Part shown: positions 1-64,000 of the stretch, one piece after another
Layout of the letters: the number at the start of each line of letters is the position of its first letter
Numbering within the stretch: position 1 is the first letter of the stretch
From: Citrus sinensis
Lineage: Eukaryota; Streptophyta; Magnoliopsida; Sapindales; Rutaceae
NCBI RefSeq assembly: GCF_022201045.2
Contig: NC_068558.1
Coordinates: forward strand, 41,559,501 to 41,623,500
DNA length: 64,000 bases
Reading direction: 5' to 3'
The notes under the pieces: generated by a model
Seen by the model: only the letters and a program-made list of their open reading frames with translations
Told to the model about the DNA's origin: nothing
Databases searched by the model: none
Translations under genes and position numbers: made by a program

Positions 1-584
1 GTCTGTAGCATTTGTCGGAGGCCATTGGCTGAAGATATCAACTTGTTCAAGAATAAAAAGCTGAAAGATAGCAGCTCAGGTAAAGTTTTAAGGGTTGGTA
101 ATAATCTTTTTATACAAATTTCTGATTTCTTAGTGCACTTGCATTGATTAGGGAGAGTGGCTATGAAATTTGTTCATTATGCATAAAGATGAACAGTGTG
201 TGACTGATTTTAAGTTTTGATGTTTAGGATATGAAGAAGGAGATCATCATGCGGCCATGAGCAATGGCCTTGGCTTAAAGAGAAAGCACTCGCTGGAAGA
301 TCTCTGTTTACTCAAGAAGCTGAAGATAAAAGAGTCCAATTCAGGTACATAATAAACTCAAGTTCTCTCATCTGTATTTGGCATTGCCTTTGCTATTTAC
401 AGCTTTTGCCCGACCCGCATATCATTTGTTTTGTTTGCTGTTTTCAGATTGTCAGGGATCAGCAAATAAACATTGCAGCACTTTTTCAAGGACCCAATTT
501 ACATGCAGTCACATGAGTGACAGTGTGAAAGGACCAAGAGAAAATGAGGTGATTACTGCCACTCCTTGCAAAAGAATCAGATGA
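1..584 (+). CDS. 3' end of an unrecognised protein-coding gene (last three exons)
   Basis: Three exons join in frame with GT/AG borders: 1-79, 228-344 and 448-584, ending in TGA at 582-584. The gene starts before the window. The visible product begins VCSICRRPLAEDINLF, has a lysine-rich stretch (KRKHSLEDLCLLKKLKIKE) and ends ITATPCKRIR. The CxxC near the window edge could be half of a zinc-binding site, and the basic clusters suggest a nuclear protein; both are inferences. I do not recognise the family. The frame stays open across both junctions (phase 1 each time), which supports a real gene. Confidence 0.6.
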
Positions 585-1294
585 AGCATACGTCTCCTTC
601 TTTTGGGTTGATTTTTTTCTCGGAGAAAATAAACCTTCTTAACAATCATAGAAGACCGACTTTGTAAATGATAAGCAATGTGGGTGAATGAGGGAAGTCA
701 AAAACACTTGTAAAATCTGGTGATGGTATGGTGAATCGTAACATGCCATTTCAACAGCATGCAGCAGATAATTCATGCTATTGAATACTGATCAGCAGAG
801 AATTTGATGTCCAGTTTCATTTATTGAAGTAATTCATCATGACTTCTATTTTATTTCCTTCTTCGTGGATAAAGGAGCTTTTACACTTAAAAAAATATTT
901 TTAAAAATTAGTGTACTCTTCCCAATTATTTGCTTTTCAGAGTTAACTCAAGACTTGATGACCTACCAATACAAGGCCAAAACCAAAGGCAGAAACCATC
1001 AACGGAAGAAACTAACACAGACAAGCTTCCAGGGGGATTCAGCATATGGAACTGACTGACCCAATGAAAATGTTGAATAAAATTGAAAATATGCAAGTGT
1101 GATGATTAAGAAACTGGTTCAAAGGGCAAATGACGAAGACAAAGAAATCGTGTGTAAATGAATAAGGAAATAATACAAAATTGGGATACATCTGGGGTCA
1201 TTTCTTCGTGGTAAACGAATACCATTTTCCTGATCTCGCATATAGTTTTCTTTTGCACATATTGTACACTGAGATACCTGACTAAGAAATGAAA
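585..1294. other. Convergent intergenic region
   Basis: This holds the 3' untranslated region of the plus-strand gene and the 3' untranslated and flanking sequence of the minus-strand PIG-T gene. AATAAA-like signals occur near 1076. I see no coding sequence; the short ORFs here lack codon structure or recognisable motifs. Confidence 0.5.
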
Positions 1295-4200
1295 TCATCC
1301 AAAATAGTATTGCCAAGTGACAGCAATACTAGCTACTAACAAGATTTTCAGTACTAACCTAAAACTAATAAAAGAGTGAGGCAAGGATGATGTTGGCTGC
1401 TCCTGTGGTCTTCCTCTGAGCTTGGCTGATAGCCTGGACAGCAGCTGAGAAATCCAACCAGCTTTGTGGCCAGCTGCAAGCAGAAAAATGGTTTAGTCAT
1501 GGCATCTAATACTGGAACACAATTACAGAAGTAGCACATCAGGTAGTGGTGGCGAAATTTTAGATCAGGTGGATAAAGACATAAAGAGCATCAAATAATA
1601 CACTACCGTGCATAATATTAAAGATTTTTTCGAGCATGGCCTCCAGAGGCATAATCGAATTCAGGCCCTGAGCTCAACCATGAATTAAGCATATCAACCT
1701 AAATTTATTTTTGACTGGGTTGTAGATTTTGCAATCACTAACAATATTTGACAGTATATCCAAATCTCATTAAAACTTGAAAGTAAATCTTTCTGTTCTT
1801 AGTTGTTTGTATTCTGACAAAATTGCACGAAAATTAAGATGTCATCAAGAACTAATAGAGTCAAATTTTAGATGTTAGGAAATGAGGAAATTTAAATCGG
1901 TCTTTTCTACTTGCACAGTTCCCTAAAATATTGCTAACTGCCCTAATTAGCCTGTTCTAATTGATTGTATCCAACCAACACACATTTATGAATGTTGCTA
2001 ATAGCATTGTCAGCTGACTGAAAGATATTTTATCAAACCTGAAGAATTGAAATTTGCTTCCAGTTAACCGACACTAAAATTGAGAAACACATCTTGTAAA
2101 AGTCAGATTTTACTATAAATTATAATTATGTATACTGCTGTTCTGTGTTTTCTCATGCTGGATCAATAGTATTTCTAGATAAGAGTTACCTCTGCTTCTA
2201 AGTATTCTCTCCTCCTCATCAACACGCCTCCGAAGCACATTGAGCAATGATCCAAAATACAATGCAAATACTGTGCATGTAATGGTGATGACGTTGTAAG
2301 GCATGCTGAAGTCAGGAGTTGTTAGAGGAATAAGTAACACTTCTGTGTAAGAAAGAACAGGACTCGTTTCCTGTACCACAAATTGAGGCAATAATTCAAA
2401 TGATGCTAAATATTAAAAATGGAGTATTTATAACCAACAGTAAAACATTATTATACCTGAAATTTAGACAAAATCGGTGAGTTGTTCAAAAATTCATCTT
2501 CAGAGAAATTCATCCTTGCATTGAAGCTAGGAAAGCTTATTAGCGCTGATGGAATGTCGAACCCTTGATTAGCATCAGGAGGATATTCATCAATGTGTAA
2601 GAAACCCTATTGAGACATTTTGAAGTAGAAGATAAGAAAATCAAATATGTGCAAAAAATTAAACTGAATGCTTGTTCAGTTTGGCCTCACAATCACCGAG
2701 GAACATCACATTCTAGATCCAGTTTTGAGAAAGAGATCAATTGAATAAAAGAACACGGGCATTGTATAACAGTGTCTATAACTACTGAAGTTAGGTGTTA
2801 GTCTCACCAATGAGTGGGTCAAGACACTTTATTTAGATGTCATGAATAACCAATCAAGGTGAAATAATTTACTTTCTATCAAGTAATGACAGCATGATTT
2901 CTTATTGGCAAAGGTAATAACATGCATTCAGTTTTAGTTTAGTTTTCTGTTCGGAATCAATGCATAAGTATAAATTGAAATGTATTCTAAATTTATTCTC
3001 TAGTCATTTTCCCAGGTAGTAAATGGAGTGACATTATAGATCATGGGTTTTCGTATGACAAGAAAACATGCTTAATTGTCATATGTTTGAAGATACTGAA
3101 AACATCATCATCATCATCATTATTTGTCTTTAAGTTTGATATAAACTTCAGAGCATTACCAAGATTTAAAACTAAGCAGTTTGATAGTTAATTACATATT
3201 TCTCCCATTAAACCTATAATTCATAAACCATACCTTATCAAACTCTAAAGAAAAAGCAGCTGATTTGGAGCCACAAGGAAGCTTCAGAATCATCTCCATT
3301 ACCCCAGGTGATACCTTATCTTTGGAAGGCGAAACCCGTATCTTGTCTACAACATCTGCCATGGCCCTAGGCTGTTTATCAACAAACACTTGCAGGGTAT
3401 GAAAGTACACCTTAATATACCAAGGCACAACTTGGAAAATATCAACTCGCAGCTCACACCTCCCATCAATAATATGACTCGTCGGTAAGCCCTCACTTGA
3501 TTCTGTAGGTTCCAAAGAGATAGCGATAGCACCCCTTTCATTCCCACTGCCCATTAAGAACCTACTAGCATGTAATGGTGCCTGTTGACAGGACCAAACT
3601 ACAGGAATCTTCCATGTGAGCCCCAGATCAAATGGCTGGGAATCACTGTACTTTTCAACTGAAAATCCATAAATAACAGATGTGCTCTTGCCATGCAAGT
3701 TATCTACTTCTTCAAACACCTTGTCTGGAGTAACTGATATCTTAAAGGCATGGTTACTCTGAAAACCTTCAGATTCAAAAGTGTTGGCCACATATTTAGC
3801 ATTTTCCCTCTCCAGATTCTTTAGTTCACCAACCAGACCGTTATCAAGTTGAAGGTATACATTACTAGACTTAGCAATAACACATTTTCCAGGGATGTTC
3901 CTCCCAAAAATTGAACTAATTGACCAACTTGGTTGTATATTTGTTTCAACAGAATAAGTCTTACCCGTTCTCCAGCTACTAGGCTGAAGAACTACTGTAA
4001 GGGTTTGGTCTAGTCCAATGCCTGAATCCACCTCATCTGAACCAGATTCACTTGAGGTCAAACGCAACCGCTGAGAATGATAAAAGCCTCTGTAAATAGA
4101 TGGTCTATCCATTAAAGCAGAAAGCCCGGCTTTGTCTCGACAAGGAAGCAGCTTCAACCATGGAGTAAGGTTCTCAGTGCAAACAGCTTCACGTGGCAAT

Positions 4201-5245
4201 GTACCATATCTCAGGTTGCCAAAAGATGGCTTAAAGGTCAACTCAGGAGCAGAATAGGTGGTAGAAGACTCTAGGAAATTAATAGAAGCACAGAAAAGGC
4301 CTGAAAGCGTGTGGGTTAAATTCCTCCAATAAACATCAACTAGAGATTGAGGGACATCAAACACAGCCCAAAGCTCAACTCCAGGGGGTTTTGCATTATT
4401 GCTTGATAAGGGATCAAATCCACCCCATTGTTCATATCTCCAGCGACCCTGAGTAAAAGATAATTCCATTTCCTTGACTCGAAACTTCTTAACCTGTAAA
4501 GGCAATACTATCCCTTGAATAAAACACTATATCACAAATAAAGCAAGTCACAATTTAATTTCTTAAACTCTTTTCAGTTAATAGATGTAACTGATCATAG
4601 AAACTTGTAACGAAGCCCAATCTCTTTGAACTTGGACTGACAAGCGCTTTCTGAAGAGCTTGCACTTCTTTTGCTAAGTCTTAAACTTAGCAAAATAGTC
4701 TACAGCTTCAATCCTAAACCCAAATCTCATGACCCACTAAGAACCAGAAAATAAGCAAATAAACCCAAAAATGTTGTAAGTCATTCAATATCACACTTCT
4801 CAAACTTTAACTAATAAAATCTAAGATAAAGCAAGAAATTTTTTTTTTAAAAAATCAATCTTTACTCCATTTCTAAATTACACACTATAAAAAGTAAATA
4901 GGGTTTACAATTTTTACTCACACAACATAATGACCCAAAATAAAAGGCTGGATTTTGAAAATAAATAAATAAATAGTAGCGTACCAGCTGAGCGATGGCT
5001 TTGGGAAAGAGGTGATGGTGGCGGCCATGAGAACTAGAGTGGGGAGCTCTGCTTTGGAAATGAAAATGGGCCAACACTTTTCGATCGGGAAATGGCTTTA
5101 AAAGCAACTCCTCTGAGAATTCTTCCCCTCCTCCTTGTTTAAGAACCGATCCAGAAGAAGAAACTGTAGCATACAAAAAGAGTTGACAGAGAAGTAGGAC
5201 GACGACAGCTAAAAGATTCGACCTTCGAGATAATAATATAGCCAT
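1295..5245 (-). CDS. PIGT: GPI transamidase component PIG-T (Gpi16 homologue)
   Basis: PIG-T is an ER-membrane subunit of the GPI transamidase, which cleaves the C-terminal signal of a precursor protein and attaches the preformed GPI anchor. Five exons on the minus strand are in frame with GT/AG junctions: 5245-4985, 4493-3234, 2606-2457, 2370-2190 and 1473-1295, giving about 676 aa, the usual plant length. The start has a hydrophobic signal peptide (residues about 10-30, [18 protein letters not shown]). Typical family stretches are [33 protein letters not shown] and [16 protein letters not shown]. Two C-terminal hydrophobic segments follow, one around [19 protein letters not shown] and one near the end ([18 protein letters not shown]). 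The large exon 2 (1260 nt) encodes most of the lumenal domain. Nothing looks broken. The start codon is the first ATG before the signal peptide. Confidence 0.93.
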
Positions 5246-5758
5246 TTATAGGTTGTTGATCTTGTGTGAGTCTAATTGAAGTCATGAGAATGAGACGGGG
5301 CTATCAGAATCCGCCATGAGATTAAGGAGAGCACCCCCTTGGAGCTCTCGGAGGAATATAATTTTAATTAGTATTTTTATTTTTTTGGGTTAAATTAAAA
5401 AAAAAAAAAAAAAGTAATTGGCGTAACTTTGCAGTTTCTGGGCTTGGAATTTTGATGATTATGAGACTAACGGCCCAAGAATCAGCCCATATATTTGCCT
5501 GATTATCCATTATTTTGTAACAATTATAAAGTGAAGATATCCGAACCCACAACCCCAACGGGTAAAAACTAAGTTTGAAAAATGTTCACAGGATGAAGGA
5601 TCAGGTAAAACTTACTAAATAAAAATTCATTAGCAATAGGAGACGTTTTAAAATCATACTATGCTAATCACTTGTTCTTTTCGGTTCTTGCTTCACTATT
5701 GCAATTTTTTTTTTTATCACCACCATCAAGTGAATAATGAAATCATAATTGATTAATA
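5246..5758. other. Intergenic: PIG-T 5' flank and 3' flank of the XTH pseudogene
   Basis: Sequence upstream of PIG-T (5' UTR and promoter on the minus strand) and downstream of the XTH pseudogene. It contains a 16-base A run near 5398-5413 and a T run near 5706. No gene seen. Confidence 0.4.
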
Positions 5759-7108
5759 TCAACTATATTGGCATTCAGTGGGAGGTCTAGGGTATCTATG
5801 CGTATCAGAGCAATAATCGTAAACCATGTGATGCCTTCTCACATTCTGATATCGTCTTCTTTGGTTGGAGTCAAGTTCCCAAAATCTCACTTCATTCCAC
5901 CAATAATGTGAAGCATAACATTGATTCATGTCTGAGCTTTTATCAACAGAGCAGCGGGCAACATCAAATCCACGGTAACGAGCCTCGAATGGTGCATAGC
6001 TCCAGCTAATCTGCATTCGGCCTCCATCTGTTGCCCAACTGGCGTTCCACAAACTTGCTTCTATTTCCTCAAGTTCCTGAACATTCTTATGGGAATGTCA
6101 TCCACGTGAAACCTGACAAATTGACCAATTTTTCGCATGTACTTTAACGTAAGTAAGTAGCTAGGAAAACAACATGAGAGTAAAAGTGATAGAAACTGAA
6201 AACCGTAGGGTTATATATATATATATATATATGATCTGAGATTTTAAAGTGTGGAAAAAGTCCGGTAAAATTTTTAAATCATGGGGTTTAAGAGAATTTA
6301 AAATTTAAAATGTTTAAATCTTACTGTTTATTTTTTGGATTTTTCGGCATTTTAAAAGTCTGGATTAGAACATTTTTAACGTATATACACACAAACAAAG
6401 AGAGTGTGTGATGGAGAGATTATTCTTACGCAATCTGATGATGGTTCCAGAGAATTTGGTAAGTATGAAAATCAGCAGTGATGCAAACCAGAGGCTAAAC
6501 CTCTGCTTTCTTCCCCCTATGCCATTTGTGAATGCGTTTGTTGATATGTAGATAGGTTTTCCTTCATTATTGCCCAGGAATTCAATGTCCACCTCATGAT
6601 GATTATGTCCTTGCGACGTTAGCTACCATTTAGTTAATTAAAACAAACTTCGATTAATCACCTTGCAAATTAAAAAAAAAAAGGAAGAAAATTGATTAAG
6701 AGAATTAATAGATAGTGGAAATGTATCAGTACACACATAAAAAGCAGTAACAACTCCTGCAGAATTGACTGGTATCTTCATCCTGAACCTGAAATAAAAG
6801 AATCCTGATCCATAAAGTAGCTTTGATCCAAACCCAGCTCCTACAACACAATTATAAAGGCAATGTAACGTTCATTTTTTTTTTTTTCTAAATGCGCATG
6901 CATAATGAATGCCACCTCGTTAAGAATTAATGATAATTATCACCCGAAGGATAACACAGGGACAGCACAACTTCTCTTCCTTGATTTGGTGTCCAAAGTG
7001 GTCGTATCCCCACGTAATGTAATAGTTTTGATCGAAGCTAACGTTGCTGATAATCCTTGAAGCGAACAACCCACCGAAAAAAGCCAGTAATCGAGAGATC
7101 AAATTCAT
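5759..7108 (-). pseudogene. XTH pseudogene (tandem copy of the neighbouring XTH)
   Basis: All four XTH exons can be recognised on the minus strand: start and signal peptide at 7108 (MNLISRLLAFFGGLF, then [15 protein letters not shown]), exon 2 near 6840-6740 (YGSGFF and AGVVTAFY), exon 3 near 6640-6430 with the catalytic motif HEVDIEFLG, and exon 4 near 6110-5759 with the C-terminal XET domain ending at TGA (5759-5761). Compared with the intact copy upstream there are three lesions. One base is missing just after WGYDH in exon 1. The frame shifts in exon 3 after LWF. In exon 4 about 11 codons (the copy's [11 protein letters not shown] stretch) are lost together with the frame. The residual reading frames still translate to XTH sequence, so decay is recent. 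It is probably non-functional; alternative splicing could not repair all three. Confidence 0.85.
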
Positions 7109-7510
7109 TCAAGCCGATTTCGATTTTTAATAATTGCGGCAATTAAGTAATTATAGAGAAATGCTTTGTGGGGTAAATTTATTTAGATGAAGCTTCCCAA
7201 GAATTAAGCAATAAAAATGCAAAAAGGATGTGAACCAACAAGTAGATTCACCTTCCTCACACGCTTTATCCCCATAATGAACCACATCATTGTACCAATA
7301 ATGTTGGAAGCACTTCCAATAAAATTAAAAAAAGGACTTCTGACTAAAGCATTTTATATCTTATATAGTATGGAATTTCTCCCATTATTTTAAGGATTAA
7401 GAAGTTTGAGTATCATACATACTCATCACTTACAATTTCGTATGCTACTTAATTTTATTGGTTACAAATTATAAATGGTCACCAACTCTAGTGGCCATAT
7501 ATTTTGTATT
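7109..7510. other. Intergenic between tandem XTH copies
   Basis: Short AT-rich spacer holding the former promoter of the pseudogene and the 3' UTR of the intact XTH. The stretch near 7230-7310 (TGAACCAACAAGTAGATTCACC...CCCCATAATGAACCACATCATTG, read in parts) resembles 10300-10385 upstream of the intact copy, so the duplication included promoter DNA. No other feature seen. Confidence 0.4.
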
Positions 7511-10135
7511 TTAGTAAAGGCACTCTTTGGGAGGATGTGGGTATCTAGGTCTATCAGAACAATGATCGTAATACATGTAATTTTTTCTCACATTTTCATA
7601 TTTTGCTTTTTGGGTAGAGTGCAATTTCCAAAATTTCTCTGAATTCCACCAATATTGAGAAGAATAACATCGTTGAATGCTTCGGTTCTGATCATCATCA
7701 GCTGGGCAGCCACTGATGTCAAATCCTTGAAAATGAGCTTTGAATGGTGCATGAGTCCAATTAATCTTTGTTCGGCCTCCATCTGTTGCCCAGCTTTCTC
7801 CATTCCACAAGCTTGCTTCTATTTGCATTGGCTTTGATGGATAGCCTACTCCAATACTTTCAAGATTCTTGAACACTCTAATGGGAACATCGTCTACGTA
7901 AAATCTGTCACAAAACAACAGTAATTCAAATCCATAGTAACTCTATATAAATATATATTTAATTGATTAAAAATATTGTCAATATTTCATTTCCGGTGGC
8001 TGAACCAGAATTTTGGTTAACTTGGGGACATATTGAACAAATTATAAACTTGATTATCCCAAAATAAAATGTTTAGAATAAAGGGGGCTAAAAATGTGAA
8101 ATTTTTAGTGAAATGTGCTAAATGTAGGATAGGACCCTTATCTTCTCAGGAATCTTTGATCCTGACCTAAACGCACAAGGACCACAGGCACAAGTAAAAT
8201 CTTTAATGAAATGTGCTAAATTTAGAATAGCACCATGTTGGGGACAGAGACGGTATGGTCTAAATGGGTCAGCCACCTCCACTGAATTAAAAAAATATTC
8301 AGCTTTCTATTTTATGCTAGTGTCTAATTACGTTACGTTGTAATCTTTATTAATTTGCCTCTTAATTTCATTGTTCTACCACTTTGCTCTTTTAAAATAT
8401 TTTAACAACTCAATAACTTGAAATCGAAAGTCCAACAGCCCTAATCACATTACATTGAGAAGGATATTTTGGATAGTTTTGATAATGAAACTATTGAATA
8501 ATGTTATCAACTTATAAAAATGAGTCATGGATGAAAGACAAAACTTTTATATTTATTATTATTTTATAAAATTGCCCCCTATAGAGTAAAATTTTGGCTT
8601 CATCTCCGCAGGCCACAGCCACAACATAGGTTCACCCTTGTTGCACCCTACAATCTTAAGAATCATCACTTACCACCCTGCCGTTTTCATAACACCCTGT
8701 TAGGCTATTACATCCTGCACGTTAAAATTTAACAAAAAGACAGTGGTTGTTTTATAATTGGATGAGTTTTTCTAAGAAAGTTTTGACATCAATTAATTAG
8801 AATTCAAAAATTGTAAAGAGGGTAAGTTATAAGACTCACAAACTATACAGAAAAAGTGTTATTCTCCTTGTTAAAAATTACTAACAAACTTTAATTATAA
8901 GAGCAAACATTATTCACCTATAAATTAAATAAGTTACTTGGTTGACAAACAGTACGCATAATTTAGTTGGAAATCTGTGAGAGAGATTAATTGGTCTTAC
9001 ACAATTTGATGTGGGTTCCAAAGAATTTTGTAAGTGTGAAAATCAGCGGTAGGGTCAAACCAGAGGTGCATCCTTTGTTCTCTGTTCCCTACACCATTTG
9101 CAAACACATTCGTCTGTAACGTAATCGGCTTGTCTTCTCTGTTGCCCAAAAATTCAAAGTCCAGCTCATCATGTTTATCGCCTTGTGAAGTAAGCTGCCA
9201 ATTTCAACTCTTTGAAAATCAGCATATAAATAGATCCTCCCATTAATATTTTATGTGACATGCATGGACCCATGCATATGCAGTGAAACTGTTTCTAGAA
9301 GAGAAGTTGATTAGCTAAGAGACAAATAAATATTGATACTTAAAGAGCTAAAAACTTGCTTTTATGCATATGAGATTTATAGTTGATGAAATGAAAGTAA
9401 GGGTGGCTTTGGTATACTCACGTAAAAAGCAGTGACAATTCCAGCGGAATCCTTGTCCGTTAGCTTCATCTTCAAATGAAAGAAGCCTGAACCATAGTGT
9501 AACTTCGATCCAAACCCAGAACCTAAAATACATGTAAAAGTAGTCGATCACTACATTGCTTTTCTCAACTTATATAATTACTATCGCATGATCATTATGT
9601 TATATATCATCAAATGACTTACTTAATGTCAATAAAAATAAAAATAAAAACGTGTAGAGGGAGAAAGATTAGTGTAATGATTAGTGTAATGGTAGCTTTA
9701 ACAAATTCCCTAATATGACACCCGTTCAATTAAATAATAGCTTAACAATATACCTCGATTGCAAGAATCAAACCAGCTGGACTATCTTATTGGGATAAAT
9801 AAAGCAGTACTTGTTAAACCGAAAATAATGAATATCTAGTATCAAAAGTTTCAAGTCAACTACAGAATTCTACGTTGAAGATTCAAATATATAGCTTGCG
9901 TGAAAACTTAAAAGCATTATTGAGTAAGAACATGGTGAAAGAGAGAATAATATTAACCAGAAGAATGATCCATGGACAGCTGAATAGCTCTCCCTTGATT
10001 TAGAGACAACACATGATCGTTTCCCCACGTAATGTAATAATTTTGATCGAATTTAACGTCACTTTTGGTCGCCGCAGCAATCACACGACTGAGCAAAAGA
10101 AACACAAAGAAACCTAGAAACTGAGAGAGACCCAT
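7511..10135 (-). CDS. Xyloglucan endotransglucosylase/hydrolase (XTH)
   Basis: XTH enzymes cut and rejoin xyloglucan chains in the cell wall and so loosen or strengthen walls during growth. They are secreted GH16 proteins. Four exons on the minus strand keep frame: 10135-9958, 9522-9422, 9194-9001 and 7904-7511, giving 288 aa, the normal size. The signal peptide is [20 protein letters not shown]. The catalytic motif DELDFEFLG lies at about residues 102-110, with both glutamates and the aspartate present. The C-terminal XET_C domain has four cysteines (CPADD, RCYSS, DHCSD, KECLY) and WWN. The asparagine after FLG is followed by RE, so the usual N-glycosylation sequon there is absent. Exon layout and sequence are those of the large group I/II XTHs (XTH22-25-like), but I cannot assign an orthologue. 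A degraded tandem copy lies downstream. The last intron is about 1.1 kb and carries repeat-like DNA. Confidence 0.93.
7990..8640. repeat. Possible degraded DNA transposon in the XTH intron
   Basis: The intron holds a stretch with weakly inverted ends: GGTGGCTGAACCAGAATTTT near the left and a right end whose reverse complement reads GGAGATGAAGCCAAAATTTT. Such GGNGGNGNAGCCANAATTTT ends occur in many plant repeats. No target duplication was found, so the borders are approximate. Confidence 0.3.
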
Positions 10136-10864
10136 TGATAATATATATATTTGCTAATAGTTAAAACCAGTACCAGATTGTGTGCTTTGTGTTAGCATAG
10201 AATGATGAATTTATACACCACAAAAAAGGTTAAAACGACGCCATGCGAGCCCGAACCCATAAGCATAAAGAACAAAAAGACATGCATGCATAAAGGGTGT
10301 GAGCCATAACCTTAATTCCCCACACGCTATTGACTTCTCTTACCATGCTATCCCCCATAACAAACCACATCATTGCAATTTAGCAATGTTTAGAAGCAAA
10401 GAAACTCCAAGAAAATTTGATTAAAAACACGTTATAATTGTGCTTAAACTTCAAATTAAACCAATCTTAATTGAATGGCGCGAACGGTTAATTGCATGAT
10501 GGGTTTGACGTCACAATCAAATCACAGATATTCGACACGTACGTTTTTTAATAGTGTTCCAAGAAGGTGTGGGCTCCAGATTAATTCATGCCCCGTACTC
10601 GCTTTGTTGGTATTGTTACTATTGTATTATAAAATTGATTTACTAGATTTATTATCACTTTTGATGCTAGTATTTTAATCCCAACGTGATCTAGGTCTTC
10701 AGATCCTGCGTGCATGTGTGTCCCTTTAGAAACTTGAAATGACATAAAAATATACTATCCAAATTATTAGGGTTTTTGCATATATTGTTAGTTTTGATAC
10801 GCCGTGGACACTTGCTTGTTTCATTTAAATAATATTGAAGATTCCAATATTTAAATTTCAATAT
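10136..10864. promoter_or_regulatory. XTH upstream region
   Basis: This is the 5' flank of the minus-strand XTH. A TATATATAT run lies just before the start (10140-10150), and the sequence around 10300-10385 is shared with the spacer between the two XTH copies. No defined operator or other gene seen; the short ORF at 10475-10678 has no recognisable content. Confidence 0.35.
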
Positions 10865-10872
10865 CACGTGTC

Positions 10873-11379
10873 TAGAGATGGTAAAATTCAGATTCAGATT
10901 TATATATAAGTGCATTCAAATTCGAATCTGCATTGATATTTTCATATTTGGATATGGATGTGGATCCAGAAAAAATGCAGATTTGGATACGAGATACTAC
11001 TAGGTGCATCCAAATGCGGATCATAAATCCAAGTCTAACACCACCGCAAATTCACAAATAAAATTATAAAAATACCACATAAAATAATGCCAGATCTGGA
11101 CATTTTTTTATTTAATTTAACTTATATATTTTTTAATTAATCCTATTATGTTTTCTAATTTAACTTATATTATTTATTTAATTTTAATTTAATAAATAAT
11201 TTAAAAAATAATGTAGATCCAGATATCCAGTTTTTCGATTGGATTTGCATCTGGATCTAGATTCACATATTCCAAGTTTTAGCATTCAAATCGCAATTTT
11301 TTTAATGTGCGGATCTGGATTTTCTCATATTCGGATATTTGCATATCTGGCCCAGACCTAGATTTTTTTACCAACCCTA
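10873..11379. mobile_element. Non-autonomous hAT-like element (copy A)
   Basis: About 507 bp. The ends are inverted: left TAGAGATGGTAAAA, right TTTTACCAACCCTA (reverse complement TAGGGTTGGTAAAA), 12 of 14 matching. It is flanked by an 8-bp duplication with two changes, CACGTGTC (10865-10872) and CATGTGCC (11380-11387). The inside carries many subterminal repeats of GGATNTGNATNTGGAT type and no ORF. TIR sequence and 8-bp target duplication fit hAT. Three related elements lie at 55277, 56199 and 62651. Confidence 0.75.
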
Positions 11380-11387
11380 CATGTGCC

Positions 11388-12984
11388 AATTATATGTTAG
11401 ATGATAAATTTTATAACTTGCAAAAGTTACATAATTACTATCCAATAAATGAATATCATATTAGTTGAAACTTATACTAGGACTTAGATATTAAGATGCA
11501 TGATTAGCATTGCTAGTTTTATTTTTTAGGATGAGGTTTTAATTTTTCTATGTGTATGTGGAAATTGATTTTACTTTAATCATTTGAAAGTAAATTGATC
11601 CACTTTGATATTTTTAGCTTAGGGCCAATTTTAATTTACCTTCTAATAAATTTATTATCTTCAAAATATCCCTCAAATTATTGTAAACCTTAACTTATCC
11701 CAACTATTGTTAAGAAAATAATTTCTTTTCATCAACATGTCCCCATTTGCACTGATATTTTTTATTAGGGATAAGTTAAAATATAAAAATTTAGGAAATA
11801 TTTTTAAGATAACTAATTTATTAGGAGAATAAACTAAAATTAACCCTACAATTTGAGAAAATCTTTTTAATTTTTTACTATAAATATCATGGATTGCAAT
11901 GTAACGAGGGAAAAAGAAGTTAGTTTATCAAACTATAGATCTTTAATTAAGTTGGTTTTAATTCAAAAAATAATAAGCTGGTTTAATTTTTTTATGTTGG
12001 CAGAGAAAATTAAATTAAAACTTAATTCAGCAACAAGTGGAATTTCTTTGTGCGTGATTTCATCTTCTTTTTTTTTTATTTGCAGTTACGAGATGACAAT
12101 TCCAGCTGATTCAGGATAAAGGGGTTTGGAATTCTTTCCCACATTTTTTATAGCGGGGTTTCCAGAGAAAAGAAAGATAGCAATTATCCTTATCCAATTA
12201 GCTATGTTTCACTTTGTCCTGTTCCCAGTGTACTCTTTAATCCCCTGTACATGCATAATTATGTTCCTTGACATCAATTTTAGGGATAAAAAACCAATGA
12301 AAGTTGATGAAGATCAACACCATTTATTATCGTTTACAGAGGTCAGAGATCAGATTCTTGAACACCAACCTGCACGTACAAGAACTGTTACAACAGAATG
12401 TACGTTGTCGAATACTTTTTGCTTTTGCATGGACGGTCTACAGGTTTAATTAATTTTATATAATTAAAAGAAATATCATGCATCGCTTCAGCAACTAATG
12501 AACTACTATAGGTGATCCGACTTTCTTTGATCTCATTTAATTTGGGAATTTCAGTTTTTCATCTTCATGGATAATAATAATAATAATAATATACAACATT
12601 TACAGCAAATTCACCTTGAGAATTGTAATTATCTGAAGGTGGCTTCCCGCTTCAGGCACTTGGTGACAATTATGAGTTCTCGGGGGTAAATCGGAAAAGG
12701 TAAAATTACCACCTAAATGTTACTTTCAGAAGGTCATATAAGTGCCAAAACTGAAATAAAAAAGATAAAATTAAAATAAGTAATTACCATGAGGATTTTG
12801 TATTTTTGTAGAGTACTAAAATGGCCAAAGCAGGACTGATTTTTGAAGAATAAGCACTATCATTGTCACTAGATAGATTACAGTCCAAAATTAGGAGTAA
12901 AAAAATGTGAGAAAATGCATGTTATTACGTTCCGAGTGAAGTTGGTTATACCTAAATGGCTAAATGTAGTGTATATAAATAGAG
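11388..12984. other. AT-rich intergenic DNA
   Basis: Nothing convincing. ORFs at 11889-12119 and 12126-12449 show no known motif. There is a (TAA)n microsatellite near 12569-12590. Confidence 0.4.
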
Positions 12985-13890
12985 AAGCTACAATGGCCAG
13001 AGTAAAATCTGAACAAAGTTACCAACCATGATGCACAAGGACCCACCAAAACATAAGAGATGATGTATACCCATTTCGGCAACAGTGCTCCAAGAGGGTG
13101 TGCCAAGGGTTTCATAAGCAGCAATAGCGGTGATTTTACCACCCGCGTCAACGCTGGAAACCCTTCTCAAGATTCCGAAGGAACGCCATTGTTCCAAGAT
13201 ATCTAATTCTTGAAATCCTATCCCATGCTTCAATCCACTTGAAAAGGGGTCCGCAAAGGCGGGAGGCAGTTGCCTTCAGGAGAGGTACATAAACATTCTT
13301 ATAGAGATCATAAAACCCAATTATTACAGTTATGAGTGAGATTAATTAATGTATAAAAGATTCTGAACAGAGGCGGCATCCAGGGACTGTATATATACTT
13401 TACAGAGCACTGCGTATGATGGAAGAAAGATGACTCAAGAGGGGAGGCCCGCTTCAGTTAAAGTAAGAAGCTTCAAATCAGAAGTGATTATCTGCTGCAA
13501 TTCAAAAGGAAGATCCCTGTTGTTTTCCATAAGGAGTAGAAAGGAGTAACCATACTCTGTGGACTCAACATTATTATATATTACTATATTTCGTCCTCTC
13601 TTCCCATTTGTTGATTCTTTCACCAGATTCTCCGCATTAAGTACGTCCTTGGGGTCCGCTGGACATTCTCTAACATCAAAGAATTCATCTTCTGAAAACA
13701 GCTTGGCTTGAGATGCGTCACCAAACGACTGTTCTTTAGAAGCGACGGTAATTCCACGTGAACGATGAGGAGGAATTTTGTCGTGTAGAAGGACTAGATT
13801 ACGCTGTAGCGACAGCATTTCGTAGTGGGTGCCTGAGAACCATGATGTTACAGAGCTCAATGCCTGACTGATATTGTTAAAAATTCCCAT
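12985..13890 (-). CDS. Unrecognised two-exon gene or gene fragment
   Basis: An ORF runs from an ATG at 13890 to a stop at 13435 (151 aa, MGIFNNISQALSSVTSWFSG at the start, ending LTLTEAGLPS). Further down the same strand, 13280-12985 is open and reads QLPPAFADPFSSGLKHG, then ILRRVSSVDAGGK and a hydrophobic tail (MGIHHLLCFGGSLCIMV). The two pieces may be exons of one gene or fragments of a pseudogene; no splice junction joins them cleanly past the first stop. I do not recognise the family. Codon composition is more protein-like than in surrounding DNA, which is the main support. Confidence 0.3.
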
Positions 13891-16071
13891 TTTCTCGAAG
13901 CTTTCACTTCTAAAGCAAAGGATGCATCAATCTGTTGGCAGCATTACCAAATAAAGCAAGGTAAATGAATGGTTAATCAAGCACACATGAGAAGGACGAC
14001 TTTCTTTCTGCAGATAAGTAGTGAAGGCATACTATAGGCACTTCAAAGGAACGACACCCTGCATTTGGAATGTACACTCAAGTTTGAACACGTGTTTTCA
14101 GATGGGTAGAGTTTACGTTCTTTATATACCATTTCTGTGGTTGAATCTATACAAAAATATTCTATATACTAATGCTAGTTCTTGTTAATTAATTGTGGAG
14201 ATGGTAGCAATTCAGCATGTATATATGAGTACCTGAAGTTCATTCGAATAGTTCATACCGCGTACATTTTTCTATGCAACTTCGAACACAATAAGGCCAT
14301 GTAAGTCCTCATATAAGTTCATTAAAAAAGAACAAGCCTTCTCTGTCAGACTGGCCAGGTTAAATATGACATTCAACCACTTGTAAATTTTTTTACTTTC
14401 ATGGCTGGAAGAGCTGCAACTGCACTCGTGCACGAAGTTCTGGTGTTTCTGAAAGGTGACATCCTGCTGTACTGAAAAGAGGGAGGGGGGGGGGGGGGAA
14501 TGGGACTCAAAATCAGCATGATGCGGAGTCCCACTTCTCAAAGACAACGTGCAAACACCAAATCTTAGTGATCGTGAGAGGCTGATCGTGAATGTTTATT
14601 CTTCCACCAGGATCAGAAACTCAAGGCTAATGGGGGGCAAAGTACACGAATGCTCGTGACAAGGAAGATTGAACATCTCTGCAGCAAATGAAACAAAGTG
14701 ATCCAAAACATCAAACATCTGAAGTCATCAAAATGATAATATACTAATGAGCACCTGCAAAAATATCTATGCAACGTTTTCAGTAATACTATGTCTGCTC
14801 AGGGAAAAGCGACATTGGAGAAATTGGATAAATGAAACAAACCAGCCCGAAGAGCAAAATCTTTTTATTATTCAGAAAAGAAAACTTCAAAATTTCTTTA
14901 ATTAACGCTCCCCTTCGAACATAACAAAGGATCAAAGACGCTGCTATATGCTGCAGTCCAAGGTATCACATTATCGAAATTCGGGCAGGATTAGGACTCT
15001 AGAATCTGAAAACACTGTGGTATCCTATTATAACTTCTTTTCAACGAGGGAAACTTCTACCTGAGACCAATTTGACTGGCCACTGTAATTTCTCCTATTT
15101 AACATCAACAATAAGTTTAATTGACTCGGTCGTACTTTTTCTATCAATTAAATGGCCAAATTTCTATACAAGGGATAAAAAAGATGAAGAAGAGAGTCCA
15201 TTTCCAGTAAATTTTGAATCTTCTAATTGCCTCCTGTACCCCTCCGGTAAAATCCGAACTTATAACGCCAAAATTGGAAGAACTGCCTTGGAAAATCTGA
15301 TCTGTTTGCAGAGTTAGCCTAATAAATAAATATATAAATTAACTAATTAGTTAATTAATTAATAAAGATGAAAAATAAAAAAATCTTTATTTGAAAATTT
15401 GAGAATATTGACTAAGCATGAGAAAAAAAAAGGGGAAAGAATACGAAAAGAAATTATTGGCGAAAGTCAGGTGCTCGAAATGGAAACGAGAGAAGAGGGA
15501 AGAAGAGAGGTCGAGACCGGAGAACAGAGGGGCAGAATGGTCATTGTGTTGTTAGCTGGTGCCGCCAAATTTAGAATGAACATGAAGACGCCACCTGAGG
15601 AGCGGTCGTTTTTACCGTCACTAAATATTAAAGCAGAGTATAACTATATAAAAACACGATATACTTCCTCTGCTGCTCAAACTGATCATTCCCTTTTGTT
15701 CAAATGATAAAAGCTCAAACTTCAAATTTGAAAATGAATTTAGTTACTGTGGGTGATCAAAGATAAGGCGCCTGAAATTAGATATCTTGGAATTTTTTTT
15801 TTAATATTACTTTACATAGAAATTTAACCGATAAATACATGAGAAGAAGCCGCTCCCAAGCCCTAAAGAAGGGAACAAAAAATATTTTCATTTCCAAATA
15901 TAAGGTGAGAATGTATCATTCAACCAATAAATGGTTTGTTAAGATATTATGATTTATGAAAGATAGAAAATGGAATTGATTTAGGAAATTTGGCCAAGTT
16001 TAATTTTAAAAAGAAAAAAAGAAATCTTTTTTTTAATGACTCAGGCATTGAAATTGAATTTATTTGGTATA
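13891..16071. other. Intergenic region left of the retrotransposon nest
   Basis: No supported gene. A G-rich run lies at about 14482-14500 inside a small minus-strand ORF (14272-14547) with no known motif. An (ATTA)n-like tract occurs near 15330-15365. The stretch 15400-15700 is purine-rich and unusually open but shows no family signature. Confidence 0.4.
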
Positions 16072-16076
16072 ATTTC

Positions 16077-16751
16077 TATTTGAGGGAAATACTCCGACGA
16101 GACCAAACGTGATGAGCAGATGTTTGGTGGCAGAAGTCTGCGAGCAGGTGTGTCCTGTAAGAGCCAGGTAACAGGGGCAGGAATATTCTGCTCATCCACG
16201 AGCAGGTTATCCGCGAGGCCAATTTCCTGTAAGAAGCATAAAGCCATTCCTACTGTATTCTCGCTAAGGGTTTATTCGAGGAGACCCAGTCAACGACAGT
16301 TGGCAAGGCATGCTCTCCAGCCCGAGAATCTAGGCACGAAGGCCACGCAACCACCCACGACTACGGAAATGAGGAATCCACGTTCGAGAGGTGGGAGGAT
16401 AACGGGCGTAGACTGTGGAAAACTGGGATTCAGAGGAAGCCTATAAAAAGGTAGCCAACGAAGGTAAAAGGGTTAGCAATTTTGAGACTAGAAGAGAGAT
16501 AAAAGCCATTCTAAAAGAGAGAAAACAACCTAACAGCCATAAGATTTGTGGCAAGCGTTCCCCGAACCTTCATATCTGACTTGAGCGTCGGAGGGTTTGC
16601 GTCGGAAAAACAACCGGCGTACTCTGACCTGTCTGTGTGCGCAGGAACCACTGGAGAAGAAACTTTACGAGGAGAAATCTTGGTCGTGGTGAAGTTGATC
16701 GAGCAGAGACCCTGGTCGTAGAACGAGGACAACCAGAATCTCGCATCAACA
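16077..16751 (+). repeat. 5' LTR of the Tat-lineage element
   Basis: 675 bp, paired with 33661-34335 and ending in the same CATCAACA. It contains a TATA-like CTATAAAAAGG at about 16441-16451. The first bases read TATTTGAGG against TGTTTGAAGG in the partner. Confidence 0.9.
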
Positions 16752-16754
16752 TTT

Positions 16755-16772
16755 TGGCGCCGTCTGTGGGGA
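16755..16772 (+). other. Primer binding site of the Tat-lineage element
   Basis: TGGCGCCGTCTGTGGGGA lies three bases after the 5' LTR. TGGCGCCG-type sites are common in Tat and Athila elements and are usually ascribed to an aspartate tRNA. Confidence 0.7.
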
Positions 16773-17400
16773 GCTGAGCAAAAAGCTTATTTTGATAGCA
16801 AGAAGAGAAGGGAAAGAGCTGAAAAGCATGAAGCAGGGAGAGCAAGAAACCCTTCGGGAATTCATCAAGAGGTTTCATCGTGTTGTCCTCGACTTGGGAG
16901 CATTCAACCACCCTCAGGCGTTAAGGGGATTGAAAGAAGGGGTGAAGATAGGAAGGTTGTGGTACAAGAACGGATGACAAGAACCTGTAGAGGATCTGGA
17001 AACAGTAAGCCTGGGACCAGAGAATCCGGGAAAGACGATCAGAATCGGGTCGAGACTTAAGGGAGAGCAAAAGCAGGAGTTGGTGAAATGCTTACAGGCT
17101 CATGCAGATGTGTTTGCTTGAACACACGAAGACATGCCAGGGATTGACCCTGAGGTAGCATGTCAAAAGTTGGCAATAAAGAAAGGTGCTCGGGCAGTAC
17201 GGCAGAAGAGGGGGTGCTTCAACCAGGAGAGGTATGAGGCCATAAATGGCGAGGTGGAGAAGCTCTTGAGAGTAGGGTTCATTCGGGAAGTCAATTACCC
17301 TGAATGGATATCGAATGTGGTGTTGGTAAAAAAAGCAAATGGCAAGTGGAGGATGTGTGTGGACTTCACAGACCTTAACAAGGCGTGCCCAAAAGACAGC
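16773..17400 (+). pseudogene. gag remnant and start of reverse transcriptase (Tat element, left of the nested insertion)
   Basis: A short gag-like stretch (EQETLREFIKRFHRVVLDLG) is followed closely by the N-terminal part of reverse transcriptase (GFIREVNYPEWISNVVLVKK, then WRMCVDFTDLNKACPKDS). The coding sequence stops at the target site of the nested element and resumes at 29933. It is a fossil, much shorter than a full gag plus protease region. Confidence 0.8.
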
Positions 17401-18784
17401 TGTTGAGTATTAGAAAATGCATATTTATAAAGGAGAAAACCGTTATTTTACATTTTAAGTCTTACTAACAACCCTTACTTTTATATATTTAACCTTCTTG
17501 TGATTTAATTACATGTGTTTTATTTTAATTAAGTATTTTATGTATTTTAGGGGCATTATAGTCATTTCACAATAAAGGAGAGATCAGACGGCAAAACGGA
17601 CATCACTTTTGAACTCAGGACGGTCGAAAACCTTAGGAGGAGCATAAAAGGAAAAATGACACTATTCACATGTACGGTACTATTCACGTGTACGGTACTG
17701 TATACGTTACTGTTCACGACACTGTTCACATAGACGGATGATGACGTGGCATTGACCGATGATGTGGCATTGACTGATGAGGTGTCACGATCCTGTTGGA
17801 CTAAAATTCTTATGTACTGTTGATGGTGACGTGGCAGCATATCAGTGGACGAAAAATCTCGCGTACGGTGCATGCATCACACAGGATTATTTTCAACCAA
17901 ACCGCGTTACTGTTCATCCGGGTCAAACCGCGTTACTGTTCAAAGTCGGGTCAAACCGTGTTACTGTTCATCCGCGTGGTCAAACCGTGGACTGTTGACT
18001 GATGACGTGGCGCAATCCTGAGCGTCCAAACTATTTTTAATCCGATGGCCATGATTTACTCCATGTATCTATAAAAAGGGGGCCTCCCCCCCCTAATTTG
18101 ATATCTCTGAATCCATTTTTGGGATCCATTTTCTGTAATTCCTTCTCCATCTTGTATTTTCTTCGTATTTTAATAAATTTCCATTTTGCCCCTAGTTCAA
18201 TTATGAGTGGCTAATTTTCTTTCAAGCTTGGGTTGAAGGTGAAGTCTCAACATGTGTCATGGGCTTAATTTGGTAAATTTATTTTCTCTTCCCCTCTAAT
18301 TTTTGTGGATGTTTTGACTTCTCGTCGACAAATAATAATAGTCTTGTCTAGATACCGCCTTGGTTACACCGGCTCTCTAGTATAAGGTTATTATTATTTG
18401 GCACGATAAGCCCTTAGCACCATATTGATTAGAGCGTGGTTCATGAGGTGTGGATTCCCCCCTCATGATTTAATTGGCATTAATACGGATTATTTAGCCC
18501 ATGATGCATGTTGATACGGATCCAGATACCCAAGTACGTCATTTCAATAGAATTCTCTTCAATTCATTCTCGCCATTTCAATTCCAGTTTTAGAATTTAT
18601 TCTCGCCATTTTAATTTAAGTTTTAGCATATTCCAAATCATTTCCACCATAAATCCAATCACCCATTTACAAAATTAATTCTACACAATTAAAATCCACC
18701 TCCTCGTGGGATCGACACTCGTCACCATAGATCTATACTACAATAGATTCGTGCGCTTGCGAGTACATTAAAATTTGCACAACA
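17401..18784 (+). repeat. 5' LTR of the Athila-lineage element
   Basis: 1384 bp, beginning TGTTGAG and ending CACAACA. A TATA box (TATAAAAA) lies at 18070-18077. Upstream is a block of short repeats rich in TTACTGTTCA and GACGTGGCA motifs. Three TGACGTGG sites (17742, 17827 and 18003) match bZIP-type binding motifs, which suggests stress- or hormone-linked transcription (inference). AATAAA near 18170 may serve as the poly(A) signal. Confidence 0.92.
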
Positions 18785-18790
18785 AGTTTT

Positions 18791-18808
18791 TGGCGCCGTT
18801 GCCGGGGA
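18791..18808 (+). other. Primer binding site of the Athila-lineage element
   Basis: TGGCGCCGTTGCCGGGGA, six bases after the LTR, is the primer site typical of Athila and related Ty3/gypsy elements. Confidence 0.85.
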
Positions 18809-19149
18809 GGTAAGTAATTTTAATTCATAGAATTAATTTTTGTGAATAATTTCTTTTATTTGTTTTCTTGTATTTTTTTTTATTATTAAAAAAAAAAAGT
18901 GAATCTACATTTAAAGGTTAGTATTTCTTTTCTTTTTCTCTTCTTTAAAATTTTGTAATTTAATTTTCCATTTATTTTTCTTTGTAATTTTTTTTGTTTA
19001 TCTTATTAATTTAATTTTTAGTTAATTTCTTTCACGTATTTATTTTTGTGTATTTTTATAGAAAGGTTGTAATAGCGCAATAAGGTTAGTATCGTAATTT
19101 CTCCCTCTTCTTTATTTTTATTTGTTTTGTTCCCATCTTTATTTTTGTT
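18809..19149 (+). other. Leader between primer site and gag-pol
   Basis: About 340 bases of T-rich leader with no ORF of note; a normal untranslated leader for this lineage. Confidence 0.6.
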
Positions 19150-22100
19150 TTGTTTGCATCTTTATTTTTATTTTATTTATTTTGCATGCATGGTCGTAGG
19201 TCATTATTACCTAATCTTGAACCTATAGACCTTGAATTAGAAAAAACACTTCGCACACACAAACACGTTAAAAATAAAATGGATTTACAAGCACCACAGG
19301 AGAGGCCATTTAAGGACTATTTTAGTCCCTTAGCTAATTTGAGCACGTCATGCATAAGATACCCAAATGTAGCTGCTAGGAGTTTTGAATTAAAACCTAG
19401 TGTGTTAAATTGTCTCCCTACATTTTATGGCCTAGAAAATGAGGATCCATATAATCATTTGAATGATTTTCATGCCATTTGTCAAACATTCAAATATGAG
19501 AATTTTTCAGATGATGATGTTAAACTTAGACTATTCCCATTTTCTTTAAAAGATAGAGCTCGTTCATGGCTTAATACATTGCCTGCTAATAGCATTGCAT
19601 CATGGGAACAAATGGTTACAAAATTTTTAAATAAATATTTCCCAGTGCATAAAACCAATGCTATTCGCAGGGAAATCTCGGAGTTTACCCAGAAAGATGA
19701 CGAGCAATTTTTCGAAACATGGGAGCGATTCAATGGGCTACTCTTGAAGTGTCCACATCATGGGTACGAGAAATGGCACCAATGCCAATACTTTTTGGAG
19801 GGATTATTGCCGAATGTGCAAGAATGGCTAATGGCAACGAGTGGAGGAGAGCTAATGTCAAAAAGTGCATCAGAGATTTGGGAATTCTTCCAGCGACAAG
19901 CAGATAATTCCCAACAACGGAGTCGATCACTCAGGACTACTAGAAGAATTAAAGGAGTGAATGAGGTTCAAATTGGCGAATCAAGTTCAGAAATTAAAGA
20001 AGTCAAAGCGATAATTGAAGGTCTCTCTCGACAAATAGCATCATTATCGACTGCTAAATCAACAGAGCCACATGACCATGACTCATACTCAGATCAAGCC
20101 AATGCCATAGGTGTAATGAGAAAGCCATCAAATTACAACCCATACTCCAACACATATAACCCTGGATGGAGAGACCACCCCAATTTTTCATGGTCTCAAG
20201 GATTCCAACAGAATGGACCAACAGCTCCAGCTCCACCAATTCCACAAAATCCTCAAGCCTCTCAGCCCCCATTTAGACCATTCAATCAGAATCAGAACTA
20301 CTCTCAACCCAGACCATGGGAGGATGCATTCCAAAATTTCAAGAATGTTACTCACTCCACGATTGAGCAACAGAACCGCACCATTGATGGACTACGAAAT
20401 GAGTTGAGAGCGGGCTTCAACTCACAAGCCCAATCAGTTTCAAGCCTCGAGAAGATGGTGGGACAACTCGCTTCTTCAGTTCAGACCTTGGCAATGACTG
20501 TTGAGAAAGGAAAATTTCCAAGTCAACCAGTGCCTAATCCTAAAGGAGTGCATGAAGCGAGTACTAGTTCACCACAGCAACATGGAGAGGTCAAAGCAGT
20601 AATGACCTTGCGAAAAGGAAAGGAAGTCGACAACAAAGTGGAGATGCTGGTGACAAAAGAAAATCAAATTGTACCTGTGAATGTTGAAGACTCATCACCG
20701 GAGGAGAAAGAAGAAACCAACCCACGAGAATACGTTCCGAAAGCTCCATTTCCTCAAAGGTTAGCGAAAGGAAAGAAGGGAAAATCCACAGGTGAGATTC
20801 TCGAAATCTTCAAACAGGTAAGTGTTAATATCCCTTTGCTTGATGCTATTAAACAAGTTCCATCTTATGCCAAGTTTCTTAAAGACCTTTGTACTAAAAA
20901 GAGAAATATGCATGTTCAAAAGAAGGCATTTTTAACAGAAAACGTTAGTTCTATACTCCAACATAAAATTCCTTTAAAATGCAAAGACCCTGGCTCCCCC
21001 ACTATCTCATGTAGTATAGGGAACCACACAATTGAGAATGCTTTGTTGGATTTAGGAGCTAGTGTAAATCTTTTGCCTTACTCTGTATTCGTGAAACTTG
21101 GACTGGGAGAATTACACCCAACTCCAGTGGTGTTACAGCTTGCAGATCGGTCCACGAAAATACCTCGTGGTATTGTGGAGGACGTGCTTATCCAGGTAGA
21201 CAAGTTTTATTTTCCTGTTGATTTCATTGTAATTGACACTCAACCAATACAGGATTCAAGGAAGCACATCCCCATTATTCTAGGCCGACCTTTCTTGGCA
21301 ACTGCGGATGCTCACATTCAATGCAGGACTGGAAATATGCAGTTGTCCTTCGGCAACATGACTATGGAACTGAACATCTTCAACATTGCCAAACAACCTC
21401 ACAATGCAGATGATGGAATTGTTGATGTGGATTTAATTGAAGCATTAGTTGATGATACTTTTGTTTCAAACCTTAGTGATGATCCTTTACAAACATGTTT
21501 AACTCACTTTGGTTTTGATTTTGATATTGACAGATCGGTTGATGAGGTCAACGCCCTGCTTGACTCAGCACCATCTATGGACACTAATAAATGGAAGTCA
21601 AGAGTTGAACAACTAGCACCATCAGAGAAGAAACTCATCCCATCATCAGAATCACCACCGAAACTCGAGCTCAAACCATTACCCAACACATTGGAATATG
21701 CATTTTTGGGAGAAGAAAGTACTCTACCGGTAATCATCTCATCATCCCTCAATGACGAACAAAAAGGTAAGTTGTTGGATGTTTTAAAAGAGCACAAAGG
21801 AGCATTAGGATGGACCATAGCAGACATCAAAGGTATAAATCCAGTAGACTGCATGCATTACATTCACCTTGATGAAAATGCTAAATCTACTAGGGAAATG
21901 CAACGTCGGTTAAATCCTAATATGAAAGAAGTTGTTAGAATTGAAGTCCTTAAGCTATTAGATGCAGGTATCATTTACCCAATTTCTGATAGTTCATGGG
22001 TCAGTCCTGTACAAGTTGTCCCCAAAAAGTCAGGAGTCACAGTAGTTACGAATGCAGATAATGAATTGATACCCACTAGAGTAACTACAGGGTGGCGTGT

Positions 22101-24567
22101 ATGCATCGATTATAGGAAATTGAATTCTGTCACACGTAAAGACCATTTTCCTTTACCATTTATTGATCAAATGCTTGATAGATTAGCAGGCCATGAATTT
22201 TATTGCTTTCTAGATGGCTACTCAGGATATAATCAGATCCCCATAGCACCAAAAGATCAAGAGAAAACTACTTTCACTTGCCCTTTTGGCACATTTGCAT
22301 ATAGGAGAATGCCATTTGGATTATGTAATGCACCTGCTACATTTCAACGATGTATGTTGAGCATTTTTTCTGATATGGTTGAACGATTCCTTGAAGTCTT
22401 TATGGATGACTTTTCTGTCTTTGGTGACTCGTTTGATCAATGTTTACATCATCTAACGCTAGTTCTGCAGAGATGTACCGAGAAGAGCTTAGTCTTAAAT
22501 TGGGAGAAGTGCCATTTTATGGTAAAACAAGGTATTGTTCTCGGTCACATCATTTCGAGCAAAGGTATTGAGGTTGACAAAGCCAAGGTGGATCTCATTT
22601 CTAATCTCCCTCCACCTAAAACAGTCAGAGAAGTAAGATCTTTCCTTGGGCATGCTGGTTTCTATAGACGTTTCATTAAAGATTTTAGCAAAGTTTCTAG
22701 ACCCTTATGCAATTTACTTGCTAAGGATGTACCTTTTATCTTTAATGATTCATGTCTTATGGCTTTTGAAAAATTAAAGCAATTGTTGACATCATCACCC
22801 ATCATTCAGGCCCCAAACTGGAGCTTACCATTTGAGCTTATGTGTGATGCATCTGATTATGCAGTAGGAGCAGTTTTAGGACAAAGAGTTGATCGAATTC
22901 CTCATGTTATTTACTATGCTAGTATGACATTGAATGATGCACAGTTGAACTATTCAACTACTGAAAAAGAAATGCTAGCAGTAGTGTTTGCATTGGAAAA
23001 ATTTCGATCTTATCTCATTGGTTGTAAAATAATTATATTCACAGATCATGCTGCTCTTAAATATCTTCTCACAAAGAAAGATGCAAAAGCCAGACTAATT
23101 CGTTGGGTGTTACTTTTGCAGGAATTTGACTTGGAATTCAAAGATAAAAAAGGGATAGAAAATGTTGTGGCGGACCACCTCTCTCGTCTCCATTTTGACA
23201 CAATTATAGAACAATTACCATTAAATGAGTCATTTCCAGATGAACAATTAATGAGTGTGGAAGTATTACCTTGGTATGCTGATATAGTTAATTATCTTGT
23301 TACAGGTAAACTTCCAGAGCATTGGACCAAGCAAGACAAGGCTAAATTCTTTGCAGAGATAAAGAATTTCTTTTGGGATGACCCGTATTTGTTCAAGTAT
23401 TGTGCGGATCAAATTGTTAGACGATGTGTCCCAGAAAGTGAAATTCAGAATATCCTTTCATTCTGCCATGAACAAGCTTGTGGAGGCCATTTCAGTGCTA
23501 AGAAGACAGCGACTAAAGTTTTACAATGTGGTTTCTATTGGCCATCTATATTTCGAGACGCTTACACTTTCTGTTCTTCATGTGATAGGTGTCAACGAAT
23601 GGGAAGCATTACACGAAGGAACATGATGCCACTAAATCCAATTTTAGTGGTTGAGATTTTTGACGTATGGGGTATCGACTTCATGGGACCCTTTCCCCCT
23701 TCTTTTGGCCATCAATACATATTGGTTGCTGTTGACTACGTATCAAAATGGGTAGAAGCAATTCCATGTAGGACCAATGATCACAAGGTGGTGATAGCAT
23801 TTTTGAAAAGCAACATTGTTTCACGCTTTGGATTCCCTCGAGCGATAATCAGTGATGGTGGTGCCCACTTTTGTAACAAAGCATTCAAGGCTCTTTTGAC
23901 AAAGTATTCAATCACACACAAAGTGGCGACCCCGTATCATCCGCAAACCAGTGGCCAAGTTGAGATCTCCAATCGAGAAATAAAGCACATATTAGAAAAA
24001 ACGGTGAGGCCAGACAGAAAAGATTGGTCATTAAGACTTGATGATGCATTATGGGCATATAGAACGGCTTTCAAGACCCCAATTGGGATGTCACCCTACA
24101 GGCTAGTGTATGGAAAAGCTTGCCACCTACCTGTGGAACTCGAGCATCGTGCATATTGGGCCATCAAGAAATTCAACTTTGACATGCAGCAAGCCAGCTC
24201 AGAAAGAAGATTACAGCTGGCAGAACTTGAAGAAATTCGCAATGATGCATACGAAAATGCCAAAATTTACAAGCAACGAATGAAAGTCTTCCATGATAAG
24301 CAAATTATGAGAAAATCGTTCACTCCAGGTCAGAAAGTGCTTTTATTCAATTCTCGCTTGCACCTATTCCCAGGTAAGTTACGCTCTCGTTGGTCTGGTC
24401 CCTTTATTGTTCATACTGTTTTTCCACATGGGGCAATTGAAATTAAGGACCCAAAGAACGGTGTCACGTTTAAAGTTAATGGTCAAAGATTAAAGCCATA
24501 TCTAGAATACCAACCACGTGGAGAAGACACCGAAATAAATTTGAGTGACCCACCAGATTTGAATTGA
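19150..24567 (+). CDS. Athila-lineage gag-pol polyprotein
   Basis: One open frame of 1805 codons; translation may start at the ATG at 19150 or at 19186 ([13 protein letters not shown]). Parts in order: gag (about residues 40-500, with [20 protein letters not shown] and CPHHGYEKW), a Pro/Gln-rich linker, aspartic protease (about 610-730, [14 protein letters not shown]), reverse transcriptase (about 940-1160, [11 protein letters not shown] and FMDDFSVF), RNase H (about 1200-1330, [15 protein letters not shown]), integrase zinc finger (H-H-C-C around 1440-1480), integrase core (about 1505-1640, [25 protein letters not shown]) and a C-terminal tail. As in other Ty3/gypsy elements the polyprotein would make capsids, copy RNA and integrate. 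The frame looks whole. Confidence 0.95.
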
Positions 24568-24696
24568 TTTTTTTTTTCTTTCTTTTCGTTGATTTGATTT
24601 TGTTTTCTTTCTTTATATTATTCTTTTGCTAATTGAAATTGTTTTTGCATAAGTGTGTTTATTTTACCATTAAGTTTTCTCTTATCATTGTTAATC

Positions 24697-24930
24697 ATGA
24701 GTCTCATACTTAGGCCGTTCCTCCTGAACATTCTTAAACCACTTCAACGTGTCAAAACTCATCTCAAAAGGCAGATTCAATTTTGTAAAACACAACGCAT
24801 TTGGGCTCTACAACCACCAGAGTTAGTAGCCTATGTTGAGGGTTTAGAAAGCCAACTCAGAGACATTGAGAGAAGTGTTTACGACATCCAGTTGGAGCTT
24901 GAGGTAAATTCAATAAGAGGACGATTTTAA
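24697..24930 (+). CDS. Small ORF after gag-pol (hydrophobic N-terminus, helical C-terminus)
   Basis: An ORF that may start at 24655 or, more plausibly, at 24697. It has a short hydrophobic segment (LILRPFLLNILKPL), a basic stretch (RVKTHLKRQIQFCK) and a heptad-like acidic helix (VEGLESQLRDIERSVYDI). It sits about 130 bases after gag-pol. I do not recognise it; it could be a remnant of an env-like reading frame, a small accessory protein or chance. Confidence 0.35.
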   Translation: MSLILRPFLLNILKPLQRVKTHLKRQIQFCKTQRIWALQPPELVAYVEGLESQLRDIERSVYDIQLELEVNSIRGRF

Positions 24931-25071
24931 TTTTCTTTGTGTGTTTTAATTTGTTTTTCTGTTTGTGTGCTTTAGTTTGTTACCCCGGTGAAGTGGCGGA
25001 TAACGGTACTCCGTGACAATCAAGTCGGTTACTTCAGTTTCCTATAATAACTGATATTCTGAGGCGAAGGT

Positions 25072-25629
25072 ATGGACAGAAACGAGATTCTAACGAAGCT
25101 TCACAAGCGATTCCCTTCACTTCCTCAGAATGCCCTCCTTACGATCTATAAAGCTCGGTCCGAACGCATGCGATTACTCATGAGAAATAACATACCTGCT
25201 GACATCCGTTGGTTAATCGAGGCTAAAGTACGATCGGCAGGTGAGTTACCTCCAAAATTTATTGCATACATGCCTGGTTGTGGTAAAGGAAATTATGCAA
25301 GAAAACGACGAGCTCGAAGAATTTCTGTTGCTTGTCATAAGTGTGCCAGAATGAGTTGCAATAAAAACCCATGTTCTTTAGGAATGATGTCTGATAACAG
25401 GGAAGATAAGATTCAATTCATTAGGGATGGCTTGAATAAGGAGTCATTGGATGATATCCTTTTGTCTCTTGAAACGCATCCCAGTGGATATGTGCAAGGA
25501 GCGATTCTCCAGTTATGGCCATTATTCCAGAAAGAGCATGCACGATATAGTCTCGGGAATCTGACTATAAACGACCCTGTTTGCCTGTTTATAAGAAAAC
25601 TGGATGGGAAGCCTATCCTCGACCCATAG
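25072..25629 (+). CDS. Cysteine-rich basic protein resembling carla/allexi/mandarivirus nucleic-acid-binding proteins
   Basis: 185 codons. The core (about residues 70-120) reads GKGNYARKRRARRIS followed by CHKCARMSCNKNPC and, after a gap, IQFIRDGL. This order, a basic YARKRRA run, a C-x2-C...C-x4-C zinc-finger-like cluster, then a short hydrophobic FI-x-x-G segment, is the layout of the cysteine-rich 3'-terminal proteins of carlaviruses, allexiviruses and mandariviruses. Those bind nucleic acid, and several act as silencing suppressors or enter the nucleus (known for the family). The spacing within the cysteine cluster is shorter here. The N-terminal 60 and C-terminal 60 residues are not recognised. 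The ORF lies between gag-pol and the LOG-like ORF in a young element. Origin by capture from a virus, or the reverse, is an inference. Confidence 0.6.
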   Translation: MDRNEILTKLHKRFPSLPQNALLTIYKARSERMRLLMRNNIPADIRWLIEAKVRSAGELPPKFIAYMPGCGKGNYARKRRARRISVACHKCARMSCNKNPCSLGMMSDNREDKIQFIRDGLNKESLDDILLSLETHPSGYVQGAILQLWPLFQKEHARYSLGNLTINDPVCLFIRKLDGKPILDP

Positions 25630-25913
25630 AGGGCGTTCAAGCCGTTTCTGGACGTAAAACCAGAGGAAGATGTGAGCCACAGTCGCAACTACGTGTAAAT
25701 ATCCTTTTACTTTACTGTTATTTTATTTCATTTCACTGTTGTTTTATTGTTTGCATTATTGTCTTTAATAATTTTATTATTGTTTGCTATTTCCTTTTTA
25801 CTGTTTTCTTTTTGACTCGCGAGCCATGTGCTTCATGCGTTATTTGACACTAACATGTTACCTCATTCACAGCTGTGACCCACTATCACCAAGACTCTTA
25901 AATGTGATTTCTT

Positions 25914-26621
25914 TTGTCAAACACTCACAAATTGTTTTTGAGAAATATTCCAATGGCAGCTACTCCCAATAGACAATTCAAGAACATTTGTGTGCTTTCT
26001 GGATTTACCTATGGCAAACATAAAGAGTTCGTTGAGGCAGCCATAGATCTTGGTCGAAGCATAGCAGCGAGAAATTTACATTTGGTGTATGGAGGAGGTA
26101 ACCGAGGGTTATCAAAAATGGTCTCCGAAGCAGCTTTTATCAGAGGAAGTCAAGTGTTAGGCATCATCCCAAGAGTCCTAAAACCATTGGGCAGTTCGTC
26201 TGACTCATCAACTGGAGAAGAGTTAGTCGTCTCAGGTATGCAAGAAAGAATAACTGAAATGCTTAATCATGCTGATGCATTTATTTTCCTTCCAGGAGAT
26301 CTTGCAACACTAGAGGCACTTATCACGCTAGCATCTTGGGCCCATCTGCACATCCACCAAAAACCCATCGGTTTGTTAAATGTCAATAACTTTTATGATG
26401 GCTTTATCGCATTTCTTAACCATGCAATAAAAAACTATTTCATTCCCGCTAATGTGAAAAAACTTTTTATTTGTGCTCACACTGCTAACGAGCTACTTGA
26501 TCTGTTACAAGCTTATAGACCGGAGCCAGACCCCTGGACCTTCGTGTTGGAGCGTCCAAATAATGATGGTAACAGTAGCAGCAGTAAGAAGTACAAATTA
26601 GATTTAACTCTCCGCCTATAA
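25914..26621 (+). CDS. LOG-like cytokinin riboside 5'-monophosphate phosphoribohydrolase homologue carried by the retrotransposon
   Basis: 235 codons from 25914, or 222 from the ATG at 25953 (MAATPNRQFKNICVLSG). LOG enzymes release free, active cytokinin bases from their nucleoside monophosphates in the cytosol or nucleus. Matches run along nearly the whole length: FKNICVLSG, LVYGGGNRGL, VLGIIPRVL, MQERITEML, HADAFIFLPG, TLEALITLASWAHLHIH, KPIGLLNVNNFYD and FICAHTANELL. The family's glycine-rich signature loop after DAFI-LPG is recognisable but only partly kept, so enzyme activity cannot be assumed. There are no introns, whereas plant LOG genes have several, which fits capture from a processed transcript. 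It lies about 280 bases after the cysteine-rich ORF and inside a retroelement with seemingly identical LTRs. Confidence 0.85.
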   Translation: MSNTHKLFLRNIPMAATPNRQFKNICVLSGFTYGKHKEFVEAAIDLGRSIAARNLHLVYGGGNRGLSKMVSEAAFIRGSQVLGIIPRVLKPLGSSSDSSTGEELVVSGMQERITEMLNHADAFIFLPGDLATLEALITLASWAHLHIHQKPIGLLNVNNFYDGFIAFLNHAIKNYFIPANVKKLFICAHTANELLDLLQAYRPEPDPWTFVLERPNNDGNSSSSKKYKLDLTLRL

Positions 26622-26682
26622 ATATTTTCTTCTGTGTTGCACCACCCAGGTGATGTCTTCTAAACTCTACTTCTTTCCTTTC

Positions 26683-26702
26683 AAACATTGAGGACAATGT
26701 TT
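26683..26702 (+). other. Hairpin AAACATTG-AGGA-CAATGTTT
   Basis: An 8-bp perfect stem with a 4-base loop, just upstream of GGTTGGGGGGAGGG. ACATTGAGGACAATGT followed by a G tract is a recurrent feature in plant Ty3/gypsy elements after the coding region. Confidence 0.7.
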
Positions 26703-26800
26703 CGTTCTGGTTGGGGGGAGGGAATAGTCGACAATTGTAGAATTTTGGTTAAGTTTTTACTAATTTTTGTTGTAGAAACTAACTGTTGCTAACTTTTTGT

Positions 26801-27015
26801 GTTGAAGATGGCTGAATATGGAGTGTAGTGACTCTAGAAACGCATCTTCATCGTTTATAAAAAAAAAAAAAAATTCAGACATTTTCTTTTTCTTTATTAT
26901 GTGTTTATGTTTATTTTTCTTCTTTTTAATTTCTCCTCTATAAATATACATTTTCCAACTTTTGAGTCGAAGATGGCTGAATATGGAGTGTAGTTCCTCT
27001 AGAAACGCATCTTCT
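26801..27015 (+). repeat. Two copies of a 50-base element able to fold
   Basis: Copies at about 26801-26851 and 26967-27015 share GAAGATGGCTGAATATGGAG and AGAAACGCATCTTC. Within each, GAAGATG near the start can pair with CATCTTC at the end. An A or T run follows each copy. Confidence 0.6.
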
Positions 27016-28532
27016 TTAAAAAAAAAAAATCATTTTCGTTTTCTATCATTTTACGTGTAACTTTTCTAATTAGTTTTTATGCATCATTTTCACATTTCTG
27101 CATGCATATTTTCCTTTCATGTTTAGAATAGGTTGGGGGGTAGAATGTTGTTTAAAAAAAAAAAAAATTTGTGTGATTTGTTTTAACATTGGGTGACATG
27201 ATTAATTTTAAATTTTAGTATTTGTATTATCTTTGGTCTTAAGTGATGTTACATTATGTTTGCTACTCTACATGTTGATGTCGGAGACATATATGAGTTG
27301 CTTGAAGGAATGAACATGTCATAATAAGTACCAAGTGAGTTTTTGAGCCTATTATTTTTCTTGGAGAATAACCCTTTTGCCCACTCTTTATACAGCTTAG
27401 CAGTTTATTATTTTATACACGATCTCTAAATTACTTTTGAGTTAACCCTAAAAAAAAAAAAATTGTAAAATAAAAAAAAAAGAAAAAAGAAAAAGAAAAA
27501 AGAGTGTGTTGCTACATTTGGAGGCCCATCTAACTAGTAGATATGGAAGGTTATTCAGAGCCCTAAAAGACGATGGAAAGGCCATCTTTGATCCGTTTGA
27601 GCCTTTCTAGCCATCCCTTTTATTAAATATCCATAGTTAACCCTTTTGAGCCTTTAAAAAAAAAAAAACATTTTCTTTGTCAACTTATCATCTTGACCCA
27701 CTCCGATTTGGAGTATTACCCGATGTCTTATAAGTTCCATCACCTATTTATGTTTGAGAAAATGTAAATAATTATGTTGTTCAGTGAAGTTATGCCAAAA
27801 AACAAAAAAAAACAAAAAAAAAACAAAAACAAAAACAAAAACAAAAGTTGTTGTTTCAAAAGAATAAAAATAGGTGAAATCCACCTTGCAACTTCCAAAA
27901 AAAAAAAAAAAATTTCTCTGCATTTTTCTCAAACATACACTTTGTTTTCCTTATTTTCCTTCTTTGTTAGCCATGTCCCTAGCCTACGTTTCATCCTAAT
28001 AAAAGTCCTTCTTGATTTTAGGGAACTATAGTTTGAAGTAGAAGCTAGTTATATGGGCTAAAAAGATGTAGTGATGCATAATTAAAAAAAAAAAAAAGAT
28101 AAATAAAGTGGGTTGACTAACATTTTATTTGACTTGAGATCGTATTATTTCTAAGCTGAGGGCATATTTATTTCATCTTGGTGAGAGCATGTGATATCAC
28201 TTCTTTATTATTTTCTCTCTCAATTACCATTCATTGGAGTGACTATTTTTATTGGGATTAATTTATTTGTGAGAGTGTCACTACTTCCAGTGAGATTTTG
28301 GGGTTTGACATGTCATTCTTGAGAGTAGCTAAAACAAAGTCTACTGGGCTAATTCATGTGGATGGTTGATGTGGGTGTGATGTTGCTTTAGACTAGAGAT
28401 AATGCTTATACTTTTATTTGAGTGTTATCATTAATCTGATGGAATAAATACGAGTGTTTCTATTAAAACAAAAAAAAAAATTATTTTGAATTTGAATTTT
28501 GTTTTCGCTTTATTTGCTAGGGACTAGCAATA

Positions 28533-28548
28533 AGCTGGTTGGGGGGTG
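28533..28548 (+). other. Polypurine tract before the 3' LTR
   Basis: CTGGTTGGGGGGTG directly precedes the TGTTGAG start of the 3' LTR and is the expected primer for plus-strand DNA. Confidence 0.75.
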
Positions 28549-29932
28549 TGTTGAGTATTAGAAAATGCATATTTATAAAGGAGAAAACCGTTATTTTACA
28601 TTTTAAGTCTTACTAACAACCCTTACTTTTATATATTTAACCTTCTTGTGATTTAATTACATGTGTTTTATTTTAATTAAGTATTTTATGTATTTTAGGG
28701 GCATTATAGTCATTTCACAATAAAGGAGAGATCAGACGGCAAAACGGACATCACTTTTGAACTCAGGACGGTCGAAAACCTTAGGAGGAGCATAAAAGGA
28801 AAAATGACACTATTCACATGTACGGTACTATTCACGTGTACGGTACTGTATACGTTACTGTTCACGACACTGTTCACATAGACGGATGATGACGTGGCAT
28901 TGACCGATGATGTGGCATTGACTGATGAGGTGTCACGATCCTGTTGGACTAAAATTCTTATGTACTGTTGATGGTGACGTGGCAGCATATCAGTGGACGA
29001 AAAATCTCGCGTACGGTGCATGCATCACACAGGATTATTTTCAACCAAACCGCGTTACTGTTCATCCGGGTCAAACCGCGTTACTGTTCAAAGTCGGGTC
29101 AAACCGTGTTACTGTTCATCCGCGTGGTCAAACCGTGGACTGTTGACTGATGACGTGGCGCAATCCTGAGCGTCCAAACTATTTTTAATCCGATGGCCAT
29201 GATTTACTCCATGTATCTATAAAAAGGGGGCCTCCCCCCCCTAATTTGATATCTCTGAATCCATTTTTGGGATCCATTTTCTGTAATTCCTTCTCCATCT
29301 TGTATTTTCTTCGTATTTTAATAAATTTCCATTTTGCCCCTAGTTCAATTATGAGTGGCTAATTTTCTTTCAAGCTTGGGTTGAAGGTGAAGTCTCAACA
29401 TGTGTCATGGGCTTAATTTGGTAAATTTATTTTCTCTTCCCCTCTAATTTTTGTGGATGTTTTGACTTCTCGTCGACAAATAATAATAGTCTTGTCTAGA
29501 TACCGCCTTGGTTACACCGGCTCTCTAGTATAAGGTTATTATTATTTGGCACGATAAGCCCTTAGCACCATATTGATTAGAGCGTGGTTCATGAGGTGTG
29601 GATTCCCCCCTCATGATTTAATTGGCATTAATACGGATTATTTAGCCCATGATGCATGTTGATACGGATCCAGATACCCAAGTACGTCATTTCAATAGAA
29701 TTCTCTTCAATTCATTCTCGCCATTTCAATTCCAGTTTTAGAATTTATTCTCGCCATTTTAATTTAAGTTTTAGCATATTCCAAATCATTTCCACCATAA
29801 ATCCAATCACCCATTTACAAAATTAATTCTACACAATTAAAATCCACCTCCTCGTGGGATCGACACTCGTCACCATAGATCTATACTACAATAGATTCGT
29901 GCGCTTGCGAGTACATTAAAATTTGCACAACA
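28549..29932 (+). repeat. 3' LTR of the Athila-lineage element
   Basis: 1384 bp and, by eye, identical to 17401-18784 at a constant offset of 11,148. The small ORFs in the two LTRs are the same. It is followed by the target duplication ACAGC. Confidence 0.92.
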
Positions 29933-32757
29933 ACAGCTTCCCTTTACCAAAGATCGATCAGCTAGTAGATTCAACGGCTGGACACGGTCTGCTCAGTTTC
30001 ATGGATGCGTTCTCGGGATACAACCAAATCCCCATGTACGAGCAAGATAAGGAGAGCACGGCTTTCATCACTAACCAGGGTTTGTTCTGTTACAGGATAA
30101 TGCCATTTGGTCTAAAAAATGCTGAGGTCACCTATCAGAGGCTGGTGAACAAAGTCTTTAAGCCATTGATCGGGAAAACCATGGAGGTGTACGTGGATGA
30201 CATGATCACCAAATCCAAAATCCCGAAGGAACATGTCAGACACCTCGAGGAGACCTTCGGGCTTTTGAGGAAGTATAAGATGAAGCTCAACCCGGAGAAG
30301 TGCGCTTTTGGGGTCGAGTCAGGGAAATTCCTTGGATTCATGGTGAGCCATAGAGGGATTGAAGCAAATCCCGAGAAAATCCAGGCGATTGTGCAGATGA
30401 GGTCTCCTCGTAACCTGAAGGAAATGCAGAGCCTCACGGGGAGGTTGGCGGCGTTGAACAGATTCATATCCAAGGCTACAGATAAGTGTCAGCCATTCTT
30501 TCAAGTGATAAGGAGGGGGAAGAAAACAGAATGGACACCAGAATGCGAGGAAGCCTTCCAGAACTTGAAGCAGTACTTGCAGCAAGCTCCACTACTGTCC
30601 ACACCGAGGGATGGGGACAAGTTATATCTGTATTTGGCGGTATCGGATCGAGCCGCCAGTTCTGTTCTGGTGAGAGAGGAAGAAAGAGTTCAGTATCCGA
30701 TATACTACACCAGTAAGGCCCTACTCGACGCTGAGACCAGATACCCACCGTTGGAGAAATGGGCACTTGCCCTTGTAGTTGCGGCTCGGAAGTTGAGGCC
30801 ATATTTTCAAGCATTCCCAGTCTCGGTAATAACAAACCAGCCATTGCGTCAAACTCTGCACAAGCCAGATGCTTCTGGTCGGCTCGTCAAGTGGGCTATA
30901 GAGCTGAGCGAGTTCGACATAGACTACAAACCCCGAGCAACGATAAAGGCTCAGGCAATGGTCGACTTCGTAGCAGAATTCACAGAGCCTGAAGTGTGTT
31001 TAGACCAGCAAGATGTAGTTACAGACAGTGGCGAAGCTCAAGTATGGCAGATGTCTGTGGATGGGTCGTCAAGGGAGCAGGGTTCGGGAGCAGGGATTGT
31101 ATTGGAAGGCCCTGAGGGAGAGGAGATCTCTTATGCTGTAAAGTTAGAATTCGCAGCCACCAATAACCAGGCAGAGTATGAAGCCTTGATAGCAGGATTG
31201 GAGTTGGCTAAGGCCGTGAGAGCAGATAAGGTGAAGATCAGAACTGATTCCCAGCTGGTCGCGAATTATATCAGTGAAAGATTTCAACCAAGAGAGGAGA
31301 AGATGGAACAGTATTTGAAAATAGTCAGGCGGATGATGGGAAAATTTGAAGCAGTGGAGGTGATACAAATCCCCAGAGAGCAGAATAGTCGAGCAGATAT
31401 TTTGGCCAAGATGGCAGCGGTAGCAGACCCAAAAATGCCAAAGTCGATCCCTCTAGAGGTGAAGTCCAGCCCGAGCATCGAGCAGAATCTGGGGGTATTG
31501 CAGATAGAACAAAAATGCACGTGGATGGACCCAATAACTTCATACCTTAGAGACGGGGTATTGCCACCAGATAAGCTGCGGGCTCGGAAGATTAGAGCCC
31601 AAGCCTCGAGATACACGATGATTGACGGGGTACTGTATCGGCGAGGGTATACACTACCTTTCCTTCGGTGTTTGGATGAGGACGACGCAGATTACGTTCT
31701 AAGGAAAATACATGAAGGAATTTGCGGGAATCATTCTAGTGGGAGGTCCCTGGCCCACAAAGCTCTAAGGCAGGGATATTTCTGGCCGACAATGCACCAG
31801 GATGCACAAGAGAAAACCAGGAGCTGTGTAAGCTGCTAGAGTTTTGCAAGTTTCTCCAACCAACCACCAGAGAAGCTCACCTCTATGGCCTCCCCTTGGC
31901 CATTTGCTCAATGGGGGATTGATCTGATCGGCCCGCTGCCAAAGGGACGAGGAGCAGCAACGCATGTAATAGTTGCCATAGATTACTTCACGAAGTGGAT
32001 TGAGGTCGAAGCCCTTAGCAGGATCACAGAGAAGAAAACAACAGACTTTGTGTGGAGAAACCTGGTATGTCGATACGGGATCCCATATGCCCTGGTAACG
32101 GATAATGGCAGGCAGTTCAATAATCACAGCTTCAGGGATTTCTGCTAGAACCTCGGGATAGAGCTGAAGTATTGCTCGTCTGCTCACCCCCAATCGAATG
32201 GACAAGTAGAAGCAGCCAACAAGACAATCAAGAGGCTTTTGAAAACCAGGCTTTGAGTAAAAAAGGATGCATGGGTTGATGAGCTGTCAAGTGTGCTATG
32301 GGCATACAGAACAACCCACAAAACAGCAACTGGGGAGACACTGTTCGCCCTGGCTTTCAGACATGAAGCGGTCGTGCCAACTGAGATAGGAACGACCACG
32401 CACCGAACAAATCATTTCAATGAGCAGGATAACGATGAGCAGATGTGTCTGAATCTTGATCTGCTAACGGAAAAGAGGGAGCAAGCAGCTGGTCAATCTG
32501 CCATTTACCAGTAAAGGGTTGCTCGTTATTATAACCAGAAGGTGAACATACGGCAGTTTAAGGTCAGAGATTGGGTGTTAAGGAAAGTGAATCAGAACAC
32601 CAAAGACTCGACTCAAGGAGTGCTCGGTCCGAATTGGGAGGGGCCGTATAGAGTCAAGCAGCTAATTGGACCAGGAGCTTACAAGTTGGTTCGCATGGAT
32701 GGCCACGAGGTGAAGCGCCCATGGAACGCAGCACATCTCAGGAAATATTTCCAGTAA
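29933..32757 (+). pseudogene. Tat-lineage pol (right of the nested insertion): RT, RNase H, archaeal-type RNase H, integrase
   Basis: Coding sequence resumes within reverse transcriptase (FMDAFSGYNQIPMYEQDK, IMPFGLKN, VYVDDMITKSK), then RNase H (about 30600-30990), a second, archaeal-type RNase H (about 31050-31430; MSVDGSSREQGSGAGIVLEG, NNQAEYEALIAGL, IRTDSQLVANYI), the integrase zinc finger (to about 31840), the integrase core (about 31890-32270; WGIDLIGPLPKG, VTDNGRQF) and a C-terminal part ending near 32757 (AAHLRKYFQ). The double RNase H is diagnostic for the Tat lineage. The region has several breaks and is a fossil. Confidence 0.88.
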
Positions 32758-32889
32758 GAGTCGTTAATATTTCCAAATTCTTTCTGTTCGTAGTTGTTGT
32801 TATTTATTTTATGTCCAAACAATTTCATGTAAGTTGAATCCTGCAATTAATGGAACGTCGAGGAACTTCATTCACTTGAAACTGTGAAA

Positions 32890-33627
32890 AGTCACTAAGG
32901 CATGCAAAGGCTCACCAAGTCTCAAAGCCTGTTTATGGCGAGACAGAAGCCAAGCATATCAGGATCGGCTCGATCGCGCGAAGGTGAGCAGAATCCCCAA
33001 GCATCGAAGAAGTCACTAAGGCATGCAAAGGCTCACCAAGTCTCAAAGCTTGTTTATGGCGAGACCAGAAGCCAAACGTGCCAGGATCTGCTCGGCCGCG
33101 AGAAGGCTAGCAGGATCCCAAGCTTTGAAGAAATTACCTAAGGTATGCAAAGGCTCGACAAAGTCTCAAAGCCTGTTTATGGCGAGACCAGAAGCCAAGC
33201 GTGCCAGGATCTGCTCGACCACGAGAAGGCGAACAAAATCCCAAGCATTGAAGAATTTACTAAGGCATGCAAAGCCTCGTCAAGTCTCAAAGCCTGTTTT
33301 ATGGCGAGACAGAAGCCAAGCATGGCAGGATCTGCTCGACCACATGAAGGCGAGCAGACTCCAAAGCATTCGAAAAAATTTCTAAGGCATGCAAATGCTC
33401 ACCAAGTCTCAAAGCCTGTTTATGGCGAGACCAGAAGCCAAGCGTGCCAGGATCTGCTCGACCACGAGAAGGCGAGCAGAATCCCAAGCATTGAAGAATT
33501 TACTAGTGCATGCAAAGGCTCACCAAGTCTCAAAGCCTGTTTATGGCGAGACCAGAAGTCAGGCGTGCCAGGATCTGCTCGACCAAGCGAAGGCGAGTAG
33601 ACCACCAAAGTTTCCAGTCTTGATTCG
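32890..33627 (+). repeat. Tandem repeat array in the Tat element, about 121-bp unit, six copies
   Basis: The phrase GGCATGCAAAGGCTCACCAA and its variants recur at about 32898, 33019, 33141, 33263, 33384 and 33507, a spacing of 121-123 bases. Each unit contains TCTCAAAGCCTGTTTATGGC and CAGGATCTGCTCGACCA-like sequence. The array lies between integrase and the 3' LTR, where Tat/Ogre elements often carry satellite-like arrays. The units differ by a few bases. Confidence 0.88.
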
Positions 33628-33660
33628 TTTCACTCTCAACACTAGAAACTGAGGGACCGG

Positions 33661-34335
33661 TGTTTGAAGGAAATACTCCGACGAGACCAGACGTGATGAG
33701 CAGATGTTTGGTGGCAGAAGTCTGCGAGCAGGTGTGTCCTGTAAGAGCCAGGTAACAGGGGCAGGAATATTCTGCTCATCCACGAGCACGTCATCCGCGA
33801 GGCCAATTTCCTGTAAGAAGCATAAAGTCATTCCTGCTGTATTCTCGCTAAGGGTTTATTCGAGGAGACCCAGTCAACGACAGTTGGCAAGGCATGCTCT
33901 CCAGCCCGAGAATCTAGGCACGAAGGCCACGCAACCACCCACGACTACGGAAATAGGGAATCCACGTTCGAGAGGTGGGAGGATAACGGGCGTAGACTGC
34001 GAAAAACTGGGATTCAGAGGAAGCCTATAAAAAGGTAGCCAACAAATGTAAAAGGGTTAGCAATTTTGAGACTAGAAAAGAGATAAAAGCCATTCTAAAA
34101 GAGAGAAAACAACCTAACAGCCATAAGATTTGTGGCAAGCGTTCCCCGAACCTTCATATCTGACTTGAGCGTCGGAGGGTTTGCGTCGGGAAAACAACCG
34201 GCGTACTCTGACCTATCTGTGTGCGCAGGAACCACTGGAGAAGAAACTTTACGAGGAGAGATCCTGGTCGTGGTGAAGTTGATCGAGCAGAGACCCTGGT
34301 CGTAGAACGAGGACAACCAGAATCTCGCATCAACA
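33661..34335 (+). repeat. 3' LTR of the Tat-lineage element
   Basis: 675 bp, begins TGTTTGAAGG and ends CATCAACA, followed by the target duplication ATTTC. It pairs with 16077-16751. Confidence 0.9.
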
Positions 34336-34340
34336 ATTTC

Positions 34341-35241
34341 TATTAATATTCAAATTTTACATAGTAAATAATGATAATCTACTGCAATTGGCTATCATCA
34401 TTGCCAAAATAAAAAATAAATTAAATTAAATAACTCGTATATCATTCACATGCAACCAACTCTGTACTCCTTAGTTGAGTTTATAAGGCACATCTTTATC
34501 TCATGTTAAGGGTGTTTGTTTCTTTATTTATTTTGATATGTGAGTTTATTTATATGTTATTTGATTTGATTTTAGATTTTATAGCGGATCATAGTTTTGA
34601 TATTTTGGGTCAAGTCCTAACAAGATATATTTAGTTGTATTCAAACAAATAAACTGAAAAATAAGATCAGTTAATACTAGTGTATTATTAATAGAGCCTA
34701 AGATTCAAGCCCTCTCAAAGGAACTCATTTTTCCAATAATTAGATGCTTATCACTCGAGTCTCTTTAAAGGAACTCATTCCCCGGTAAAATAATTAGATG
34801 AGAGTAAATAAATAAAAATATCTCTTAAATATTTGGCGTTTAGACATGTCCAAAAAATATATATATAAAAATTCTTGACTACGTCATGATGAAAATGATG
34901 CAAATGAGTCCTAAAACCAAAGAGATGAAAATGAAAAGGTACCGACATAAAACACTGGGTCGTTAAGGCATAAGATCCAGCCCAGTCCAATTAGGCCCAT
35001 TCGCAGGCCGACAATTTTAAGACAATCGAAAAGTAAAAGTAAGAATCCAAACCCAATTAGTCAACCGGTGATTTCTGGGAAAGCAAAATTAAGTACGCAT
35101 CGTACTCACCATAAAGCAATAGAAGTAGAAAACGACTACGTAACCAGCTCTCACCACTAAATTATCCACACTTCCACGCATCAGCAGCCGTCAGATTCCT
35201 CTTCCATTCAAAATCGACCGTCCATCAGGATTCCACAAACA
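34341..35241. other. Intergenic DNA between the retrotransposon nest and a MULE
   Basis: AT-rich, no supported gene. A short stretch at about 34507-34665 begins GGGTGTTTGTTT and ends near AAACAAATAAACTG, hinting at an old MITE, but no target duplication was found. Confidence 0.35.
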
Positions 35242-35250
35242 TTAAAACTA

Positions 35251-35941
35251 GGGAAAATATCCACCGTCCACTTATTTTTTACACCTTTTTTAAAAATACA
35301 CAATTCCTTTATTTTTTAGCTGGAATCCACCTAAAGTTACATTTTTTTTCACTTTTCCACTTCCGTTTGGAGTCCGTTAAGAAAACTAACGGAAACTTAA
35401 TAAAATGACCATTTTACCCCCAAAACGAAAATTACAATTTCACCTTAAAAAATACCAAAAATAATAAGATTTAATGATGAATATCATTATTGGTACTTTA
35501 ATGAAGTACAAAAAAATCTTAACTACTAGAGATTATAACTCAATTAATAATAAAACTCTACTTATCTTAAATTCAATTGATGATTTGTGAGATTGAGCTA
35601 TTTTTAATACTACTGTTATAATTTAGCATTCTAATTACAGATATATTTAAAAAAAAAACATGTATTTGATGGTTATGGAATTAATTTATTTATTGACCGA
35701 TGGGGAAAATAATTAGATTTAATCTAATTATTTTTTGTAATTTTTAAGGTGAAATTGTAATTTTCGTTTTGGGGGTAAAATGGTCATTTTTTAAAGTTTC
35801 CGTTAGTTTTCTTAACGGATTCCAAACGGAAGTGGAAAAGTGAAAAAAAATGTAACTTTGGGTGGATTCCAGCCAAAAAATAAAGGAATTGTGTATTTTT
35901 GAAAAAGGTGTAAAAAATAAGTGGACGGTGGATATTTTCCC
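35251..35941. mobile_element. Non-autonomous Mutator-like foldback element (MULE) with long TIRs
   Basis: 691 bp with about 200-bp terminal inverted repeats: left arm 35251 to about 35455, right arm about 35740-35941. The outer 35 bases are perfectly inverted (GGGAAAATATCCACCGTCCA and onward). It is flanked by a perfect 9-bp duplication TTAAAACTA at 35242-35250 and 35942-35950. Long TIRs and a 9-bp target duplication are the marks of Mutator-like elements. The inside (about 35456-35740) is AT-rich and has no transposase. It sits about 400 bases before the SUMO start codon. Confidence 0.92.
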
Positions 35942-35950
35942 TTAAAACTA

Positions 35951-36342
35951 TTCCCTCACTTTCTCGGACTCAAATCCTTTATCAAATCCCGTTAATTCAA
36001 CGTGCTCACTTTTTTTTTTTTGGAGAAATATCCTTACGTTCTCGCGCGTACGATTAGGCTACAAACACGCTTTCTCCAACAGACATCTAGGCAATAAATG
36101 GCAAACAAGTAATTGCACCGGCAGATCTTTTTATAGCGAAATTACTAATAAGCCCCTGGAGTTTGCGCATCTGTCTACGACGCGAATACGGCTTCGATTT
36201 CTTGAATAGCGTGCAAAAAACGCTTGCTCTTCATAGTGTCGGTTTTTTGTACTTATTTGTAGTCGCAGGGGGGACGACAAAACCCTAACCAGAGGCGCAG
36301 AAAGAAAGAGAGGGTAAAATTCAATTCTAACAACCTGTAAGG
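35951..36342 (+). promoter_or_regulatory. SUMO gene promoter and 5' UTR
   Basis: Sequence between the MULE and the SUMO start codon. It has a T run near 36010-36020, a possible TATA-like TTTTTATAGCG at about 36128-36138, and a purine-rich leader (AGAAAGAAAGAGAGGG) shortly before the ATG. No exact transcription start can be given. Confidence 0.4.
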
Positions 36343-37762
36343 ATGTCAGCAACTGGTGGTGGCGGCGGCGGCGGCGGTGGTCAGGAGGAGGACAAGAAGC
36401 CCGTCGATCAGTCGGCGCACATTAACCTCAAAGTCAAGGGCCAGGTATTTACACCTTAATTTTTTGTTTATATTTTATGTAATTGGCCAAATTTGAAATT
36501 TCTATTTAATTAAAAACTGTTTTATTTTTGTAATTTTTTTATATATTTTTTAAAAAGGCTTTTAAGTTGTGTTTGTGAACAAAATTTGTGCGGGAAAATT
36601 GAATCTTGGCCGAATAAATAGACAGTTTCTGGGAAAGGGATAGATTCATTAAAAAGGAATGATGTTGGTTTGAACTTTGAAAGATTGAAAGGCACTAATT
36701 TACAATTGTTGCCCTGATTTTTTTTTAACCCCGTTTTTGGTTTTTGATGGTGAAACTTTTATGTGGGGAAGTCCATTCTAATCAAATATGATTAGTAATA
36801 AGTTGGTTGATGCATGTTGTTTGATAAAGTGTTTCTGACATTAAAAAAAAAAAAAGGTATCATATTTTTTTGGATATTTAAATAATGGTCTATCGCAGTT
36901 ATGCATCCTGTTATTGCTTCTTATGTTAAGAATTGCATAGTTTTTCTTTTTTCTTTTTGTGAAAACGAAGAATTGCATGGTTGAATTCAGTATAGAGTGA
37001 AATTTTTTACTTTGTTTTTTTTTGCGTCTCAGTATCTGCTAGTATTGGGGGAAATTTATCACATGAAGGTCTACTGTAGGAGTTTAAATTAATATTTAAT
37101 TAGCATGTTTTAGTTGTGTCTCCCTTTTATATAGTTGATGGTGCAACTGCTGAGGCTGGTTAATTAGAGCTCTTGTTTAAAATTTTCAATAATTTTATGG
37201 TAGAAGGCTGAGTTTTGAACCCCCTGGAGTCTATTGCAGTTGAATTCACTTATTTAAGATTATCTAATGGGCACCTCTCTTTACTTTCTCTATTTCATTC
37301 TAACATTTAATGTTTAATTATGTAGGATGGCAATGAGGTGTTTTTTAGAATTAAGCGAAGCACCCAGTTGAAAAAGCTCATGAATGCCTACTGTGATCGG
37401 CAGTCGGTGGAGTTAAACTCTATTGCTTTCTTGTTTGATGGGCGGAGACTCCGAGGAGAGCAGACTCCAGATGAGGTAATTCTTTTATTTTGTGCTTTTT
37501 GTAGTTGTAAATATGGACGTCTTAATACAGGACACTGCAGATGATACCTTGCTTGGATGAAACTCTCCATGATTAGTGATGAAAACAAATATGAAGGAAC
37601 CAGTTTGTCCATTTGCTAAGTACTTGCAGCTTCATTTTCATTTACTGTTTTCATTTTTGCTTTGTTTTGCAATCGCTTATGTGGGAATAGCTTGAGATGG
37701 AGGATGGAGATGAAATTGATGCAATGCTGCATCAGACTGGAGGTGCGCTTGGAAGCGGTTAA
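36343..37762 (+). CDS. SUMO1: Small ubiquitin-related modifier (SUMO1/2 type)
   Basis: SUMO is conjugated to lysines of target proteins by the E1/E2/E3 cascade and regulates nuclear, heat and stress responses. Three exons keep frame: 36343-36444, 37326-37475 and 37691-37762, giving 107 aa. The N-terminus has a run of nine glycines encoded by GGC/GGT repeats (longer than in Arabidopsis SUMO1), followed by the ubiquitin-like fold ([60 protein letters not shown]). The maturation site is QTGG, followed by the short tail ALGSG that a SUMO protease would remove. Paralogue number (SUMO1 or SUMO2) is not certain. A Mutator element lies about 400 bases upstream. Confidence 0.96.
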
Positions 37763-38320
37763 CTGCAGTGTGAAATATTTAGAGCATCGCTGGCGGACTT
37801 GATGTTTGAGTTTTTTAAATTAGCCTATATCTATGGAAATATTACTGTAAATGATGACTTGGATCTTATAATTAACTTGAATTTAAGTCATGGTTTATTA
37901 TCAATAATTTATGTAGTTAGTGTTTTCCCCTTGAAAATGAATGGCTTTGTATGCCAATCACTTCTATAGGTTTTTCTTGCCAGACGGGGAACTTAGGGTT
38001 GGAAATATAGCAGGAAAGATATGGCTCAGTGTCAGTCATTGCGCGTGCTATACCCTGTATCTGGTTCCTGGGGTTGAGGAACCACGGCGTATCATTCTCC
38101 CTGTTCTCTCTTCTTGATAAACTCCTATGTTCTTCTCCGTAAACTGAAAAAAGAACATCTACTTTCTTCATATTAAACAGAAACGTTTTTTGTTGTATAA
38201 ATGGTGTACAAGGAATTAAGGAACACAAGAATTTAGCAGTCGAAGTATTAGAATGAACATTATCGGCAAATGCAGCTTGTGATAGATACTCCGGCAGTAG
38301 GTATACGAGGGGGAGCAAAC
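37763..38320. other. Convergent 3' regions of SUMO and ERD2
   Basis: The 3' UTR of SUMO reads in from the left and that of ERD2 from the right. A minus-strand ORF at 37917-38318 is within ERD2's 3' UTR and has no family signature. Nothing else seen. Confidence 0.5.
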
Positions 38321-40764
38321 TTAAGCCGGTAACCGAAGGTTCTTGTTGTTTTTCCAGCTGTAAAACAGTTTATCAAGATGATCAAACGAGCACTAATACA
38401 AAAATGGGGAAAGATAAAACGGCATACCTGTCGAAATAATAATAGAAGAAGTCAGCATATAGCAATGTTTGAACAAGCCCTGAAATCCAAGCTGCAACAA
38501 AACAACAAAAGAATCATGGAACCAGAAATTATTCGAAAGGAAAATTAGCTTCAAGAAAAACAAAAGTAACATTAAAATTCAGGAAAAAAAAAATCCACAG
38601 TAGGGAGCAGAACCTAAGAATGGAAGAAAAAGAAAATAGAAGAATTTGACAATTTTGACATAAATATTACAGCAATTAGTCATACAGACTAAAGCAACTA
38701 GATATTTAGAACAATTAAAATTTTGTGATTTAAGATATTTTGGACGAATACGCTAATTATTACAACCTGCCTGAAAGTCAAGGGATATACCTGGGAATTC
38801 TCAGATAAATTGAACTAGCTGAGAAATGTTTGCAACTAGTCATACCAGGAATCATGGCTTGCGGAGGGTAATTGAAAGTAGAACTATGTCTATGGCACTA
38901 AAATATTCTTAAGCAAGGAGGAAGAACCGCCATCTGATGGTATAGGTAAGGAGACACCAAAGACATTCAAGAGGTAACCCTTTCTCTCAGGTGCAATACA
39001 AGCAAAAAACATGTCCCAAATCTGGAACTACACAAAGTTGGACAACTTATGCAAGCCCAAGGACTCCGCCAACAACAAGGAGATTAGTTTTCTTAATACC
39101 AAAGAGTATGTAAAGCTCCAAGGCATGAAATGTTTCCTAATTTCCACAGCGTGAATTGGGGATTGAACAATAACAATGCCAAAAGGACTCTTATGAAAAC
39201 CTGGTGCTAAAATCATATTCATAGTTTTAAGATTCCTGTTTACTATATCTAAAGAGCTTCAAGGCGTGAAATGTTTCCTAATTTCCTTAGCTTGAGTTGG
39301 GGAATGAATAATAAAGCGCCAAAAGGACTCTATGAAAAGCAGTTGGTAAAATCATAATATTCATAGTTTAATTGTAAATATCAGTAGTAGTTTGATGTAA
39401 TATCAATAATAGTCTAATTGTAATATCAATGTAAAAAAAATAACTAAAAAAAGAGCTTCAATGCAGGGAAGAAAAACAGTGGCAACTTAAAATATTGGTA
39501 TGCCTATCCTAATGTTACTGGATGCAGTACATATTACAGCAGTAAGATGACCATAATCTCAGTCAATACTAACATATGAAAATCATGTAGACAGTTATGC
39601 CTCAGTAGTTGAATTGAAAAAAAGCCACAGATTTGTGCACATTTTTAAACACAAAGAAAGTCTTACGTATCCAATGCACATAGTGCAGCTCGGTGAAGTA
39701 GCGGTAAACCCAATTTAGGATGTATAACCCTCTATACGCACTGCATTAAAACAGGAAAAAAAATTAAACATTTGGATTTTTCTTTACAGAGATTTAGGCG
39801 TGCAAGCTTATAAATATGCACATTTCTACAATAACACTAAACATAAGCCTAATCTTCATTGTCACGAGACTTTCGTGCATAGTCAAGGACGACAAGAGAA
39901 ACAGCCAAAACAACTATTACAAAATAAATTATTCAAAGCAAGAGAAATGTCATTAAACAACGCTCTTTTGCCAATGGGGTTCCAAATTCAAATCATTTTA
40001 TCAGAATGCACAATTAAGAAGAAAATCTGTCCAACAATACAGGGAATTGTAGCATACCCAAGAAAGAATACATATTGGCCTGTCAAATTGTCGATGTTTC
40101 TAGTCCTTTGCAAGAGTACAAGTTGAGGAAGTATTGCAACAGCTTCTAAATACAGCGAAAATGTCCACATTACCTGACCCCCAATTCATTCGAAAAACCT
40201 CATTAGAATAAACAAATGAAACATTGTTACCCAAGTAATAAAAATACCCGCTTTTCTAAAAAAAATGAAAAATGAAAAATGAAAAATGCGAAACAAAATT
40301 ACAAACGGACCTCCTTGAAGGTGAAATTTTCATTAATAAGAAGAGCCAAAAGTAAGCAAGGCAAAACAAGGAAGAAACGGTGAAAGGTGTCCTGGTCTTT
40401 ATTGTGAGACCTTCTCACAATGCTGTGATGCCTCATGTACCAAACAATTGAAAACGAACTACCCAAGAATATAAGCTTCATTACTGTATTGTACAGAGAC
40501 ACAAAATCTGTGAATATATCCAAGTATCGGGTGGCGAAAACCAGAGCGTAGAGCTCTTGAGTCTTCAATGAAACGCCTGCAAATGAAATGCACACAACGC
40601 AATCAAATTATTGGTAATTGAAAAATAAAACAAAATAAAAAGTGTCACTGTGTCAGTGAGAGCGAGAATGTACCAGAACAAGATTTAATGGTGTGGATCT
40701 TGAGGAGCAAGACGAGAACGCTAGCTAAGTGGGTCATGTCACCCGCTAATCTGAAAATGTTCAT
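38321..40764 (-). CDS. ERD2: ER lumen protein retaining receptor (KDEL receptor)
   Basis: ERD2 binds the K/HDEL tail of escaped ER proteins in the Golgi and returns them in COPI vesicles. Six exons on the minus strand join in frame: 40764-40674, 40576-40311, 40173-40058, 39740-39667, 38491-38428 and 38357-38321, giving exactly 215 aa, the canonical length. It opens MNIFRLAGDMTHLASVLVLL and has the usual seven hydrophobic segments. Family landmarks are IKSCSGVSLKTQELYALVFATRYLD (given in part), EAVAILPQLVLLQRTRNIDN, YRYFTELHYVHWI and LLYADFFYYYF. It ends SWKNNKNLRLPA. All introns have GT/AG borders. The large intron 4 (38492-39666) contains a local tandem duplication. Confidence 0.96.
39101..39371. 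repeat. Tandem duplication in ERD2 intron 4, unit about 138 bp
   Basis: Two diverged copies (about 39111-39230 and 39249-39371) share TGAAATGTTTCCTAATTTCC, GCCAAAAGGACTCT and AAAATCAT...ATTCATAGTTT. Roughly 85 percent alike by eye. Confidence 0.7.
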
Positions 40765-41002
40765 TTTTGTTGAACTAGAGAAAATGGAGACCAAACTTTG
40801 CGAAGACTTTATACGACAAGTCAGCCATACTGTATTTGATTTGATAGTCGAACGGTGGCTAGTGAAAGTGTGAAAGCTACGGCTTAACACGCGGCGTGCG
40901 TTGATATGTGAAGAATGGTTTATTTATCATTTTTGTTATTTACGATATAGTGTATTTTTATTTTGGAGTTATTTAGTCTATAGTTGCAGCTTATAAACAA
41001 AA

Positions 41003-41501
41003 TTAGGAAATATAATCGTACTTCGTGAGGTTTTAAAAAAAAAATTTAGTATTATTTTTTTATTATTTTATACTTGATAAAATTAATAAAAAATATAAAT
41101 TTTTTTATAACTATTTAATATTTATAGAGTTTGAAGAAACCAAAAGGCAATAATTAAAATTAAGCCCTAATGGCATTGTTGATGGAAGATGAAGGAACAT
41201 TCCTTCTTATATTAATTAATTGATATATTTAAGCCACTAAAGTTTAATTGTTGGTATAATAAAATAAATAAATGTTTTAAAATTCATAATTAATTATTAT
41301 TAATGGTTACATATTATTGAATTTAAATAGAAAGAGGAAGAGACATGTAATCTTTTATAATCTAATAATTATTTTTTATTTTTAATATTTTGTAATGTAA
41401 TTATTTTTTTTAATATCAACCAATTTATTGGATAATAGAGAATATAAGAAGATGAGAAATAGTGATGCCACATCACCTCCTCTAATCCCAACTTTATATA
41501 T

Positions 41502-41506
<5 letters not shown>
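41003..41506 (-). mobile_element. Non-autonomous Helitron, copy A
   Basis: Read on the minus strand it starts TCTATATATATAAAGTTGGG (5' end at 41506), preceded by A, and ends CCTAA (3' end at 41003), followed by T, so it lies between A and T as Helitrons do. A weak hairpin region (CCTCACGAAGTACG) sits about 12 bases before the 3' end. 504 bp, no coding sequence. A (GATA)n tract follows at about 41503-41537. Confidence 0.65.
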
Positions 41507-41536
<30 letters not shown>

Positions 41537-41537
41537 T

Positions 41538-42062
41538 AGATTTTTAATATTTTGTAATGTAATTATTTTTTAATCTCAACCAATATATTAGATAATAGAG
41601 AATAAAAAAATATGAAAAATAATGATGCTACAAATCTTAAATATTTAATGTTTATGGAGTTTGAAGAAGCCAAAAGGCACTAAACAAAAGATTGAATAAT
41701 TAAATATGGGATTATGACATTAAAATTAGGCTCTAATGGCATTGTTGAGGGAAGATGAATGAACCTTCCTTCTTATATTAATTAATTAATGTATTTTAAA
41801 CCACTAAAATTTAATTGTTGGCAGAATAAAATAAATAAATGTTTCAAGACTTATAATTAATTATTATTATTAGTTACATATTGTTGAATTTAAATAGAAA
41901 GAGGAAAATACATGTAATCATTTATAATCTAATAATTATTTTCTATTTTGTAATGTAATTATTTTTTAATTTCAACTAATTTATTAGATAATAGAGAATA
42001 TGAAATGATGAGAAATGGTGATGTCACATCACCTCTTGTAGTCCCAACTTTATATATATATA
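41538..42062 (-). mobile_element. Truncated Helitron, copy B
   Basis: The sequence 41600-42058 is a diverged copy of 41110-41500 (shared TGGCATTGTTGA, TTAAATAGAAAGAGGAA, AGATAATAGAGAATAT, CACATCACCTC). The proper 3' hairpin end is lacking, and the 5' end abuts copy C. Fragments of the same unit recur at 41540-41610, so the block has been rearranged. Confidence 0.55.
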
Positions 42063-42712
42063 CTAGAAAATATAACCGCGCTTCTCGCGACTTTGAAAAA
42101 AGAATTTAATATTATCATTTTTCTTATTTTACACTTGATGAAATTGATAAAAAAATATGAATTATTTTTTTTTAAGATGAGGCAGCCTTATAAAAAATTT
42201 AAAAAAAAATTATTAGCCAGCAATACAAATAAAGAAGGAACACAAGATAAAGAATAAAATGAGAGAATATATTATAAAATGATTTTATTCATTCCAATTG
42301 TGTGTGTACAAAACAAAAAGATGAGCTCTCATTTTATAGTTACATAATCACTCCATTAAATTAATAAAAAATTATGGATCATAATTCTTTGTGAGATAAT
42401 GAGAGTTATAGGGAAGCTAAAGGTTGCTAATGGGAGATAGTGGGGAGACTAAGAGATATATGTTATGAACATCTATATTTATTTTAATAAATTCATAACA
42501 CTCCCGGATATTCATTACAAAGAATATGCCTCATTAAAACTTTTACATAATTGTTATTGTGTAATAACAATCAAATTAATTATGAGAATATGAAAAGTCA
42601 AATCTAAAAGAAAATTTCTCTATTTATTAGATAATAGAGAATATACAAAGATGAGAAAATGGTGATGGTACATCACCTCCTCATCCTCAAGTCCCAGCTT
42701 TATATATATAGA
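42063..42712 (-). mobile_element. Non-autonomous Helitron, copy C
   Basis: On the minus strand it starts TCTATATATATAAAGCTGGG at 42712 (after A) and ends with CGCGAGAAGCGCGGTTATAT then TTTCTAG at 42063 (before T). The CGCG-AGAAG-CGCG hairpin about 11 bases before a CTAG end is the Helitron 3' signature. About 650 bp. The middle (about 42230-42600) is unlike copies A and B and includes CACTCCCGGATATTCATTAC, possibly an inserted piece of an LTR element. Confidence 0.72.
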
Positions 42713-42739
42713 TATAGATATAGATATAGATATAGATTT

Positions 42740-42997
42740 GTAATCTTAAGGGTTTAGGGAATGCGAATGAATGAATGAGAATAAAATTTAGATTTATTTA
42801 GTAAAATGTAATTTGGGAATGAGAATAAAATATGTGGATACCATACAATTTGAGAATAATGAATAAAAATCTCATTCACATAGGGGGTTGGGAACGAAGA
42901 TTCTCATTCCCTTAACTGACTTTTGTATCCCTATAATTTTTTTATATTTTCCAAATTAACATCATTCAAATCATAATTAATTTTATTATTTTAAATG

Positions 42998-43038
<41 letters not shown>

Positions 43039-43372
43039 GTTATTATTTATTATAGTTATTTTTATTTTTATTAATATTGTCATTATTAACATTTATTATT
43101 ATTAATTTTATTTTTTTAATTAATATCATTTTTATAATAATATTTATACGTGTATCTAATTAATAAAAATTATATTATTTAATATTATGGTATTTTGGTA
43201 AATTGATTATCATTCCCATTTATTTGCTAAGTAAACACATACATTTCAGCACATTCTCATTCTTCTTTATTTTTGCCAAGTGAACATTAGAACATCATTC
43301 TCATTCTCAGCTCATTCACAGTTCATTCTCATTACATATTATTTCCATTCCATAAAGTAAACGCACTATTAA
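42740..43372. repeat. Tourist-like MITE or fragment
   Basis: Rich in GAATGAGAAT/ATTCTCATTC words that pair between the two halves. The right end GTAAACGCACTATT (reverse complement AATAGTGCGTTTAC) resembles PIF/Harbinger MITE ends. The left end is not matched, so it may be truncated. The middle holds a (TTA)n tract at about 43002-43037. Confidence 0.4.
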
Positions 43373-43845
43373 TTCACTGGATTTATTTTTTCTCTTAAAA
43401 ATTAATTTTTTATGACTTGTTGTATATAATATTTATCGCTGCATTATCACATTGCAAAGTTAAGGAGACATGACCCAATCAAAATTACTTTCCTTGTATT
43501 AGTGAATTCAGAAGAGAGGGGAAAAAAACAAAAGAGTATTTTAATGTGTGATGACACAAAATGGATTTTAAAATACGTGTGATCACATAAAATGACGACG
43601 CAAATACCCCGTCCCCATGCGTCGTATAATAATGAGTTAGAAAAGGCTCCGAAAATCTAAACTGTCACCTTGTTGGGTTGGACCTAGCTACAAAAATCGG
43701 GCCACTTAAGCATCTTGATTGGATTGGATCGGATCATCACAATTCGACGTTTGGCCCATTTCATAGCAGATAAGACATTCTGTCCTCGGTGGACCAATCA
43801 ACAGTCAACAGCTAGTAGACAAAATAATAAAAATAAAAGGCTTTG
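43373..43845. other. Intergenic, no feature seen
   Basis: AT-rich with one G/C-richer stretch (43590-43800). No gene or repeat recognised. Confidence 0.35.
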
Positions 43846-43953
43846 GCTAAGTTACGTTAAAGGTAACTTACGCCAGATACAGCAACAGTGCTAGTGATGG
43901 GACTTATTACTGTTGCTGTGCCTGGCGTAAATTACGTTTAACGTAACTTAGTC
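43846..43953. repeat. Small foldback element upstream of the phosphatase gene
   Basis: Two arms of about 44 bases (43846-43889 and 43909-43953) are inverted copies with about five mismatches. Both carry the words CTAAGTTACGTTAA, TTACGCCAG and CAGCAACAGT when read from outside in. The loop is about 20 bases. It could be a tiny MITE or a hairpin RNA source. Confidence 0.75.
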
Positions 43954-44349
43954 GGCTCCAAAATAAAATAATAAGCGAGCCTAAATAACTTTTACGTTCA
44001 GTTGAGAAAAATAAAGTGAATGGAGAAAATTTTATTCCGACACTTTAGTGGGACCAGCTGTTTAAATCTGCGTGCCAAATGTTTAGTATTTCTCTTTCCA
44101 TAAAAGAAAAAGAAAAAGAAACAGACAATAATTTCGGTTATGCCAAAACCGCCCATCTCTGGCTACTGTGTCACGTACTCAACGGCTACTAACTGTTTTG
44201 AAGTTGAAACTCTCACGGTCTTTGCCTGACGCCACCCACTTTTTTTTCATTTCCAGTTTTATATATTTATTTCCAATTGAATAAATTAAATCTAAGCTCA
44301 CTCACTTCTCTCTCAACGATAAATGAATTTAATTCAGTAGAGGAGACAA

Positions 44350-47300
44350 ATGGAGATGGCCTTTTCGAACTCTTATCGAATGGGAGGAATATTCTTATTC
44401 TTCATATTCCTGTTAAGTCCTTTGGATATTCGCGCCACGAATGCGAATATTCCTTCAACTTTAGACGGCCCGTTCGAGCCCGAGACGGTGCCCTATGACG
44501 CCAGCTTGCGCGGCAACGCCGTTGATATTCCGGACACCGATCCTCTGGTGCGCCGCCGCGTCACTGGATTCGAGCCCGAGCAGTTATCCGTATCTCTCTC
44601 CTTCAATCACGACTCAATTTGGATCACTTGGATCACAGGTTGGTTCCAATCTTTTATTTTGCTTTGTGTTTGTTTTTGAATTTTTCAATACGAATGTTAA
44701 ATTTTTATTGAGTCATTTTTATTTGTAACAAAATGAATCTGTTTGATTGTTGGCTTCTTCTTTCCACCCTTTTTTTTTTTTTTGCAGGGGAATTTCAAAT
44801 TGGAGACAACATAAAGCCATTAGATCCTAAAACTGTAGCCAGCTTCGTTCGGTATGGGACGTCGAGGACAAATTTAAATCATGAAGCAACTGGTCACTCC
44901 CTTGTTTATGATCAGCTTTATCCATTTGAAGGCCTACAAAACTATACTTCTGGAATCATCCATCATGTTCGCCTTACAGGTTCAGTTTTGAAACGCTTAT
45001 TAAATTACAGTCTTTTAATTTCTCACCATTCATCATGTTGTTGAGTTCGTGGGCGCCTGCTAGTTTAGTTGATACAATCTTTTGCGTTGAAACAAGTGAT
45101 CAGGATTTTTAACTCTGTTCTAATTACCAGTATGATAAGATAAAGAGAATTATGGTTATGTTCAGTATGATTAGTTCGGCACTGGATATGAGCGTGCGGT
45201 ATTGTTAATCAAAGATTGTGATGTTTCTTATGTCTTTATAGGTTTGGAATCCAACAGTACTTACTATTACCAATGTGGAGATCCTTGGATACCGGCCATG
45301 AGTGATGTCTACTATTTTAGAACTCTGCCGGCTTCTGGTCCGCAAAGCTATCCGAAGAGAATAGCAATTGTGGGAGATCTTGGTCTTACTTACAACACGA
45401 CTTGCACTATCAATCACATGATTAGTAATGAACCTGATCTTGTGCTGTTGGTTGGCGATGTCACTTATGCAAACCTGTACCTCACTAATGGAACTGGCTC
45501 GGACTGTTATTCTTGCTCATTCTCAAAAACTCCCATACATGAGACGTATCAACCTCGTTGGGATTATTGGGGAAGGTTGAAAATTCTATTTAAAGCTCTT
45601 TCTATTATGGCTTTCCTTTATCGTCGTGAGTGTTTGTACTATTTTTATATCATCTCTATACGTTCCTTTACAGGTTTATGCAGAATTTAGTTTCCAAAGT
45701 TCCAATAATGGTGGTTGAAGGGAACCATGAGATAGAAGCACAAGCTGGAAACCAGACGTTTGTTGCATACAGCTCTAGATTTGCTTTCCCATCTGAAGAA
45801 AGTGGATCTTTGTCCTCATTCTACTACTCCTTTAATGCTGGGGGAATTCATTTTATCATGCTCGGAGCCTACATTTCCTATGATAAGTCAGGTAATGTTA
45901 CCTTTCAGTTATCATAATTTTTCTCTGACTCATTGCCCAATGTTTAAAAGGTGAGGCTCATAAATTCTTAATTTTGTGAAAGTACTTATATCTTCATCGA
46001 GCCAGTTTCATGAGATGAATCTTAACATATCTAAATTGAGTCCTTTAATTGGGGATTCTAAGAATTTACTCTGCAGTTAAATATTGTGAGATTGGTGAAG
46101 GAAATTTGAAAGTCTGACGGTGAGTTTGATCAACTTTTGGCCCTCATGACATGAAATCGATCTCTCTTCCTCTTGTGCGAATAGAAAGTACTATATGTTC
46201 AATTTACATTAAAATTAAATGTGAAAATGAAAAACAAATATTTTGAGTTCCATCTTCAGTTCTTCACTTGACCAACTATGTAAGGAGAGTTTACATGATT
46301 CTTTATTTATCTTCCTTTTGCAGGTCATCAATACAAATGGCTAGAGAAAGACTTAGCTAATGTTGATAGATCTGTAACTCCATGGCTGGTAGCCACTTGG
46401 CATCCACCTTGGTACAGTTCTTACAGTTCCCATTACAGAGAAGCAGAGTGTATGAGAGTGGAGATGGAAGCATTACTTTACTCTTATGGTGTTGACATAG
46501 TTTTCAATGGACATGTAAGTCAAAATAATGAACAATTATGAAGTGTTCAATGAACCGTGTGAGTGAAACCATTTCATTCTTATTTTCATAGCACTTGAGA
46601 GAGTTGGATTGGATCATGACCAAAAAAGACAATGAGAAATTGATGCAATTTAATTAACTTATTTTTAGTTCTATGGAAAACAGAAAGAATCATGAAGGAA
46701 CTTAATTTTAAAGGAAGCAGCAGAGGCCTGCTAAACATTTCTAGTTTTGTTTTCAAGTTCTTGGATGTTCATCTGTTTATTTGAAAAATGTACCAGGTTC
46801 ATGCTTATGAGAGGTCAAATCGGGTTTTTAATTACACTTTAGATCCATGCGGTCCTGTACACATCACAATTGGAGATGGTGGAAATCTTGAGAAGATGGC
46901 AATCACACGTGCTGACGAACCTGGTAACTGCCCAGAGCCATCATCTACTCCCGATCCATATATGGGTGGCTTTTGTGCAACAAATTTCACGTCTGGTCCT
47001 GCTGCGGGTAAGTTCTGTTGGGACCGACAACCTGATTACAGTGCCTTCAGAGAAAGTAGTTTTGGGCACGGGATCCTCGAGGTACTCTCTCTTTCTCTTC
47101 TATTCGTTCCTCTTTTTCTTCAGCCAAAGTTCAACACTATAATGACTCATGGCCTGTTCTTGTGAAATATATTATCATACAGCATATTCCATTGAGTTTA
47201 ATCCCCCTGCTATTAATCAAACATTAGTCTTTATTTGAAACTGTTGCTTTTGATTCCGAGAATAATAAATCCTTGTGACACAGCTCTGAGTCACCTAGGT

Positions 47301-47484
47301 TTTTAAAATCTGATAACCTCTATTTGTTTTGCAGGTGAAGAATGAGACTTGGGCGCTGTGGACATGGCACCGGAATCAGGACTCTAATAATAAAGTTGGG
47401 GATCAGATTTACATAGTGAGGCAACCTGATAAGTGCCCTTTCCATGGCATGCCACAACCCAAGCCTTTGTTGGCATCCAGCTAA
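44350..47484 (+). CDS. PAP15: Purple acid phosphatase, PAP15-like (phytase subgroup)
   Basis: A secreted binuclear metal phosphatase that releases phosphate from esters; the closest Arabidopsis type, PAP15, acts on phytate. Seven exons join in frame: 44350-44638, 44788-44979, 45242-45575, 45674-45891, 46324-46514, 46797-47081 and 47335-47484, giving 552 aa. The N-terminus has a signal peptide (GIFLFFIFLLSPLDIRA). All five metal-binding blocks are present: GDLG, GDVTYAN, GNHE, VATWH and GHVHAYER. The subgroup stretch GSDCYSCSFSKTPIHETYQP is typical of PAP15/13/23-like enzymes, and several N-x-T/S sites are present. A TATA-like TTTTATATATTTAT lies at about 44257-44270. The ATG at 44350 is chosen because it opens directly into the signal peptide; a second ATG lies two codons later. 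Confidence 0.94.
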
Positions 47485-48669
47485 AACTCAATTACTAGTA
47501 AACTGAATCCGATTTTCTCCTTGATAAAAATCTGTGTCCAATATTGCTGCGGATTGATACACCATTATAGATTCTGGAGGTTCTGGTGGGACCGTCCGAT
47601 ACAAAATCCAAGTAAACAGATGAAATTGTATCACTAGCCGTTTTCATATTGTTAAATGTAAGAGCAGAGTGGAAGAATAGTTCCAAGGGTTTGAAGATGA
47701 GAAGAAAGAGATTTTTTGTTTCCCATGTTGATGAATTTTGTGGCTCCACGCCCATGGATAGAATGGTAACTTTATGGATTTTCTGTGCACCAAATCCATT
47801 TCTGACTTCTGGATATGGTGTGAAGGCTGGCTAGTTGATATGAATTTCAGTTACTTGATACACGGTGGTGATTGTAAATTGCAGGTTACTCTGCCTTCGG
47901 TTGAAGTTGTTTCATTTTTGTAATCCCTCCTCCTGTCAACAATATTTTTGTAACTGAAACAATTACTTCTTTCATGTCCTATCGGAATTATGTAGTACTG
48001 CCATTACCATTAACATAGAAACCCATGTAATTTATTCACTTGAGTTTCAATTCATTTTAAAGCTTCTCCCTGGAGAATTTTTTAAATATAAGTGAAGGTG
48101 ACGCACACAACAAAGCAGAAATAGCAAAATACTCGATGGCGTAGGTTGAGCAATTCTGATTCGAAGATTAAAGAAAAGAGCAGATTAGATGAGCTTTCCA
48201 CGCCATTATTAGATTACATCATGGCTTTAAAATGGTTAAGACCCTCCTTTTAAAAAAGATAAAAACTACTCATCATTCTTCCAGCCCTTCGCATCTTACA
48301 TGTCCTTTTTGGCCTTTTGCTTTACTACTGAGCCCCACTGCATCTTCTTCTTAATTTTATGTTTTACCATTTTGCACGCTGCTCAAACAAGACAACAGTT
48401 CTTCAAATCCCAGAATTCTGGAAAACAAATGCGCATGAAGACTTGAAAGTTTTATATAAATTAGTTATTCACCAAATTTAATTAACAACAGAAAATGATC
48501 ATAAAATCATAAAAGAAAAAGAGACGCTGTCAGAGAGAAAGAGAGAGATTGTTTACACAGATCTTTTTTTTCTCCACAATCAATCATACAAGAAGAAGAT
48601 GGGAGGCAAATAAAGTTGAACAAAAACCTATTTTTCAAAAAAGGAAAAAAAAAAAAACAAATTAAGGAA
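47485..48669. other. Convergent 3' regions of PAP15 and the RING gene
   Basis: The 3' UTR of PAP15 (to about 47960) and the 3' flank of the minus-strand RING gene. Short ORFs at 47495-47834 have no signature. Nothing else seen. Confidence 0.45.
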
Positions 48670-49878
48670 TCAGAATATATCAAGAATTTCCAAAATGAAA
48701 CCATTGCAAAGAGGACAATTTCCTCTCTGGACCCAGAGCTCCCTTGAACAGAGCCTGCAAAAAGTATGTCCACACGGGATAAACGCCGCGCCTTTGTGCC
48801 TCACCATGCACACGCAGCAATTATGCTCTATCCCTCCAGCATTCTCTTCCACGTCATCGCCTTCCTCCTCGTACTCTCCTTCTGCTTCTGCTTCAGCTTC
48901 ATCTTCTTCCTCTTCATCTTCATCTTCACCCACCGCGTACCTCGACCCTTCCAAACCCATTTGCCTGTCTGTCTCCTCTAACAAATCCATCAGCGACATC
49001 CTCGGCTGTCGCGGCTGTACTGGCTCTGCCGCCTCCGCCTCCGCCTCCACTTGCACTGAAGCTTCTGCTTCAGCTTCTGCTTCTGCTTCTGCCGCTGCCG
49101 CCTCAGCTTCTGCTGCTTCCTGCGCAGCCACCGCCTCGCGTGCCGACAGCTGTCTCTCCTGCGCCAACACCACTGCCAGGCGGCGAGTTCCCTCACGCGC
49201 CACATCAAACGGGTCGACGCTGTTGTCTTCCGACACGGTGTTCGACGCCGCCTCCACCCGGGTCGAGTTGTGGCGGGATAACTGCGGTTGTCTTGAGCTA
49301 CGAGTGGGAGACCCTTCGCCCTCAGGGGAGTCCTCGTGGTGGGACGACTGGGTTGGACCCGGTGACGATGAGGCAACTTTACTCGAGGGACGGCGCGCGA
49401 ACTGAGGCGGCGCTCCTCTGTTATCTTCGAGTTGAGACGCCAACTCGCCGGCAGGGTTAGTCTGGAACCTAACGGAGCTGCGCCGAATTAATTGCGATCT
49501 GGGATTGGAATTGCTGAGGCTGCTGCTCGGGATAGGGATATCGGAAGTCGGAATTCTAACGGAAGAGGTCCAGGCGGCGCCGGCTCGCTTAAGCCGGAGC
49601 CGGTCTCGGAAGAGTTTCCAGCTCTTCCTGTCCTTATGACCAAAATTCTTGCCGTTGGGATCCTCATCACGGATAATGTCGAGAAGCGTACGCCCGGCGG
49701 GAGCCGGGGGCGGCGAGGGTCTTTTGTTGGTCAAGATGGCGTCCAGAGTCAAGCCGGCCAACGGGTCGCGCCGATCTTGCACAGCTGACATTTGGTCCAA
49801 TAGCGTTATTCTCCTGCCAATGACACCACCACCACCACCACCACCACTCTCTTCCATGTTAACACAAAAATGAACCAA
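48670..49878 (-). CDS. RING-HC finger protein, probable E3 ubiquitin ligase
   Basis: Intronless ORF of up to 402 codons from 49878; the more likely start is the second ATG at 49857 (MEESGGGGGGG), leaving 395 aa. The C-terminus has a C3HC4 RING: CCVCM, then CGHTFCRLC, then CPLC (about residues 353-394), which would recruit E2-ubiquitin. The middle is low complexity: Ser/Pro-rich, then an Ala/Glu repeat tract (AEAEAEAEAEAS-like, about 265-290) and an acidic tract (EDEDEEEEDEAEAEAE), probably disordered or helical. N-terminal blocks LTLDAILTN and RTLLDIIRDED are conserved-looking. This C-terminal RING architecture is known among plant RING proteins of unknown target. The antisense strand is also open because of the GC-rich repeats. 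Confidence 0.9.
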   Translation of the reverse strand: MVHFCVNMEESGGGGGGGVIGRRITLLDQMSAVQDRRDPLAGLTLDAILTNKRPSPPPAPAGRTLLDIIRDEDPNGKNFGHKDRKSWKLFRDRLRLKRAGAAWTSSVRIPTSDIPIPSSSLSNSNPRSQLIRRSSVRFQTNPAGELASQLEDNRGAPPQFARRPSSKVASSSPGPTQSSHHEDSPEGEGSPTRSSRQPQLSRHNSTRVEAASNTVSEDNSVDPFDVAREGTRRLAVVLAQERQLSAREAVAAQEAAEAEAAAAEAEAEAEAEASVQVEAEAEAAEPVQPRQPRMSLMDLLEETDRQMGLEGSRYAVGEDEDEEEEDEAEAEAEGEYEEEGDDVEENAGGIEHNCCVCMVRHKGAAFIPCGHTFCRLCSRELWVQRGNCPLCNGFILEILDIF

Positions 49879-50665
49879 TTTATAAATATTAAAACTAACA
49901 ACAATTTAATTTTTAAAAAAATGTGAGGAATTCAAGGATTGGAAAGTTCTAACTTATGTTTTTGTGCGGAGACTTATTGGAAATGAAATTGATTATATGA
50001 AGTTGTTTTCCCAAATAATACAAACCAATCCTGACAATCAAAGCCTGCACGCAGATCCAAAAATTTTGTACATAATCAGCTATAAGTAGCATTGGATACC
50101 TTACGTCCGGTACTCCTCCTTTCGGAACCCAATCGGCAATCACAGCCGTTGATCTGATATATTTCCTCAGCCCTTCACTTATTTATCTATAAAATTAAAT
50201 AATAAAATATAAAATCAAGTGAGTGAACGGTTAAAGATTAAAAAATAAAAGGCTGAGTGAGCACGCACCAAAAGAATTCACCATCGGCCTTTTTTTTTTT
50301 TTCTTCTTTAATGACTCTCCCTGTCCCTGTTGTTTCTTTTATGTGTCTTCTTGCTCTCTCTTTTTGTTTTATTTTAATTTTTATTTTTAGTTTCTTTTTT
50401 TTTTTCTCTCTCTCACGATTTACTGTTTCTGAGAGAGAGAGATTGTTGAGTTTGTGTTGAGAGCGATGACGATGAGATTGAGAGGAGTGAGTTTGGACAG
50501 CGGAGCGAGTCTTACGGGCCAGGGCCACACAAGAGGGCGACTTGCACCTCAGTTCGCTCGCATGCGATTTTACTGTTTTGCCCCTTCTGTTTTCGCTTTC
50601 ATTCGTTTTGTAAAATGTGAAGCTTTCTCTTTGTGGCTTATCTTCTTCCTTTTTTCTTTTTCTTT

Positions 50666-50710
<45 letters not shown>

Positions 50711-51935
50711 GGGGATTAGTCCTTGTGGCGCATCTTGAATTCTTGATCTGTGGATTGATGGATGCTAACAGGTGGTCCGCTGATTTTCATCCATTTGAGG
50801 TTAATTTACGATAAATTAGGAAAATCAAAAGTGGTAATTGAACAAATTTATAATTCATTTTTACGATAAATTAAGTAAATCAAAAGTTAATATTTACTCT
50901 TAGTGAAAAAAAAAAACACAAAAAATATGGTAAATTTATAAAAATAGTCTAACCAAATTTTTTTTTTTTCACCTTCGTTGCTGAAAATGCATTTTGAATA
51001 ATCCTACCCTCAAGTATAAAATACCAAAGCAATAACGGATAGGCAATCATAGATGTTTGTCGCTAATGGACGAGTGGTTGATGTCAATAGACAATCAATC
51101 AGTCGATAGAAGTAGATGGATCATCAATATCTTATCTGGTAGATGCATGGCATCATACTCGGGAATATTATCGTTCAGAATATTCTTTCTCAATTGCAGG
51201 TCCTTTTAGGATTGGTAACGGGATTTTTTAAAAGTTAAACATTAATTCTAGTCTTTAATGATTTTTTTTTTTAAATAAAATTACCCAACTCTACAATAGA
51301 TTTTGAAGTGTATGATTCGAGTAATTTTTTCAAAATTTGATTAGGAGAATCAATTTAATCCTTAATATAATTTTAAGTATATCCTCACATATATTGCCAC
51401 TAGACATGTAATAATTTTTTTTTAATAACTGATTATTTCTATTCTCTACATCATTGTCAAAATAAAAGCGATTACTTAAAAAATTGCAATATTTTCAAAT
51501 TGCGACCCTAAAAAATTAAAAAAAGTTTAAGTGCCAGTTCGATAGTGTTATAATTTTTTTAAATAATTGATGTTAGCTGCGCTGTATAAATAATCGTCAA
51601 CAAAATAATCAATTAATAATCTGCTAAAATTTATTTATAAAAGTGCTGTAAATTTTAAAAGTAGTTGTATGTATTTAGTAAATTTTACTGTCAAATTACC
51701 GTGAGAATATAAATGACTAAATTTGATATAATGTTAAACAAAATTTATTCAAACATTTGTAAACATGTATATAAAATACATTGTATTGTGTATATATAAT
51801 AATTGATAGCTAAAATAAATATTTTATATTATTGCTTTATTTTTTATTTTGGTATCTCAATATTATTATTATTATTATAACAATAACAACAACAACAACA
51901 ACAACAACAACAATAATAATAATAATAATAATATA
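49879..51935. other. Intergenic: RING gene 5' region and AT-rich DNA
   Basis: 49879 to about 50530 is the upstream and leader region of the RING gene, with CT/GA-rich microsatellite sequence (50390-50445). A T run followed by about 35 G/C bases lies at 50666-50715. From 50800 on the DNA is AT-rich without a gene. A (TTA)n/(CAA)n/(TAA)n microsatellite cluster is at about 51859-51935. Confidence 0.45.
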
Positions 51936-52555
51936 TGTTGATGCCAAAATCCAGATGAGTTGGTTAGTGACTCGATCTTAGATCCCTGCATCAGCATTAA
52001 ATTTGTTTGGTGGGAAGTTGCTGGTTGATCTCTAAGAAAATCCTCCGACTATGAACAGAATATTCATGAGCAGATAACATTCAAGCTGATGACAAGCAAG
52101 TACCTGAAATTACTAAGAATTGTCATAGGCACCATAAATTTTTCCGGCGTAAACCCTCCGACGCTCAAGTTAGTTATCGGGTTTATAGGAAAAACCAAAT
52201 ATGTCATTTCTCATATAGCTTAATAAATATTGCCTTAAAACCAAAAGTTTTCTCAGTGAGACCAACAGAAAAAGAACCCTCCCTGGCGTGGTTTTCTCCG
52301 ATTTTTATAAATACCCCACACCCACAACCTTAGATCGTGACAATAACCATTAATTGATCAAACTCGTGCCCTGATTTTTCGGAGGAGCTTTGTGGTGGCT
52401 TATTTTAACTGAGTCTTGATTCTTAGTCATCACCTGGTCGAGGTGATCTGCTCAAGTTCATAGCACATGGTCGAGGTGGTCTGCTTAACCATTTGCTCAC
52501 TTTTACTTAAAGGAGATCATGGTCACCCTATTTAATTCCTCAAACAATATCTTTA
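51936..52555. repeat. Degenerate solo LTR or LTR fragment
   Basis: Begins near TGTTGATGCCAAAATCCAGA and contains GCATTAAATTTGTTTGGTGG, AACCCTCCGACGCTCAAGTT, a TATA-like TTTTTATAAATACC and a tail with GGTCGAGGTGATCTGCTCAA. Similar blocks in the same order occur at 61050-61690, which supports an old repeat family. No target duplication was found. Confidence 0.4.
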
Positions 52556-55276
52556 AAGTTAATGATTTTATTTCCTAATTAGTACGGATAATTTTAAATT
52601 TTTATAATATATAGTAGGATATATATGGAATAATATTAAGTGTAAAAATGATTTTCAAGATCAAATTTAAAAAAAAACTACTACTTCTTTATTTTTCAAA
52701 ATTTACTGTGGTGATCTCGTCAAAAATATTTTTAAAAAAATTATTAAATAATAAAATTAACTAACGAAAACTATTGTTATAAATTAACTAAAATTTTGCC
52801 GTATTTCTATAAATTAGCAAGAAAGAAATATTCTTCTTCCGGATTATTTTAAGGTACGTGCGAATTCAGCGGGGTTAGCCATTAGTGCGATGCAGTGGGT
52901 GCTACGTGGCACTGTCACTGAATACGCACGGAAAGGTGGATGGGGCAAACACCGTATCGGATACAACTGCTACAATTTGTATTGTTTTTTTTTTGGTTTA
53001 TTAAATAAATAAAACAATTTTTAAGGTCTTAACATGCCCCGTCGTGGTCAACGCTAATAATTACTGGCTTTTTAAAATATTACCCGTCTGCCATCTCTAT
53101 TAACCTTATCCCATTTATCCTGTACGTGCATAATCCGCTGCACAATTTTTTAAAGAATTGATTACCGAGCGTACAGTAGAAGGAAAAATACTGCAGAATC
53201 GAATAAACAATAAAACAACTAATTATATATTTATTGACTCTCGTAGCATAATTTTATTAAAATATAATATATATTATTCCTGTGTTAACATTGACGTCAA
53301 TAAGCCTTCATCAAGTGACTTTCGAATAGTTTTCGTTAATCATCCTCGTTCGTGTTCTTTTAAAAAAAAAAAAAAAGAGAGATTAAAAATAGTTTCATTT
53401 TGATACTTTATTTAAAACTTTAAAAAAAATTGAAAAAAAAATTATAACTATTCTAATATATAACATATGTGTAATAGCATTTTTATGATTTTGTAGTGGT
53501 CGTCGATTAAATGCGATCATATCTACTCCCTAAACAACTGCTGTGTATTTATTCAAATGTAAGAATCTAAATAATTTATACCGAGATAGATACAACCAAA
53601 AGCTAAAAACAATATTATTGGTAAAGAGTTGTTAAGCATTAATTGACCAGCAGCTATACATTATCTTATTTCGCATTAATTGAATATTTGATGACTTCAC
53701 ATGTATGATCATCAGTATTTTTTTCGCAAACATTGGGCCACCATGTTTTCTTTCTGCTAACAATAATCTTGATCATGGACGAAATCGAGCTCGCCTTTTA
53801 TTGGACCACTTTTATGAATGGTATAAGTTTTGATTGCATTGATGGTACATTTATTAATCAATAATTAAAATAGATTAAATTTAAATTAAGAAATGTTAAT
53901 CAAAATAAATTATTTCCGTTAACTATAAAAATCGGAATTAAAATGAATAGTATTATTATTGATGTGTTTATTTTGTCTAAAAATTTAAATGAATTGTTGT
54001 AAGTTATTAAAATTATCTTAGTTGCTTATTATCATTATTTATTATAATAATTATGATTATTATTTAAAAATTAATTATTGTTAATAAGAATAATGATGAT
54101 GATGATGATAACAACAATTACAAAATATTATTATATTATTAAAATAGTTATCATCATCATCATGATCATAAATTTTATTTTCATTATTAATAATAATATT
54201 GTTGTTATTTTTATTAATTACAAAAATAATAATAACAATAATGTAATAATATTTAAATTAAGGACAAAAACATGAGAACTTAATAAAATAATAAAATGGA
54301 GAGTTTAAAGAATGAAAACTTAATTCCTATTGTAAATCGTGGTGGATTCCACCAAATAATGCTCTCCCATTATCTTCTTTATTGCTCTCATCATTATCCT
54401 TTTTATAATTAACAATCATAAATGCTCCACCCACTAATGACTATATATATTACCCTTATTTTGCTAATAAAAACACGCAATTTTCATTTTCCCTTGAAAG
54501 CATTTTGCTTTTGTTTCTTCAATTTTCGTCTATTTTTTTATTTAAGCATCATTTGTTCATATATCATTTTTAAATATTTGCTTATATCTGATTTCTTTAA
54601 ATTATAATATCTATTCTCTCCAATTCCTAACTTAATTAAAAAAATATGTAGGCCCCATATTTTCATTCTCATTTCTACTGTTATTTTAATGAGTAAATAT
54701 AATTAATTATGCTCATTCTATATTTCAACTTCTTGATTTGGGAATTAAATGCACTATAATTGTATATTGCCGGGAAGGGGGGGGGGGGGGGGAGTATTTT
54801 GAGCACCCAAAAAGAACAGCGTCATCGCTCGGATCGTTTGTAATTGAGGCAAATGGTTAAAGGATTCAAATTATTCATAGGAAAAAAAAAAAGACAAATC
54901 TTGTAAAAAGGAAAAGTCTCATATACAAGTAGACTAGGGCATCGTGCACTCATGGAGCCACAGTCAATGCGCGGCGAAATTGTCGCAAATGGAATGTTCG
55001 TAGCAGTGCAAGCTTTGGAGGCTAATTCCAAAAAACGACAATGATAATACTGGGATGCGAGGCCAAGCCTTGCAGCCATTTACTCGAGCCCTGATCTTTT
55101 TCGGCCCACTTTACAAAATTCTTACCAGCATCTCGTCCAAATGAATTCTACGAAGGGTGACGCTTTCCTCGAAACCCCTTTCGTACTTTTACTATTTTAA
55201 CCTTAGTTTAAATTACCTAAAAAGACATAAATCTTGTTCTCCGGTGCCTGAATCATTGAGACACCGTTAAAGGTAC
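52556..55276. other. AT-rich gene-free DNA
   Basis: Holds (GAT)n/(ATC)n/(AAT)n microsatellites at 54090-54245 and a run of G at about 54776-54793. The minus-strand ORF at 54822-55079 (MAARLGLASQYYHCRFLELA at its start) has a less AT-biased first half but no recognised family. No supported gene. Confidence 0.4.
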
Positions 55277-55692
55277 AAGGGTGTCAAAAATACCCGTCCG
55301 GTCTAAACCTAAATCAAACCCATGTGAATACTCAACCTGAAAATGTAGGTGGACTAATTCTGGGCATCACTTAATAAACTTGGGACTTGGCCCGAAACTC
55401 GAAGTTTATTGAAAAAAAATATAAAATATATATTATTTTAAATAATTATATTTATTTGACTCATCTATTACATATGGTAAAGTTTTAAGTATTAAAGTTT
55501 GTATTTTCATTTCTAATTTCATTGAAATAAACTTCAAAATTATATATTTTTTTAAAAAAATATACATATATAAGATTAAAAAAAAATATAAAATCCATAT
55601 AAAAAAACCCCGCTCAAGTGTCTAAAAATTACATCCGAGCTGGGTCCGAGCATTATGATACTTGGACCTAGACCTGGGTTTTGCCAACCCGA
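55277..55692. mobile_element. Non-autonomous hAT-like element (copy B)
   Basis: About 416 bp. Left AAGGGTGTCAAAAATACCCG, right TTTTGCCAACCCGA (reverse complement TCGGGTTGGCAAAA). The subterminal parts are GC-richer, with GGCCCGAAACTCG and TGGGTCCGAGCATTATGATA words that echo copy C; the centre is AT-rich. No clear target duplication, so the borders come from alignment to the other copies. Confidence 0.6.
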
Positions 55693-56198
55693 ATTTCATT
55701 AAAAATTTAAAATAAAATAAAATTTACTCATAAAAAAATAAGACAAATAGACAATATTTTTTTCTTGTTGCGCTATCCCCATGCAAATCCTTCATAAATC
55801 ATAATTACATATATCAATCCAGTTTATTTTTCTGTTATTATGTAAAATTAAGTACTAGTAATTGAACAAATAAAAGATGCAGAAAAATCAAGATAAAAAA
55901 AATTGTGTAGATTCCATAGCGATCACAAAACAGAGGCTACCTTAAATTGCAACACAATAATTCATATATTTTGCAATTTTTAAAAAATTCAATTTAGGCC
56001 TAACCTATGAGATGGTTTTTTTTTATTTATTTAAAACGATTCTTCTAGCAACAAGAATAACTATTTCTAATATTTGACGGGAAGTTGAAAAACAAAAGGG
56101 AAAAAGTCAAAAAGTTTGTAACTAGTTTAATAGAGAATTTGTGGGCAACAAGGTAGGGAGTTCGATTTTGACTAACAACTGAGGCTTGAGAAAGTGAG
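55693..56198. other. AT-rich spacer between two hAT-like elements
   Basis: No gene or repeat recognised. Confidence 0.35.
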
Positions 56199-56559
56199 TA
56201 GGGGTGGTAAAATTACCCGCTTGGGCTGGACCTGGACCGCACCCGGGCATTTTGGGTTGAGTATGAAGCCGGACCGGTTTTGAGCATCGCTTGATAAATT
56301 CAGAATCCGGATTTTATTGAAAAATATATTATTTTCAATATTTATATTTATTTAACTTATTTATTACACATATAAAATTTTAAACACTTAAAGTTCAAAT
56401 TACCAAAAAATAAAAAAAATATACACATCTACTATTAAAAAATATAAAATCCGGGTACTCGGATTGAAGCCCGGCACAACCCGGCCCGAGCATCTATGTA
56501 TCCGGGTCAGCTCTGGTCATTGCGATACCCGAACTTGGCCCGAGGTTTTGCCAACCCTA
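56199..56559. mobile_element. Non-autonomous hAT-like element (copy C)
   Basis: About 361 bp. Left TAGGGGTGGTAAAA, right TTTTGCCAACCCTA (reverse complement TAGGGTTGGCAAAA). Flanks AAAGTGAG (56191-56198) and AAGCTGAG (56560-56567) form an 8-bp duplication with two changes. Subterminal repeats of CCCGGNCC type surround an AT-rich core. Confidence 0.75.
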
Positions 56560-56567
56560 AAGCTGAG

Positions 56568-57559
56568 GAAAAACAAGGGGTTTTTAAACTCCAAAGAGGA
56601 AGAATCAATGAATCAACAATGGTTAATTTTGGAATGTACAAGTACAGCAGAAGCCCCAATTTGCTGTGAATTTCCAGCCCACACCGTCATTAGTTAATAC
56701 TCGAAAAAATAAATAACAAAATAAAAAATTCTATAATATCATGATTAAAATTATGACATCAATAATGTGATAAATATAAATTTTATAAATTATATATAAG
56801 ATTAGTAAGTAAAAAATAAATAAATTTATATAAGAGTGATAAATTAATGTTTTAAAATTATAAAGAAAATAAATATTTGTACATGTATCATAAAACTTGT
56901 AAATTAACATTAAATTTTAATTAAATAAAAAATTTTATTCATTTAATTTAATTAAGCAAAGAAAAAAACTCACTCATCAATGGTAAATAAAAAAAAAAGT
57001 ATTGAAAACAACTAGAATAAGTTTCATGTATTGGTTTAACCATTAACTCTGTATTCATCCTATAACATTTACAATTTTTTTTTCATTTTTTATTATACTA
57101 TTTTTTTACTACACATGTTAATTAAGTAAAAATTATTTTTCTTGATGTGGATCAAGACAAAACAAAATAAAAAGATATTCTTATATTACTAGATATATAT
57201 ATATATATATATATATATGATATATCAACAAAGTTGGTTCAAATTTTCAATTTCATACATACTTTATACAATTTTAAACTTTGTACTTAAAGATTATTCG
57301 GGGACTGGAGTTACCGTTGAAGAGATTTAGTATAATGCAAAATCATCTTATATTACAAATGGTTTTGGAAAACATGAAAATAATAGTTTTTCAAAATCTG
57401 ACTTTGAAAATGAATTTTATCATTAATAAAATTTCACATAAATAGCCACATGTATTACATAAATCCAAAGCTATCATTATTCAATTTATAAATAGAATCA
57501 ATAAATATACAAAGTAATTATTATTATAATGTGTTTTTAGTTTACATTTGTAAATTTAT
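56568..57559. other. AT-rich DNA
   Basis: Very AT-rich, with a (TA)n tract at about 57191-57218. No gene seen. Confidence 0.4.
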
Positions 57560-57810
57560 ATTTTTTTGATAACTCTTATATTAATTTATTTGTCTTATAT
57601 GTTTTATTTACATACTTTGTATTTTATTTTTCACTAAATATAAATTTATAATTTTTATGTTATACCTGCTAGTTTTATTTTATTTATCATTAATATACAA
57701 TTTGCTATTTCAATGTTAATTTTTTTTATTTACCTTCTATTTATAAGTAATATATTTCATTTACCTATTTTATATTTTGTTTTACATTTATTATTAATTT
57801 ACAAGTTTTT

Positions 57811-57846
<36 letters not shown>

Positions 57847-58300
57847 TGTAAGTTTTTGTTTTGTTTACCATTGATGCACGAATTTGTGATTCATATCTTA
57901 ATATACTTTGCCTTATATTTACATTATTTATCTTTTATTTTATACTTAATATCAATTTATAAGTTTTATATTATATCTACATTTTTTTACTAATAATACA
58001 TTAATGTACTACTGTTATGTTGATTTACTTATTTTATTTTCTATTTATAAGTCTCGTGTTTTATTTATACAATTTATGTTTTATTTTATTCATAATGTTG
58101 ATTTACAAGTTTTATATTACATTTATAAATTTTTATTTTATTTATTAATAATACACCAATTTTAACAGTCATGTATTAATTAATTAATTTTATTTTTTTA
58201 TTTATAAGTCATTTTTTTATTTGCATCAGTTATGTTTTGTTTTATATTTAATATTAATTTATAAATTTTATGTTAAATTTATATTTTATAATTTTTTCTA
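57560..58300. repeat. Diverged AT-rich tandem repeats, unit about 140-160 bp
   Basis: A composite of TTATTTACAT, TTTTATTTTAT and AATTTATAAGTTTTATATTA words recurs in the same order at about 57598, 57750, 57908, 58048 and 58203. A (TA)n tract lies at 57814-57842. Copies are strongly diverged, so unit borders are uncertain. Confidence 0.45.
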
Positions 58301-58668
58301 TGATTTATATTCGGAGACAAAAAAAAAAATACTTTTTTTATTTTATCACAAGGGTAAAGAAATATTTTTGCCTTTTTGGACCCGCTGGCTCGGCTTCTTC
58401 ATCCTTCCACTAATTGTCTTCTTATTAGTCCTCGCCTGGTCTCTTCTACTACAACAATCAACGATCAACTCTCTCTGCGATCTGAGCCGTTGTCTGCTTC
58501 TTCGACGTTTAAGGTGAGTTTCCTCTTGCATCCCTCTTCTTTTTCTGATTTTCTTTCCTCATTTTAAGAAAAAAAGAGTTGTAAAATTATTTACTGATGA
58601 ATCATTATTGTGTGAAGTGCCAGGATTTCTCTCTTACCGGTCTTGTTTCAGCATCTGGATAATCAACA

Positions 58669-59231
58669 ATGACTCATATCCTTGGATCGATCTGTTTGTT
58701 TCCTCTCCTCTGCAAATTTATTTTTTAATTTAATTTAATTTTCGGCGCTGTATGTCTTTTTGGTTATTTAGAGAAAAGCTGATTGAAAAAAAAAATTGAA
58801 AATTTTCATTCAGATTTTCTGAGCAACCAAACGGATTACGGGCAATTCTTCATTTGATTTTTAATTATGGTTGTGATATTATTTACGCATTTGTTTGTCT
58901 TTAACTGAAGCTAACGCGGTAATCAAAGAGAGCGAGACCGTGAGAGGGCGCAAGCCCGTGGTGCTCACAAATCCAAGCACCGCAAAGACGACGGCTTGAC
59001 TCCAGAGCAACGCCGTGAAAGGTCCCCACTGTTATCTTCCTTTGTCTTTTTCTTTTTTCAAATCATAAAAAATTATTATTATTTTTTCTCAAAATTTGTT
59101 CTTAGTTTTGAATTGTGATGAGATGCAGAGACGCGAAGGCGCTGCAGGAAAAGGGGGAGAGAAAGGCGGCGGGAGAGAACAATGCTGGTGGCACTGTTGG
59201 AGGGAAAAACCAGAAAAATCACAAGAAGTAG
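58669..59231 (+). CDS. SERF/4F5-family small EDRK-rich protein
   Basis: Three coding exons give 71 aa: 58669-58675 (ATGACTC), 58916-59021 and 59129-59231. The product begins MTRGNQRERDRERAQARG, contains KDDGLTPEQRRERDAKALQE and ends NQKNHKK. This is the 4F5/SERF family of small, very basic, disordered proteins; animal SERF proteins promote amyloid aggregation, and the plant role is not established. The first coding intron (58676-58915) starts ATATCCTT and ends TAAC, an AT-AC U12-type intron. Without it, neither the start codon nor the conserved MTRG would connect to exon 2. A leader intron lies at 58514-58651 (GTGAGT...TTTCAG). The last intron is ordinary GT/AG. Confidence 0.92.
58676..58915 (+). 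other. AT-AC U12-type intron of the SERF gene
   Basis: The 5' splice site ATATCCTT matches the U12 consensus exactly. The 3' end is AC, with a branch-like TCTTTAACT at 58898-58906, 10-13 bases before the end. It splits codon 3 after its first base (ACT C / GC GGT). Confidence 0.9.
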
Positions 59232-59628
59232 AATCCGTTGTAATGGATGGTGGATGTAGGTAGTTAGGATGGGAATGGTTGTACTGGATCAGATCTGTAT
59301 TTGTCGATGATTTGGGAGTTTAATGTTTATTTTAGGTTGTAGATTGAGCATTATTGGTGTTGGCTTCTCAACGCTTTGATTTGTGTCTGATTCGGAATTG
59401 AAAATCAAATTCCCACTCTTGTGCATTCATTTTCACTCCTACTTTTTGGTACATAAATATTTTATAAACCAGTACCAATGATGAATCAATCAACATGTTA
59501 GATTTCTAATAATTTATTATTTGGGTTCGCCAGGTTCGTAGCTCCAGTTTTTTCTGGTTCTCAGCCAATCCGGGAAGTTACCCTCTCAAGCCTGCTTTAC
59601 TTAATCATCCCTGGGAGAAGTCTATGTT
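59232..59628. other. 3' UTR and flank of the SERF gene
   Basis: Untranslated 3' end of the SERF transcript and following spacer. No other gene seen. Confidence 0.5.
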
Positions 59629-59752
59629 ACAGATTCTGTAACATACATCCCCCACTCCATACACTCCACGTGTCCCTGCATGTGGAAACAAAGCAAGCAA
59701 ATGACAATCTTGGGGAGCTGGCTAACCTGGTCTGTATGTTACAGAATCTGTC
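59629..59752. repeat. Small element with palindromic ends
   Basis: Left end ACAGATTCTGTAACATACAT and right end TATGTTACAGAATCTGT are inverted copies of each other over about 17 bases, and each end itself contains the near-palindrome TTACAGA-N-TCTGTAA. About 120 bp in total. Probably a small MITE; no target duplication assigned. Confidence 0.55.
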
Positions 59753-61049
59753 CTCATCCCTGTTCATAATAGGCAAAACCTTTTGATGTTCATAATAGCT
59801 TGCAATTGAAGTGAGAAGTTGAGCCACATGGGCCTATGAGCAGCTGAGATCAAACTAACATTGCTTATTAAGTAGAAGTCGTACTTGTTGACATGGCTGA
59901 TAAAATGCTTCTATGGGCATCAGCAGGGATCTGAGGTAATGAAATCTTGGACATCTTCACGAGTAGAACCTGCAAAATAATAATAATAATAATAATAATA
60001 AAACTCCGATGCCCAATTTAGTAAATAATTATTGTTGCATAAAATTAATAATATGAAAATCGTGCGTACTGCGTACCTGACAGCGGAGCTTAAGCATGAA
60101 AATTCGGGGAAGCAACCAGCAACAGCATCAAATGATCATTTGATACATGGCTAAAGTTTGACTTGATCATTTGATGCTGTCATTTGATATATAGCTTAAG
60201 CTCAGTAAAACAGCGCCGTATACGCTAGGTGGTTAAGCATTCATGCAACGCCAGACCGATCGATGAGTACTTGAATTAAATGCATGGAATGACCAAACCA
60301 GGAAGAAAAATAAAGAGAGAGCAAAACGCGTTTTCTTGGATGAATATGAACATTATTATTATATAGTCTTCTTGTCGTGGCGGAGAGATACCGGTGCAGA
60401 GAAAGATTATGATTTATAGAGTTAATGCATTTAATTAAGAGAACAATTAAGTACATACCTGGGTAACTGGGTTGGTCTCAATTCTCATGCTGAGTGCATA
60501 GCATGATGCTTCAAATGAAGCTTCTGTGTTTGCGAGGCTGAGGCATCAATTGTTCTTGTTCAAGTACAACTTGGCAAATTTTTCTCTGATCATGTGTCGG
60601 AGAATGGAGCCCATCCACCGTCCCTTCTAATAAAGACGGCTTCTCAAAACCCCCTGTCAGATTCATGACCTTGAGATAATAATAATATTACAACGCTGTT
60701 GTTGGCCCCGGGCAATCACAATACTGGGATTATGATAAAATTAGAGCATCTATGGCTTTGCCAAATACTTTTAACATATGCTATCGAAACTCGTCGAAGT
60801 TCAAGCTTTTGCGTGATTAAGGGTTCTGCAGCTGGGTTTTGATTGTGTGATGAAACGAAGAGAACGAAGAGGAAGAAGCAGTTGGGTTCTGTTTTTAGCA
60901 CTTTATCTAAGCCAAACGACATCATTTCACAAAAAATAAAAATACAAAAAATAATAGTAATGGACGAGGCAAATATCATTTTTCATAATATTATATACTA
61001 CTTAATTAGCAGTTTAGCACTATTTTGTCTTCTCCTTCTCTTCTTCTTT
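59753..61049. other. Intergenic, no supported gene
   Basis: Contains an (ATA)n tract near 59979-60002 and the short inverted repeat listed separately. ORFs here are short and have no family signature. Confidence 0.4.
60123..60179. repeat. Perfect 16-bp inverted repeat
   Basis: CAGCATCAAATGATCA (60123-60138) is inverted at 60164-60179, with a 25-base loop. A partial further copy (GTCATTTGATATATAGC) follows. Confidence 0.7.
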
Positions 61050-61690
61050 GTCACCACTGACGATGCCTAAATCTGGCCTGTCAACATTAAATTTGTATGA
61101 TAAGAAAGCGACTTGCCTATCTCTGAGGATGCCTTCCAAGTTCCAACCATCAGCAGATAACCGTGAAAAAAAAATTCTCGAGTTGATGATCCGCGAGCAT
61201 TTGAAATTATAAAGGATAGTGAGAGACGGCGAATTTTTTTTCAATATTAACCCTCCAATTCTGAAGTCAATTTCACAGGTTTATTAAAAAATATAGCATC
61301 CCTTTTTTTTTTTTAAGATGGATTAAGGAAAATGAGAATCTCTCTTTACTTAAATTGAAAAGTAAATAAAGGAAAAGAAAATGAAAGAAAAGATAGTGTA
61401 GATCGTTATAATGGATAAAAATTTCCTTACTTATTGAATTCTTTGGGGAGTTTTATATAAGTTAGAATCCTCTTTCCTTTAAACTACTGCCAAATAACTA
61501 TTTAATGATTAGGCTTGATCTCTCTTTTTTTTTTTAAGAATTCGGGAGGTAGTTTTGACTGAGACTACTCTTAAGTTATCTCAATTTGGCATTTTGTCTT
61601 GAAAATTCTGCTCATAAATTATCTTCTTGTCAAAGTGATCTACTCAAAGTCACCATATAACTTTTCAAACACCTCCATTTTATTGCAAGG
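61050..61690. repeat. Degenerate LTR fragment related to 51936-52555
   Basis: Shares, in the same order, ACATTAAATTTGTATGATAAG, AACCCTCCAATTCTGAAGTC (parts read) and a tail with AAAGTGATCTACTCAAAGTC. Strongly diverged; borders approximate. Confidence 0.35.
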
Positions 61691-61986
61691 TGAGCATTGT
61701 TGGGTTTAAAAAAAAACTTGATTTTGGTCGCTTTATTTTATCACCCAAACAACCATTATCATCTTTATCATTAATTTAACGTATATATTTTGGTTTGACG
61801 ATGGCCAGTGGTTTCCTTATCATATAGAAAAAGTATGTGTTCATTTATGAGAAGGATAAAGGTTTTTAAATTTTAAGTGCTTCCAAATTTGGCTTCATCC
61901 CTGTATCACCAATATTCTCAACCCATTCAATTTCCACACAATTACCAAATCTCTCATAATTTTGATTAGATTACCAGGTTTAATAT
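61691..61986. other. AT-rich spacer
   Basis: No feature recognised. Confidence 0.35.
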
Positions 61987-62434
61987 AATAGTGTGTTTAT
62001 TTGTGACATTAAAGAATCAGAATCCATAATGTAAATGATCGATATATTTGTTAAAATAGGAACATGAGTAAGAATGAAATGTGTGAGACCCACATATTAT
62101 TGTTGTTGTTGTTGTTGTTGACTTATTGTTATTATTTATTAGTATAACTATTATTATTAATATCAATAATTATTTTGAATAATAATAATAATAACAACAA
62201 ATGTTATGACAAAGAATAACAATAATCAACTAAGGACTAATGCTATTTTAATAACTTGCAACAATCCATTCTGATTCTAAGATAAAGTAAACAAATAATA
62301 TATTCATAACAATACAGTTCATCTCAATTTTGATTTCTATAGGTAAAGTAATTAATTTATTCTTATTTTTATTCTCCATTCTAATTCCAGCCAATTCCAG
62401 TTCATTCTTATTACTAATTAGTAAATGCACCATA
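61987..62434. repeat. Tourist-like MITE
   Basis: Left end AATAGTGTGTTTATTTG and right end TTAGTAAATGCACCAT are imperfect inverted repeats (GTGYRTTTAYT core). Related in wording to 42740-43372. It contains (TTG)n at 62099-62119. Confidence 0.4.
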
Positions 62435-62650
62435 AAAATAAAATGCATTAGCTTGCCTTTACAGACCTGTTGGCCATTGCTTTACAAGATTTTTCTCTAT
62501 TCAAGAGTTTGTGATGTCAATTTTCAAACTATGCCCATTATTATTGTACTTATTAAAGCTTCAACAAACTATTGTCTTGATACTACTTTACTGCTAAGTT
62601 CCAATAATAATTTTTGTGTGTGTAAGTAGGAGGGGGGGATGTTCATAATC

Positions 62651-63078
62651 TAGGGATGAAAAATTCAGGCTTGGATCGGAGTTTTTCAAGCCTAGGCCTA
62701 AGCCCATATTATTGGTAACAGACTCAAGCTCCTCAAGCTCCTCTAAAAGGTTAGGGCTTGGTCTTCCATTAATTTATTAAAATAAAATTTTAATAAAGAT
62801 AGAAGTTTAAAAAAACTTAAATTAAAGATAATTATCTATTACATAATAGATTAATAGTCTAATTCACAAAATACTAGCAGCACTACATAATAAACTACAA
62901 ATAATGCTTATGTATTAAAAATTATACTTTTTTAATTTATAAATTATAAGGTCTGGGCTTAGTCGGACTTTTTCCATAATGTCTTAACTAGGCCTATTCA
63001 CAACGGGTTTTAAAAATTTTTACCCATGTCCATGGCCTCACGATACGGACAGTGACTTGAGCTTTTATGCCCACCCTA
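62651..63078. mobile_element. Non-autonomous hAT-like element (copy D)
   Basis: About 428 bp. Left TAGGGATGAAAAATTCAGGC, right TTTTATGCCCACCCTA (reverse complement TAGGGTGGGCATAAAA). Flanks TCATAATC (62643-62650) and TTATAATC (63079-63086) are an 8-bp duplication with one change. GC-richer subterminal parts (CAAGCCTAGGCCTAAGCCC) around an AT-rich centre, as in copies B and C. Confidence 0.75.
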
Positions 63079-63086
63079 TTATAATC

Positions 63087-64000
63087 ATTGTTCCAATAAT
63101 TTTTTATTTTATTTTATTTTTATAATATCAATTAGGTGTAAGAACTATTTATAATGACACACTACTGGTTTAAAATACAGGTAGCTATAAGTTACATCTT
63201 GTTGCTGATCCAAAATTAGACTTCCACAACCCATTAATTGGTTGACAACTAGTAATTGAGTTATTTTAGATTGATGTAAGTTATAGATAATGTAACTTAG
63301 AAAAGCATACCAATCTATTAGGTTATCCATAAGCATGGTTATATGATGCTTAGATTTTTAACAAGTGTGAAAATTTTAACACTCTTTTAAAACCTTTATA
63401 TTGCCCATTTTAAATTTTACTCCCTAAAATATCCTCAATTTGATTTATAAAATATGAACAAATTAACCATCTTCCTATAAAATTTCACCAAAAAAAATTT
63501 ATTTCAAGTTCTTATTTGTAAAATATATAAAAATTATAAAATCTTAATTTTTTCTCTTCTTGTTATTTTATGATTCTTATCTTCAAGACTCTAAAATCTT
63601 ATAATTTTTAAAAAAAATTAATTAAAATTTTTAAAAACAAATATAAATTATGAAATGAGATGAATGTAAAGAATTTGATAATAGAATAATTTACTTAAGT
63701 TTTTAATTTAACGTTCATTCAAAAAATAAAGAAATGAATCAAACCGTGTGATTATTTCGGTAATCTTAATTAAAAGCGGGGGTTAAGGAAGTTTTGTGTG
63801 GTGTCAAAAAGCAATCATTATACAGAGCGAGGAGGCCCAGCTTCTCTCATGAAGCCTAGAAAGCAAAATCAGGCCTCCCAAATTTAACACTGTAAAAAGC
63901 TCATCAAGAACTTGAAGGAGTGAGATTTTTTATTTTATGGCTCAGGAGTTCATCCCATATTCAGCAAACTGAAAAATTTCCAGATGTCGTCCTCCCTCTC
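63087..64000. other. AT-rich DNA to the window edge, possible gene start at the end
   Basis: No gene seen until an ATG at 63984 (ATGTCGTCCTCCCTCTC), preceded by a less AT-rich, leader-like stretch (63820-63980). It may open a plus-strand gene that continues beyond the window; only five codons are visible. Confidence 0.3.

Follow-up and report, generated by a model that had tools for sequence, protein, structure and literature searches.

A LOG-like gene with an altered active site and an LxLxL end beside a viral-type reading frame in an Athila-like retrotransposon of Citrus

The window, i.e. the whole stretch of 64,000 nucleotides of Citrus sinensis DNA analysed here, contains a structurally complete Ty3/Gypsy element spanning positions 17401-29932, whose LTRs, ORFs and priming sites lie on the forward strand. 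The element is framed by a 5 bp target-site duplication, ACAGC (left copy 17396-17400, right copy 29933-29937), and by LTRs with TG...CA ends at 17401-18784 and 28549-29932, which are the same letter for letter over 1384 of 1384 bp, as a previous sequence-only reading had observed. Behind the 5' LTR lies a primer-binding site, TGGCGCCGTTGCCGGGGA (18791-18808), found with identical letters in locus L163 of a second subfamily (B) and presumably of the tRNA-Asp type, and a polypurine-tract-like stretch (28537-28548) precedes the 3' LTR. A single open frame (19150-24567) encodes gag-pol, with gag, aspartic protease, RT, RNase H and integrase domains identified by domain search. It is followed by a small ORF of 77 aa (24697-24930), also present in subfamily B, by an ORF of 185 aa (25072-25629) which profiles liken to viral nucleic-acid-binding proteins with a basic stretch and a Cys-rich finger, and by a LOG-like ORF of 222 aa (25953-26621). 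The latter indeed sits between gag-pol, which ends at 24567, and the 3' LTR, which starts at 28549.

The domain search found neither a chromodomain nor an additional RNase H, and extra coding sequence is present 3' of pol. By the criteria given in PMC6317226 (chromodomain, additional RNase H, extra 3' ORF) the element is consistent with Athila, a placement drawn from its Gypsy domains and not from a tree. It is inserted into a second Gypsy element and interrupts the RT gene of the latter, since the flanks, ...KDS and FPLPKID..., share one RT frame. The outer element, whose RT is split in this way, shows repeat copies at 16079-16378 and 33663-33962 that are 97% alike, and its ORF at 29923-31839 includes an additional domain of the RNase H type (RVT_3), expected of Tat-type elements. 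Within the LOG-bearing element, the non-coding DNA ahead of the 3' LTR contains a 70-base unit twice (26795-26864 and 26960-27029, 84%), with GAAGATG...CATCTTC ends, and internal G-rich stretches at 26709-26723 and 27131-27140 resemble the tract before the 3' LTR (GGTTGGGGGG), being possible extra polypurine tracts. A spliced leader for the 3' ORFs was considered, given a perfect donor (GAG/GTAAGTA) after the primer-binding site of the window, and is not claimed because the subfamily B locus L163 has no donor at that place.

The LOG-like ORF is listed from 25914, a TTG; its first ATG, at 25953, is conserved in subfamily B and yields the 222 aa product. That this is a genuine LOG-family gene, as first proposed, is borne out by agreeing matches. 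The window ORF scores above the curated cut-offs of Pfam Lysine_decarbox (PF03641, 9e-28, 97.5 bits against 27) and TIGR00730 (125.4 bits against 96.35), PDB entry 2a33 matches residues 7-190 in sequence (5e-46), and the predicted model (pLDDT 81.5) matches the same entry with an E-value of 1.9e-20 and a TM-score to target of 0.93, which indicates a predicted Rossmann-type LOG fold. The cut-off of the NCBIfam equivalog NF058542 is missed (91.8 bits against 300), and the LDcluster4 ("SLOG cluster4") profile also matches. Among the matches listed, the Citrus host LOG genes (among L059-L067 and L069) carry introns and align to Arabidopsis LOG in intron-broken pieces, whereas the element ORF is unbroken and intronless; hence the capture passed through RNA, in agreement with the sequence-only reading. 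Of the database relatives with a named host, the best belong to Citrus x changshan-huyou.

Concerning the copies in the Citrus genome, a 27-base pattern was made from the last LOG codons plus stop as they read in subfamily A, to which the window copy belongs. With up to 3 mismatches allowed it is found at 1112 sites, and the backwards-read control at 0. No internal stop occurs in 148 of the 150 scored own-genome copies, a figure biased to intact copies because the 150 are the top-ranking part of 2111 first-look candidates, and the top score is common to 14 of the 150. Subfamily B, for which 18 copies share the top E-value, is 75% identical to the window in LOG and 68% in the 185-aa ORF. Related copies do carry the LOG ORF in the same place: the 185-aa ORF is matched upstream of it in all 38 loci L001-L038, being broken in L027. 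The two are spaced 876-899 bp apart in 41 pairs, which were picked because both members were listed and so display spacing, not linkage frequency. In two older, decayed copies, L068 and L070, pieces of pol, of the 185-aa ORF and of LOG survive, and the motif of L068 is still PGGLGTLEE.

With the L068 frame as query, 1225 proteins were obtained, the best 120 of which were analysed. Named hosts among these 120 include Populus trichocarpa, P. x canadensis, P. alba, Parasponia, Reevesia and Diplodiscus; most of this wider set consists of metagenome or environmental records, the named ones alone being known as rosids, and two members (P0241, P0242) are 90-92% identical to the Citrus locus L068. The non-Citrus "retro-LOGs" are known here as proteins, and are presumed to lie in retrotransposons. 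The corresponding search with the 185-aa ORF gave 303 proteins, with Xanthoceras, Acer and Populus named among the best 120 of 303. Among the matches listed, contig sizes above 3 kb recur in both lists for P0140/P0306 (8723) and P0168/P0258 (4511), which suggests that LOG and a 185-aa-type ORF may be linked outside Citrus as well. It should be noted that two P. trichocarpa proteins named as probable cytokinin phosphoribohydrolase LOGL10 (P0248 and P0264, outside the tree sequences) have the retro-LOG sequence type and tail, and their host-gene annotation looks doubtful.

Set beside host LOG genes in a tree of 63 sequences, as the sequence-only reading had suggested, the 51 retro-LOGs fall without exception into a single clade (UFBoot 100), whose sister group consists of two Arabidopsis and eight Citrus LOGs; the members of the retro clade from named non-Citrus hosts are P0316 (P. 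x canadensis), P0284 (Parasponia), P0302 and P0335 (Reevesia) and P0314 (Diplodiscus). A second tree, to which 26 prokaryote loci and two bacterial PDB chains were added, supports the retro-LOGs with 100, the plant LOGs with 100 and both joined with 99, and does not favour a bacterial origin of the captured gene. The partial host loci L060 and L061 are left out of the trees, and L068 also of the second. Given a single clade beside the sampled plant LOGs, the capture looks old. It would appear, from a topology that a long branch could mimic, to predate the split between LOG3-like and LOG8-like genes. The LOG-bearing element looks young, yet its LOG gene copy looks old. The prokaryote tree took 27 of 80 candidate loci, and one of them, L080, on a 4.1-kb contig recorded under Mycobacterium (NZ_LZIL01000012.1), has a LOG that falls inside the retro-LOG clade; this contig is probably plant DNA within a bacterial assembly, in which no 185-aa-type ORF was found. 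A scan of viral_contigs with LOG gave three remote LOGs of 21-25% identity.

To describe the active site, the window LOG was numbered as the Corynebacterium enzyme (CgLOG) by motif spacing. For the latter, Arg99 and Glu122 have been put forward as the catalytic pair, its phosphate contacts include Gly116, Gly118 and Thr119, and its side-chain pocket seems to be built by Met96, His97, Lys100, Glu125 and Trp129 (PMC4979012). In the window, PGDLATLEA (residues 114-122, 26292-26318) replaces PGGxGTxxE, which confirms that the signature loop is only partly conserved. Arg99 is kept and Glu122 is an Ala; in the phosphate loop Gly116 is an Asp and Gly118 an Ala; and of the side-chain contacts Met96 and Trp129 are kept, with Gln at 97, Ile at 100 and Thr at 125. 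Subfamily B is likewise altered at Glu122, Gly116, Gly118, Lys100, His97 and Glu125.

Residues were counted over 12 host rows, 84 wider-set rows and 90 Citrus-set rows, the last two being the usable proteins (at least 190 aa and 200-240 aa, respectively) of 120 each, and gaps reduce n. The core residues Glu122, Gly116 and Gly118 are each present in 84/84 of the wider set (from the best 120 of 1225), as are Thr119 and Glu121, and in 11/12, 11/12 and 12/12 host rows, against 0/89 in the Citrus set for each of the three, where Ala (80), Asp (87) and Ala (80) predominate. The two host departures belong to L060, a partial sequence with an exon-end artefact, and to the stop-bearing locus L069. Arg99 is more widely retained (12/12 host, 83/84 wider set from the best 120 of 1225, 72/82 Citrus, with 10/82 altered). 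The side-chain contacts Lys100, His97 and Glu125, complete in the host (12/12 each), are scarce elsewhere: in the wider set (best 120 of 1225) Lys100 occurs in 3/84, His97 in 17/84 and Glu125 in 3 rows out of at least 83, and in the Citrus set Lys100 and His97 occur in 0/82 and Glu125 is absent from the six commonest residue types. One Citrus genomic copy, L072, reads PGDLATLEE, with Glu at position 122 where the others mostly have Ala, and spoils the clean picture.

The three wider-set proteins with Lys100 (P0289, P0290 and P0327, among the best 120 of 1225) keep 12 of the 12 plant-type site residues tested. P0289 and P0327 branch first within the retro clade, P0290 being outside that tree, and this order suggests, on residue patterns, a stepwise loss, which would have started from a plant-type site and taken first the side-chain pocket and then, in Citrus, the core. 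The Glu-to-Ala change need not destroy the fold, since bacterial structures have Glu (5zbj) as well as Ala (5zbk, an AMP complex) at this position.

These observations bear on the role that the sequence-only reading had put forward, namely that the element's LOG frees active cytokinin and so drives the division of cells in which transposition is inherited. The predicted LOG fold and the retained Arg99 agree with it, and owing to P0289, P0290 and P0327 it could hold for the first captor or for some non-Citrus copies. With all six positions altered in both the window and subfamily B, and Lys100 and Glu125 so rare in the wider set, cytokinin release by the window copy seems unlikely as judged from its residues, and we regard this explanation as very improbable.

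The C-terminus is the second distinctive part of the protein. In the window it consists of a basic cluster, KKYK, and an LxLxL (EAR-type) end, LDLTLRL (26586-26618). Among proteins of at least 205 aa, LxLxL is found in the last 12 residues of 67/80 from the wider set (best 120 of 1225) and 70/87 from the Citrus set, and a basic cluster, which usually precedes it, in the last 20 residues of 77/80 and 77/87, respectively; the shuffle expectation for LxLxL is 0.022 (last 30 residues, wider set, from the best 120 of 1225). In 69 tails chosen for an LxL-like end the last and third-last Leu are conserved by construction, the evidence lying in the unselected counts and in positions -5 (Leu in 68) and -7 (Leu in 60), and the linker before them is varied. 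When A and B are compared over the last seven codons, three bases differ, all of them silently, and the amino acids are the same. LxLxL is absent from the seven host LOG tails read (L059, L060, L061, L062, L065, L067 and L069; those of L063, L064 and L066 were not located), and P0289 and P0290, two of the three relatives with the full plant-type site, end in KRRRLD without it. The tail is disordered in the predicted model of the window LOG, which puts LxLxL in a presumably flexible tail, as in an EAR motif, and the basic cluster may be a nuclear signal. LxLxL may also occur without TOPLESS binding. Motifs of this type recruit TOPLESS and histone deacetylase (PMC10942257).

Site and tail together also bear on a reading in which the pocket has turned to a different nucleotide, perhaps one that signals immunity or stress, binding it in Citrus and cleaving it in other copies, and in which the tail provides nuclear entry only. 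The SLOG family, to which the window LOG is linked by its LDcluster4 match, includes nucleotide-signal binders, and an invariant set of Gly116, Gly118, Thr119, Glu121 and Glu122 in the wider set combined with drifting side-chain contacts is what a changed specificity would produce. The Asp and Ala in the Citrus phosphate loop speak against it, and a bare nuclear signal needs no LxLxL, yet most full-length copies keep that end; we consider it rather unlikely.

Selection was estimated with NG86 and bootstrap between one A and one B representative. The dN/dS is 0.184 (0.11-0.28) for LOG, 0.242 (0.15-0.39) for the 185-aa ORF, 0.118 (0.07-0.22) for RNase H and 0.31 (CI 0.11-0.57) for the 77-aa ORF, whose 77 residues are 53% identical in subfamily B, and the dS of RT and INT is saturated. 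Within subfamily A, the LOGs of L027, L035 and L038 compared with the window give 0.304, 0.114 and 0.193. The LOG values, based on one A-B pair and three within-A pairs, point to purifying selection and away from the neutral decay that the sequence-only reading had set against its proposal. The dS of the 3' module is lower than that of pol and the spacer between the 185-aa ORF and LOG is 83% identical between A and B; the 3' part was therefore probably exchanged between subfamilies by recombination, and for this reason A-B divergence was dropped as a means of dating.

The same values weigh on a further alternative, a functionless captured gene amplified with the element and seeded so recently that it is still undecayed. 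The near identity of many copies, as in the 14 of 150 with a common top score, would hide decay, and lost catalytic residues fit such a passenger. An upper bound of 0.28 on the dN/dS between subfamily representatives, the exclusively silent changes in the last seven codons and the related LOGs in several named rosid genera (among the best 120 of 1225) speak against it, and we give it little credence.

The 185-aa ORF of the window stays below the cut-offs of the PF01623/PF05515 pair, with 16.5 bits against 20.9 for Carla_C4 and 14.2 against 23 for Viral_NABP. Its relatives score better: 51 of 57 aligned ones reach E <= 0.01 for PF05515 and 51 of 57 for PF01623 (best 1.1e-8), P0137 and P0172 exceed both cut-offs, P0134 and P0154 that of PF05515, and P0162 and P0240 that of PF01623, and in the best relatives viewed singly the viral-family alignment covers 80-90 residues. 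A structure search with its model (pLDDT 60) brought up no viral protein at a significant level (best E 0.81), the viral_contigs scan no relative, and its profile no match among PDB sequences. In the viral families, p12 of chrysanthemum virus B is a silencing suppressor and transcriptional activator (PMC7588395), and mandarivirus members are pathogenicity determinants with an NLS and a zinc finger (PMC12172455). Just after the stop of this ORF, the stretch 25630-25700 is strongly conserved in A and B and partly in the old copy L070, and may represent a cis element or an extension made by read-through. Conserved read-through of the stop is not claimed, for the DNA is conserved yet the A-B differences are, by eye, mostly amino-acid changing. 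The 77-aa ORF between pol and the viral-type ORF is conserved too, and has no Pfam match above cut-off.

Taken together, we favour, with belief and doubt about equally balanced, an accessory cassette whose Citrus LOG would act as a nuclear, non-catalytic adaptor for TOPLESS-type co-repressors, as one branch of an old retro-LOG family. An Athila-type element would have captured a plant-lineage LOG as a spliced copy, which would have stayed beside the viral-type ORF and carries the basic cluster and LxLxL. The deepest-branching relatives still have the plant-type site, most other non-Citrus-type copies have the hydrolase core without the side-chain contacts, and most Citrus copies have lost the core. 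The Citrus protein would fold and dimerise like LOG, enter the nucleus and present its EAR motifs to the co-repressors, and in this way dampen host genes opposed to the element, and the neighbouring 185-aa protein may, by analogy with its viral relatives, act on RNA silencing or transcription. More tentatively, and with doubt prevailing, the pair may form a two-protein host-control cassette, combining a virus-type silencing suppressor or transcription factor with a former hormone enzyme that recruits TOPLESS, its enzymatic activity lost in Citrus and its tail under selection.

Several observations count against the adaptor. We know of no DNA-binding part in LOG, so its targeting is left unexplained; P0289 and P0290 have KRRRLD ends, L072 has Glu122, and Arg99 is changed in ten Citrus rows. 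The sub-threshold scores of the window's viral-type ORF and its null fold search and viral_contigs scan also count against the proposal.

Extra ORFs of plant retrotransposons are often of unknown use, and two of them gain testable roles here, one resembling a viral silencing suppressor class and the other looking like a hormone enzyme turned co-repressor adaptor. If true, transposons would deploy virus-like effectors against host silencing and transcription, and the cassette would be a transposon-encoded counterpart to viral and pathogen effectors. A practical point is that the name "cytokinin riboside 5'-monophosphate phosphoribohydrolase" is given in databases to many Citrus and some Populus proteins which are retrotransposon ORFs or look like them, those of Citrus mostly without the catalytic Glu.

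The presence of LOG in Citrus Gypsy elements is already published: PMC9289625, which cites Steinbauerova et al. 2011, describes Gypsy consensuses with a YgdH (LOG) domain from C. sinensis and C. clementina and, under a looser filter, from P. trichocarpa. This publication, like the repressor-type tail, the viral-type neighbour and the apparent age of the capture, had escaped the sequence-only reading. Genus, superfamily and domain are shared with the present element; unlike here, neither a viral-type ORF nor an EAR-type tail is described in the portion of that account available to us, nor are changes of the active site or selection on the LOG ORF. In the accessible text of two reviews of extra ORFs, YgdH is not mentioned (PMC7264820), nor are carlavirus or lysine decarboxylase (PMC6317226), and the titles and abstract beginnings in one literature library yielded no report of a viral-type ORF or EAR motif in such elements. 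New are the single old-looking retro-LOG clade, the loss of catalytic-site residues in most Citrus copies despite low dN/dS, the altered side-chain contacts, the LxLxL end and the viral-type neighbour ORF.

With the plant LOG phosphoribohydrolases AtLOG3 (2a33) and AtLOG8 (1ydh), the window LOG shares the predicted fold, Met96, Arg99, Thr119, Glu121 and Trp129; it differs in lacking introns, in the changes at Glu122, Gly116, Gly118, His97, Lys100 and Glu125, and in its basic/LxLxL tail. With the carlavirus and mandarivirus cysteine-rich proteins (PF01623, PF05515), the 185-aa ORF shares a basic stretch with a short Cys finger behind it, but it sits 3' of pol in a retrotransposon and the window copy scores below the Pfam cut-offs. 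Similar in layout are the AlkB-bearing Gypsy elements of orchids (PMC9289625), in which a host enzyme domain likewise forms a separate ORF after gag-pol; the orchid enzyme is active in vitro, whereas the present Citrus copy, known from its sequence, has no catalytic Glu.
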